Positions 1 to 33,914 of a stretch of 33,914 bases of DNA are shown one piece after another. Numbering within the stretch: the stretch's first letter is position 1; the number at the start of each line of letters is the position of its first letter. Source of the DNA: a virus; IMG/VR virus record IMGVR_UViG_3300032291_002038, positions 1 to 33,914 of that record. The stretch is one strand, 5' to 3'. The translations under genes and the position numbers were made by a program. The notes beneath the pieces were generated by a model. The model ran no database searches. It worked only from the letters and a program-made list of their open reading frames with translations, and was not told the DNA's origin.

Positions 1-74
1 GGATTTTCTGTAAAGCGTTGATAAATTATTTGTAAGTTGTTGATTTAGAAATAAAATGACAACTAAAAGCAAAG

Positions 75-138
75 TTGCCACTTTTCATCTACGGGCGTCA
101 GGTTCGAATCCCACCTCCTCCGCTCTTTTGAGTGGCAA
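75..138. repeat. Inverted repeat flanking the att core
   Basis: TTGCCACT at 75-82 and its exact reverse complement AGTGGCAA at 131-138 flank the tRNA 3'-end sequence almost symmetrically. A smaller hairpin AAAGT-TGCC-ACTTT sits at 71-84. Tyrosine recombinases bind inverted half-sites around a crossover, and arm-type sites are also repeated, so an integrase-binding role is plausible. This is inference from position. Confidence 0.4.
101..122 (+). other. tRNA 3'-end sequence, probable phage attachment core
   Basis: The stretch reads as T-loop TTCGAAT, the 3' T-stem half, a CTCCTCC acceptor strand and discriminator G, followed by CT rather than an encoded CCA. The sequence 5' of it cannot form a T-stem with it, since only the two inner pairs match. 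No matching GGAGGAG acceptor strand lies in the preceding 100 bases, so this is only the tail of a tRNA (or tmRNA), not a full gene. Lying about 150 bp before an integrase, it fits the shared core of an att site. Because the sequence on both sides looks phage-like, attP of an unintegrated or circularised genome is as likely as a prophage end. Confidence 0.6.
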
Positions 139-230
139 TGGAAGAATCTGGAAAACATCCGTTGGGGTAGAGTGGGAGCGGGTTTGAAGGGGTCGAAAGG
201 ATTTGAAAGTAATTGGATGATTTGCTAAAA

Positions 231-259
231 GTGTCACCGTGTGGCACCATTGTGTCACC
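231..259 (+). repeat. Three direct repeats GTGKCACC before int
   Basis: GTGTCACC (231-238), GTGGCACC (241-248) and GTGTCACC (252-259) recur at 10-11 bp spacing, about one helical turn, and end 8 bp before the integrase ATG. Helically phased short repeats beside int and att are typical of arm-type integrase sites or of an excisionase/repressor operator. They could also control int expression. Which protein binds is unknown. Confidence 0.45.
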
Positions 260-267
260 GGCTTTTT

Positions 268-1275
268 ATGAACCTACACAAACTTCTTCCTGAGTTTAAT
301 CGCACCAAGAATCGGTGGGAAATTGACGTTCCTCGTTCGCTCAACAAGGGGGTGCGGAAAAGGTTTTATTTTAAGACGGCGGATGAGGCGAACAAGGCTC
401 ATGCGGATCTCATTTACTCGCTCACGCTGACGGGTTCGATTCCGCTATCCGCCGGACCCCGTGAGAGCGTGGCTTATTTTGCGGCTCAGTTTTTGGCGAA
501 GAAATCCCTGGAGGTCGAAATGGTTTCGATGCGGCAACTCAAGTGGGGCATGAAGTATTTTTGCGAGAAGTGGGGCAGCAAGCGCCCCGAGGATTTGAAG
601 TCGGCTGACCTGCGGGCTTGGATCGATTCGTTGCCGCTGACCACGCGCGGGCGGTGGAATGTCTTTGCGGTGTGCCGGGATTTTTTCAACTCTCCAATCG
701 GGCAGGAGGCCGTGGCGAAGAATCCCTTCAATGACGCGCCGCCGAAGCGTGAGAAGGGTGCACGCTTGCCGATTCTGACGCTTGATCAAATGCAGGCGCT
801 ACTGGCACACGAGTGGCCGGAATGGTTCAAGGCATGGTTGGTTGCCGGCGCATTTGCAGGTCTGCGGACGCGCGAGGTTTTCGCACTGGATAATTCGGCG
901 ATAGATTGGGAATACGGAGAGATTGTGGTTCGACGGGAGGATGCCAAGCAGGGCAAGGCCGCGAGGCCGCGCTCGGCGTCGATCCAAGAGCCTCTGGTGC
1001 GCCACATGCCGCGCAGAAAGGGGCCGCTGACGGGTGGCTGGTGGAAGAAGGGGTGGGAACGAGCGGCAAAGGAGGCTTGCGCGGTGATCGGCGTTGAGGG
1101 TGCGCAGGAGTGGCCATCAAATTGCTTGCGGCATTCGTTCGCCAGCTACCACTTGGCGCATTTCAAGGACGCGACAAAGACAGCCTACGAAATGGGTTCA
1201 TCACCGGACCTGATCTACTCAACCTATGCGAACCTCGTTTCCCGCCGCGATGCGGCGAAATGGTGGGAGCTTTGA
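268..1275 (+). CDS. int: Tyrosine recombinase / phage integrase
   Basis: A 335-aa site-specific recombinase expected to integrate the phage at a tRNA locus using the adjacent att sequence. The N-terminal part (about 1-160) carries an arm-binding-like and a SAM-like core-binding domain. The C-terminal catalytic domain shows box-I Arg200 in GLRTREV, box-II Arg288 in NCLRHSF and the nucleophile Tyr320 in IYSTYANLV. Two canonical residues differ: the usual His of HxxR is Asn285, and the His/Trp after the later Gly is Ser. I chose ATG 268 over an upstream GTG at 241, because that GTG lies inside the GTGKCACC repeats. The gene stands alone, followed by A- and T-rich spacer. Family assignment is firm; the exact start is less so. 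Confidence 0.9.
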   Translation: MNLHKLLPEFNRTKNRWEIDVPRSLNKGVRKRFYFKTADEANKAHADLIYSLTLTGSIPLSAGPRESVAYFAAQFLAKKSLEVEMVSMRQLKWGMKYFCEKWGSKRPEDLKSADLRAWIDSLPLTTRGRWNVFAVCRDFFNSPIGQEAVAKNPFNDAPPKREKGARLPILTLDQMQALLAHEWPEWFKAWLVAGAFAGLRTREVFALDNSAIDWEYGEIVVRREDAKQGKAARPRSASIQEPLVRHMPRRKGPLTGGWWKKGWERAAKEACAVIGVEGAQEWPSNCLRHSFASYHLAHFKDATKTAYEMGSSPDLIYSTYANLVSRRDAAKWWEL

Positions 1276-1312
1276 AAAAAACGCCGTCAAAAAAAGCCTT
1301 GAAGAGAAAAGG

Positions 1313-1348
1313 CCGCAATAGCTCCCAATGCGGGTCTGCGGGTTTTTT
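1313..1348 (+). terminator. Weak Rho-independent terminator after int
   Basis: CCGCA (1313-1317) pairs with TGCGG (1337-1341) around a 19-nt loop and is followed by G and six T. The stem is short, so strength is doubtful, but the position 38 bp past the integrase stop fits. Confidence 0.3.
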
Positions 1349-1472
1349 GTTGGTCTGCGTTTTTGTGACGAGTTAAGAGGAGCGGCCCGTAGAGCGTCTG
1401 TTTAAGCGGGTAAAATATTTTTTCGCCCGCAGCGCTTGTGTCCATGCGGGTGTCAATTATTTTTTTGCGGTA

Positions 1473-1482
1473 GGTGATCACC
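1473..1482. promoter_or_regulatory. Palindrome GGTGATCACC
   Basis: A perfect 10-bp palindrome 61 bp upstream of the first RHH-like gene, in an otherwise AT-rich intergenic stretch. It shares the GGTG...CACC arms of the operator-like palindromes at 1515-1527 and 1888-1900, so it may be a variant site for the same regulator. Confidence 0.4.
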
Positions 1483-1504
1483 CTATTGAAAAAAAATAAA
1501 AAAA

Positions 1505-1534
1505 TTGCTTGGCGGGTGCAATGCACCTTGTAAT
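1505..1534 (+). promoter_or_regulatory. Putative promoter with operator GGTGCA-A-TGCACC in its spacer
   Basis: TTGCTT (1505-1510) and TGTAAT (1529-1534) form a sigma-70-like pair with an 18-bp spacer. The inverted repeat GGTGCA-A-TGCACC (1515-1527) fills that spacer, an ideal place for a repressor. The next ATG is at 1543, so a transcript from this promoter would be leaderless or nearly so. Hexamer fit is moderate; the palindrome is exact. Confidence 0.5.
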
Positions 1535-1542
1535 TTACCTAC

Positions 1543-1770
1543 ATGCCAAACAGCCCAGACATTAACAAAACCCAACTGGTAGTCCGGTTGGAGCGGGCCT
1601 TGAAATGCCAAATAGAGCGAGAGGCCAAAACACAAAAAATCAAGCCAACAACTTTAGTAAATAGAATCCTTATGGAAGAACTTTCTCATGTCGAACTTAC
1701 GGCTCAGGATTACCGATCCATTGCGGATGATATTGAAAAACGGAAACGGAAAACCAAAAAAACAAAATGA
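1543..1770 (+). CDS. Small ribbon-helix-helix-like DNA-binding protein
   Basis: A 75-aa basic protein. A predicted beta strand (TQLVVRLERAL, about 9-19) is followed by two helices and ends in a Lys-rich tail, the layout of CopG/Arc/MetJ-type RHH repressors. It has no enzyme motif. Its ATG lies 15 bp after the operator palindrome, which suggests autoregulation. It overlaps the next gene, a second RHH-like protein, by 4 bp. With no classical CI-type HTH repressor visible in the window, this pair are the best candidates for the lysogeny or early-gene switch. Function is inferred from size, predicted fold and context. Confidence 0.65.
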   Translation: MPNSPDINKTQLVVRLERALKCQIEREAKTQKIKPTTLVNRILMEELSHVELTAQDYRSIADDIEKRKRKTKKTK

Positions 1771-1934
1771 GCGAAAATACGGTGGTTAGTTATTCGATAG
1801 ACCGCCGCGTAAAGCGGCAGTTGGAGAAAATTGCAACCGCAGCAGGCACCACCCCAAGTGCTATGCTGCGGTTTTTTTTGAGCAAAAGGTGCAATGCACC
1901 CGAAACCAAAGCAACCAAAAGGAAGGCGGCATGA
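1767..1934 (+). CDS. Second small RHH-like protein
   Basis: A 55-aa protein starting at the ATGA overlap with the gene before it. The core SYSIDRRVKRQLEKIA followed by a Thr/Pro turn and SAMLRFFLSK matches the beta-helix-helix pattern of RHH proteins. Its 3' end contains a second copy of the operator palindrome (1888-1900), and its stop overlaps the next ATG at 1931. Two consecutive RHH genes may make a heterodimer or competing regulators. It is short but has good coding character and coupled junctions on both sides. Confidence 0.6.
   Translation: MSENTVVSYSIDRRVKRQLEKIATAAGTTPSAMLRFFLSKRCNAPETKATKRKAA
1888..1900. promoter_or_regulatory. Second operator copy GGTGCA-A-TGCACC
   Basis: An exact copy of the 13-bp inverted repeat at 1515-1527, placed 31 bp before the start of the next gene and inside the end of the second RHH-like gene. 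No clear -35/-10 pair surrounds it. It could dampen transcription into the following genes or cooperate by looping with the upstream site about 373 bp away. Confidence 0.5.
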
Positions 1935-2467
1935 TGAAAACAGCCACCATCAGCGGAAAGGCTTCATATCGAGGCGCAGGACAACGACAGCCTGAAATCG
2001 TCACCGTGAATCGGATCGATGGCGACAGGGCGGACATCACACGATCCACGGGAGAGTGGATGCGCGTGGATCTGGAGCGGCTCGCGCCGCTGGAATCAAA
2101 CAGCGTCGTCGGATCGCAGCGCGGAGGCGACTTTGCCAAGCCCCTCTTCAAGACTCATGCCGATTTTCTCGATAGCGCCGGGATGGGAGTTGGTGCCCAT
2201 CCCAAGATAACGAATGGCGGAGGCAACTTCTTTGAGCGCCTCCGCAATGGTGTCGGCGCTTTCTTTGTTGGAGTTGGCAAGGTTGTTCAAGGCGGTGACG
2301 AGGGGTTCGTTGGAGGTCATAGGGTGGGAGACATCACCACATATCGGCTCCCGTATCAACGAAAACAGAGGAGGGGGAGGATCACTGGATTTGATGGTGA
2401 TGATGTGCGGCTTAGCACGGGCGATGTGGTGCCGCTCCAACTGACTCAAGCGGGGAGGACGGCGTGA
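1931..2467 (+). CDS. Hypothetical early protein with a nested antisense gene
   Basis: The frame runs without stops for 178 codons from ATGATG at 1931/1934, coupled to neighbours at both ends. Residues 1-60 (VTVNRIDGDRADI, MRVDLERLAPL) and the last 45 residues (GRITGFDGDDVRLSTGD) look like genuine small beta-barrel segments with good codon usage. The middle (about 2100-2325) is Gly/Phe/Val-rich with poor codon choice, and there the opposite strand carries a convincing gene. The + frame may be one protein, or two short + genes that a minus-strand insertion happened to leave in frame. No function is recognised. Confidence 0.5.
   Translation: MMKTATISGKASYRGAGQRQPEIVTVNRIDGDRADITRSTGEWMRVDLERLAPLESNSVVGSQRGGDFAKPLFKTHADFLDSAGMGVGAHPKITNGGGNFFERLRNGVGAFFVGVGKVVQGGDEGFVGGHRVGDITTYRLPYQRKQRRGRITGFDGDDVRLSTGDVVPLQLTQAGRTA
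2096..2320 (-). CDS. Nested minus-strand gene, small helical protein
   Basis: A 74-aa acidic, helix-rich protein beginning MTSNEPLVTALNNLAN, with a repeating pattern of Ala/Ile/Leu and Glu/Lys typical of an amphipathic coiled coil, then GAIEKIGMSLEEGLGKVASAL. Its codons are strongly G/C-ending (GCC, CTC, ATC, AAC), like the phage's true genes, while the overlapping + frame looks like a shadow. It is the only persuasive minus-strand gene in the window. No strong Shine-Dalgarno or promoter was seen. Position among lysogeny-control genes hints at a moron or regulator, but function is unknown. Confidence 0.55.
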   Translation of the reverse strand: MTSNEPLVTALNNLANSNKESADTIAEALKEVASAIRYLGMGTNSHPGAIEKIGMSLEEGLGKVASALRSDDAV

Positions 2468-2778
2468 TGGACATGGATGAGGTGAAGCGCAAGCGGGAGG
2501 AACTATGGGGGCGCGTATTGCAAGAGGCGGAATGGGTCCGAGTGCAGGAGGAGCGTGTCCAAAAAGAGGCGCGGCCTGATGGAGCAGATTTTCTCCTCGA
2601 ATACGAACTGAACAGGCTGGAAGTGGCGGTGCTGCGCCTGCGCTCGGCGCTCAACCTGGTGCGCCAACTCACGGCCAAGATTTGCAATGTGGAGAACAAG
2701 CAGGCCCTGCGCGAGGCGGCGGAGTGGCTGCGGGCGACCAACCCAGCCGCCCGCAAACGGAGAAAGGAGACGAGATGA
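2467..2778 (+). CDS. Small coiled-coil hypothetical protein
   Basis: About 103 aa, highly charged and Leu/Arg/Glu-rich, predicted almost wholly helical (KRKREELWGRVLQEAEW, then LRLRSALNLVRQL). The start ATG at 2467 overlaps the preceding TGA (TGATG), and a GTG at 2464 is an alternative. The 3' end overlaps the ATG of the excisionase-like gene. No catalytic motif is seen. Early-operon position is the only functional clue. Confidence 0.6.
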   Translation: MDMDEVKRKREELWGRVLQEAEWVRVQEERVQKEARPDGADFLLEYELNRLEVAVLRLRSALNLVRQLTAKICNVENKQALREAAEWLRATNPAARKRRKETR

Positions 2779-2948
2779 AACCTGGCTATCTGAAACCAAA
2801 AGAGGCCGCTGAATATCTCAGCGTTTCGGTTTCGACCCTTTACTCACTCAAGGGGCAGGGGATCGTGAAGTTTTACAAACTCGGCGGGTCGATCCTGCTC
2901 AAAGTCTCAGAACTCGACGAAGCCGTCGAGAAGGGGGTGCAGGAATGA
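2775..2948 (+). CDS. Excisionase-like HTH (MerR/AlpA-type) protein
   Basis: A 57-aa protein consisting of one winged helix-turn-helix of the HTH_17/AlpA/Xis type: YLKPKEAAEYLSVSVSTLY, then a Lys/Gly-rich wing and the characteristic end LKVSELDEAV. Such proteins bind DNA beside att sites and steer integrase towards excision, or act as small regulators. ATG 2775 has a good upstream AAAGGAGA. It overlaps the following small gene by 4 bp. Excisionase function fits the integrase-proximal position but is inferred. Confidence 0.75.
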   Translation: MKPGYLKPKEAAEYLSVSVSTLYSLKGQGIVKFYKLGGSILLKVSELDEAVEKGVQE

Positions 2949-3088
2949 AGACCTACCTTTGCGAGGGCTACTGCCCCGTCTTTGGCCCGATTCGCTCGAT
3001 GATCGAAGCCGCCGGATTCGGGGATGCAAAGACCAAGTTTTTTCTGAAGCACCGTGTGCAGGCCACGCATGTCTGCCTGGAGCGTTAA
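2945..3088 (+). CDS. Small cysteine-containing hypothetical protein
   Basis: A 47-aa protein starting MKTYLCEGYCPVFGPIRS, with Cys-x3-Cys near the N terminus and a third Cys near the end, which could form a metal site or disulfide. Its ATGA overlap with the excisionase-like gene and G/C-rich third positions support translation. No family is recognised. Confidence 0.5.
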   Translation: MKTYLCEGYCPVFGPIRSMIEAAGFGDAKTKFFLKHRVQATHVCLER

Positions 3089-3093
3089 TTTTT

Positions 3094-3222
3094 ATGGAAC
3101 AACACGAAATCATAATCAGGAACATTCAATTCGCGTGGGAGGCAATCCGCGCTGTCGGCCCAGCCATTGCGCTGGGAGTGGCAACCTGCTGGGTCACGAC
3201 ATGGGGGGAGCGGACACGATGA
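3094..3222 (+). CDS. Very small single-span membrane protein
   Basis: 42 aa. A short charged N terminus (MEQHEIIIRN) is followed by a hydrophobic stretch AVGPAIALGVATCWVTTW long enough for one membrane span, then a basic tail. It overlaps the next ORF by 4 bp. Function unknown; inner-membrane location is likely. Confidence 0.45.
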   Translation: MEQHEIIIRNIQFAWEAIRAVGPAIALGVATCWVTTWGERTR

Positions 3223-3506
3223 GGGCTAACCACGGAGAACACGGAGGCCACGGAGTTTTTTGGGCGATCGAGGAAGAGATGCTGGATTCGTCCCTGAAAG
3301 CGGTTCACGGGCCTTTCAAATCGGAAAATGACGCCTCGAATTTCATTTTGCAGGATTTCTCGAACTGGTGGAAGGACACAGAAATTCCTATCGCCGATCG
3401 TGACGAAGAATGCTGCGGAAGTTGGCTAATTCTTAAGCAGGTTACAAAGGTGCGTCCGGTCGGTAGCGCTTCGCTGAAGGTCAAACTGGTGGAGGAGGCG
3501 AAATGA
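3219..3506 (+). CDS. Hypothetical early protein whose 5' end contains a dispersed repeat
   Basis: Up to 95 aa from ATG 3219, or 75 aa from ATG 3279, which has GAGGAAG upstream. The first 13 residues (MRANHGEHGGHGV) are simply the translated ACCACGGAG repeat, whereas LKAVHGPFKSENDASNF onward looks like a conserved small phage protein. A repeat insertion may have lengthened the gene or supplied a new start. The end overlaps the DUF551 gene (ATGA). Molecular function is not recognised. Confidence 0.6.
   Translation: MRANHGEHGGHGVFWAIEEEMLDSSLKAVHGPFKSENDASNFILQDFSNWWKDTEIPIADRDEECCGSWLILKQVTKVRPVGSASLKVKLVEEAK
3227..3255 (+). repeat. Dispersed ACCACGGAG-type repeat, copy 1
   Basis: The unit reads TAACCACGGAGAACACGGAG and continues GCCACGGAG. 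It is the core of a repeat also present at 7873-7907 (+) and, reversed, at 19643-19680 and 22665-22700. Here it sits within the start of a coding frame. Confidence 0.75.
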
Positions 3507-3739
3507 CCTCGACCATCGAATGGATCGCGTCCACCGACGAGCTGCCGGATGCCGACGAGACCGTGATCCTCGCCCTTGAGGACGGGGAAATAACGACCGG
3601 ATTTCTGGACGGGGAGACATGGCGGGACATTTCCGCCGACCGCCTGCCGGATGCGCCTGTTTACTGGGCGCGGTTTCCAGAGCCTCCGCAACCTCATCTG
3701 CTGCTCAAGGTGGCGTTCAAAAAGCGGAGGGCGAAATGA
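3503..3739 (+). CDS. DUF551-family phage protein
   Basis: 78 aa. The pattern EWIASTDELPDADETVI, a Gly/Trp-containing middle (GFLDGETWRD) and the ending VYWARFPEPP match DUF551, a small domain common in phage early regions whose biochemical role is undefined. It overlaps both neighbours by 4 bp (ATGA). No catalytic residues can be assigned. Confidence 0.75.
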   Translation: MTSTIEWIASTDELPDADETVILALEDGEITTGFLDGETWRDISADRLPDAPVYWARFPEPPQPHLLLKVAFKKRRAK

Positions 3740-3885
3740 GCGCGACCCTCGCCATTTCCATCGCCGTGCTGACGCTCGGCTCCTGCTTTGCCTGCTACAT
3801 GCTGGGCCGCGATAGCTACCGCAACGAACTCCGTGACTTCCAAGAGCGGAGACGCCGATGGGAAGAGTTCGCCGACGAAGACTAA
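3736..3885 (+). CDS. Small N-anchored membrane protein
   Basis: 49 aa. LAISIAVLTLGSCFACYML (about 5-23) is a single membrane span, followed by a highly charged Arg/Glu helix and an acidic end. It is coupled to the DUF551 gene. Topology suggests a membrane-anchored cytoplasmic helix; superinfection or lysis control are possible roles, without evidence. Confidence 0.5.
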   Translation: MSATLAISIAVLTLGSCFACYMLGRDSYRNELRDFQERRRRWEEFADED

Positions 3886-3984
3886 CCAATTTTCCACCCC
3901 CCCAGAAAATTTCCCCGAGCGGCGCGGTGCGGCGGCGCGGCGAGGGCAAACACAACAACAGCCGCGATTTATTAGGCGAATAAA

Positions 3985-4728
3985 ATGAAACTGACAAAAA
4001 GAGGCGGCGGGGCCTTTAACCCGCATGACGAGGGGACATTTCGCGCAGTGTGCGTTGATGTGACTCCATTGGTGAAACAAACGAGCAAGTTTGGCGAGAG
4101 CGATGTTTTCCGCCTTGTGTTCGAGACGGATGCCCCGGCGCGTGAGGACGGGAGTCGTCAATACGTGTGGAGTCGTGGTTTTACTCCATCGCTCAACGAA
4201 AAGGCGAATTTCCGCAAGTTTTTGCGCCAGTGGTTCGGGCGTGACCTGACAGCGGCGGAGGAAGCGGAATTCGATACCGAGGCGCTTCTCCTGGGCAAGG
4301 CGGGACAGGTGACGATCGGCCACGAACACGCTGACAACGGGAATACCTACGCAAGCATTGTTGCCTGCCTGCCTTACAAGGGCAACGATCCGCTCAAGCC
4401 CTCGGGCGAATTCACTCGCAAGAAGGACCGTGAAGCCAAGGGCGAAGAGGCCAGCTATCGCGGGGCGGCCAAGCCAACTGAGCCGGTGCGCAAAGCCGAA
4501 GCAGTCGATACAACACAGGCCGGTGATGACTGGGCGACCGTGAAGGTGCATGTCGGGAAATTCGCAGGCGTGGAAGTGCGCGACCTCGATCCCGAGGCCA
4601 TCGAGAAGCTGAACAAAAACTGGATGCCGAATGCCGGAACCACGGCCGCCGATCAGCGGTTGGTGAAGGCGCTCAAGCGTGCTCAAGAGGAACTTTTGGC
4701 GGCGGCAGCTGCCGGGGAGGAATTCTAA
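3985..4728 (+). CDS. Conserved phage DNA-metabolism protein (possible OB-fold ssDNA-binding type)
   Basis: 247 aa. The N-terminal two thirds has the beta-rich pattern GTFRAVCVDVTPLVK, DVFRLVFETD, FTPSLNEKANFRKFLRQW, GQVTIGHEH and NTYASIVA. I associate this with a phage family encoded beside recombination and replication genes and thought to be single-strand-binding-like. After a charged linker (about 145-185), a C-terminal segment KVHVGKFAGVEVRDLDPEAI resembles the small GK-x-G-x-x-L-DP module found at the ends of some exonucleases. The next gene starts 2 bp after its stop. Role in phage DNA replication or recombination is inferred from pattern and context. Confidence 0.55.
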   Translation: MKLTKRGGGAFNPHDEGTFRAVCVDVTPLVKQTSKFGESDVFRLVFETDAPAREDGSRQYVWSRGFTPSLNEKANFRKFLRQWFGRDLTAAEEAEFDTEALLLGKAGQVTIGHEHADNGNTYASIVACLPYKGNDPLKPSGEFTRKKDREAKGEEASYRGAAKPTEPVRKAEAVDTTQAGDDWATVKVHVGKFAGVEVRDLDPEAIEKLNKNWMPNAGTTAADQRLVKALKRAQEELLAAAAAGEEF

Positions 4729-4730
4729 CC

Positions 4731-5474
4731 ATGACCGACACGCTCGAAATCGTTGTATCGGGAAGTCTTCCCAGCCCACAGATCGAGCTGTCGCCTGCGG
4801 CCTTCAACGCCAGAACATTGGCGTTGGAGGCGAGCGGGCGCATCAAGGCGATTGCCTCGGTGGCTGACTTGGACTCGGCAGCGGCGGCTTTGACTAAGCT
4901 CAAGGCCCTGACCCGTTCGGTGGAGGATAGCCGCAAGAAGGTGAAGGCGCCGGTGCTTGAGGTTGGCCGTCGGATTGATGCGGTGGCGAAGGATTACCTC
5001 ACCCCGCTGGAGACGGAGGCCAAGCGCCTGTCGGTGATCGTTGGCTCTTACCAAGAAGCCCAACGCCGGAAGGCGGAGAAGGAACGCGAGGAAGCGGCCC
5101 GTGCGCAGGCGCAGGCATTGGCGGAGATGAATGCGAAGCAGGCGGAGGCCATCGCCCAAGGTGATGAGGAGGCAGCAGATGCCGCCCGTGCCGACGCAGC
5201 GGATAAAATCGCGGCGTCTCAACTGGCTGCCATCAATGCCGAGGGGCCAAGGCCGGAAGGCATCACCAGCCGGACAAGCTGGAAATTTGAGGTGGTGGAC
5301 ATCGCCGCTCTTTATGCCGCTCGCCCGGAACTCTGCGTCATCACCCCAAACAATGCTGCGATCCGTGCCGTGGTGAAGATGGGGGCGAAAATCCCCGGTC
5401 TTCGCGTCTGGCAAGAGGCAGCGGCCATCGTGCGGGTATCCGCTCCGGTGAAAGTGGAGGAATACGATTACTGA
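4731..5474 (+). CDS. Coiled-coil phage protein, probable recombination accessory
   Basis: 247 aa in three parts: an N-terminal helical region (LALEASGRIKAIASVADLD...LKALTRSVEDSRKKVKAPV), a long Ala/Glu/Lys/Arg coiled coil (about 105-160), and a compact C-terminal domain with SWKFEVVDIAALYAARPEL and IPGLRVWQEAA. This layout is known from phage proteins encoded beside single-strand annealing or SSB-like genes, some grouped as DUF1351-like. No nuclease motif is seen. Partner of the preceding protein is the best guess. Confidence 0.5.
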   Translation: MTDTLEIVVSGSLPSPQIELSPAAFNARTLALEASGRIKAIASVADLDSAAAALTKLKALTRSVEDSRKKVKAPVLEVGRRIDAVAKDYLTPLETEAKRLSVIVGSYQEAQRRKAEKEREEAARAQAQALAEMNAKQAEAIAQGDEEAADAARADAADKIAASQLAAINAEGPRPEGITSRTSWKFEVVDIAALYAARPELCVITPNNAAIRAVVKMGAKIPGLRVWQEAAAIVRVSAPVKVEEYDY

Positions 5475-5475
5475 T

Positions 5476-5889
5476 ATGCCAACCCTCGCCGAAATCCTCG
5501 CCAAGAAAGCGGCCAAAACCGCTGAGTCACAGCCAGCAGGCAGCGGCCTCAAGATCACGCCGGACAGCGAAAAGGCGGACCTCGCTGCCAGCATCAAGCA
5601 GGGACTCGACGCCTGCGCCCCAAAAGTCAAACCCCCGGCTCCACGCGAGTTGGGGGCATTGACCCTCGGGGAGCGCGTTCCAATGGATCAACCAAAGGAG
5701 GGAGCACCAGCAGCGGAGTGGGAGTGGTTCGACTCGCTTCACTCCTTCGAGAGCGACCTCGGGATTGTGATGGACCCGAACGGGGAGCAGGCATGGATCG
5801 CGGTGCAAGCGTTCCAAAGCAGGCCACCGATCCTACTCCACCGCCTTCCACTACTGAACCGGAAACGCAGCGAATCCGACCCGTTTTAA
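5476..5889 (+). CDS. Hypothetical protein of the recombination operon
   Basis: 137 aa. A Lys/Ala-rich N-terminal helix (MPTLAEILAKKAAK), a low-complexity middle, then a conserved-looking segment WFDSLHSFESDLGIVMDP followed by EQAWIAVQA. It ends in a basic tail with DPF. It starts one base after the preceding stop. The last 97 bases overlap the next gene in another frame. An acidic/aromatic DPF-like tail is typical of proteins docking on SSB, but this is speculative. Confidence 0.5.
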   Translation: MPTLAEILAKKAAKTAESQPAGSGLKITPDSEKADLAASIKQGLDACAPKVKPPAPRELGALTLGERVPMDQPKEGAPAAEWEWFDSLHSFESDLGIVMDPNGEQAWIAVQAFQSRPPILLHRLPLLNRKRSESDPF

Positions 5890-6035
5890 GTGATGATGAC
5901 CCTGAACCCTACCGCATCGCGGGCGAACTCTGCGCAGCCGTCCGCATGGGATACCTCGACGGGCCAGACGACCCCGAGGCGCGATTCCTCGCCAAGGCTA
6001 TCCAACTCTTTCGGGGTCGAGTCAGTGAATACTAA
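5793..6035 (+). CDS. Small hypothetical protein overlapping its neighbour
   Basis: 80 aa from ATG 5793. A Pro/Thr-rich lead overlaps the end of the preceding frame, then PYRIAGELCAAVRMGYLDGP, DPEARFLAKAIQLFRGR looks like a short helical domain. It runs 97 bp inside the neighbouring gene, so dual-coding or a frameshift-linked pair is possible. No recognised family. Confidence 0.5.
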   Translation: MDRGASVPKQATDPTPPPSTTEPETQRIRPVLSDDDPEPYRIAGELCAAVRMGYLDGPDDPEARFLAKAIQLFRGRVSEY

Positions 6036-6041
6036 AAAATT

Positions 6042-6578
6042 ATGAAAATTAAAGCTAACACGATGCTGGAAAAAATGGGTTTTAAAGATACAGATTTAGG
6101 ATCTCCAAAACATGACGAACTAATTGCATGGATTTTTAATAATGCATTAGGTATTTGCAAAAGTGTAATAAAAGACGCCGAGGTTTTGGGGATAAATAAA
6201 ATATATCTCGAAACTCCAGTTAAAAAATATAACGGTTATATTATTGGATATACGGACGTTGAAATAATAGCTTCCGTCAATGTAACAAGGGAAGCCTTTA
6301 TAGAAAGAGAACGATCGGCGCAAACAAATTGGGAGTGGGCTGATGTTGAATATCCAAAAATTACACATCGTGATACAATTCATATAATAATTGAGGCAAA
6401 GCCTTCTGTCCCAAGCGTCGGTGAAGTTTTAAGGCAATTTAACACATATAAAACAGTTTTAAATTCTAGAAATTATATATGGATGCTTGTCGCTCCGCCA
6501 TCTCCATATACTGCCTTATTAGAAAATGAAGGGATTGTTTGCGTTTTTCCTAATCTTGAAACGGAGACATATAAATGA
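6042..6578 (+). CDS. AT-rich PD-(D/E)XK nuclease-like protein
   Basis: 178 aa. Asp72 in GYTDVEI, the Glu118-Ala-Lys120 of IHIIIEAK and Gln132-x3-Tyr136 in RQFNTYK form the D...ExK...QxxxY signature of RecB/restriction-type nucleases. Glu26 in the first helix could complete the active site. Its codons are strikingly AT-rich (AAA, ATA, TTA, AAT), unlike every neighbour, so recent acquisition is likely. The stop overlaps the helicase start (ATGA), which implies co-translation. It may process recombination intermediates, attack competing DNA, or be selfish cargo. The fold call is reasonably firm; the biological target is unknown. Confidence 0.7.
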   Translation: MKIKANTMLEKMGFKDTDLGSPKHDELIAWIFNNALGICKSVIKDAEVLGINKIYLETPVKKYNGYIIGYTDVEIIASVNVTREAFIERERSAQTNWEWADVEYPKITHRDTIHIIIEAKPSVPSVGEVLRQFNTYKTVLNSRNYIWMLVAPPSPYTALLENEGIVCVFPNLETETYK

Positions 6579-7867
6579 CCCTCTCGCCAGGACAAGCGGC
6601 AGCGGTCGATCTAATCCAATCCGGTGAAAATGTGTTCCTCTCCGGTATGGCAGGCACGGGGAAATCGACCGCTCTCCTGCAATACATCGGGCAGGCATTC
6701 CGTCGGGTGGATGTCTGTGCCACCACGGGGATCGCTGCGCTGAACCTCCAAGACCAATTCCGCAAGAATGCAGGCGTGGGGATCGCAGCGCATACGATCT
6801 ACCGATGGGCAGGCATGGCGCTGGGGCCTGCGCCCGGGCAGCGGTTCGAGGACTACTTGGCCTTCCTCCAAAAGAAGCCGATGCCTTTCTCACGCCATTC
6901 GGCATTTGCTCGGGTGAAGGCGGCGGAATGCCTTGTCATCGATGAGATTTCCATGTTGCCGGGGCGGATTATCGACTACCTCGATTTTCATTGCCGCGCG
7001 ATTCGCAAGAGCGACCGGCCTTTTGGCGGGATTCAACTCGTGGCCGTTGGGGATTTCCTTCAACTCCCTCCTGTGGCCAAGGATGGAAAATACGACTGGG
7101 CATTTGCCTCCGAGGCATGGCGCGAGGCGGGATTCCGAAATGCTTACCTCACGCAGATTCACCGCCAGAAGGAACCTCTCTTCACCGAGGCGCTGAACAA
7201 CTTCCGCGAGGGGCGCATCTCCAAGGCGGTGGCGGATACGCTTTCGAGCCGGGTGAAGATGTTTGTCGACCGGCGCGTGGTGCGCCTGATGACTCACAAC
7301 GCTCAAGTGGACAAGTGGAATGCCTACCAAATCGGGGAGATCGAATCGCCCGAGGTGAGCTATGAAGCCGACTTCACCGGAGCCGAGCACGAGGCGGACT
7401 TCCTCGCCAAGAACTCGATCACCCCGACACACCTGACGATCAAGCGCGGGGCGCGCGTCATGGCGACTTGCAACATGGAAGTGCCAGCTTTTGGGTTTTG
7501 TCACACGGTGGTCAATGGCCTGTGCGGGACCGTGCAGGACATGGAGCCGGAGTCGGTGTGGGTAGCCTTTGACAATGGCGAGACGGTCAACATCCCCAAG
7601 CGGTCATCCCAATTTGACCCGCAGCGCGAGGATTCGGCGACCATGACACAAATCCCTCTTCGCCCAGCCTATGCGCTGACCATCCACAAGTCACAGGGCC
7701 TCACGCTCAACAGCGCCCACATTGACATCCGTGCCGCTCGTGAGCCTGGGCAAGCGTATGTGGCGCTTTCCCGTCTGCGTTCGCTCAGTGGCCTTTACCT
7801 CAAGGACTGGATCAAGGGCGTCCATGTGAGCGAGGCGGCAATCAATTTTTACAAGAATCTTAAATGA
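6575..7867 (+). CDS. PIF1/RecD-like SF1 helicase
   Basis: 430 aa. Walker A GMAGTGKST (24-32), the TTGIAAL motif Ia (about 50-56), Walker B VIDEIS with Asp123-Glu124, then GDFLQLPPV, the QIHRQ motif and a C-terminal TIHKSQGLT motif followed by YVALSRLRS. This is the PIF1-type 5'-3' DNA helicase pattern in full. It unwinds DNA during phage replication or recombination. It overlaps the AT-rich nuclease gene by 4 bp and the next ORF by 4 bp. Family confidence is high; its role in the cycle is inferred. Confidence 0.92.
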   Translation: MTLSPGQAAAVDLIQSGENVFLSGMAGTGKSTALLQYIGQAFRRVDVCATTGIAALNLQDQFRKNAGVGIAAHTIYRWAGMALGPAPGQRFEDYLAFLQKKPMPFSRHSAFARVKAAECLVIDEISMLPGRIIDYLDFHCRAIRKSDRPFGGIQLVAVGDFLQLPPVAKDGKYDWAFASEAWREAGFRNAYLTQIHRQKEPLFTEALNNFREGRISKAVADTLSSRVKMFVDRRVVRLMTHNAQVDKWNAYQIGEIESPEVSYEADFTGAEHEADFLAKNSITPTHLTIKRGARVMATCNMEVPAFGFCHTVVNGLCGTVQDMEPESVWVAFDNGETVNIPKRSSQFDPQREDSATMTQIPLRPAYALTIHKSQGLTLNSAHIDIRAAREPGQAYVALSRLRSLSGLYLKDWIKGVHVSEAAINFYKNLK

Positions 7868-7872
7868 AGAAT

Positions 7873-7907
7873 TTAACCACAGAGGACACAGAGAACACGG
7901 AGGGAGG
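7873..7907 (+). repeat. Dispersed ACCACAGAG-type repeat, copy 2
   Basis: Begins TTAACCACAGAGGACACAG and continues AGAACACGGAGGGAGG. It follows the helicase stop directly. Its GGAGGGAGG end lies 7 bp before ATG 7915, so the repeat appears to have become that gene's ribosome-binding site. Confidence 0.8.
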
Positions 7908-7914
7908 AAACAAG

Positions 7915-8076
7915 ATGTTGAAAATCAGAATGCTCTGCCAACAGGCAATAAATGCCAGGCGTCGCTATAAAAAAATACACCCAGACGCATTTCAGGTGTG
8001 GGCATGTTCAGAGAAAAAAGGGGCCGCAGCCCTTGGCAGAAAAATCATTTCAATAATTAAGGAGGGCGGGAAATGA
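7915..8076 (+). CDS. Small basic hypothetical protein
   Basis: 53 aa, MLKIRMLCQQAINARRRYKK, Lys/Arg-rich, with DAFQVWACSEKKG in the middle. I prefer ATG 7915, with GGAGGGAGG upstream, over the in-frame ATG 7864, because the 17 extra residues (LTTEDTENTEGG) are only the translated repeat. The stop overlaps the next ATG. No function recognised; basic charge allows nucleic-acid binding. Confidence 0.55.
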   Translation: MLKIRMLCQQAINARRRYKKIHPDAFQVWACSEKKGAAALGRKIISIIKEGGK

Positions 8077-8306
8077 ACGAAACAAACATGAAAAACGGGG
8101 CTTTTTGCAACAAATACGGAAGAATCTATTTACGGATTGTATCACTCGATAGCGACACTCCCGGTTGGCCTTTGCGTGCCGTCGATCACGGCATTTCGCT
8201 TGCCGAGGCTCATTGCATTATGTCCGACCTCGTTTTGGCAATACATGAAGCGTCCATGCGCCAGACTGGTCGCATTGTTGAAACTGACACGGAGGGCGGG
8301 AAGTGA
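8073..8306 (+). CDS. Small hypothetical protein before the primase
   Basis: 77 aa. YGRIYLRIVSLDSDTPGW then a helix SLAEAHCIMSDLVLAIHEAS; two Cys residues but no metal motif. It is translationally coupled at both ends (ATGA with the preceding gene, GTGA with the primase), so it is probably translated together with the primase. No family recognised. Confidence 0.55.
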   Translation: MNETNMKNGAFCNKYGRIYLRIVSLDSDTPGWPLRAVDHGISLAEAHCIMSDLVLAIHEASMRQTGRIVETDTEGGK

Positions 8307-10735
8307 AAACACTCCAGACCAACATTTCCATCTTCTCCAACGCCTTTGCCGACGAACCAGACGAGGCGATCACGCTGGAGGCATTCTTTCAAGGCGTGAA
8401 GGATGGGCGGTGGCAGCGGCAGGTGGACATCTTGCGCGAACACCTCAAGCGGGGAGACGAGCCGCGCTACACAGCCAAAAAGCGAGACCTCCCAGCCGTC
8501 ACCATTTCCTGCCATTGCCTCTCGCGTGAGCGTGATTTGTCGCCCGAGGCGAAGGCGATCACGCACAGCGGATGGCTCCAAGCGGACTTTGATTTGAAGG
8601 ACAACCCGATGCTTGCCGATGACTCGGTGGTTCGCGCCAAACGTGCGGAACTCCTCGCCGATCCGTATGTCGGTGCGGTTTTTGTTGGACCATCCGGGCA
8701 AGGACTGAAGGCCGTGGTCTCAATCGATACCGAGAAGCACAAAGATTCATGGTTTGCCGCTGAACTCCATTTCCGTGAAAAGCATCGGCTGAGTCTCGAC
8801 AAGGCGACCAAAGACCCAATGCGCCTCTGTTTTGTCTCCTACGATCCAGACATGGAGACAGCGGACATTTACCAGCCGATCCCCGTGCCGGACAAGATGC
8901 CAGAGCCTGAAGTGTGGCGTCCACCCGTAGAGACGACAGCGGCAGACATCGCCGAGATGCTGCGCTACATCCCACCACGCCCGGATTACGATACATGGCT
9001 CAAAATTGCCTCCGCAGTGTGGAGCGTCCTCCCGATGCTCGACGGCGCACGCATCCTCCACCAATGGTCTCCAGAAGAAAAGGATGGCGAATACGCATCC
9101 AAGCACAAGGCACGTCTCAAGCAGGTGGGAGTCGGAACGCTGGCACATATTGCCAGTGAACACGGATTCGACGCCCGTGAGGCATGGAGGCGGAAACGCT
9201 GGGCTGGCCGCATCCGCTTTGCCGACTCGACCCTCGGACCAGGACAAGGCGAAGACCCGCTGGCCGGTGCGGATGTCGCAGCTATCGGCACCGAGATTTC
9301 CCGCGAACGCATCATGGTGGCCTACGCGCAGGCCCACAAGGGAGACGCCCGCCTATGGGCTGAACTCCGAAAGGGCCTGCGCGTCTGGAATATCCATGCC
9401 AAAGTCTGGATGACCTACGAGGACGGCTTATGGAGGCGCGACACGGGAAACACGACGCTCCTCGATATATCCGACACGCTCACGGAGGTTTATCAGCGCG
9501 TAGCTGACTCGGTGCGGGCCGAAATGAAGGCAAACCCCTGCGATGACGAGAAGAAGGACCCGCGCATCAAGGAAATCAAGGGCCTCGAGGACCGCTGTCA
9601 CAAACTCTGCCACTCGGAATATCTGGCCTCAGTCGAGCGCATAGCAAAGAGCGAAATGAACCTACCGGCGACCGCCTTTGACTCCAACCCCGAGATTCTC
9701 GTGGTGCTCAATGGCACTCTGGATTTTGCCGAGGGCATTTTCCGCGAACATCGCGCATCCGACTACGCGACGACCCGCTCGCCAATCAATTTCGACGGGG
9801 CCGTGGAGTGTCCGAAATGGGATGCTTTTCTCAATCGGTTCATCCCGGATGTCGAGACGCGCGTCTATCTGGCTCGTGCCTTTGGCTATTCGCTGACCGG
9901 CCGTGTGGACAAGGACGCCCTCTTCTTTGCCTATGGCAAGGGAGCAAATGGCAAATCAACTCTCTTCGGCGTGCTCAAAATCCTCCTTGGCGACCTCATG
10001 ACCACGGTCCCGATTGCCGCCCTCCTCGCTGCCAAGTCGGACAACAACTTCGACTACTACAAGGCTTCGATGGAAGGAAAGCGCGTCGTTCTTACGGACG
10101 AAATCCCCGAGGGGCGGAAATTGGCCGATAGCCAGGTAAAGGCGATCACCGGAGGCGATGCCATCAATGCCCGCCGGCCATTTGAACAACCCTACGCCTT
10201 TTTTCCCACTCACAAGCTCTGGCTCATGGGCAACCACAAGCCGGATGTCCAAGGCACTGACGAGGGAATATGGCGGCGCGTCCACATGATCCCGTTCACC
10301 GTGACGATCCCAGAAAACGAACGGCGCGAACGCCACGAAATCCTTGCGGAGTTTGAAGCGGAAGCGGCTGGAATCCTCAACTGGGCGATCCGTGGACTTC
10401 TCGAAAGCCGAGACATCGGCCTCAAGCCGCCGCCCCAAGTCGTGGAGGCTACAAGGAACTACCGCGAGGAAAGCGACCAGTTCGGCTCGTTCCTCATCGA
10501 ATGCACCGAGAAGGACATCACCGGGCGCTGCGGTATCGGATCACTGGCGAAAACCTATGCCATCTGGTGCGACCAAAACAACGAACAGCCACGCTACAGG
10601 GGGACCCGCCAACTCAGAAAAGTGATGTCAGAACGGGGCTACCACATCGAACCGGACAGGAAGGATCACCCGACCATTCACGGAATCAAACTGAAGATCG
10701 AGGAGAACAATAATGCTTTTGGACTATCCGCTTGA
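8303..10735 (+). CDS. Replicative primase / SF3 helicase (P4 alpha-like)
   Basis: 810 aa, starting at a GTG coupled to the preceding stop. The N-terminal region (about 1-200: SIFSNAFADEPDEAITLEAF, QADFDLKDN, VFVGPSGQGLKAVV) resembles the BT4734/VirE-N primase-type domain. Residues about 215-300 (DIAEMLRYIPPRPDYDTWLK, HIASEHGFD) match a PriCT_2 domain. The C-terminal half is a D5/SF3 helicase with Walker A GKGANGKST near 545-553 and Walker B TDEIPEG near 599. Such proteins prime and unwind at a phage origin. The adjacent iteron-like cluster supports that role. Identification is strong. Confidence 0.9.
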   Translation: MKTLQTNISIFSNAFADEPDEAITLEAFFQGVKDGRWQRQVDILREHLKRGDEPRYTAKKRDLPAVTISCHCLSRERDLSPEAKAITHSGWLQADFDLKDNPMLADDSVVRAKRAELLADPYVGAVFVGPSGQGLKAVVSIDTEKHKDSWFAAELHFREKHRLSLDKATKDPMRLCFVSYDPDMETADIYQPIPVPDKMPEPEVWRPPVETTAADIAEMLRYIPPRPDYDTWLKIASAVWSVLPMLDGARILHQWSPEEKDGEYASKHKARLKQVGVGTLAHIASEHGFDAREAWRRKRWAGRIRFADSTLGPGQGEDPLAGADVAAIGTEISRERIMVAYAQAHKGDARLWAELRKGLRVWNIHAKVWMTYEDGLWRRDTGNTTLLDISDTLTEVYQRVADSVRAEMKANPCDDEKKDPRIKEIKGLEDRCHKLCHSEYLASVERIAKSEMNLPATAFDSNPEILVVLNGTLDFAEGIFREHRASDYATTRSPINFDGAVECPKWDAFLNRFIPDVETRVYLARAFGYSLTGRVDKDALFFAYGKGANGKSTLFGVLKILLGDLMTTVPIAALLAAKSDNNFDYYKASMEGKRVVLTDEIPEGRKLADSQVKAITGGDAINARRPFEQPYAFFPTHKLWLMGNHKPDVQGTDEGIWRRVHMIPFTVTIPENERRERHEILAEFEAEAAGILNWAIRGLLESRDIGLKPPPQVVEATRNYREESDQFGSFLIECTEKDITGRCGIGSLAKTYAIWCDQNNEQPRYRGTRQLRKVMSERGYHIEPDRKDHPTIHGIKLKIEENNNAFGLSA

Positions 10736-10757
10736 AATGAAAAGAACGCTTCACAAT

Positions 10758-10960
10758 CCGGCAAATCCTGCGCCGGAAACGCCGGAAAGAAAAGGAATCC
10801 TTTTTATTGAGATACCCAAAAAAGGCATTTTGAAGGCTATTTCTGCCGGAAATGCCGGATTGGCCGGATGTTTCATATTAAATGTTAGGAAATCAATTTT
10901 CCTATCTGCTTTCTCAGCGCAGTTAGGTTTCACATCCCCTCTTTTCCGGCATTTCCGGCA
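10758..10960. repeat. CCGGAAAYGCCGGA repeat cluster, candidate replication origin
   Basis: In the 248-bp gap after the primase, the motif appears as GCCGGAAACGCCGGAA (10773-10788), TGCCGGAAATGCCGGA (10844-10859) with another GCCGGA at 10863-10868, and reversed as TCCGGCATTTCCGGCA (10945-10960). Shorter TCCGGCAAAT lies at about 10759. The second and last are a perfect 16-bp inverted repeat 85 bp apart, enclosing AT-rich DNA. Iterons beside a P4-type primase are expected of an origin. A transcript hairpin is the alternative. Confidence 0.5.
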
Positions 10961-10983
10961 ACCCCGTTTTTTCCCGTTTTCCT

Positions 10984-11367
10984 ATGCCAACCTTCACCCA
11001 ACACGACCTTGAACGCCTCGGATACACCCTGCAACCAGACGGCTCCTATGCTCGAGCCAGTCATCACCCTACACCTGCCCGGATACCTGACCCCAAGCCT
11101 CAACCGGCTATTCGGCAAACACTGGACTGCCAGCCACCTCGAAAAGCAACTCGCACGGGCCGCGTTACTCTCCGCATTACGCGCCATGCCTGCCGCCTCC
11201 TTGATGCCGATAATTTTGCAGGCGGTTGCAAACCTCTCATCGATCAAATCCGATACGCCGCCCTCATCCCCGACGACGACCCTGCCAGCGTCGAACTCCA
11301 ATTCTGCCAAGAGAAAGTCGGCAAGAAACACCTCGAAATGACCACCATCGAAATCACGCACCCATGA
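10984..11367 (+). CDS. RusA-like resolvase C-terminal half (frame A)
   Basis: 127 aa. Residues from about 60 on read RVTLRITRHACRLLDADNF, then AGGCKPLIDQIRYA, IPDDDPASVEL and QEKV, with the Asp-rich pattern of RusA-family Holliday-junction resolvases (DADN, DDDP and the closing beta strand). The N-terminal 55 residues (LERLGYTLQPDGSYAR, then Pro-rich) do not resemble the RusA N-terminal core, which instead appears in the overlapping frame at 11048. Either this is a shorter variant or the full enzyme needs a frameshift. It overlaps the next gene (ATGA). Confidence 0.7.
   Translation: MPTFTQHDLERLGYTLQPDGSYARASHHPTPARIPDPKPQPAIRQTLDCQPPRKATRTGRVTLRITRHACRLLDADNFAGGCKPLIDQIRYAALIPDDDPASVELQFCQEKVGKKHLEMTTIEITHP
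11048..11341 (+). CDS. RusA-like N-terminal core in an overlapping frame (frame B)
   Basis: Frame +1 relative to the resolvase ORF, from ATG 11048. ITLHLPGYLTPSLNRLFGKHW then EKQLARAALLSALRA closely matches the start of RusA-type resolvases (beta strand, PSxNRL, basic helix). From about 11190 the frame becomes Ser/Thr/Pro-rich low complexity, a shadow of frame A, and ends at 11341. It may be half of a frameshifted gene, an independent overlapping gene, or the product of an indel. No strong slippery heptamer was found; the best is the poor CGAAAAG near 11132. Confidence 0.45.
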   Translation: MLEPVITLHLPGYLTPSLNRLFGKHWTASHLEKQLARAALLSALRAMPAASLMPIILQAVANLSSIKSDTPPSSPTTTLPASNSNSAKRKSARNTSK

Positions 11368-11558
11368 AAGAAATCCTCGAAGAAAACAACCGCCTCAAAT
11401 CGGAGGTGGAAAAGCTCATCAGCGACAACATGGAACTGACTGCCGTCATCCGGTCGCTGCGAAAGAATGCCCGGGAAGATAACGAGAAGTTGGAAACCGT
11501 AAGCCGCGAGCTATGGCTCTGGAAAAATGGCAAATATGAGAAGGAGGGCGCGAAATGA
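11364..11558 (+). CDS. Small coiled-coil protein
   Basis: 64 aa, wholly helical, with leucine/isoleucine heptads MKEILEENNRLKSEVEKLI, continuing to RSLRKNARED and ending basic. ATG 11364 overlaps the resolvase stop, and its own stop overlaps the next ATG. The heptad pattern resembles a leucine zipper without a DNA-binding domain. Function unknown. Confidence 0.6.
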   Translation: MKEILEENNRLKSEVEKLISDNMELTAVIRSLRKNAREDNEKLETVSRELWLWKNGKYEKEGAK

Positions 11559-11758
11559 GTTACAAACCAACCAGCCTGTGCAAAGAGCGTGAATTAAGAA
11601 AAAAAGCGGAGCGAGAGCGAGACGAGGCGCGGGCCGTTGCATACGATCTGGCCGTTATCTCCTCACACTGCCTCGGATCGCACGGTTCTGCATTATTAAC
11701 CGAAACATCTGAAAGAATTGCAGACACATTGAAGCGGTGGAGGGAGCTAAAACAATGA
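11555..11758 (+). CDS. Small charged helical protein
   Basis: 67 aa. A Lys/Arg/Glu-rich helix (KERELRKKAERERDEARAV) is followed by a short segment with Cys and a second helix (SERIADTLKRWREL). It is coupled to both neighbours by ATGA overlaps, the downstream one being the sigma factor, so co-expression with it is expected. No family recognised. Confidence 0.55.
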   Translation: MSYKPTSLCKERELRKKAERERDEARAVAYDLAVISSHCLGSHGSALLTETSERIADTLKRWRELKQ

Positions 11759-12288
11759 GCGAGGACGCCATGACATCCTGCCTTCAACGCATCGCCACAG
11801 GCGACCAAGACGCGATGGCCGAGCTGTTCACCCTCACGCAGCCAGAAGTCACGCGCATCATCGCCTCAATCGTTCCGGCTGACGATGCTGGGGACATCTA
11901 CCAGACCGCCATGCTCAAGGTATGGCAGAAGGCCGGAACATTCCGCGCCGGGTCGCCCGTCATGCCGTGGCTTATCGGGATCGCTCGCCGAGCTGCCTTC
12001 GACCTCCTGCGCACTCGCAGGCGTAGAGTCGCCCTATTTGAAAAAAATAACGACTCGGAAGGCTCTCTCGTGCCGTCATTAAAAGAAGACCGGCGCGAGA
12101 TACGCCAACACCTGGACAACCTGACAGCCATGCAAAGTAAAATCATCCGCTTGAGCTTTTTCAAAAACCTCCCTCTGAAAGACATCGCCGCACAGGAAGG
12201 AATCACGCTCAACCAAGCTCGCACTCTTCGCAGAAAAGCACTTAACACGCTGAAAGAAAGCCTCAACCTTGAAAATCTCCTCGACTAA
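11755..12288 (+). CDS. Phage-encoded ECF-type RNA polymerase sigma factor
   Basis: 177 aa, two-domain layout of group-4 sigma-70 factors. Region 2 (about 20-90) shows FTLTQPEVTRIIASIV, DIYQTAMLKVWQKAGTFR and WLIGIARRAAFDLLRTRRRR. Region 4 (about 120-170) shows AMQSKIIRLSFFKNLPLKDIA then GITLNQARTLRRKALNTLKE, a helix-turn-helix for -35 recognition. No anti-sigma gene is adjacent. Placed after the replication genes and just before a Mor-like activator and the late operon, it probably redirects host polymerase to phage middle or late promoters. Family call is firm; target promoters are unknown. Confidence 0.9.
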   Translation: MSEDAMTSCLQRIATGDQDAMAELFTLTQPEVTRIIASIVPADDAGDIYQTAMLKVWQKAGTFRAGSPVMPWLIGIARRAAFDLLRTRRRRVALFEKNNDSEGSLVPSLKEDRREIRQHLDNLTAMQSKIIRLSFFKNLPLKDIAAQEGITLNQARTLRRKALNTLKESLNLENLLD

Positions 12289-12466
12289 ATACAAAGATGG
12301 GACAGCTCACCACGCCGCCCGTGGTTATGTCGTCCTATGGGCAAGGCTCATGTCACACGCCAAGCCCAACCATCGCGGCTCTATGGCCGAAATCAGCCGC
12401 GAAATGATGGAGGCCATAGATGTCGATGAGCAACGCCAGGACAAAGGGGAGGCGCATGAACTCTGA
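12269..12466 (+). CDS. Small hypothetical protein, start uncertain
   Basis: The frame opens at a TTG (12269) inside the sigma-factor end, and reads DGTAHHAARGYVVLWARLM, HRGSMAEISREMMEAIDVDE. The first ATG in frame is 12350, giving 39 aa. Codon use is phage-like, and the stop overlaps the following gene by 11 bp. It could be a short helical protein linking the two regulators. Weakly supported. Confidence 0.4.
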   Translation: MKISSTKYKDGTAHHAARGYVVLWARLMSHAKPNHRGSMAEISREMMEAIDVDEQRQDKGEAHEL

Positions 12467-12929
12467 AATCCCTTTACCACCGACAGCGCAAGTCGTTGCC
12501 GATGTCATCGGACGCGAGGCCACGCTGGCCCTTGCCATGTCCTGCCTGTATCGCTGCCTTTATGTCCCGAAAGGGCGGCTCGCCTCTGACAGCTATCTCG
12601 TGCGGACAATCGGAGAGGACAAGGCCAAGCTCATGCAAAGGGAGTTCTGCGGGATGCTCTTACCGCTGGCAACCTGCCATCACATCGCCGTATTTGAACG
12701 CCAGCAACGCATCCGTGCTGCCGTATCAGAAGGAAAGACACACGCGCAAGTTGCAGTTGCGTATGGCCTCACGGTCAAATGGGTGCGCAACCTCTGCGCT
12801 CGCAAGCCAGACGAATATCGCTACCCACTCAAAGCCTTCGACCAGCCACCAGCCGGGGGGGTAGTAGGTTCTTCCACGGGGGTTAGGGAGCGGGTATGCG
12901 GAAACTCGCGGAATTTGATTAGAGATTGA
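12456..12929 (+). CDS. Mor-like middle/late transcription activator
   Basis: 157 aa. IPLPPTAQVVADVIGREATLALAM, CLYVPKG, LVRTIGEDKAKLM, then RQQRIRAAVSEGKTHAQVA and a C-terminal helix-turn-helix YGLTVKWVRNL follow the pattern of the Mu Mor/C activator family (N-terminal dimerisation domain, C-terminal HTH). Mor-type proteins bind a dyad just upstream of a poor -35 promoter and recruit host RNA polymerase. It lies directly ahead of the packaging and morphogenesis genes, so late-gene activation is the likely role. The last 30 residues are low complexity. Confidence 0.75.
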   Translation: MNSEIPLPPTAQVVADVIGREATLALAMSCLYRCLYVPKGRLASDSYLVRTIGEDKAKLMQREFCGMLLPLATCHHIAVFERQQRIRAAVSEGKTHAQVAVAYGLTVKWVRNLCARKPDEYRYPLKAFDQPPAGGVVGSSTGVRERVCGNSRNLIRD

Positions 12930-12955
12930 CCAAAAAACCACACTTTGCTTTGCAA
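12926..12955 (+). promoter_or_regulatory. Candidate late promoter region
   Basis: The 40-bp gap between the Mor-like gene and the PLD gene is the only untranslated, AT-rich stretch before the late operon. TTGACC (12926-12931) resembles a -35 box, but the expected -10 position holds TTTGCA/TGCAAA, a poor match. That would suit dependence on the phage sigma factor or on Mor. Tentative. Confidence 0.3.
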
Positions 12956-12969
12956 ATGAATTTTTCTAC

Positions 12970-13581
12970 ATGGACAACCTGAACGAGCTTTTCCGACCCA
13001 TCGACTACGGAGTCAGCCTGGAGACAACCGAAACAATCACGCCCCGAAAGGTAAGAATCGACGGGAAAAGGAAAATGATAACCTGCTTAAAGAAGGAAAA
13101 AGCCAAGGATTTTCTGGGAGATCCGCCAAAGCCCGGAGAGTTTTTCCACATCGTTTCAAACGGCTCTTTCGACTACTGGCAGCTCTGTCCGCTCCTCATC
13201 GAACTGACAAAGGCAAAAAATGTCACGATTCACGCCTCAACTTGGACGCTTAACCGTCAAAACGCTCTGGAAATGCTGCAAATGATGGACGACGGGCGGT
13301 GCGGGAGCCTTTCGCTACTAACGGGAACCTATTTCAAACGAAGAGAAAGCGCCGTGTTTGCCACAATCGCCAACGGGCTGCTACAGCGAGGCCAAAAAAT
13401 ACGCGCTTTGGAAAATCACGCCAAAGTTCTTTTGATAGACGACCACGCCGGAAACTACTTCGTGATGGAAGGATCGGCCAACTTCACAGCAAATCCGCGG
13501 ATTGAGCAAAACATCATCGGAAACAATCGAGAACTTTATGAACACCACAGAGGATGGATCGAAGAAGCCTTCACAATCTAA
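12970..13581 (+). CDS. Phospholipase D-like nuclease (single HKD)
   Basis: 203 aa. His150-x-Lys152-x4-5-Asp157/158 in ENHAKVLLIDDHAGNYF followed by MEGSANFTANP (Asn171) is the HKD motif plus GS/N element of PLD-superfamily nucleases such as Nuc/BfiI, which act as dimers with one HKD each. The N-terminal half (FHIVSNGSFDYWQLCPLLIEL, VTIHASTWTLN) fits the same alpha/beta fold. It is the first gene of the packaging operon, next to the terminase subunits. It may cleave DNA during packaging or in host takeover; the substrate is not evident. The next gene starts inside its end. Confidence 0.8.
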   Translation: MDNLNELFRPIDYGVSLETTETITPRKVRIDGKRKMITCLKKEKAKDFLGDPPKPGEFFHIVSNGSFDYWQLCPLLIELTKAKNVTIHASTWTLNRQNALEMLQMMDDGRCGSLSLLTGTYFKRRESAVFATIANGLLQRGQKIRALENHAKVLLIDDHAGNYFVMEGSANFTANPRIEQNIIGNNRELYEHHRGWIEEAFTI

Positions 13582-13900
13582 GGAATTAACAACCGTCCAC
13601 CTGACCGCGGAAGAGGCAACCAAGGTAATTCAAATGGTAGCGGTCGGAACGGACGAAACCGCACTGGCGGCACACATGGAAACTTGGACTCCTGAAAAAA
13701 AACAACAAGCATGGCAAGTTGTCGCTGAGTATTTTAAGGCGTGCTCGCAATTCAACGCACAATTCGAACTTGGGCGAGCGGTAGCCAGGCTAAACCTGCT
13801 CTTCAAAAACTCTCTGCAAATTCAGGACTTCAAAGCCTGCCTATCTATCCAAAAAGAAATCAACAAGCTCCTCGCACTCGAAAAACATGCTACCCAATGA
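13538..13900 (+). CDS. Hypothetical protein upstream of terminase small subunit
   Basis: 120 aa from ATG 13538, overlapping the PLD gene by 44 bp. A Thr/Ser/Lys-rich N terminus, then TAEEATKVIQMVAVGTDE and a long helical domain ending LNLLFKNSLQIQDFKACLSI, QKEINKLLALE. That ending is reminiscent of small terminase-associated or DNA-packaging proteins, without a recognised motif. It overlaps the next gene by 14 bp. Function inferred only from position. Confidence 0.55.
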   Translation: MNTTEDGSKKPSQSKELTTVHLTAEEATKVIQMVAVGTDETALAAHMETWTPEKKQQAWQVVAEYFKACSQFNAQFELGRAVARLNLLFKNSLQIQDFKACLSIQKEINKLLALEKHATQ

Positions 13901-14537
13901 CCTCCGCGCTTTAGTTTCGGAAATGGCTGGACAAAATCCACAACAAGCCAAACCAGAAACAAAAAAAAGCCCAAAATCAGAAAACAAAACAGAAAAGTGC
14001 TCGGTCAAAAAACTTGCGCGAATTTTCAACATTACCGAGGTGCGAGTGCAGCAACTCGCAAAAATGGAGGTTATCGTAAAAACTGAGCGAGGACTTTATG
14101 ACCTATGGTTATCGGTTAAAGGATACATCCGCTACCTGCAAGACCGGACAGGAAAGAAAAGCGGAGGAATAGACGGAGACGAAAACAGCTACGAGACGCA
14201 ACGCACGAGAGTCTACCGCGCCCGCGCCGAAATCCTCGAAGCGCAATCGATGGCGATGCGCGGCGAACTCCATGACGCCTCCTGCATTGCCGAGGTGATG
14301 GGTGAGGGACTGGCAAACATCCGGGCAAAGCTCTTGGCAATCCCGACAACCGCAGGCCCTCGCGTTGCCGACGAGAGCGACCCAAACAAATGCGCGGCAC
14401 TCATCGAGACCCTACTGCATGAGGCGATGGCGGAATGCTCGAAATACAACGGGCGGGAGATTCTGAACCGCTACCTCAAGCGGAGCGAGGCGAAGCCGGA
14501 AGAGGCCGAAGAGGCAGGAGAAGGCTGGGAGACATGA
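13887..14537 (+). CDS. terS: Terminase small subunit, Nu1-like
   Basis: 216 aa. A Lys/Ser-rich lead is followed by a winged helix-turn-helix (about 35-85: SVKKLARIFNITEVRVQQLA, then YDLWLSVKGYIRYLQ), the DNA-recognition domain of lambda Nu1-type small terminases. A helical region follows (ETQRTRVYRARAEILEAQSM, AIPTTAGPRVADESD) typical of the oligomerisation core. The C-terminal tail is Glu-rich. It overlaps the large subunit by 4 bp, as expected for a co-translated pair. It should bind the phage packaging site and regulate the motor. Confidence 0.85.
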   Translation: MLPNDLRALVSEMAGQNPQQAKPETKKSPKSENKTEKCSVKKLARIFNITEVRVQQLAKMEVIVKTERGLYDLWLSVKGYIRYLQDRTGKKSGGIDGDENSYETQRTRVYRARAEILEAQSMAMRGELHDASCIAEVMGEGLANIRAKLLAIPTTAGPRVADESDPNKCAALIETLLHEAMAECSKYNGREILNRYLKRSEAKPEEAEEAGEGWET

Positions 14538-16456
14538 CGCCCAAGGAACTCGAACACGCCAGCGACCTCATCGCGGCGTGGTCGGCCATTCTTTCACCCC
14601 CGCCAAAGTGGACGATCAGCGAATGGGCAGACCACCGGCGAAAACTCTCTGGGGAGGCGGCAGCGGAGAAAGGGCAGTGGCGAACCAACCGCGCCGAATA
14701 CCAGCGAGGAATAATGGACGCCGTTGCCGATCCGACCATCGAGCAGGTTGTCGTGATGTCATCGGCACAGGTGGGAAAAACGGAGGTGCTTCTGAACTGC
14801 ATCGGCTACTTCGTGGATTTCGACCCCTCGCCCCTCATGCTCGTGCAGCCGGACGAGGCCATGGCAGAGACATTCAGCAAAGACCGACTCGCGCCAATGT
14901 TCCGAGACTCGCCCAGCCTCCGCTCAAAAGTGCGACCGGCCAAGACCCGCGACTCTGGAAACACGATCCTGCACAAAAGATTTCCCGGCGGCCATGTCAC
15001 GCTGGTCGGAGCCAACGCCCCCAGCGGCCTCGCCTCTCGCCCGATCCGCATCCTCCTGCTGGATGAGGTGGACCGATACCCCGCCAGCGCCGGGAGCGAA
15101 GGCGATCCGGTGAACCTTGCCATCGCCCGCACCAAGAATTTTTGGAACAGAAGAATCGTCATGGTCTCAACCCCTACGGTCAAGGGCCTCTCCCGCATCG
15201 AGCGAGCTTTTGAGATTTCCGACCAGCGGCATTTCCTCGTGCCGTGTCCGCATTGCCAGCACGAGCACCCGCTGCGGTGGGGGAATGTCGTCTGGACGGA
15301 CGGACGCAGAGACCTCGCCACCCTCCGGTGTCCCGCCTGCAACGGCACGATCACCAACGCGCAGAAAAACCAAGCGGTCTCCCGTGGTCGGTGGCAGGCC
15401 AGCGCCGGACCCAGCCGGATCGCAGGCTTTCACTTAAACGAACTCTATTCCCCCTGGCGAAGCATCGCAGACATAGCCATCGAGCACGGGCGGGCCAAAG
15501 ACGATCCCTCAACCCTTCAAGTCTGGATCAACACCAGCCTCGGCGAAACATGGGAAGAGGGCGGCGAACGCATCAGCGAGCATGCCTTGATCGAACGATG
15601 CGAACCCTACCCGCAGGCGGATGTCCCCGCCCGTGGCCTGATCCTCACGGCGGGCGTGGACACCCAGCAAGACCGGCTCGAAATCGAAGTCGTGGCGTGG
15701 GCAGGCGGCGAAGAAAGCTGGAGCGTTGCTTACCATGTCATTCTCGGCGACCCCGACAGACCGGAAGGCACAGCAGGAAGCCCGTGGACGCACCTCACCG
15801 ACTACCTCCGCAAGCGGTGGACCTCCGAAGCAGGCGGCGAAATGGTCATCGAAACCACCTGCATCGACACTGGCGGCTCGAACACGCAAGCCGTTTACGG
15901 CTATGTAAAGAGACACAAGGGCGACCGAGTTTACGGCGTGAAGGGACAAGGCGGACCCGGCTTGCCCATCGTCGGCAACCCCGCCCGCCGCAGGGCAGGG
16001 AAAAAAACCACGCGCCCCATCGATGTCTATATTGTCGGAGTCGATTCCGCGAAGAGCATCGTTTACAAGAGACTGCGCATCACCGAACCCGGCTCTGGAT
16101 ATTGCCACTTCCCGCAAGGGCGAAGCGCCGAGTATTTCCGTGGACTCACCGCAGAAAAGGCCGTGACGAAATTTGTGAAAGGATTCCCCCGGCTGGAGTG
16201 GCACAAGACATCCGGCGCACGGAACGAACCGCTCGACTGCCGGGTTTACGCATTCGCCGCCCTCGTCCTTCGCGCCCCGCAGTTTGACAAGCTCGCGTTG
16301 AGAAGGCGGCAGACCATGCCCACGCCCAAGCCCGCAGAGGTCGAGCCGCACCAGCCAACGGAACTCCCCGCAGAAGACACCCCCAGACCGGATGCCAACA
16401 ATGCCGCGAAACGCAAGCGCACCACGCGCAGGGCGTCCTTCGTGCATACATGGTGA
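14534..16456 (+). CDS. terL: Terminase large subunit (lambda gpA-like)
   Basis: 640 aa. Packaging motor with N-terminal ATPase: Walker A-like SSAQVGKTE at about 77-84, Walker B ILLLDEVDRYP near 175-185, motif VMVSTPTVKG. Two CxxC pairs (PCPHC near 237 and RCPAC near 264) form a zinc-ribbon insertion. The nuclease domain follows (TAGVDTQQDRLEIEVVAW, TCIDTGGSNTQAVYGYV, LDCRVYAFAAL). All are as in the gpA/PF05876 family. The C-terminal 50 residues are unusual: they include ELPAEDTP encoded by a copy of the dispersed repeat at 16360-16380, then a basic tail. The next gene starts 7 bp inside its end. Confidence 0.93.
   Translation: MTPKELEHASDLIAAWSAILSPPPKWTISEWADHRRKLSGEAAAEKGQWRTNRAEYQRGIMDAVADPTIEQVVVMSSAQVGKTEVLLNCIGYFVDFDPSPLMLVQPDEAMAETFSKDRLAPMFRDSPSLRSKVRPAKTRDSGNTILHKRFPGGHVTLVGANAPSGLASRPIRILLLDEVDRYPASAGSEGDPVNLAIARTKNFWNRRIVMVSTPTVKGLSRIERAFEISDQRHFLVPCPHCQHEHPLRWGNVVWTDGRRDLATLRCPACNGTITNAQKNQAVSRGRWQASAGPSRIAGFHLNELYSPWRSIADIAIEHGRAKDDPSTLQVWINTSLGETWEEGGERISEHALIERCEPYPQADVPARGLILTAGVDTQQDRLEIEVVAWAGGEESWSVAYHVILGDPDRPEGTAGSPWTHLTDYLRKRWTSEAGGEMVIETTCIDTGGSNTQAVYGYVKRHKGDRVYGVKGQGGPGLPIVGNPARRRAGKKTTRPIDVYIVGVDSAKSIVYKRLRITEPGSGYCHFPQGRSAEYFRGLTAEKAVTKFVKGFPRLEWHKTSGARNEPLDCRVYAFAALVLRAPQFDKLALRRRQTMPTPKPAEVEPHQPTELPAEDTPRPDANNAAKRKRTTRRASFVHTW
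16360..16380 (-). repeat. Dispersed repeat (GGAACTCCCCGCAGAAGAC core) inside terL
   Basis: The 21-bp core, identical to those at 22706 and 31723 over their shared length, lies in frame near the 3' end of terL and is translated as part of ELPAEDTP. Here the ACCACGGAG half is missing. Confidence 0.7.
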
Positions 16457-16947
16457 CAATAACGGCAGGCGAAACATTCGAGGTTACGGTATCGGCAGAC
16501 CCCGCCGCGACCGTCCTTGTGCAATTCGCTGGAATGCAATCGCGCAATGTCGCAGCCACCGGCACGGAAGGAACCTTCACCGCCGCCGCAGATACGACCG
16601 GATGGATTCCTGGGCATTACATTTGGGAAGCATGGGCAACGGTCGCCGCGCACCGCGCTCTTGTCGGAACCGGCGACCTCCTCATCCGCGAATCCGCAGC
16701 CACACTCGCCCCCGGTGCTGAGGTGCGCACGCAGGCCCGCATCGCCGTGGCACACATCCAAGCCATGCTCGCAGGGGGCGCAACGCTTGAGGCGAAACGC
16801 TACAAGATCAACAACCGCGAGCTTGAGCGGCACAGCATCGCCGAACTTTTGCAACTCCTCTCCTTCTGGCGGCGTGAGCTGTCACGCGAGTCCCGACTCT
16901 CATCCGGCATCTCGTCCATCGGGCAATCTATTTCCGTCCGCATCTAA
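16450..16947 (+). CDS. gpW-like head joining protein with N-terminal beta domain
   Basis: 165 aa. Residues 1-95 form an Ig-like beta sandwich (ITAGETFEVTVSADPAATVLV, GWIPGHYIWEAWATV). Residues about 95-150 carry a gpW-type motif (HIQAMLAGGATLEAKRYKIN, NRELERHSIAELLQLLSFWR). Lambda gpW is only about 68 aa and lies in the same place between terminase and portal, completing heads before tail joining. Here that module is fused to an extra beta domain. Position and the YKINNRELERHSIAEL pattern support the call. Confidence 0.65.
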   Translation: MVTITAGETFEVTVSADPAATVLVQFAGMQSRNVAATGTEGTFTAAADTTGWIPGHYIWEAWATVAAHRALVGTGDLLIRESAATLAPGAEVRTQARIAVAHIQAMLAGGATLEAKRYKINNRELERHSIAELLQLLSFWRRELSRESRLSSGISSIGQSISVRI

Positions 16948-16949
16948 CC

Positions 16950-18479
16950 ATGGGCCTCTTCGATCTATTTTCCCGCACCGCCACCACGAAGACGCCCGCG
17001 CCAAGCCGTGCCGACCAGCCTCGCCTCTGGTCGGCGCGGTCCATTCTCTCGGACACCATCGGCAGCTTCGCCACCGCAGGCATGCCGCAAGCCGCAGGCG
17101 CTGGCAGGTTGGAATCCACATGGGCAGGCACCCCGACCACGATTGACGCATGGATTTTCCAATACTGGAGCCGCATCGTCGCCCGTTCTCGTGAGCAGGC
17201 AGAGAACAACGACCATCTCAAAAAGTTCATGCAAATGGCCCGCGACAACATCGCAGGCCCGACAGGCTTCACCTTCAACGCGCAGATCCGCGACCCCAGC
17301 GGAACGATGGACACCGTGGCCAGCAGCGCCATCGAGGACGCTTTTGCAGACTGGTCGAAAAGAGGCAACTACGACATCACCGGCCAACTCTCCCGTGCCG
17401 ATGGCGAACGCCTCGCAGTCACCACAGCCGCGATGGATGGCGAGGTCATCTGCATAAAAAAATATGGCGAAGACCTCAACAAGTGGGGCTTTGCCGTGCA
17501 GTTCATCGACCCCGTTCTTCTCAACCCGACGAAGTGGGAAAAGCTGAACAACGGCAATGTCATCCGCCACGGCATCGAGTTTAATCCGAACGGACGCCCG
17601 GTCGCCTACCATTTCCGCAACTACGATGAGCAAATGATGGGGTATGTGAACTACAACGGCGAAAGCTTCCAGCGAGTGCCCGCCGATCAGGTCATCCATC
17701 GTTTCCTCCCGGAGCGAGTCGGGCAAAAGCGCGGTCTCCCGTGGGCGCGAACAGCCCTCTGGCGCATGCGCATGCTGGCAGGGTTTGAAGATGCCGCCGT
17801 GGTCAACGCCCGTGTGAGCGCAAGCAAGATGGGCTTTTTCCGAAACCTCGACGGCGACAGCGACGACATCCTCGAAATGGATGCCGAACCCGGCAAGTTT
17901 GAGGACATCGGCAACCGCGAGTTTATCCCCTACACGCCGCAATTTCCCGACCAGGCATTTGACCCGTTTTGCAAAGCCATGCTTCGCTCGATTTCATCCG
18001 GCCTCGGTGTGAGCTACAACAACCTCGCCAGCGACCTGACGAGCGTCAATTTCTCATCGATCCGCCAAGGCGCACTCGACGAGCGCGAAGTCTGGAAAGG
18101 CCTGCAAGAATGGCTCATCAGCGGCTTCGTCATGCCGATCTACGAGGCATGGTTGGAACGCTCTCTCCTCGCCAACAAAATCCTGATTGCTGGCAAGCCG
18201 CTCAAATTCGACCGCCTCGAAAAATACAAACAAGTCGCCTTCACCGGACGCCGCTGGGCATGGATCGACCCAAGCGCAGAAATGGCCGCGAACGAAAAAG
18301 CCATCTCGCAAAAACTCAAATCCCGCAGCGAGATCATCCGAGAGACCAGCAACCGCGACCCCGAAGATGTCTGGAGCGAGATCGAGCGCGAGGAGGTCGA
18401 AATGAAAAAGCGCAACATCGTGCCGCTTGTCCCAGCAGGAGCAGCCGCCCCCGTGGCACAGCCCGAACCCCAGCCATGA
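16950..18479 (+). CDS. Portal protein (lambda gpB-like)
   Basis: 509 aa. Features of lambda-type portals: IVARSREQAENNDHLKKFMQM, then NIAGPTGFTFNAQI, the FIDPVLLNPTKWEKLNNG segment, IHRFLPERVGQKRGLPWART, and GLGVSYNNLASDLTSVNFSS near the C terminus, followed by helices and a Pro/Ala tail. It makes the dodecameric ring at the capsid vertex through which DNA is packaged. Length is close to lambda gpB (533). The stop overlaps the next ATG (ATGA). High confidence. Confidence 0.93.
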   Translation: MGLFDLFSRTATTKTPAPSRADQPRLWSARSILSDTIGSFATAGMPQAAGAGRLESTWAGTPTTIDAWIFQYWSRIVARSREQAENNDHLKKFMQMARDNIAGPTGFTFNAQIRDPSGTMDTVASSAIEDAFADWSKRGNYDITGQLSRADGERLAVTTAAMDGEVICIKKYGEDLNKWGFAVQFIDPVLLNPTKWEKLNNGNVIRHGIEFNPNGRPVAYHFRNYDEQMMGYVNYNGESFQRVPADQVIHRFLPERVGQKRGLPWARTALWRMRMLAGFEDAAVVNARVSASKMGFFRNLDGDSDDILEMDAEPGKFEDIGNREFIPYTPQFPDQAFDPFCKAMLRSISSGLGVSYNNLASDLTSVNFSSIRQGALDEREVWKGLQEWLISGFVMPIYEAWLERSLLANKILIAGKPLKFDRLEKYKQVAFTGRRWAWIDPSAEMAANEKAISQKLKSRSEIIRETSNRDPEDVWSEIEREEVEMKKRNIVPLVPAGAAAPVAQPEPQP

Positions 18480-18823
18480 GCCAGCCTTTCGACATCACCA
18501 TTCCAGCCGGCGAGTCATTCTTTTTCGAGGTCACGCTGAAAGACTCCACCTTGCCAAACGCCCTGCCAGTAAACCTCCTCGATTTCACGGCATCCGGGCA
18601 ACTGCGCGAAGACTGGGACAAGCCACTCCTGGCCAATTTCACCGTCACATTTCCTTTGCCTCGCACGAGCGGCAAGGTGCGCGTGGTTCTATCGGACGAA
18701 CAGACCCGCGCCCTGCCTGTGACCCGCGCCCGTTACGACATTTTCCTGACCGACCCCTACGGCAACAGCCGCAAAATCCTCGAAGGCTTCGCATACATCG
18801 AGCGAGCCATAACCCGCAACTGA
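18476..18823 (+). CDS. Small beta-rich virion protein
   Basis: 115 aa, all-beta pattern: FDITIPAGESFFFEVTLKDS, FTASGQLREDWDKPLLANF, ARYDIFLTDPYGNSRKILEG, YIERAITR. Similar Ig/jelly-roll-like small proteins precede phage baseplate or fibre genes and act as adaptors. It is coupled to the portal gene and followed 4 bp later by a collagen-like repeat protein. Specific role unknown; virion surface or adaptor is the best guess. Confidence 0.5.
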   Translation: MSQPFDITIPAGESFFFEVTLKDSTLPNALPVNLLDFTASGQLREDWDKPLLANFTVTFPLPRTSGKVRVVLSDEQTRALPVTRARYDIFLTDPYGNSRKILEGFAYIERAITRN

Positions 18824-18827
18824 CACC

Positions 18828-19568
18828 ATGGCAGTCGTTGACCTCACACTCATTCCGAACACGCAAGTTGTCGTTGCCCCCGGCATTGCCCTCCCTATCG
18901 GCAGCGGAGCGCAGGGACCGGCTGGCACGGTCGCCATCGGCAGCGTCTCACAACTCGCCACCGGCACAGCGCCCACCGTGACCAATGTCGGAAGCCCCAC
19001 CAATGCCGTTCTCAATTTCGGCATCCCCCTCGGAGCGCAAGGCCCCGGCGGCACGATAGCCGTTGGCGCAGTGCAGACCGTGGCAGGAAACCAACCCGCC
19101 ACCGTCTCCAATGTGGGCACGCCACAAAATGCCGTCTTAAATTTCGCGCTCCCTCGCGGCCTGTCCTCAACCATCGCAGTTGGCACGGTCTTCATGCTAC
19201 CAGCAGGCGCAACGCCCACGATTGCCAATGTCGGCACGCAGGAAAACGCCGTTCTGAATTTCGGCATCCCGTCACCAGCCCCCGGCCCGAAGGGCGATGC
19301 AGGCGAGCGAGGCCCCGCCTTTGTTTACGGATCGCTCTCATTCATCTCGGATGTCTCCGACGATCACCTCACACACTGGATCGGTCGCGCCTCCGCAGGC
19401 ACTGGAACTGACTTAGCGGCGTGGACGATCACCCGCAGCATCTTCACGCCCAGCGGAGAACTCGTGAGCCGAGGCGTAGCCGCCAACGCAGTCTGGGACA
19501 CCCGCGAGACAGCCAACTACGTCGCCGGGGCCGTCTCCACCAGCGAGATTGACGCAGGCTTTTTCTAA
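18828..19568 (+). CDS. Fibre-like protein with collagen-type and TNVG repeats
   Basis: 246 aa. Three or four repeats of the type APTVTNVGSPTNAVLNFGIP, each followed by a Gly-X-Y stretch (GAQGPGG, GPKGDAGERGPA), a pattern common in phage fibres and appendages. The C-terminal domain (about 165-246) contains FISDVSDDHLTHWIGRASAG and ENYVAGAVSTSEIDAGFF-like elements (actual text ETANYVAGAVSTSEIDAGFF). Repeats suggest a trimeric stalk. It ends just before a strong terminator, unusual between portal and capsid genes. Confidence 0.7.
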   Translation: MAVVDLTLIPNTQVVVAPGIALPIGSGAQGPAGTVAIGSVSQLATGTAPTVTNVGSPTNAVLNFGIPLGAQGPGGTIAVGAVQTVAGNQPATVSNVGTPQNAVLNFALPRGLSSTIAVGTVFMLPAGATPTIANVGTQENAVLNFGIPSPAPGPKGDAGERGPAFVYGSLSFISDVSDDHLTHWIGRASAGTGTDLAAWTITRSIFTPSGELVSRGVAANAVWDTRETANYVAGAVSTSEIDAGFF

Positions 19569-19590
19569 AAAATTTAGCGCCAAGCATCAT

Positions 19591-19633
19591 ACCCGCCCCG
19601 CCTCTCAACGATGCGTAATTGGGCGGGTTTTTT
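19591..19633 (+). terminator. Strong Rho-independent terminator
   Basis: ACCCGCCC (19591-19598) pairs perfectly with GGGCGGGT (19621-19628) and runs into six T (19628-19633). It ends the portal-to-first-fibre transcript. Confidence 0.85.
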
Positions 19634-19642
19634 GTGCCCTCC

Positions 19643-19732
19643 CCCTCCGTGCTCTCTGTGTCCTCTGTGGTCAATCCACCACGGAACGCCCCGCAGAAGA
19701 CACGATTTTTTCGAGCGGCAAAATAACGCCCG
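19643..19732 (-). repeat. Full-length dispersed repeat element, copy after terminator 1
   Basis: On the minus strand: GGCGTTATTTTGCC, then GTGTCTTCTGCGGGGCGTTC, then TTGACCACAGAGGACACAGA and GAGCACGGAGG. It combines the CCCCGCAGAAGAC core (19683-19703) with the ACCACGGAG-type part and a GGCAAAAT block (19717-19724). It shares this order with 22665-22753 and begins 9 bp past a terminator. Confidence 0.75.
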
Positions 19733-19783
19733 TCCGACCACCGGACATCGCAACCACAACCACCACCACACCAAAAAAAAATT

Positions 19784-20572
19784 ATGTCAGTTCCAATTCG
19801 CATTCGCCGCCGCCAATCAGGTAACGCAGGAGCCCCTGGGGTCTTAAAGTCCTCAGAGTTAGCGTTTAACGAGGTAGACGGGATTTTGTATTATGGACGT
19901 GGCGCCGACGCATCCGGCAACGCCACCAGCATCATTGGCATCGGCGGCAACGCCTCATCCAGCTACGCAGACGGCATCGTCGCCACAGAGCGTGACGCCC
20001 GCATCGCCGCTGACAGCACACTCACCACAAACCTCGCCAGCGAGGTGACACGTGCACAGGGCGCAGAAAGCACGATTTCCACGAACCTTGCAAACGAGAT
20101 CACCCGTGCGCAAAACGCTGAATCAGCTCTCGGCACTCGGATCGACAATGTTCTTTCTAACGTAACGCCTGGCTCGCTTGATTCGCTTTCGGAAGTGGTT
20201 TCGGCCTTCCAGTCCGCAGACTCCTCGCTCAACGGAGCAATCACCAGCCTCGCTTCCAGCGCCTCCACCGGCCTCACAAACGAGGTCAACCGCGCCACCG
20301 CAGCCGAGGCCGTTCTTGCTTCCGACATCTCGGACATCGAGACAGCCGCATCCGCCTTGAACAGCCGGGTCACCAGCGCCGAGAGCAGCATCACCTCAAA
20401 CGCCTCCGCGATCAGCGCCGAGTCCACAGCCCGCGCAGCCGCAATCAGCGCAGAGACCAGCGCCCGCCAATCCGCCATCAGCTCGGAGTCAAGCACACGC
20501 CTGACCAACGACAACGCTTTGAGCGCCCGCATCCTCGTTCTCGAGACCGAGATCGACGGCGGCACGTTCTAA
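19784..20572 (+). CDS. Fibre-like coiled-coil repeat protein
   Basis: 262 aa. The N terminus RIRRRQSGNAGAPGVLKSSEL, AFNEVDGILYYGRG is the anchor motif often seen at the start of phage fibres. Residues 65-250 are short coiled-coil repeats (ATERDARIAADSTLTTNLA, EVTRAQGAESTISTNLA, RAQNAESAL, ISAESTARAAAIS) rich in Ala/Ser/Thr, typical of trimeric stalks. The end ILVLETEIDGGTF is shared by related fibres. It lacks a globular receptor-binding tip, which may be supplied by the next genes. Confidence 0.7.
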   Translation: MSVPIRIRRRQSGNAGAPGVLKSSELAFNEVDGILYYGRGADASGNATSIIGIGGNASSSYADGIVATERDARIAADSTLTTNLASEVTRAQGAESTISTNLANEITRAQNAESALGTRIDNVLSNVTPGSLDSLSEVVSAFQSADSSLNGAITSLASSASTGLTNEVNRATAAEAVLASDISDIETAASALNSRVTSAESSITSNASAISAESTARAAAISAETSARQSAISSESSTRLTNDNALSARILVLETEIDGGTF

Positions 20573-20577
20573 AGCAA

Positions 20578-20593
20578 CGGCCCAATGGGGCCG
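20578..20593 (+). other. Hairpin without T-run
   Basis: CGGCCC-AATG-GGGCCG forms a perfect 6-bp stem immediately after the fibre stop codon. It has no U-tract, so it may protect or attenuate the transcript rather than terminate it. Confidence 0.4.
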
Positions 20594-20651
20594 GTCAACC
20601 TCGTGTCCATACATGACGACCGGCCTTTCAAATCTTACCGAGTCCATACTC

Positions 20652-21026
20652 ATGCCAATTCCGATAAAGCCTAAAAAAACCGTCGTGCCGGGGCGCATCC
20701 CCAGCACGGCGGATCTTTCGCTCGGCGAGGTCTGCATTAACTACGCAGACATTAAAATTTATGGACGCCACCCGCAGACCGGAGCCGTCCTCCAACTCAC
20801 CTCCCCTCCTCGCAACGAAATCCCCGCCATCCTCGTCCACGCCGTGGACGGAGCGAACCTCTACATCGGGCGCTTGGAATGGGACGACTACCCCGCAACA
20901 GGCGAACCAGACGACTCCACCGCCTGGACAATTTACAAAATTACCACCAACAGCGCCGGAGATGTCCTCTCGGAGCAATCGGCAGTCGGGCAGTGGTCGA
21001 ACAAACAGAATTTGAACTATGCTTAG
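20652..21026 (+). CDS. Small fibre-adaptor-like protein
   Basis: 124 aa. PGRIPSTADLSLGEVCINYAD then IKIYGRHPQTGAVLQL repeats the N-terminal anchor theme of the preceding fibre gene. The rest is beta-rich (LYIGRLEWDDYPATGEP, AWTIYKITTNSAG). ATG 20652 is preferred to 20613. It overlaps the next gene by 8 bp. Likely a connector or small fibre subunit; not identified further. Confidence 0.55.
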   Translation: MPIPIKPKKTVVPGRIPSTADLSLGEVCINYADIKIYGRHPQTGAVLQLTSPPRNEIPAILVHAVDGANLYIGRLEWDDYPATGEPDDSTAWTIYKITTNSAGDVLSEQSAVGQWSNKQNLNYA

Positions 21027-21822
21027 CCCTCTTTACGGCCAACTCTCCCCGCTGCGCGTGCCGACCTCGATGCGCTTCATCTCTACTGATGCCGATGTCG
21101 TCGCCTATGTCCTAGCCGTCGAGTCCAAAGACGGGCAGCAGTTGGAAGCGGGTGTTATTTCCGCCTACGACGCATTTATCACCGGCTGCAAATCTGACGG
21201 CATTTGGAGCGCCATAAAAGCCTGCTGCATTCTCGCTGGGGCAAGAACGCTATCTGGCGCGCTTGTTCCACTGGCTGGAACAGCTCCGACGAATAACAAT
21301 TTTGTCAGCGGGGATTATAATCGAAAAACCGGGCTGCTTGGAAACGGTTCGACTAAGTATCTTAATTCCAATCGAAATAACATCGCCGACCCTCAAAATT
21401 CAAAGCACTTGGCCGGATATATTTTTGCAAATTCAACCATTACTGCAAATTTACTTTCTTCAAACACTGGAACCGGAAGTTCTGTTTTATTGGAAATCCC
21501 ATCCAGCACTCAAACCCGTTGCATAATAAATGGTTTAAACACATCAGGAATAAATCGCTCGATTGCAACTGGATTTGTAGGGGCTAGCAGACCAAATGGC
21601 ACGCAAATGATAACGCGGCAAAGCGGCTCCTCTATAACACACGCCTACTCCTCCGCCACTCCATTAAATTCCACAATCGCTGTTTTTAGTAGAGGGGCTT
21701 CTTTGGCTGCCGTCTCCAATGGAAGATACTCGTTTTACTCCATCGGCGAAAACCTCGACCTCGCCGCCCTCGACACCCGCATCAGCGCACTAATGACCGC
21801 CCTCGCCGCTGCAATACCATGA
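21019..21822 (+). CDS. Putative adhesin/receptor-binding fibre protein
   Basis: 267 aa. A helical start (DADVVAYVLAVESKDGQQL) is followed by a central region rich in Asn/Thr/Ser/Ile, distinctly more AT-rich than flanking genes (about 21290-21700). Its beta-strand pattern looks like a lectin or LamG-type jelly roll (GLLGNGSTKYLNSN, HLAGYIFANSTIT, GRYSFYSIGENLDLAAL). The end YSFYSIGENLDLAALDTRI is typical of phage surface proteins that close with a short helix. Base composition suggests the middle was exchanged. Host-binding role is inferred. Confidence 0.55.
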   Translation: MLSPLYGQLSPLRVPTSMRFISTDADVVAYVLAVESKDGQQLEAGVISAYDAFITGCKSDGIWSAIKACCILAGARTLSGALVPLAGTAPTNNNFVSGDYNRKTGLLGNGSTKYLNSNRNNIADPQNSKHLAGYIFANSTITANLLSSNTGTGSSVLLEIPSSTQTRCIINGLNTSGINRSIATGFVGASRPNGTQMITRQSGSSITHAYSSATPLNSTIAVFSRGASLAAVSNGRYSFYSIGENLDLAALDTRISALMTALAAAIP

Positions 21823-22136
21823 CACTCGCCGACATCATCACCCAGCCTATTAGCTACGCCGCCGCGAAAGACCTCGCGCTCGTCTTCTCGCCCGAACTCG
21901 CCGAGCAACTCGCCGCCGTCCAATCCGAGTATGGCAACCCCCGCCATGTTGCCTCGCCAGTCGATCTCGTCGATGGCCGCAAAATGCTCTGCGCGGATTT
22001 GCTCACCGAAGTCGGCCCCGGCGGCCTCTACTCAAGCGGATTCGCGCATCTCCCTGCCGAGCTATTCCCCAGCGTCGAAGTCCTCCCCATGTCCCAAGTC
22101 CTCCCGCTCCTGCCCCAACCCGAAGAAGAAATCTAA
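21819..22136 (+). CDS. Hypothetical protein of the fibre cassette
   Basis: 105 aa, coupled to the adhesin-like gene (ATGA). SYAAAKDLALVFSPELAEQL then GNPRHVASPVDLVDGRKML, and a Leu/Pro-rich acidic end (LPLLPQPEEEI). No family recognised; a small chaperone or assembly protein for the fibre encoded before it is one possibility. Confidence 0.5.
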   Translation: MTLADIITQPISYAAAKDLALVFSPELAEQLAAVQSEYGNPRHVASPVDLVDGRKMLCADLLTEVGPGGLYSSGFAHLPAELFPSVEVLPMSQVLPLLPQPEEEI

Positions 22137-22152
22137 AAAACCACCACCACCC

Positions 22153-22605
22153 ATGCTCGAACAAGTCTCCACCTCCGTAAAATTCCTTGCTTTCTTTACA
22201 GCGTCGAAACAAGGCAAGACCGGTTTAACCGTAACCGTTGACATCTACGACCCATCCGGTTCGCAGATCGTCACCGGCGGCAACGCCACCGCCCTTGGCG
22301 GCGGGCTGTATAGCTACACGCTCTCGACCAACAACAGCGCCGAAGGAGAGTATGCCGCGATTTTTAAGACCACCGACTCCACCGTGGACGCGCAGCACAT
22401 CCCCAGCCTCTGGGTCCTCGGACGCGCGGGAGTGGAAAACCTCGACGCAGCGACCGGAGACATCCCAACCGAGTCGGAAATCGCCGCCGCCGTCTGGAGC
22501 AAGCCGACGACGGAATTAACCGTGACCGGCTCCATCGGCGAACGGGCAAAAAACCAGAGCACGGTCAGCACGACCGGCGCTCAACTCGCAGCCGCCCTCT
22601 CGTAA
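22153..22605 (+). CDS. Ig-like beta-rich virion protein
   Basis: 150 aa from ATG 22153. Residues 1-90 form a beta sandwich (LTVTVDIYDPSGSQIVTGG, GLYSYTLSTNNSAEGEYAAI) like the small BppU/Ig-type modules of phage appendages. The C-terminal half (SEIAAAVWSKPTTELTVTGS, IGERAKNQSTVS) is a motif seen at the end of such proteins. Last gene of the cassette, closed by a strong terminator. Confidence 0.55.
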   Translation: MLEQVSTSVKFLAFFTASKQGKTGLTVTVDIYDPSGSQIVTGGNATALGGGLYSYTLSTNNSAEGEYAAIFKTTDSTVDAQHIPSLWVLGRAGVENLDAATGDIPTESEIAAAVWSKPTTELTVTGSIGERAKNQSTVSTTGAQLAAALS

Positions 22606-22621
22606 GTTTGGTTTGTTGTTT

Positions 22622-22655
22622 CCCGGCGTGGGCCAAAACCCACGCCGGGTTTTTT
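22622..22655 (+). terminator. Very strong Rho-independent terminator
   Basis: CCCGGCGTGGG (22622-22632) pairs perfectly with CCCACGCCGGG (22639-22649) around a CCAAAA loop, followed by six T. It closes the fibre cassette. Confidence 0.92.
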
Positions 22656-22664
22656 GCGTCTGCC

Positions 22665-22753
22665 ACTCTCCGTGGCCTCCGCGCTCTCCGTGGTGAAAAC
22701 CGCACGGAACTCCCCGCAGAAGACAGCCCGCCGCCCGCTGGCAAAATTCGCGC
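22665..22753 (-). repeat. Full-length dispersed repeat element, copy after terminator 2
   Basis: On + it reads CTCTCCGTGGCCTCCGCGCT, then CTCCGTGGT, the core GGAACTCCCCGCAGAAGACA (22706-22725) and GGCAAAATTCGCGC. The order matches the element at 19643-19732. It starts 9 bp after the terminator T-run and ends 4 bp before the capsid ATG. Confidence 0.8.
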
Positions 22754-22757
22754 ACAC

Positions 22758-24626
22758 ATGAAGCCCGCCGCGAAAGAATTTTTTAGCACGCCCATGCGCC
22801 GAGTCATGACCATCGGCGCAATCGCTGCGGAGTCGCGCACCATCGAGCTGGCTTTTTCCAGCAACGCCGAAATCGAGCGTTGGCCCGGCATGATCGAAGT
22901 CCTCGATCACTCGGCGGATGCCTGCGACCTCTCGCGGCTCAACGACCGCGCAAATCTTTTGTTCAACCATGACGCATCCGAAGTGCTCGGAGTCGTCGAG
23001 ACCGCCCGCATTGACGCTGACGGGATGGGCCGTGCGCTGGTGCGCTTCGGCAAATCCGAACGCGCCGAGGAAGCATGGCGTGATGTTGAGGACGGAATCC
23101 TCACGAAAGTCTCGGTCGGCTACGCAATTCGTGAAGTCAAATTGACCGAAGAACGCGAGGGCGTGGATGTCTACACCGTGACCCGGTGGCAACCCCATGA
23201 AATCTCCCTCGTCACAATCCCAGCCGACCCCTCATGCGCAGTGGGTCGCAGCCTCAATAACCCGCCAGAGGCGATCAGCCTCGGCACAATCACCCAATCC
23301 AATATGCAAGACACACCTACACCCGCGCCACAAGCGCCCGCACCGGCGGCCCCGGAGATCAACATCGTCGCCGAGCGCAATGCCGCCATCAAAGGCGAGC
23401 AAGACCGCACCCGCTCCATCCTCGAAGCAGGCGACCAATACGGGATGCCCGCCCTCGCCGCACAAATCGTGCGTGACGGTGGCAACCTGGTGGACTTCCA
23501 AGCCGCAGCCCTTGCCGAGAAAGACAAGCGCAGCGCCCAAGTCCGCGAAGGCGTCGCCCCCATCGGCCTCAACGAACGCGAAGCAGGCAGCTTCTCTTTC
23601 TTGAAGCTGATCCGCGCACTCGCCGCCGAGCCTACCGACAAGAAAGCCCGTCAAGATGCGGCTTTCGAGTTGGAAGCCTGCGAAACCGCTGCCGGAAAAG
23701 TCGCACACCGCAATGTCAAAGGCACCATGATTCCCGTGGATGTCCTCACCTCTGGCTTCGGACAGCGCGGCTCGAACACCGTGTCGGCAAAATCCGGCGC
23801 TGGCTACACTGGCACGGGCGGAAACACAGTGCAGACAAGCCTCCTCGCCTCCTCATTCATCGATGTGCTCCGCAACAAAGCCACCATCATGAACCTGGGC
23901 ACCGAGTTGGCTGGCCTCGTCGGGAATGTGGACATCCCAAAACAGACGACCTTCGGCAACGGCTACTGGCTCGGCGAAGATGAAGACGCGCCAAAATCCG
24001 ACATCGATTTCGGCCTCGTCACGCTGCGTCCTCGCACGGTTGCAAACTACGGTGAAATCACTCGCCGCATGCTCCAGCAATCATCGCTGTCGATCGAGGC
24101 ACTGCTTCGCAATGACCTTGCGCAAGCCCTCGCCCTCACCATCGACTCCGCAGCCTTCTACGGAACCGGCCTCACAAACCAGCCAGTCGGCATCAAGTCC
24201 GCCGCAGGTGTGCTCTCCAAGAGCTTCACAGCGGTCCAGCCTACATTCATTGAACTGGTTGACATGGAAACCATGGTAGCCACTCAAAACGCCGATGTGG
24301 ACAGCATGGCATTCGTTGCCAACCCATCGACTCGCGGCATGGCTAAAACCACGCTCAAATTCCCAACCGGCAACACAAGCGCCGGAACAATCTGGGAAGG
24401 TGGATCGATGAACGGATACCGCACCGAGATCACAAACCAAGTTGCCTCTGGCGATGTGTTTTTCGCAAATTTCTCCGATTTCCTCATCGGGATTTTTGGC
24501 GGCCTCGAAATCACGGTCGACCCATACTCGAACAGCACCAAAGGCCGTCTGCGCATCGTCGCAATGCAGGATGTGGACTTCGCTGTCCGCCGCGCCCAGT
24601 CCTTCGTTTTCGGCAAAAAGCCCTAA
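22758..24626 (+). CDS. Fused prohead protease and major capsid protein
   Basis: 622 aa. Residues 1-175 are an HK97/U35-type prohead protease: His71 in LLFNHDAS, Ser119 in KVSVGY, and the WQPHEISLVTIPADP strand near 145-158. A Pro/Ala linker (about 186-200) and a charged helical delta/scaffold-like segment (about 205-275) follow. The rest is an HK97-fold major capsid protein (PVDVLTSGFGQRGSNTVSA, YGEITRRMLQQSSLSIEALL, DSAAFYGTGLTNQPVGI, SKGRLRIVAMQDVDFAVR-like end). ATG 22758 is chosen, because upstream codons only translate the terminator and repeat. It builds, then trims, the capsid shell. Fusion of both functions is the notable feature. Confidence 0.9.
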   Translation: MKPAAKEFFSTPMRRVMTIGAIAAESRTIELAFSSNAEIERWPGMIEVLDHSADACDLSRLNDRANLLFNHDASEVLGVVETARIDADGMGRALVRFGKSERAEEAWRDVEDGILTKVSVGYAIREVKLTEEREGVDVYTVTRWQPHEISLVTIPADPSCAVGRSLNNPPEAISLGTITQSNMQDTPTPAPQAPAPAAPEINIVAERNAAIKGEQDRTRSILEAGDQYGMPALAAQIVRDGGNLVDFQAAALAEKDKRSAQVREGVAPIGLNEREAGSFSFLKLIRALAAEPTDKKARQDAAFELEACETAAGKVAHRNVKGTMIPVDVLTSGFGQRGSNTVSAKSGAGYTGTGGNTVQTSLLASSFIDVLRNKATIMNLGTELAGLVGNVDIPKQTTFGNGYWLGEDEDAPKSDIDFGLVTLRPRTVANYGEITRRMLQQSSLSIEALLRNDLAQALALTIDSAAFYGTGLTNQPVGIKSAAGVLSKSFTAVQPTFIELVDMETMVATQNADVDSMAFVANPSTRGMAKTTLKFPTGNTSAGTIWEGGSMNGYRTEITNQVASGDVFFANFSDFLIGIFGGLEITVDPYSNSTKGRLRIVAMQDVDFAVRRAQSFVFGKKP

Positions 24627-24647
24627 GCGATAGCTGACAACTCAACC

Positions 24648-24681
24648 GCCTCCTCCGTGTGCATTCGCGGAGGAGGCTTTT
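24648..24681 (+). terminator. Rho-independent terminator after capsid gene
   Basis: GCCTCCTCCG (24648-24657) pairs perfectly with CGGAGGAGGC (24668-24677), followed by TTTT. The T-run is short, so partial read-through into the lysis genes is likely. Confidence 0.75.
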
Positions 24682-24698
24682 GTTAGGAACCGCAGATT

Positions 24699-24866
24699 AT
24701 GGAACCTCAAAAAATCACCCTTCTTCAAAGCCTGATGATTGCCGGCGAATCCTGCCCGGTCGGCAGTGATGTCGAAGTCTCGCCATCCTTTGCCCGCGAA
24801 CTCATCGCCCTTGGCCTCGCCAAGCCATTCGTTGAAACCATCGCCGAGCCTAAGAAGAAAAAATGA
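24699..24866 (+). CDS. Small head-associated protein, DUF7210-like pattern
   Basis: 55 aa. The pattern ITLLQSLMIAGESCPVGSD, VEVSPSFARELIALGLAKP is that of a short beta-helix domain found after capsid genes in many phages, which keeps the 'G-x-x-V-x-V...A-x-x-L-I-x-x-G-x-A' spacing. The C terminus is Lys-rich. It overlaps the next gene by 4 bp. Possibly a capsid-associated or connector protein; role not proven. Confidence 0.55.
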   Translation: MEPQKITLLQSLMIAGESCPVGSDVEVSPSFARELIALGLAKPFVETIAEPKKKK

Positions 24867-25129
24867 GCCTCGACGAAAAGGACGGACGCCCTGCGATCAA
24901 AATGAGCATGGCCGAAATCATCGCCGCAGTCGCCCTCATCGCCACGGTCTTCTCATCGCTCAACGGATGGATCGTCCTCCCGGAGCAAATGCGCCAGGTC
25001 AGAAATGAAAATGAAAAACAAGACATCCGCCTCCAAGCCATCGAACGCCTCGCCAGCGAGCGCAGCGAAACCCTCGCCCGTATTGATGAGCGCACCAAGC
25101 GCATCGAAGAAAGCCTCAAAGCCAAGTGA
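24863..25129 (+). CDS. Membrane-anchored coiled-coil protein, i-spanin-like
   Basis: 88 aa. A short charged N terminus, one membrane span (AEIIAAVALIATVFSSLNGW, about 17-36), then a long charged coiled coil (RNENEKQDIRLQAIERLA, RIDERTKRIEESLK). This is the layout of inner-membrane spanin subunits (Rz). The lipoprotein gene directly downstream, overlapping by 4 bp, fits the Rz1 partner. Together they would fuse inner and outer membranes at lysis, implying a Gram-negative-type envelope. A holin-associated role is the alternative. Confidence 0.6.
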   Translation: MSLDEKDGRPAIKMSMAEIIAAVALIATVFSSLNGWIVLPEQMRQVRNENEKQDIRLQAIERLASERSETLARIDERTKRIEESLKAK

Positions 25130-25305
25130 AACGCCTGCTGGCACTCCTGCCGCTCCTGCTCCTACCCGCCTGCGTAAGCATCCCGCTGCCGCCAAGCGGC
25201 GACAAAATGGGAAGCCTCGGGCGAGTGGAGGTCGGCATCCGCTATTTCCCGCCAGTCACGCTGGACTGGTTCAACCCGCAAATCCCCAGCCTCAAAGACA
25301 AATGA
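25126..25305 (+). CDS. Small lipoprotein, o-spanin (Rz1)-like
   Basis: 59 aa from GTG 25126. MKRLLALLPLLLLPAC is a type II signal peptide with lipobox LPAC. The mature part is short and Pro-rich (VSIPLPPSGDKM, YFPPVTLDWFNPQIP), as in outer-membrane spanins. It overlaps both neighbours by 4 bp in a run of lysis genes. Prediction: anchored in the outer membrane's inner leaflet and paired with the preceding coiled-coil protein. Confidence 0.7.
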   Translation: MKRLLALLPLLLLPACVSIPLPPSGDKMGSLGRVEVGIRYFPPVTLDWFNPQIPSLKDK

Positions 25306-25478
25306 AAATCCTCGATTACATCCTCGCTCGTGCGTCGGAAAGCTCCACATACAGGGGAGCAATTTTTTGCCTTGCTGCGGCAGGCATGACGGTAGACCCC
25401 GAAAAAGCCAACGCCATTGCAGCCTGTGCAATGGCCCTCGCGGGAGCCATCAACATCTTTCGCAAAGAGAAGAAATGA
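25302..25478 (+). CDS. Small holin-like protein
   Basis: 58 aa. Two hydrophobic stretches (YRGAIFCLAAAGMTV and ANAIAACAMALAGAINIF) separated by a short turn (DPEKA) and a basic end FRKEKK give a class II-holin layout. It sits between the spanin-like pair and the endolysin. Its ATG overlaps the lipoprotein stop. It would form the membrane lesion that lets the endolysin reach peptidoglycan. Confidence 0.7.
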   Translation: MKILDYILARASESSTYRGAIFCLAAAGMTVDPEKANAIAACAMALAGAINIFRKEKK

Positions 25479-25496
25479 TCCTGCCCCGCTACTAAA

Positions 25497-26006
25497 ATGA
25501 TCCACCGACTCCTTGCCATCGCCCAAGCCGAGATCGGCATCCGCGAAGAGGGCGGAAACAATCGCGGCCAGCGGATACGCGACTACCAACGCGCCACCGA
25601 CCTACCACCCGGCCCGTGGCCATGGTGCGCTGCTTTTGTCTCGTTTTGCGTTCAGCAATGGCTCATCGAAAACGATGTCCCCGAGTGGTTGCGCCTAACC
25701 CGCTCGCCCGCCCAATGGCAACCTCGCACCGCGCTGGCGTATGGATTCCGCCAATGGGCAAAAGATCGCCCCCGAACGACGAGCATCTACACCGACCAAG
25801 ACGCCGCCCAGCCGGGTGACATCGTGACCTTTGATTTTTCTCATGTCGGCATCGTCCTCGAAGACGATGGAAAGAACCTCGTGACGGTCGAAGGAAACAC
25901 CAACTTTTCTGGCACACGCGACTCAGAGGCAGGCGATGGAGTCTGGCGCAAAATCCGGCCAAAATCCCTCGCTCGAAACTTCATCCGCATACACCCCGCA
26001 CGATGA
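25497..26006 (+). CDS. CHAP-type endolysin
   Basis: 169 aa. Catalytic Cys44 in PGPWPWCAAFVSFC, His116 in TFDFSHVGIV and Glu132/Asn134 in VEGNTN form the CHAP Cys-His-polar triad; GDIVTFDF precedes the His as usual. No signal peptide and no separate wall-binding domain, so export should depend on the holin. It probably acts as amidase or endopeptidase on peptidoglycan. It overlaps the next gene by 4 bp. Confidence 0.85.
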   Translation: MIHRLLAIAQAEIGIREEGGNNRGQRIRDYQRATDLPPGPWPWCAAFVSFCVQQWLIENDVPEWLRLTRSPAQWQPRTALAYGFRQWAKDRPRTTSIYTDQDAAQPGDIVTFDFSHVGIVLEDDGKNLVTVEGNTNFSGTRDSEAGDGVWRKIRPKSLARNFIRIHPAR

Positions 26007-26296
26007 CCTACGGCAACCTTGATGTCTTTTTCTCCGGCCTCGATCACACCGAGATTCTGTTCGCCCTGCCCACAGGCACCAAGATCGTGCGCGGCTATTT
26101 CGACAACGCCTTTTTCGACTCCTCCGTGGGCGAGGTAGTCCTCGACAGCACGCAGCCCCGTTTCCAATGCAAGGAGTCGGATGTCGCAGGCATCCCCCGC
26201 GAAACCGCCTGCAAGGTCGAAGGCAAAAATTACACGGTGATGGAAATCCAACCAGACGGAACCGGCCTCGCCACCGTCACCCTCGCGCATGAGTGA
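26003..26296 (+). CDS. Head-tail joining protein (lambda FII-like)
   Basis: 97 aa. Beta-rich: TKIVRGYFDNAFFDSSVGEV, RFQCKESDVAGIPRETACKV, YTVMEIQPDGTGLATVTL. The pattern, with substrate-like 'V-x-G-K-x-Y-x-V...PDGTG' ending, fits the FII/Phage_attach family that completes the head and accepts the tail. Its place before the Z-like gene matches lambda order. It overlaps the next gene by 8 bp. Confidence 0.75.
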   Translation: MTYGNLDVFFSGLDHTEILFALPTGTKIVRGYFDNAFFDSSVGEVVLDSTQPRFQCKESDVAGIPRETACKVEGKNYTVMEIQPDGTGLATVTLAHE

Positions 26297-26801
26297 CATG
26301 ATTTTCATCGAGGCCAAAGGTCTCGACCGCATCGGGCGCGACCTTGCAGCCACGCAAAAACAGATCGAGCCAGCCATGCGCAGCGCCGTTTCTCGCGTCA
26401 CAAAATGGGCAGGCAACGAAGCCGCCCGCCGCATCAGCAAGGCGACCAAAGTAACCGGCAAAGTTCTGAAAGGCCGCATGCGCGTCGAAGTCATGGGCAA
26501 GGATGGGGTGCTCGGTCGCGTATGGGCTGGACTCCAAAACGTTCCGCTGAAGGCCATGAAGCCTCGCCAAACAAAAAGCGGAGTCACCGCAGGACCCGCC
26601 AAGCGTCCGGGCGCATTCATCTCCAAGAAACTCGGTGGGCATGTCTTCAAACGCACAGGCAAGAAGCGCCTGCCCATCGAAAAGGAAACCTTCCCCATCC
26701 TTGACCCCGGCATGGATGCCATGGGCAGTCTGGAAAACGAAATCGGCGAACGCCTGCAACGCGAATTTGAGAATCAACTAAAATGGCAACTCAGCAAATA
26801 G
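26289..26801 (+). CDS. Minor tail protein Z-like / tail completion
   Basis: 170 aa. GLDRIGRDLAATQKQIEPAM, RAVSRVTKWAGNEAARRIS-type helix, TGKVLKGRMRVEV, GRVWAGLQNVPLKAM, a basic AKRPGAFISKKLGGHVFKR, then a C-terminal helix. This is the pattern of lambda gpZ/HK97 gp10-type tail completion proteins. In lambda, gpZ is needed for a tail to join a head. It overlaps the following gene by 19 bp. Confidence 0.8.
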   Translation: MSDMIFIEAKGLDRIGRDLAATQKQIEPAMRSAVSRVTKWAGNEAARRISKATKVTGKVLKGRMRVEVMGKDGVLGRVWAGLQNVPLKAMKPRQTKSGVTAGPAKRPGAFISKKLGGHVFKRTGKKRLPIEKETFPILDPGMDAMGSLENEIGERLQREFENQLKWQLSK

Positions 26802-27325
26802 ACCTCGCCGTCCTCCACACGAAGATTGCCGAGAAGATCAACGCCAAATTCGGCAGCACGGTCAAAACCATCGCCGCATACTCGCGCTACATGGACAAGA
26901 TCGAGGTGCCAGCGATCACTTTCGAGTTGGACACCATCGAGCCAAACGCCACAGCAGACATCGGCACGCAGCAACTCCAGGTTGATATTCGCTTTTCCGC
27001 CTCGCTGATTTACAGCTACAAGCAGGGCAACAAATTTGCCGTGCGTCTCATGGCCGCAAACTTTGCCGCATTCCTCCAAGGCCAGCGTTTCGGAATGCCA
27101 GTGACCCCCGCCCGATTCATCGCCGCAACCCCGCAGGAATTTGACGCTGAAAATCCCGAATATGAAACATGGAGGGTCGAATGGGAACACACCTGCCTCC
27201 TCGGAGAAACCGCATGGCCGGAAGGTGGAGCGTTACCCACAGACATCCGCGCTTCATGGTCGCCAGAGATCGGCATCCCTCACGAGTCGGACTATGTCCC
27301 GATTCAAGACATCCTCGCCACATGA
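26783..27325 (+). CDS. Tail terminator-like protein (gpU-like)
   Basis: 180 aa. N-terminal helix (DLAVLHTKIAEKINAKFG), beta strands (VPAITFELDTIEP, QQLQVDIRFSASLIYS) and a helix FAVRLMAANFAAFLQG are typical of tail-terminator folds, which cap the tail tube and fix length. It lies after the Z-like gene, as in lambda. It ends with ATGA overlap into the baseplate spike gene. Assignment rests on order and general pattern. Confidence 0.65.
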   Translation: MATQQIDLAVLHTKIAEKINAKFGSTVKTIAAYSRYMDKIEVPAITFELDTIEPNATADIGTQQLQVDIRFSASLIYSYKQGNKFAVRLMAANFAAFLQGQRFGMPVTPARFIAATPQEFDAENPEYETWRVEWEHTCLLGETAWPEGGALPTDIRASWSPEIGIPHESDYVPIQDILAT

Positions 27326-28095
27326 GCAACGCCCGCCTCGGAGAGCTTGAGCGCCGTGTGTCTAACACCATCCGACCCGGCACGGTCTTAGAAGCGGACT
27401 ACTCAAAGGCTCGCATCCGTGTCACAATGGGAGACAACACCAGCGCATGGCTCCCGTGGCTCACCAGCCGCGCCGGTGAAGACCGCACATGGCACGCCCC
27501 AGAGGTGGGAGAGCAAGTCATCGTCATTGCCCCCGGCGGCGAACTCTCCGCTGGCTATGTCATGCCCGGAGGAATCTACAAGAACGACTACCCCGCCAAC
27601 GCTGACAAAGCCGAAATCAGCCGGACCACCTACAAAGACGGCGCAATCCTCGAATACGACCGAGAAGCCCACGCCCACCTCCTGCAACTCCCCGAAGGAT
27701 CTGCAACGGTCAAAGTCGGAGACGACGCACAGACCGAGATCACGCCCGAAAAGATTACCGCAAAAGTCGGAGACGATGCCAAAACGGAAATCACCGCCTC
27801 AAAAATCCTCGCCCAAATCGGCACCGATGCCAAAAGCGAAATCACCGCCAGCAAAATCACGCACACCCTCGGCAGCAACAGCAAAATCGAAGTCACCAGC
27901 GGGAGCGTGAAAATCACGGTCGGAGGAACCACCCTCGAAATCGCCAGCGGCGGCATCACGATCACCGGCAACGTCACGCAAACCGGAAACTACGACCAGA
28001 CAGGCTTGATGAAATCCAACGGTATCACGCTCTCCACCCACACGCACGGCGGCGTCATGTCAGGACCAGCAATCACCGCCGTCCCGAACCCTTAG
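27322..28095 (+). CDS. V: Baseplate spike/assembly protein V
   Basis: 257 aa. An N-terminal OB-fold (GTVLEADYSKARIRVTMGDN, WLPWLTSRAGEDRTWHAP, VGEQVIVIAPGGELSAGYV) as in P2 gpV. Then a beta-helix of repeats of the form VGDDAQTEITPEKITAKVGD. The C-terminal apex is THTHGG, whose His-x-His can bind the iron at the spike tip. Trimers pierce the outer membrane when the sheath contracts. It overlaps the gpU-like gene by 4 bp. High confidence. Confidence 0.92.
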   Translation: MSNARLGELERRVSNTIRPGTVLEADYSKARIRVTMGDNTSAWLPWLTSRAGEDRTWHAPEVGEQVIVIAPGGELSAGYVMPGGIYKNDYPANADKAEISRTTYKDGAILEYDREAHAHLLQLPEGSATVKVGDDAQTEITPEKITAKVGDDAKTEITASKILAQIGTDAKSEITASKITHTLGSNSKIEVTSGSVKITVGGTTLEIASGGITITGNVTQTGNYDQTGLMKSNGITLSTHTHGGVMSGPAITAVPNP

Positions 28096-28097
28096 AA

Positions 28098-28146
28098 GGA
28101 AGTCCCCGCAGAAGACACCCCTCAACGCCGCCATAAAATCTCGCCC
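28098..28146 (-). repeat. Short dispersed repeat between V and W
   Basis: Core GGAAGTCCCCGCAGAAGAC (28098-28116, one mismatch to the others) and a trailing CGCCGCCATAAAATCTCGCC that parallels the GGCAAAAT block of longer copies. The ACCACGGAG half is absent. It fills the whole V-W gap, which in P2 is short. Confidence 0.65.
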
Positions 28147-28147
28147 C

Positions 28148-28483
28148 ATGCGAGGCATGAGCAGCGAGACCGGGAAGGCGCTTTCCGGGCTGGACCATTT
28201 GAAGCAGTCGATACGGGACATTCTCACGACCCCGCTCGGCTCTCGCGTCATGCTACGAGACTACGGCTCGCGCCTGTTCGACCTCGTGGACGCCCCGATG
28301 AATCGCGGAACCATCGTGGAAATCTATGTCGCCACTATTGAGGCGATCCGCAAATGGGAGCCTCGCGTTGAGATCACCCGCGTCATCGCCCAGGCTATCG
28401 AACCGGGCAAGATCACCATCGCCCTTGAAGGCGTCTATTTACCCACTGGAACTGCGCTCACGCTGGACGGGATGGTTGTATGA
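28148..28483 (+). CDS. W: Baseplate wedge protein W (gp25-like)
   Basis: 111 aa. LKQSIRDILTTPLGSRVMLR, then DYGSRLFDLVDAPMN and a C-terminal strand RVIAQAIEPGKITIALEG are hallmarks of the GPW/gp25 baseplate wedge family, which links sheath to baseplate. ATG 28148 is used; 28157 is an alternative start. It overlaps J by 4 bp. High confidence. Confidence 0.92.
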   Translation: MRGMSSETGKALSGLDHLKQSIRDILTTPLGSRVMLRDYGSRLFDLVDAPMNRGTIVEIYVATIEAIRKWEPRVEITRVIAQAIEPGKITIALEGVYLPTGTALTLDGMVV

Positions 28484-29379
28484 GTTACACGCCAATCGAT
28501 CTTTCGAGCCTCCCCGCGCCGACGATTGTCGAGAGTCTCGACTACGCCGCGATTTTGCAGGAGATGGTCGACGACCTCAAAGCCCGCGATCCGGCTTTCA
28601 CGGCCATCGTGGAGAGCGACCCAGCTTTCAAGATTCTGGAAGTCTGCGCATACCGCGAAATGCTCATCCGGCAGAGAGTCAACGATGCCGCTCGTGGCGT
28701 TATGCTTGCCTATGCAACGGGCGCAGACCTCGACCAACTCGGAGCCATCTTCGGCACGACCCGCAAAGTCCTCGTGCCCGCAGCCCCGACAGCGATCCCT
28801 CCGCGCTTGGCCGTCATGGAGACAGACACCGATTTCCGGTATCGCGTCACGCTTGCCCTTGAGGGATTGAGCACAGCAGGCCCCGAAGGAAGCTATCTTT
28901 ACCACGCCCTTAAAGTGGCAGGCGTCAAACACGCGACCATCGTCGGCCCTCCCACCGTCTCCCCCGGCAATGTCCTCGTGACCGTCCTCGGCCTCACAGG
29001 CAACGGCGCACCATCGGCAACCGTCATTTCCAATGTCACGCAGGCGCTCAACGCCGAATCCGTCCGCCCGCTCACGGATGCCGTGACCGTGCAAGGCGCA
29101 TCGATTCAAAACTACACGATCACCGCGACCATTTTTACTTTCCCCGGCCCTGACTCCTCGGTGGTCATGGCCGAAGCCCAAGCCAGCGCCCAAGTCTTCG
29201 CAACGCAGAACCACAAAGTCGGCAACGACATCAACCTTTCCGCCATCTTCGCCGCGCTCCATGTGGACGGCGTGCAAAAGGTCAACCTTGCCGCCCCCAC
29301 GGCCAACATCGTCTGCAACCACACGCAAGCGCCCTTCTGCACCGCGATCAATCTGACATACGGAGGTCTGAGCCAGTAA
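28480..29379 (+). CDS. J: Baseplate protein J
   Basis: 299 aa, the usual length for P2 gpJ. TIVESLDYAAILQEMVDDLK, AYREMLIRQRVNDAARGVML, then YATGADLDQLGAIFGTTRK and FRYRVTLALEGLSTAGPEGS are diagnostic of the Baseplate_J family. A C-terminal beta region follows. Part of the six-wedge baseplate together with W and I. The next gene starts 1 bp after the stop. Confidence 0.95.
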   Translation: MSYTPIDLSSLPAPTIVESLDYAAILQEMVDDLKARDPAFTAIVESDPAFKILEVCAYREMLIRQRVNDAARGVMLAYATGADLDQLGAIFGTTRKVLVPAAPTAIPPRLAVMETDTDFRYRVTLALEGLSTAGPEGSYLYHALKVAGVKHATIVGPPTVSPGNVLVTVLGLTGNGAPSATVISNVTQALNAESVRPLTDAVTVQGASIQNYTITATIFTFPGPDSSVVMAEAQASAQVFATQNHKVGNDINLSAIFAALHVDGVQKVNLAAPTANIVCNHTQAPFCTAINLTYGGLSQ

Positions 29380-29380
29380 A

Positions 29381-30151
29381 ATGAGCCGCTCGATTTACCA
29401 ATACCTCTCCGACCAAGACGGCCTCTTTTGGTATTACGGCCAAGCTCCAGACGCCGCAACCGTCACGGATTTACTCTGGAACATTCTGCGGCAGGAATAC
29501 AACTCTTCCGGCCAGCTTGTTGAAACCCGAATTGCTCTCAACACCTCGTGGGAGCAACGCACCAACGCCGATTATCAAATCCCCTCGACAGAAACGGAGG
29601 AAATCGCACCCGACCTTTCGCTGCGCGACCTCCTTCCGTCCAATGCGACAGCGCCAGAACGACACCTTTCTCTTGCCACCGCCCGCCTCGGCTCAATCGA
29701 CACCCCCATTCGATCACTCTGGAATCCCGATACCTGCCCGGAGGCGCTTCTGCCATGGTTAGCCTGGGCGACATCCGTCGACGAGTGGGATTCCAACTGG
29801 ACGACAGCCACAAAGCGGAATGTCATCAAGAACTCTGCCGAAATTCACCGCAAAAAAGGCACCGTCGCCGCTGTCAAAACACTCCTCGACTCATTCGGCA
29901 TCGCGCTCCAACTCAGCGAGTGGTGGCAGACAACGCCAAAAGGAACTCCCCACACTTTCGCAATCGCCCTCGGCTGGCTCCAAACTCCCGCCGAAGTGCA
30001 GGACTCGATCAGCAAAGCCGTCGCAGCCGTAAAACCCGTCCGCAGTTCGTTCACCCTCTCAGCCCTCGAATCCTTCGTCGGCAGCGTGAACATCGTCGGC
30101 ATCTGCCGCCCCGCCACATTCAACCGGCTCGATTGCGCTGCCACCTACTAA
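29381..30151 (+). CDS. I: Tail protein I
   Basis: 256 aa. LPSNATAPERHLSLATARL, LWNPDTCPEALLPWLAWATS and VDEWDSNWTTATKRNVIKNS, then EIHRKKGTVAAVKTLLDSFG are the signature of phage tail protein I (P2 gpI). About 75 extra residues at the N terminus precede the P2-like core. It joins baseplate to fibre H. The C-terminal half includes a small domain (FAIALGWLQTPAEVQDSISK). Confidence 0.93.
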   Translation: MSRSIYQYLSDQDGLFWYYGQAPDAATVTDLLWNILRQEYNSSGQLVETRIALNTSWEQRTNADYQIPSTETEEIAPDLSLRDLLPSNATAPERHLSLATARLGSIDTPIRSLWNPDTCPEALLPWLAWATSVDEWDSNWTTATKRNVIKNSAEIHRKKGTVAAVKTLLDSFGIALQLSEWWQTTPKGTPHTFAIALGWLQTPAEVQDSISKAVAAVKPVRSSFTLSALESFVGSVNIVGICRPATFNRLDCAATY

Positions 30152-30154
30152 TTT

Positions 30155-31723
30155 ATGGCCCTTCAATTCATCATCACCGACGCAGGCCGCGCCGCCATCG
30201 CCCAAGTGGGCGGTGCCATCGGCCCTGTCACACTCACAAAAATAGCCATCGGCAGTGCAGGCTACACGCCCACAGCCAACCGCACCTCGCTTCAGGCGGA
30301 AATCAAACGCCTCGATCCAAGCGGCAGCAGCGTGCCAGTCCCCGGAACGATCCACCTCACGGCGCAGGACGATTCCGCAGACAGCTACTCGGTCAAAGAA
30401 ATCGGACTCTACACCAACAACAATGTCTTATTTGCCGTATATTCGCAGACAGGCGTGATCCTCACCAAAGGCAGCACGGCATCAGCCCTCTTCGCGCTCG
30501 ATTTCGTGATGACCAATGTTCCTCCGGGATCAGTCACGGTGGGAGACGCAGGGTTTTCCTACGCGCAGGCCAACGAAACCCGTCTCGGCGTGCTGGCCAT
30601 CGCTACCACAGCGGAGGCGCAAGCAGGAGCAATCGATACCAAAATCATCACGCCGCTCAAGCTGGCGCAAGTTACAGCCACAGAATCCCGCCGTGGTGTC
30701 ATCGCTCTGGCCTCCACAACCGAGGCACAGGCACTCGTGCCGGATGCAACCAAGGCGCTCACCGTTGCCCGGCTTGTGGACCGCACAGCCACGACAGGGC
30801 GTGCTGGGGTTGTCCTCTTGGCAAGCAACGCTGACACCCAGACAGGAACGGACGCAAACAAAGCGGTCACGCCGTCCGCATTGGCATCTCTGACGGCAAC
30901 CGATGCGAGAGCAGGTCTTGTTGAACTTTCCACAAATGCTGAAACGCAAACCGGCACGGACACAACCCGCGCCGTCACGCCTGCATCGCTTGCAAGCCGC
31001 ACAGCGACTGACGCACGGGCGGGTATCGTCGAGCTGGCGGACAACACCGAGACGCAAACCGGCACGGACACAACCCGCGCCGTCACGCCTGCATCGCTTG
31101 CAAGCCGCACAGCGACTGACGCACGGGCAGGCATCGTTGAGCTGGCCACCAGCACCGAAACGCAAACCGGGACGGACGCAACACGCGCCGTCACACCCGC
31201 AGCGCTTGCAAGCGTAAGCGCTCTTCTTGTGCCGCCCGGCGCTGTTATGGCGTTTGCAACTGCCACCCCTCCTAACGGATGGTTGACCTGCGATGGGAGA
31301 GTAGTCAGCCGAACAACCTATTCGCTGTTGTTTTATTGCATCGGCACAACTTTCGGTGCTGGCGATGGCAGCACAACTTTTGCCCTTCCAGACCTGCGCG
31401 GATACTTCGTGCGCGGCAGTGGGACAAATGCGGACGGCACGGCGGCGGGGACTTTTGGGGCGAAGCAGGCGGACGATTTTAAGAGTCACAACCATACTGG
31501 ATCAACCTCTTCAAACGGTGGCCATAACCATACTTACAACAACACTATTTCAAATTACACGATTCGACAGGGCACAGGGAACGACTGGCCTAATGTTCGC
31601 GGAACTTTGGATTCAAACGGGCAAACTAGCACCGTTGGAAACCACAGCCACACAATTACCGCTGAAGGCGGCACCGAAAACCGCCCGCGCAACATTGCAC
31701 TGCTCTACTGCATTAAAACGTAG
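30155..31723 (+). CDS. H: Tail fibre protein H with collar domain
   Basis: 522 aa. The N-terminal part (about 1-150: ITDAGRAAIAQVGGAIGPV, KIAIGSAGYTP, DSYSVKEIGLYTNNN) is the P2-type fibre attachment domain. Residues about 190-355 are 36-aa repeats with TETQTGTDTTRAVTPASLAS. The C-terminal tail-collar domain begins PPGAVMAFATATPPNGWLTC, has LPDLRGYFVRGSG, His-rich DFKSHNHTGS and ends ENRPRNIALLYCIKT. It contacts the host receptor. No fibre-assembly chaperone (gpG) follows, which is normal for some collar-type fibres. Confidence 0.92.
   Translation: MALQFIITDAGRAAIAQVGGAIGPVTLTKIAIGSAGYTPTANRTSLQAEIKRLDPSGSSVPVPGTIHLTAQDDSADSYSVKEIGLYTNNNVLFAVYSQTGVILTKGSTASALFALDFVMTNVPPGSVTVGDAGFSYAQANETRLGVLAIATTAEAQAGAIDTKIITPLKLAQVTATESRRGVIALASTTEAQALVPDATKALTVARLVDRTATTGRAGVVLLASNADTQTGTDANKAVTPSALASLTATDARAGLVELSTNAETQTGTDTTRAVTPASLASRTATDARAGIVELADNTETQTGTDTTRAVTPASLASRTATDARAGIVELATSTETQTGTDATRAVTPAALASVSALLVPPGAVMAFATATPPNGWLTCDGRVVSRTTYSLLFYCIGTTFGAGDGSTTFALPDLRGYFVRGSGTNADGTAAGTFGAKQADDFKSHNHTGSTSSNGGHNHTYNNTISNYTIRQGTGNDWPNVRGTLDSNGQTSTVGNHSHTITAEGGTENRPRNIALLYCIKT
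30728..31215 (+). repeat. 108-bp in-frame tandem repeats in gene H
   Basis: A 36-codon unit recurs every 108 bp with starts near 30728, 30836, 30944, 31052 and 31160. Units at 30944-31051 and 31052-31159 are almost identical at DNA level (a handful of differences), so they duplicated recently. Such arrays can gain or lose units by recombination, changing fibre length. Confidence 0.85.
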
Positions 31724-31743
31724 GAACTCCCCGCAGAAGACAC
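31723..31743 (-). repeat. Short dispersed repeat after gene H
   Basis: GGAACTCCCCGCAGAAGACA core immediately at the H stop codon (the first G is the last base of TAG), in the 73-bp gap before the sheath gene. Only this core is present. Confidence 0.7.
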
Positions 31744-31796
31744 CGCAACACGATCCCCGCACACTCTCACCCGCAACCGCAACCCACTAAATCACC

Positions 31797-32903
31797 ATGT
31801 CTCAATTTTTACACGGCGTAGAAGTCCAAGAAATCACCGGCGGGCCACGCCCGATCAAAACCGTTTCCTCCTCTGTCATCGGCCTTGTCGGCACAGGCAT
31901 CACAAGCACGGAATTTCCGCTTAATACGCCCGTCCTCGTGACATCGCCCACGGGTCTCTCGACCAAGCTCGGCGCGACCAGCTACCTCGCAAAAGCCATC
32001 GAAGCTATTTACGCACAGACTGGCGCGGTTGTCGTGGTCGTCCGCGTGGCAGCAGCCACTGATGTCGCTGGTAGCTCGACCCTGCTCACAGGCGTCCACG
32101 CCCTCCGCAAAGCTCAGTCTGAACTCAATGTCACGCCTCGCCTCATCGTGGCGGAAGGAGCTTACGGAACCACAACCATTGACGATGTAAGAGCCGTCGC
32201 ATCCGCTCTCCGGGCGGTTGCCATCGCTGGCCTCGTTTCGAGCGTTGCCGCAATCGACACCGCCACCGAAGCCTCCGCATGGGTCACAGCCAACGGCAAC
32301 GACCGCATTTACGGCATCTGGCCAGCAGTAAACGGCGGCGAAGACCCCGCGCCATATGTGGCAGGCGTCATGGCTCGCATAGATAACGAGCGCGGGTTCT
32401 GGTGGTCGCCCTCGAACAACGAAGTTTTCGGCATCGAGAAAATCGATAAGTCGGTTGATTTCACGCTGGGCGATACATCCTCGCTGGCCAATGTGCTCAA
32501 CCTCGGAAATGTCGCCACCTTCATCCGCTCCGGTGGATTCCGCCTCTGGGGCAACCAGACTGGCAGCACGGACATCAAATACCAATTCGTGAATGTCCGC
32601 CGCACAGCAGACCTCATTTTCGACTCACTCCAACGCGCCCACCTATGGGCAGTCGACAGGCTCATCAGCAAGACCTACCTCGAAGATGTCACCGAGAGCG
32701 TGAACGCCTACCTCGCCAGCCTCAAAAACCAAGGCGCAATCCTCGGCGGCAAGTGCTGGGCCGATCCAGATTTGAACACCCCGGAAAACATCCAACTCGG
32801 CAAGGTCTATTTTAACTTCACGTTTACGCCGCCTTACCCAGCCGAACACATCACATTCCGTGGTGAGCTGACCAACGAATACCTCTCCGAAATCCTCAAC
32901 TAA
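31797..32903 (+). CDS. FI: Tail sheath protein FI
   Basis: 368 aa, near the P2 FI length (396). LHGVEVQEITGGPRPIKTVS, SSVIGLVGTG at the start, IYGIWPAVNG, and the C-terminal domain with RTADLIFDSLQRAHLWAVDR, YLASLKNQGAILGGKCWADP and HITFRGELTNEYLSEIL identify a contractile sheath subunit. It surrounds the tube and contracts on infection. This proves a myovirus-type tail. Confidence 0.95.
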   Translation: MSQFLHGVEVQEITGGPRPIKTVSSSVIGLVGTGITSTEFPLNTPVLVTSPTGLSTKLGATSYLAKAIEAIYAQTGAVVVVVRVAAATDVAGSSTLLTGVHALRKAQSELNVTPRLIVAEGAYGTTTIDDVRAVASALRAVAIAGLVSSVAAIDTATEASAWVTANGNDRIYGIWPAVNGGEDPAPYVAGVMARIDNERGFWWSPSNNEVFGIEKIDKSVDFTLGDTSSLANVLNLGNVATFIRSGGFRLWGNQTGSTDIKYQFVNVRRTADLIFDSLQRAHLWAVDRLISKTYLEDVTESVNAYLASLKNQGAILGGKCWADPDLNTPENIQLGKVYFNFTFTPPYPAEHITFRGELTNEYLSEILN

Positions 32904-32911
32904 AAAAAATT

Positions 32912-33421
32912 ATGGCAACCGCATCGAACATCTTAAAAAACTTCAACTTGTTTGTCGACGGGCGCGGATTCGCAGGAGTCTGTGACGAACTGCAACTCCC
33001 GACCCTCGGCCTCGTGGTTGAAGATTTCCGCGCTGGTGGCATGGACGCCTCCGTGGCCGTCGAAATGGGCCAGGAGAAACTTGAAGCCTCTTTCGTGCTC
33101 AGTGGCTACGAGGAAAATGTTTTGAACCTCTGGGGCATCGGCCAAGGCCAGACGGTGCCGCTCGTCGCCCGTGGCGCTCTGGAAAGCCTCGATGGCGCAG
33201 TGACGCCGGTGGTCGTTTACATGAACGGAACGATCCGCTCAATGGAACCTGGCGCATGGAAAGCAGGCGAAAAATCGACCATCTCCTTTACGATGGACCT
33301 CCGCAGCTACAAATACACCCAAGCAGGCCGGACCATTAACGACATCGACATCCCCAACATGGTTCGCATCGTGAACGGAGTGGACCGCCTCGCGGCACAG
33401 CGCAACGCCATCGGCATCTAA
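32912..33421 (+). CDS. FII: Tail tube protein FII
   Basis: 169 aa, the standard length for P2 FII (172). ILKNFNLFVDGRGFAGVCDE, LQLPTLGLVVEDFRAGGMDA, VEMGQEKLEASFVLSGYEE and a C-terminal IDIPNMVRIVNGVDRLAAQR are diagnostic. It polymerises into the inner tube under the sheath. It starts 8 bp after FI. Confidence 0.95.
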   Translation: MATASNILKNFNLFVDGRGFAGVCDELQLPTLGLVVEDFRAGGMDASVAVEMGQEKLEASFVLSGYEENVLNLWGIGQGQTVPLVARGALESLDGAVTPVVVYMNGTIRSMEPGAWKAGEKSTISFTMDLRSYKYTQAGRTINDIDIPNMVRIVNGVDRLAAQRNAIGI

Positions 33422-33430
33422 TTCGGCGAC

Positions 33431-33694
33431 ATGGCCAACAAAAAATCCACCGTCGAAATCGCCCTCGATTTTCCAATCAAGATCGAAGGCGTGGAGTGCA
33501 GCCGCCTCACCCTTCGCAGGCCGAAGGTCGGCGACATGCTGGCGGCTGAAGAAGGAAGCAAAGGACAGAGTGATCAAGAGACAGAGATTCTCGCCTTCGC
33601 CAACCTCTGCATGGTAACGCCATCGGAAATCCGCGACCTCGATCTAGGCGATTACAAGAAGCTCCAGAAGGCATTCTCCGGTTTTTTAGCCTAA
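33431..33694 (+). CDS. E: Tail assembly chaperone E
   Basis: 87 aa. IALDFPIKIEGVECSRLTLR, RPKVGDMLAAEE, TEILAFANLCMVTPSEIRDL, DLGDYKKLQKAFSGFLA is the P2 gpE/TAC_7 pattern. It binds the tape measure and aids tube assembly. The 3' end contains a T TTT TTA slippery heptamer from which a longer E-E' product should be made. It ends 2 codons after the slip site. Confidence 0.93.
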   Translation: MANKKSTVEIALDFPIKIEGVECSRLTLRRPKVGDMLAAEEGSKGQSDQETEILAFANLCMVTPSEIRDLDLGDYKKLQKAFSGFLA

Positions 33695-33816
33695 CGCGGG
33701 AGGACGCCATGCGCGGAACTCTCGCACTGGCCAGCCACACAGGATGGACGCTTGCAGAAATCAGCGCAATGACCGCCGAGGAGCTTGTGGACTGGTGCGG
33801 CAAACTTCCTAAATAA
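33431..33816 (+). CDS. Tail chaperone E-E' -1 frameshift product
   Basis: Expected 128-aa fusion: 86 codons of E to 33688, then -1 at T TTT TTA and 42 codons to the TAA at 33814-33816. The added part reads SLTREDAMRGTLALASHTGW, TLAEISAMTAEELVDWCGKL, the usual E' domain that contacts the tape measure. An ATG at 33709 in that frame could start E' alone, but conservation of this slip in P2-like phages favours the fusion. Confidence 0.85.
33682..33688 (+). promoter_or_regulatory. -1 ribosomal slippery site T TTT TTA
   Basis: In the E frame the codons are GGT TTT TTA GCC TAA, giving a perfect X XXY YYZ heptamer. An AGAAGG (33666-33671) about 10 nt upstream could act as an internal stimulatory Shine-Dalgarno, as in dnaX. 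The E stop follows 3 nt later, and the -1 frame is open for 42 codons. Confidence 0.88.
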
Positions 33817-33819
33817 AAA

Positions 33820-33914
33820 ATGGCGACCGAGAAAAAATACAAAGCGACAATCGAGATCGGCGGGGCCGTGGCAGGCTCGCTGAAATCGTCGTTTGCCGCC
33901 GTCACCGGGAACAC
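33820..33914 (+). CDS. T: Tail tape measure protein T, N-terminal fragment
   Basis: Open from ATG 33820 to the window end (31 codons): MATEKKYKATIEIGGAVAGS then LKSSFAAVTG, the typical beginning of tape-measure proteins (alternating hydrophobic start and SSF). It starts 3 bp after the E' stop, the invariant place of tape measure in tailed phages. The rest lies outside the window. Confidence 0.85.
   Translation, partial: MATEKKYKATIEIGGAVAGSLKSSFAAVTGN

What the first reader, a model, noticed from the sequence alone, without database searches (positions are those of the whole stretch)
10984..11367. RusA-like resolvase encoded across two overlapping frames
The enzyme's N-terminal core (ITLHLPGYLTPSLNRLFGKHW and a basic helix) is in frame B from 11048, while the catalytic Asp-rich C-terminal core (LLDADNF, IPDDDP, QEKV) is in frame A. 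A single RusA would need a -1 shift from B to A near 11100-11190, yet no good slippery heptamer is present. Possibilities are programmed recoding, an overlapping two-subunit resolvase, or a frameshift mutation/sequence error. Conservation of the arrangement in relatives would make it a new gene architecture.
Basis: partly seen in the sequence, partly recalled or inferred. Interest (0 to 1): 0.7.

Follow-up and report, generated by a model that had tools for sequence, protein, structure and literature searches.

The report
Split RusA resolvase from overlapping frames
In this virus, probably of Verrucomicrobiota, one stretch of DNA is read in two frames to make the two halves of one DNA-junction-cutting enzyme (RusA); the layout is conserved across many related viruses, so it is real and appears to be an undescribed gene architecture.

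Summary
Frame A (10984-11367) carries a small N-terminal module, an unstructured linker and the RusA C-terminal half (beta2 to end, catalytic Asp). Frame B, +1 relative to A (11048 or 11009 to 11341), carries the RusA N-terminal half (beta1-alpha1), written inside A's linker. 157 fetched loci (98 distinct sequences) and a divergent second clade (46 distinct) keep exactly the same offset; rarer spacings stay in phase. Constraint runs A, then B, then A. In codons 11161-11179 both frames are constrained, and A's constraint begins before B's ends. A simple -1 frameshift fusion cannot explain that, and it would also drop about 12-17 residues present in single-frame RusA relatives. Both frames avoid stop codons. 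Relatives show every arrangement: one-frame fusion (L199, L200, L277), overlapped with B first (L282, L292), embedded (here), and fully separate genes flanking an HNH endonuclease gene (L302-L304, whose 70-aa C-half passes the Pfam RusA cut-off). Best explanation: two independently initiated polypeptides co-assemble into one RusA-like resolvase. Splitting is strongly supported by sequence; assembly and catalysis are inferred. No description was found in the literature searched.

The parts
10984..11367 (+). ORF A: N-terminal module + linker + RusA C-terminal half (127 aa, ATG start)
11048..11341 (+). ORF B, +1 frame, embedded in A: RusA N-terminal half (beta1-alpha1) plus fast-evolving basic tail; ATG 11048 (MLEPVITLHLPGYLTPSLNRLFGKHW...), alternative TTG start 11009
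10984..11058 (+). N-terminal module of A (LERLGYTLQPDGSYARA), under selection in frame A (wA 0.35, wB 1.39 over a 21-codon window)
11059..11160 (+). Linker of A, predicted unstructured; the same bases encode B's beta1 and most of alpha1; no A-frame stops in any relative tested (0 vs 11.9 expected)
11060..11179 (+). Constrained part of B: beta1 - TPSLN - alpha1 (VITLHLPGYLTPSLNRLFGKHWTASHLEKQLARAALLSAL)
11161..11179 (+). Dual-coded block: A reads RVTLRI (start of beta2), B reads ALLSAL (end of alpha1); both constrained, fewer changes per codon than either neighbour
11203..11277 (+). Catalytic core of A: D74, D76, K83, D98 (LLDADNFAGGCK...PDDDP), the expected counterparts of RusA D70, D72, K76, D91
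   Evidence: correspondence of single residues rests on my knowledge of RusA
11180..11341 (+). Tail of ORF B: not conserved in sequence (wB > 1) but kept open; stop at 11339-11341

Best explanation
The locus encodes a split RusA-like Holliday junction resolvase made as two separate polypeptides from overlapping frames. Ribosomes starting at the A start (10984) make protein A: a small N-terminal module, a flexible linker and the catalytic C-terminal half (beta2, the DxDN helix, the last two strands). Ribosomes starting independently in the +1 frame (ATG 11048, or TTG 11009) make protein B, the N-terminal half (beta1, the SLN loop, helix alpha1). B packs onto A to complete the RusA fold, and two such pairs would form the active dimer that resolves branched DNA during phage recombination or replication. 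A does not need its linker folded, so those bases are free to encode B. Shown: both frames are conserved protein-coding sequence, the halves correspond to complementary parts of RusA, relatives exist as fused, overlapped, embedded and separate genes, and the constraint pattern excludes a simple -1 fusion as the sole product. Inferred: translation of B, A-B assembly, and resolvase activity.
For: Layout invariant: 157 loci at 107 nt (SLN to D), 97 second-clade hits (46 distinct sequences) at 110 nt from P (the same offset), 19 of 20 third-clade loci at 107 nt from P; all other spacings are also 2 mod 3. Frame-specific selection A-B-A with a dual-constrained block of 6 codons in both clades: 9.2 and 10.3 changes per codon against 16.6 and 24.0 just upstream and 20.7 and 19.0 just downstream. 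In clade 1, A-frame R60 and I65 are fixed at bases that are free in B, while B-frame L, A, L are fixed at bases that are free or nearly free in A, so A's constraint begins before B's ends. Stop avoidance: A frame over B 0 vs 11.9 and 0 vs 13.2 expected; B tail 2 vs 16.4 and 0 vs 24.8. All 143 distinct untruncated B ORFs have a start before beta1 (136 ATG, 7 TTG/GTG); in L273 and L275 the B frame is closed by a stop between A's start and B's ATG. Model of A: beta2 starts at residue 61 after an unstructured linker; residues 58-127 align with E. coli RusA 52-117 at 22% identity. L302-L304: N-half and C-half are separate genes with an HNH gene between; the 70-aa C-half of L304 passes Pfam RusA (25.4 vs 22.8 bits). 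The halves joined score as RusA where neither half of L176 alone does.
Against: No proteomic or biochemical data. B alone is not recognised by any profile, and its AlphaFold model is poor (mean pLDDT 63). The A-B complex could not be modelled. In part of the window's own group (L005, L007, L008, L010, L011) B has only TTG starts, and no Shine-Dalgarno precedes A or B in the window. RusA's fold match is modest (Z 4.4, tied with unrelated MIF folds). B's tail is kept open without sequence constraint, which the model does not explain.
Confidence: 0.83

Rival explanations
1. Programmed -1 ribosomal frameshifting: ribosomes start in B, slip back one base near 11100-11190 and finish in A, giving one RusA chain.
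For: The frame relation is -1 from B to A everywhere. B is kept open past the overlap. One paper lists RusA/RuvC among phage genes said to contain frameshifts (PMC10885494).
Against: No conserved slippery heptamer in the aligned block (sequence). A's constraint starts 6 codons before B's ends. The fusion would put about 28 residues between the HW motif and the catalytic Asp, against 40-45 in the single-frame RusAs Mx8 p24, L200 and L277. A's own N-terminal module is under selection in frame A. In L302-L304 the halves are separate genes.
Confidence: 0.07
2. A by itself is the enzyme, or a degenerate binding protein; B is an independent overprinted small protein that only resembles a RusA N-half.
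For: B alone has no convincing profile match.
Against: B carries the canonical RusA N-half motif, and joining it to A extends the RusA match in register. A lacks beta1-alpha1 and aligns only with RusA 52-117. The halves travel together in all clades, even when separated.
Confidence: 0.07
3. Frameshift mutation or assembly error in an ordinary rusA.
For: A single-frame RusA exists in distant relatives.
Against: Same layout in about 144 distinct sequences of two divergent clades, plus purifying selection in both frames.
Confidence: 0.01

Closest known systems
RusA Holliday junction resolvase (Pfam PF05866, PHROG phrog_34 / phrog_1682; E. coli RusA, PDB 1Q8R, 2H8C)
   Same: Sequence core DxDN...K...D, beta2-onward fold, N-half beta1-SLN-alpha1, phage replication/recombination context
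   Different: RusA is one chain; here the chain is broken between alpha1 and beta2 and both sides of the break are encoded by the same bases
Lambda Rz/Rz1 spanins (Rz1 embedded in the +1 frame of Rz; embedded, overlapped, separated and unimolecular forms exist; PMC6139136)
   Same: Two partners of one functional unit, one embedded in the +1 frame of the other, with the same set of alternative architectures
   Different: Spanins are two whole proteins that interact; here the two ORFs encode two halves of one globular domain, and A also carries a separate N-terminal module
Genes-in-pieces by homing endonuclease insertion (Aeh1 nrdA/mobE, phage 25 gene 43, T4 gene 60/mobA; PMC2988022)
   Same: An enzyme split into two polypeptides that reassemble; L302-L304 carry an HNH gene between the halves
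   Different: In the window there is no insertion; the halves overlap and share coding bases
Programmed frameshift genes (for example dnaX, tail assembly chaperones)
   Same: Two overlapping frames at a -1 offset, both conserved
   Different: No slippery signal, crossing constraint zones, independent starts

Membership tests
RusA resolvase | C-terminal catalytic core (two Asp in DxDN, Lys, third Asp) | tested here: met
   D74, D76, K83 invariant and D98 nearly invariant across 33 divergent members; phrog_34/1682 hits in 17 of 17
RusA resolvase | N-terminal half beta1-loop-alpha1 with the SLN/HW motif | tested here: met
   Present, but in frame B; joined sequences match phrog_34 at 82-169 (window) and 76-192 (L083)
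RusA resolvase | Fold similar to E. coli RusA | tested here: inconclusive
   Model of A 58-127 vs 1q8r 52-117, Z 4.4, 22% identity, tied with unrelated folds; the A-B complex was not modelled
RusA resolvase | Single polypeptide | tested here: not met
   No frame encodes the whole domain; crossing constraint; separate genes in L302-L304
RusA resolvase | Resolves Holliday junctions as a dimer | not testable with these tools
   Needs biochemistry
Programmed -1 frameshift gene | Conserved slippery heptamer in the 0 frame near the switch | tested here: not met
   No X XXY YYZ in the B frame of the block by inspection; no conserved homopolymer in the aligned columns
Programmed -1 frameshift gene | One switch point in coding constraint | tested here: not met
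   A constraint begins at 11161, B constraint ends at 11179
Embedded two-component gene pair (Rz/Rz1 type) | Second ORF wholly inside the first in another frame, both under selection | tested here: met
Embedded two-component gene pair (Rz/Rz1 type) | Products interact physically | not testable with these tools
   Inferred from complementary halves of one fold
Genes-in-pieces by homing endonuclease | Endonuclease gene between the halves | tested here: not met
   Not in the window; met only in L302-L304

The most novel reading that the evidence does not exclude
A family of split resolvases passes through fused, separated, overlapped and embedded gene arrangements. In the embedded form a 6-codon block encodes, in two frames at once, the end of helix alpha1 and the start of strand beta2, two elements that would belong to one and the same folded enzyme: a single domain whose two neighbouring secondary-structure elements are overprinted on each other.
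Probability: 0.7. Interest if true: 0.85.

Novelty: new variant of a known kind. Interest (0 to 1): 0.8.

Why it matters
Embedded genes are known for whole interacting proteins, and split enzymes are known from insertions. I know of no case, and found none in the papers searched, in which the two halves of one compact catalytic domain are written in overlapping frames with dual-constrained bases. It shows how gene fission can grow into overprinting, and gives a natural panel of fused, separate, overlapped and embedded forms for testing that path. Annotation pipelines would keep A alone and miss the N-half, so such resolvases go unrecognised: A alone, B alone and even the joined form had no Pfam match in the window.

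Tried and rejected
Pfam, PDB sequence and INPHARED searches with the window's A or B gave no useful hit; RusA was reached only through PHROGs and the joined sequence. 'relatives' cannot be drawn for a virus record. L169's A protein found no viral relatives. I first thought L169 was an ordinary RusA with one frameshift; base-level display showed the embedded layout at 119 nt. I first thought an ATG/GTG/TTG start inside the TWN codons of the third clade was conserved; 5 of 20 have CTG, so that claim was dropped. AlphaFold of B alone is poor. Direct fusions at two points of the overlap scored lower against single-frame relatives than the joined halves, but by at most about 6 bits, so this alone is weak. 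A self-splicing intron between the separated halves was looked for in Rfam and not found. No promoter-like or terminator-like site was found around the gene. Foldseek with A gave no hit at E 0.001. Caveats: several loci are re-fetched copies of one contig, so counts of distinct sequences are the ones to use; the patterns used for scanning come from both frames, but they are peptides and would also have found single-frame copies, and did (L199, L200, L277). In the stop-avoidance tests codons are drawn from the pooled usage of the same region.

Full report
WHAT IS THERE. The window is a complete IMG/VR virus record of 33,914 bases. Frame A, 10984-11367, encodes 127 aa; frame B, one base further on, is open from 11009 (TTG) or 11048 (ATG) to 11341. 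Frame A residues 55-101 match the RusA family (phrog_34, E 1.7e-4, profile 122-169); frame B alone matches nothing. If B's beta1-alpha1 is joined to A's beta2 onward, keeping the residues that both frames draw from the shared bases, the match becomes continuous (profile 82-169) and stronger, and similar extensions are seen for other members. In a second clade neither half of L176 alone is recognised but the joined form is. So each frame holds one half of a RusA.

CONSERVATION. A search of IMG/VR with the joined protein gave 80 loci, and a search with the B profile gave 80 more, many from the same contigs. All 157 loci that hold both motifs at the common spacing have exactly 107 nt between SLN in B and DxDN in A, 2 modulo 3; L141 has 128. 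An HMM search of 388 Verrucomicrobiota genomes found very divergent members, which led to a second clade (LLDEDNLCEKYHVD): 97 hits, 46 distinct sequences, all at the same offset, and to a third (DPDGISAK; 19 of 20 loci at 107 nt from P, one at 113). L169 has 119 nt, again 2 modulo 3. Three members lie in Verrucomicrobiota metagenome-assembled genomes, so the host is probably of that phylum.

SELECTION. In clade 1, independent sequence pairs show constraint in B for codons -46 to about -11 counted from the catalytic Asp (wB 0.06-0.34, wA above 1.5) and in A from codon -2 onward (wA 0.02-0.3, wB above 1). The N-terminal 21-codon window of A is constrained in frame A (wA 0.35, wB 1.39). Constraint therefore runs A-B-A along the gene. 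Base-by-base counts on trees show a block, codons -14 to -9 (window 11161-11179), with fewer changes than either neighbour: 9.2 per codon against 16.6 and 20.7 in clade 1, and 10.3 against 24.0 and 19.0 in clade 2. In clade 1 the first bases of codons -14 and -9 never change although B leaves them free, so A's Arg60 and Ile65 are selected; the third bases of -13, -10 and -9 never change although A leaves them free or nearly free, so B's Leu, Ala and Leu are selected. A's constraint thus begins before B's ends, which no single B-to-A switch produces. Both frames also avoid stops: the A frame across B has 0 stops where 11.9 and 13.2 are expected, and the B tail has 2 and 0 where 16.4 and 24.8 are expected. 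The tail is open but not conserved; why is not explained, and L083 and L169 do without most of it.

WHY NOT A FRAMESHIFT. Single-frame relatives exist: L199, L200 and L277 and, further away, Mx8 p24. They have 40-45 residues between the HW (or HY) motif and the catalytic Asp. A -1 fusion here would have about 28, because the end of helix alpha1 and the start of strand beta2 are written in the same bases. No conserved slippery heptamer is seen. Every one of 143 distinct untruncated B ORFs has a start before beta1 (136 ATG), and in L273 and L275 the B frame is closed by a stop just upstream of that ATG. In L282 and L292 it is instead A's frame that is closed just upstream or inside the overlap, so the pair is overlapped with B first. 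In L302-L304 the halves are separate genes, their motifs 681-1229 nt apart, with an HNH endonuclease gene between them; no intron is detected. The 70-aa C-half of L304 passes the Pfam RusA cut-off on its own.

STRUCTURE. The AlphaFold model of A (mean pLDDT 82.6) has a small N-terminal helix-hairpin (6-24), no structure in 25-60, and a confident domain from strand 61-69 onward. Residues 58-127 align with E. coli RusA 52-117 at 22% identity, Z 4.4; the Z is tied with unrelated folds, so this is support, not proof. B supplies about the 50 residues that A lacks. B alone models poorly, as expected for a fragment.

MECHANISM. Most likely A and B are initiated separately, fold together as one RusA unit and dimerise to cut four-way junctions. 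Shown: two conserved coding frames, complementary halves, independent existence of both halves in relatives. Inferred: expression of B, assembly, catalysis, dimerisation. The N-terminal module of A is exchanged among clades (PDGSY, LFPNAS or zinc-ribbon type), which suggests an adaptor; that is inference. A likely path of origin is fission of a single-chain RusA between alpha1 and beta2, followed by growth of the overlap as A's start moved upstream; direction and number of events were not tested.

COMPARISON. Architecture parallels the lambda spanins, where Rz1 is embedded in the +1 frame of Rz and embedded, overlapped, separated and single-chain forms exist (PMC6139136). Function parallels genes-in-pieces such as the split NrdA of Aeh1 (PMC2988022). 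What differs is that the embedded pair are two halves of one domain. Searches of the open literature found no report of it; PRFect mentions RusA/RuvC among genes said to hold frameshifts, in actinophages, without this layout. Subscription papers were not searchable.

Noticed in passing
window 11737-12288: The phage encodes an ECF-like sigma factor (Pfam Sigma70_r2 and r4), to my knowledge unusual for a phage of this size; next to it at 12420-12929 lies a protein with a match to the Mor activator family (E 3.9e-5, just below the Pfam cut-off).
   Followed up: no
window 10844-10960: Perfect 16-nt inverted repeat TGCCGGAAATGCCGGA / TCCGGCATTTCCGGCA with 85 nt between the arms, just upstream of gene A; a third related arm at 10754-10771.
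   Followed up: no
window 19592-19628: Rfam abiF RNA match above the gathering score (42.7 vs 37 bits).
   Followed up: no
L302:1448-1996, L304:900-1514: HNH endonuclease genes sit between the separated RusA halves; possible homing endonucleases that entered the split gene.
   Followed up: partly
L304:1971-2183: The 70-aa C-half also matches phrog_1532, an 80-aa family of unknown function, which may therefore consist of stand-alone RusA C-halves.
   Followed up: no
ORF B tail, window 11180-11338 and relatives: The tail is kept free of stops far beyond chance but its amino acids are not conserved; it is often rich in Ser, Lys and Arg.
   Followed up: partly
window 12970-13581: Weak match to a PLD-like domain (E 2.3e-4, below the Pfam cut-off) in a protein between the regulatory and packaging genes.
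   Followed up: no
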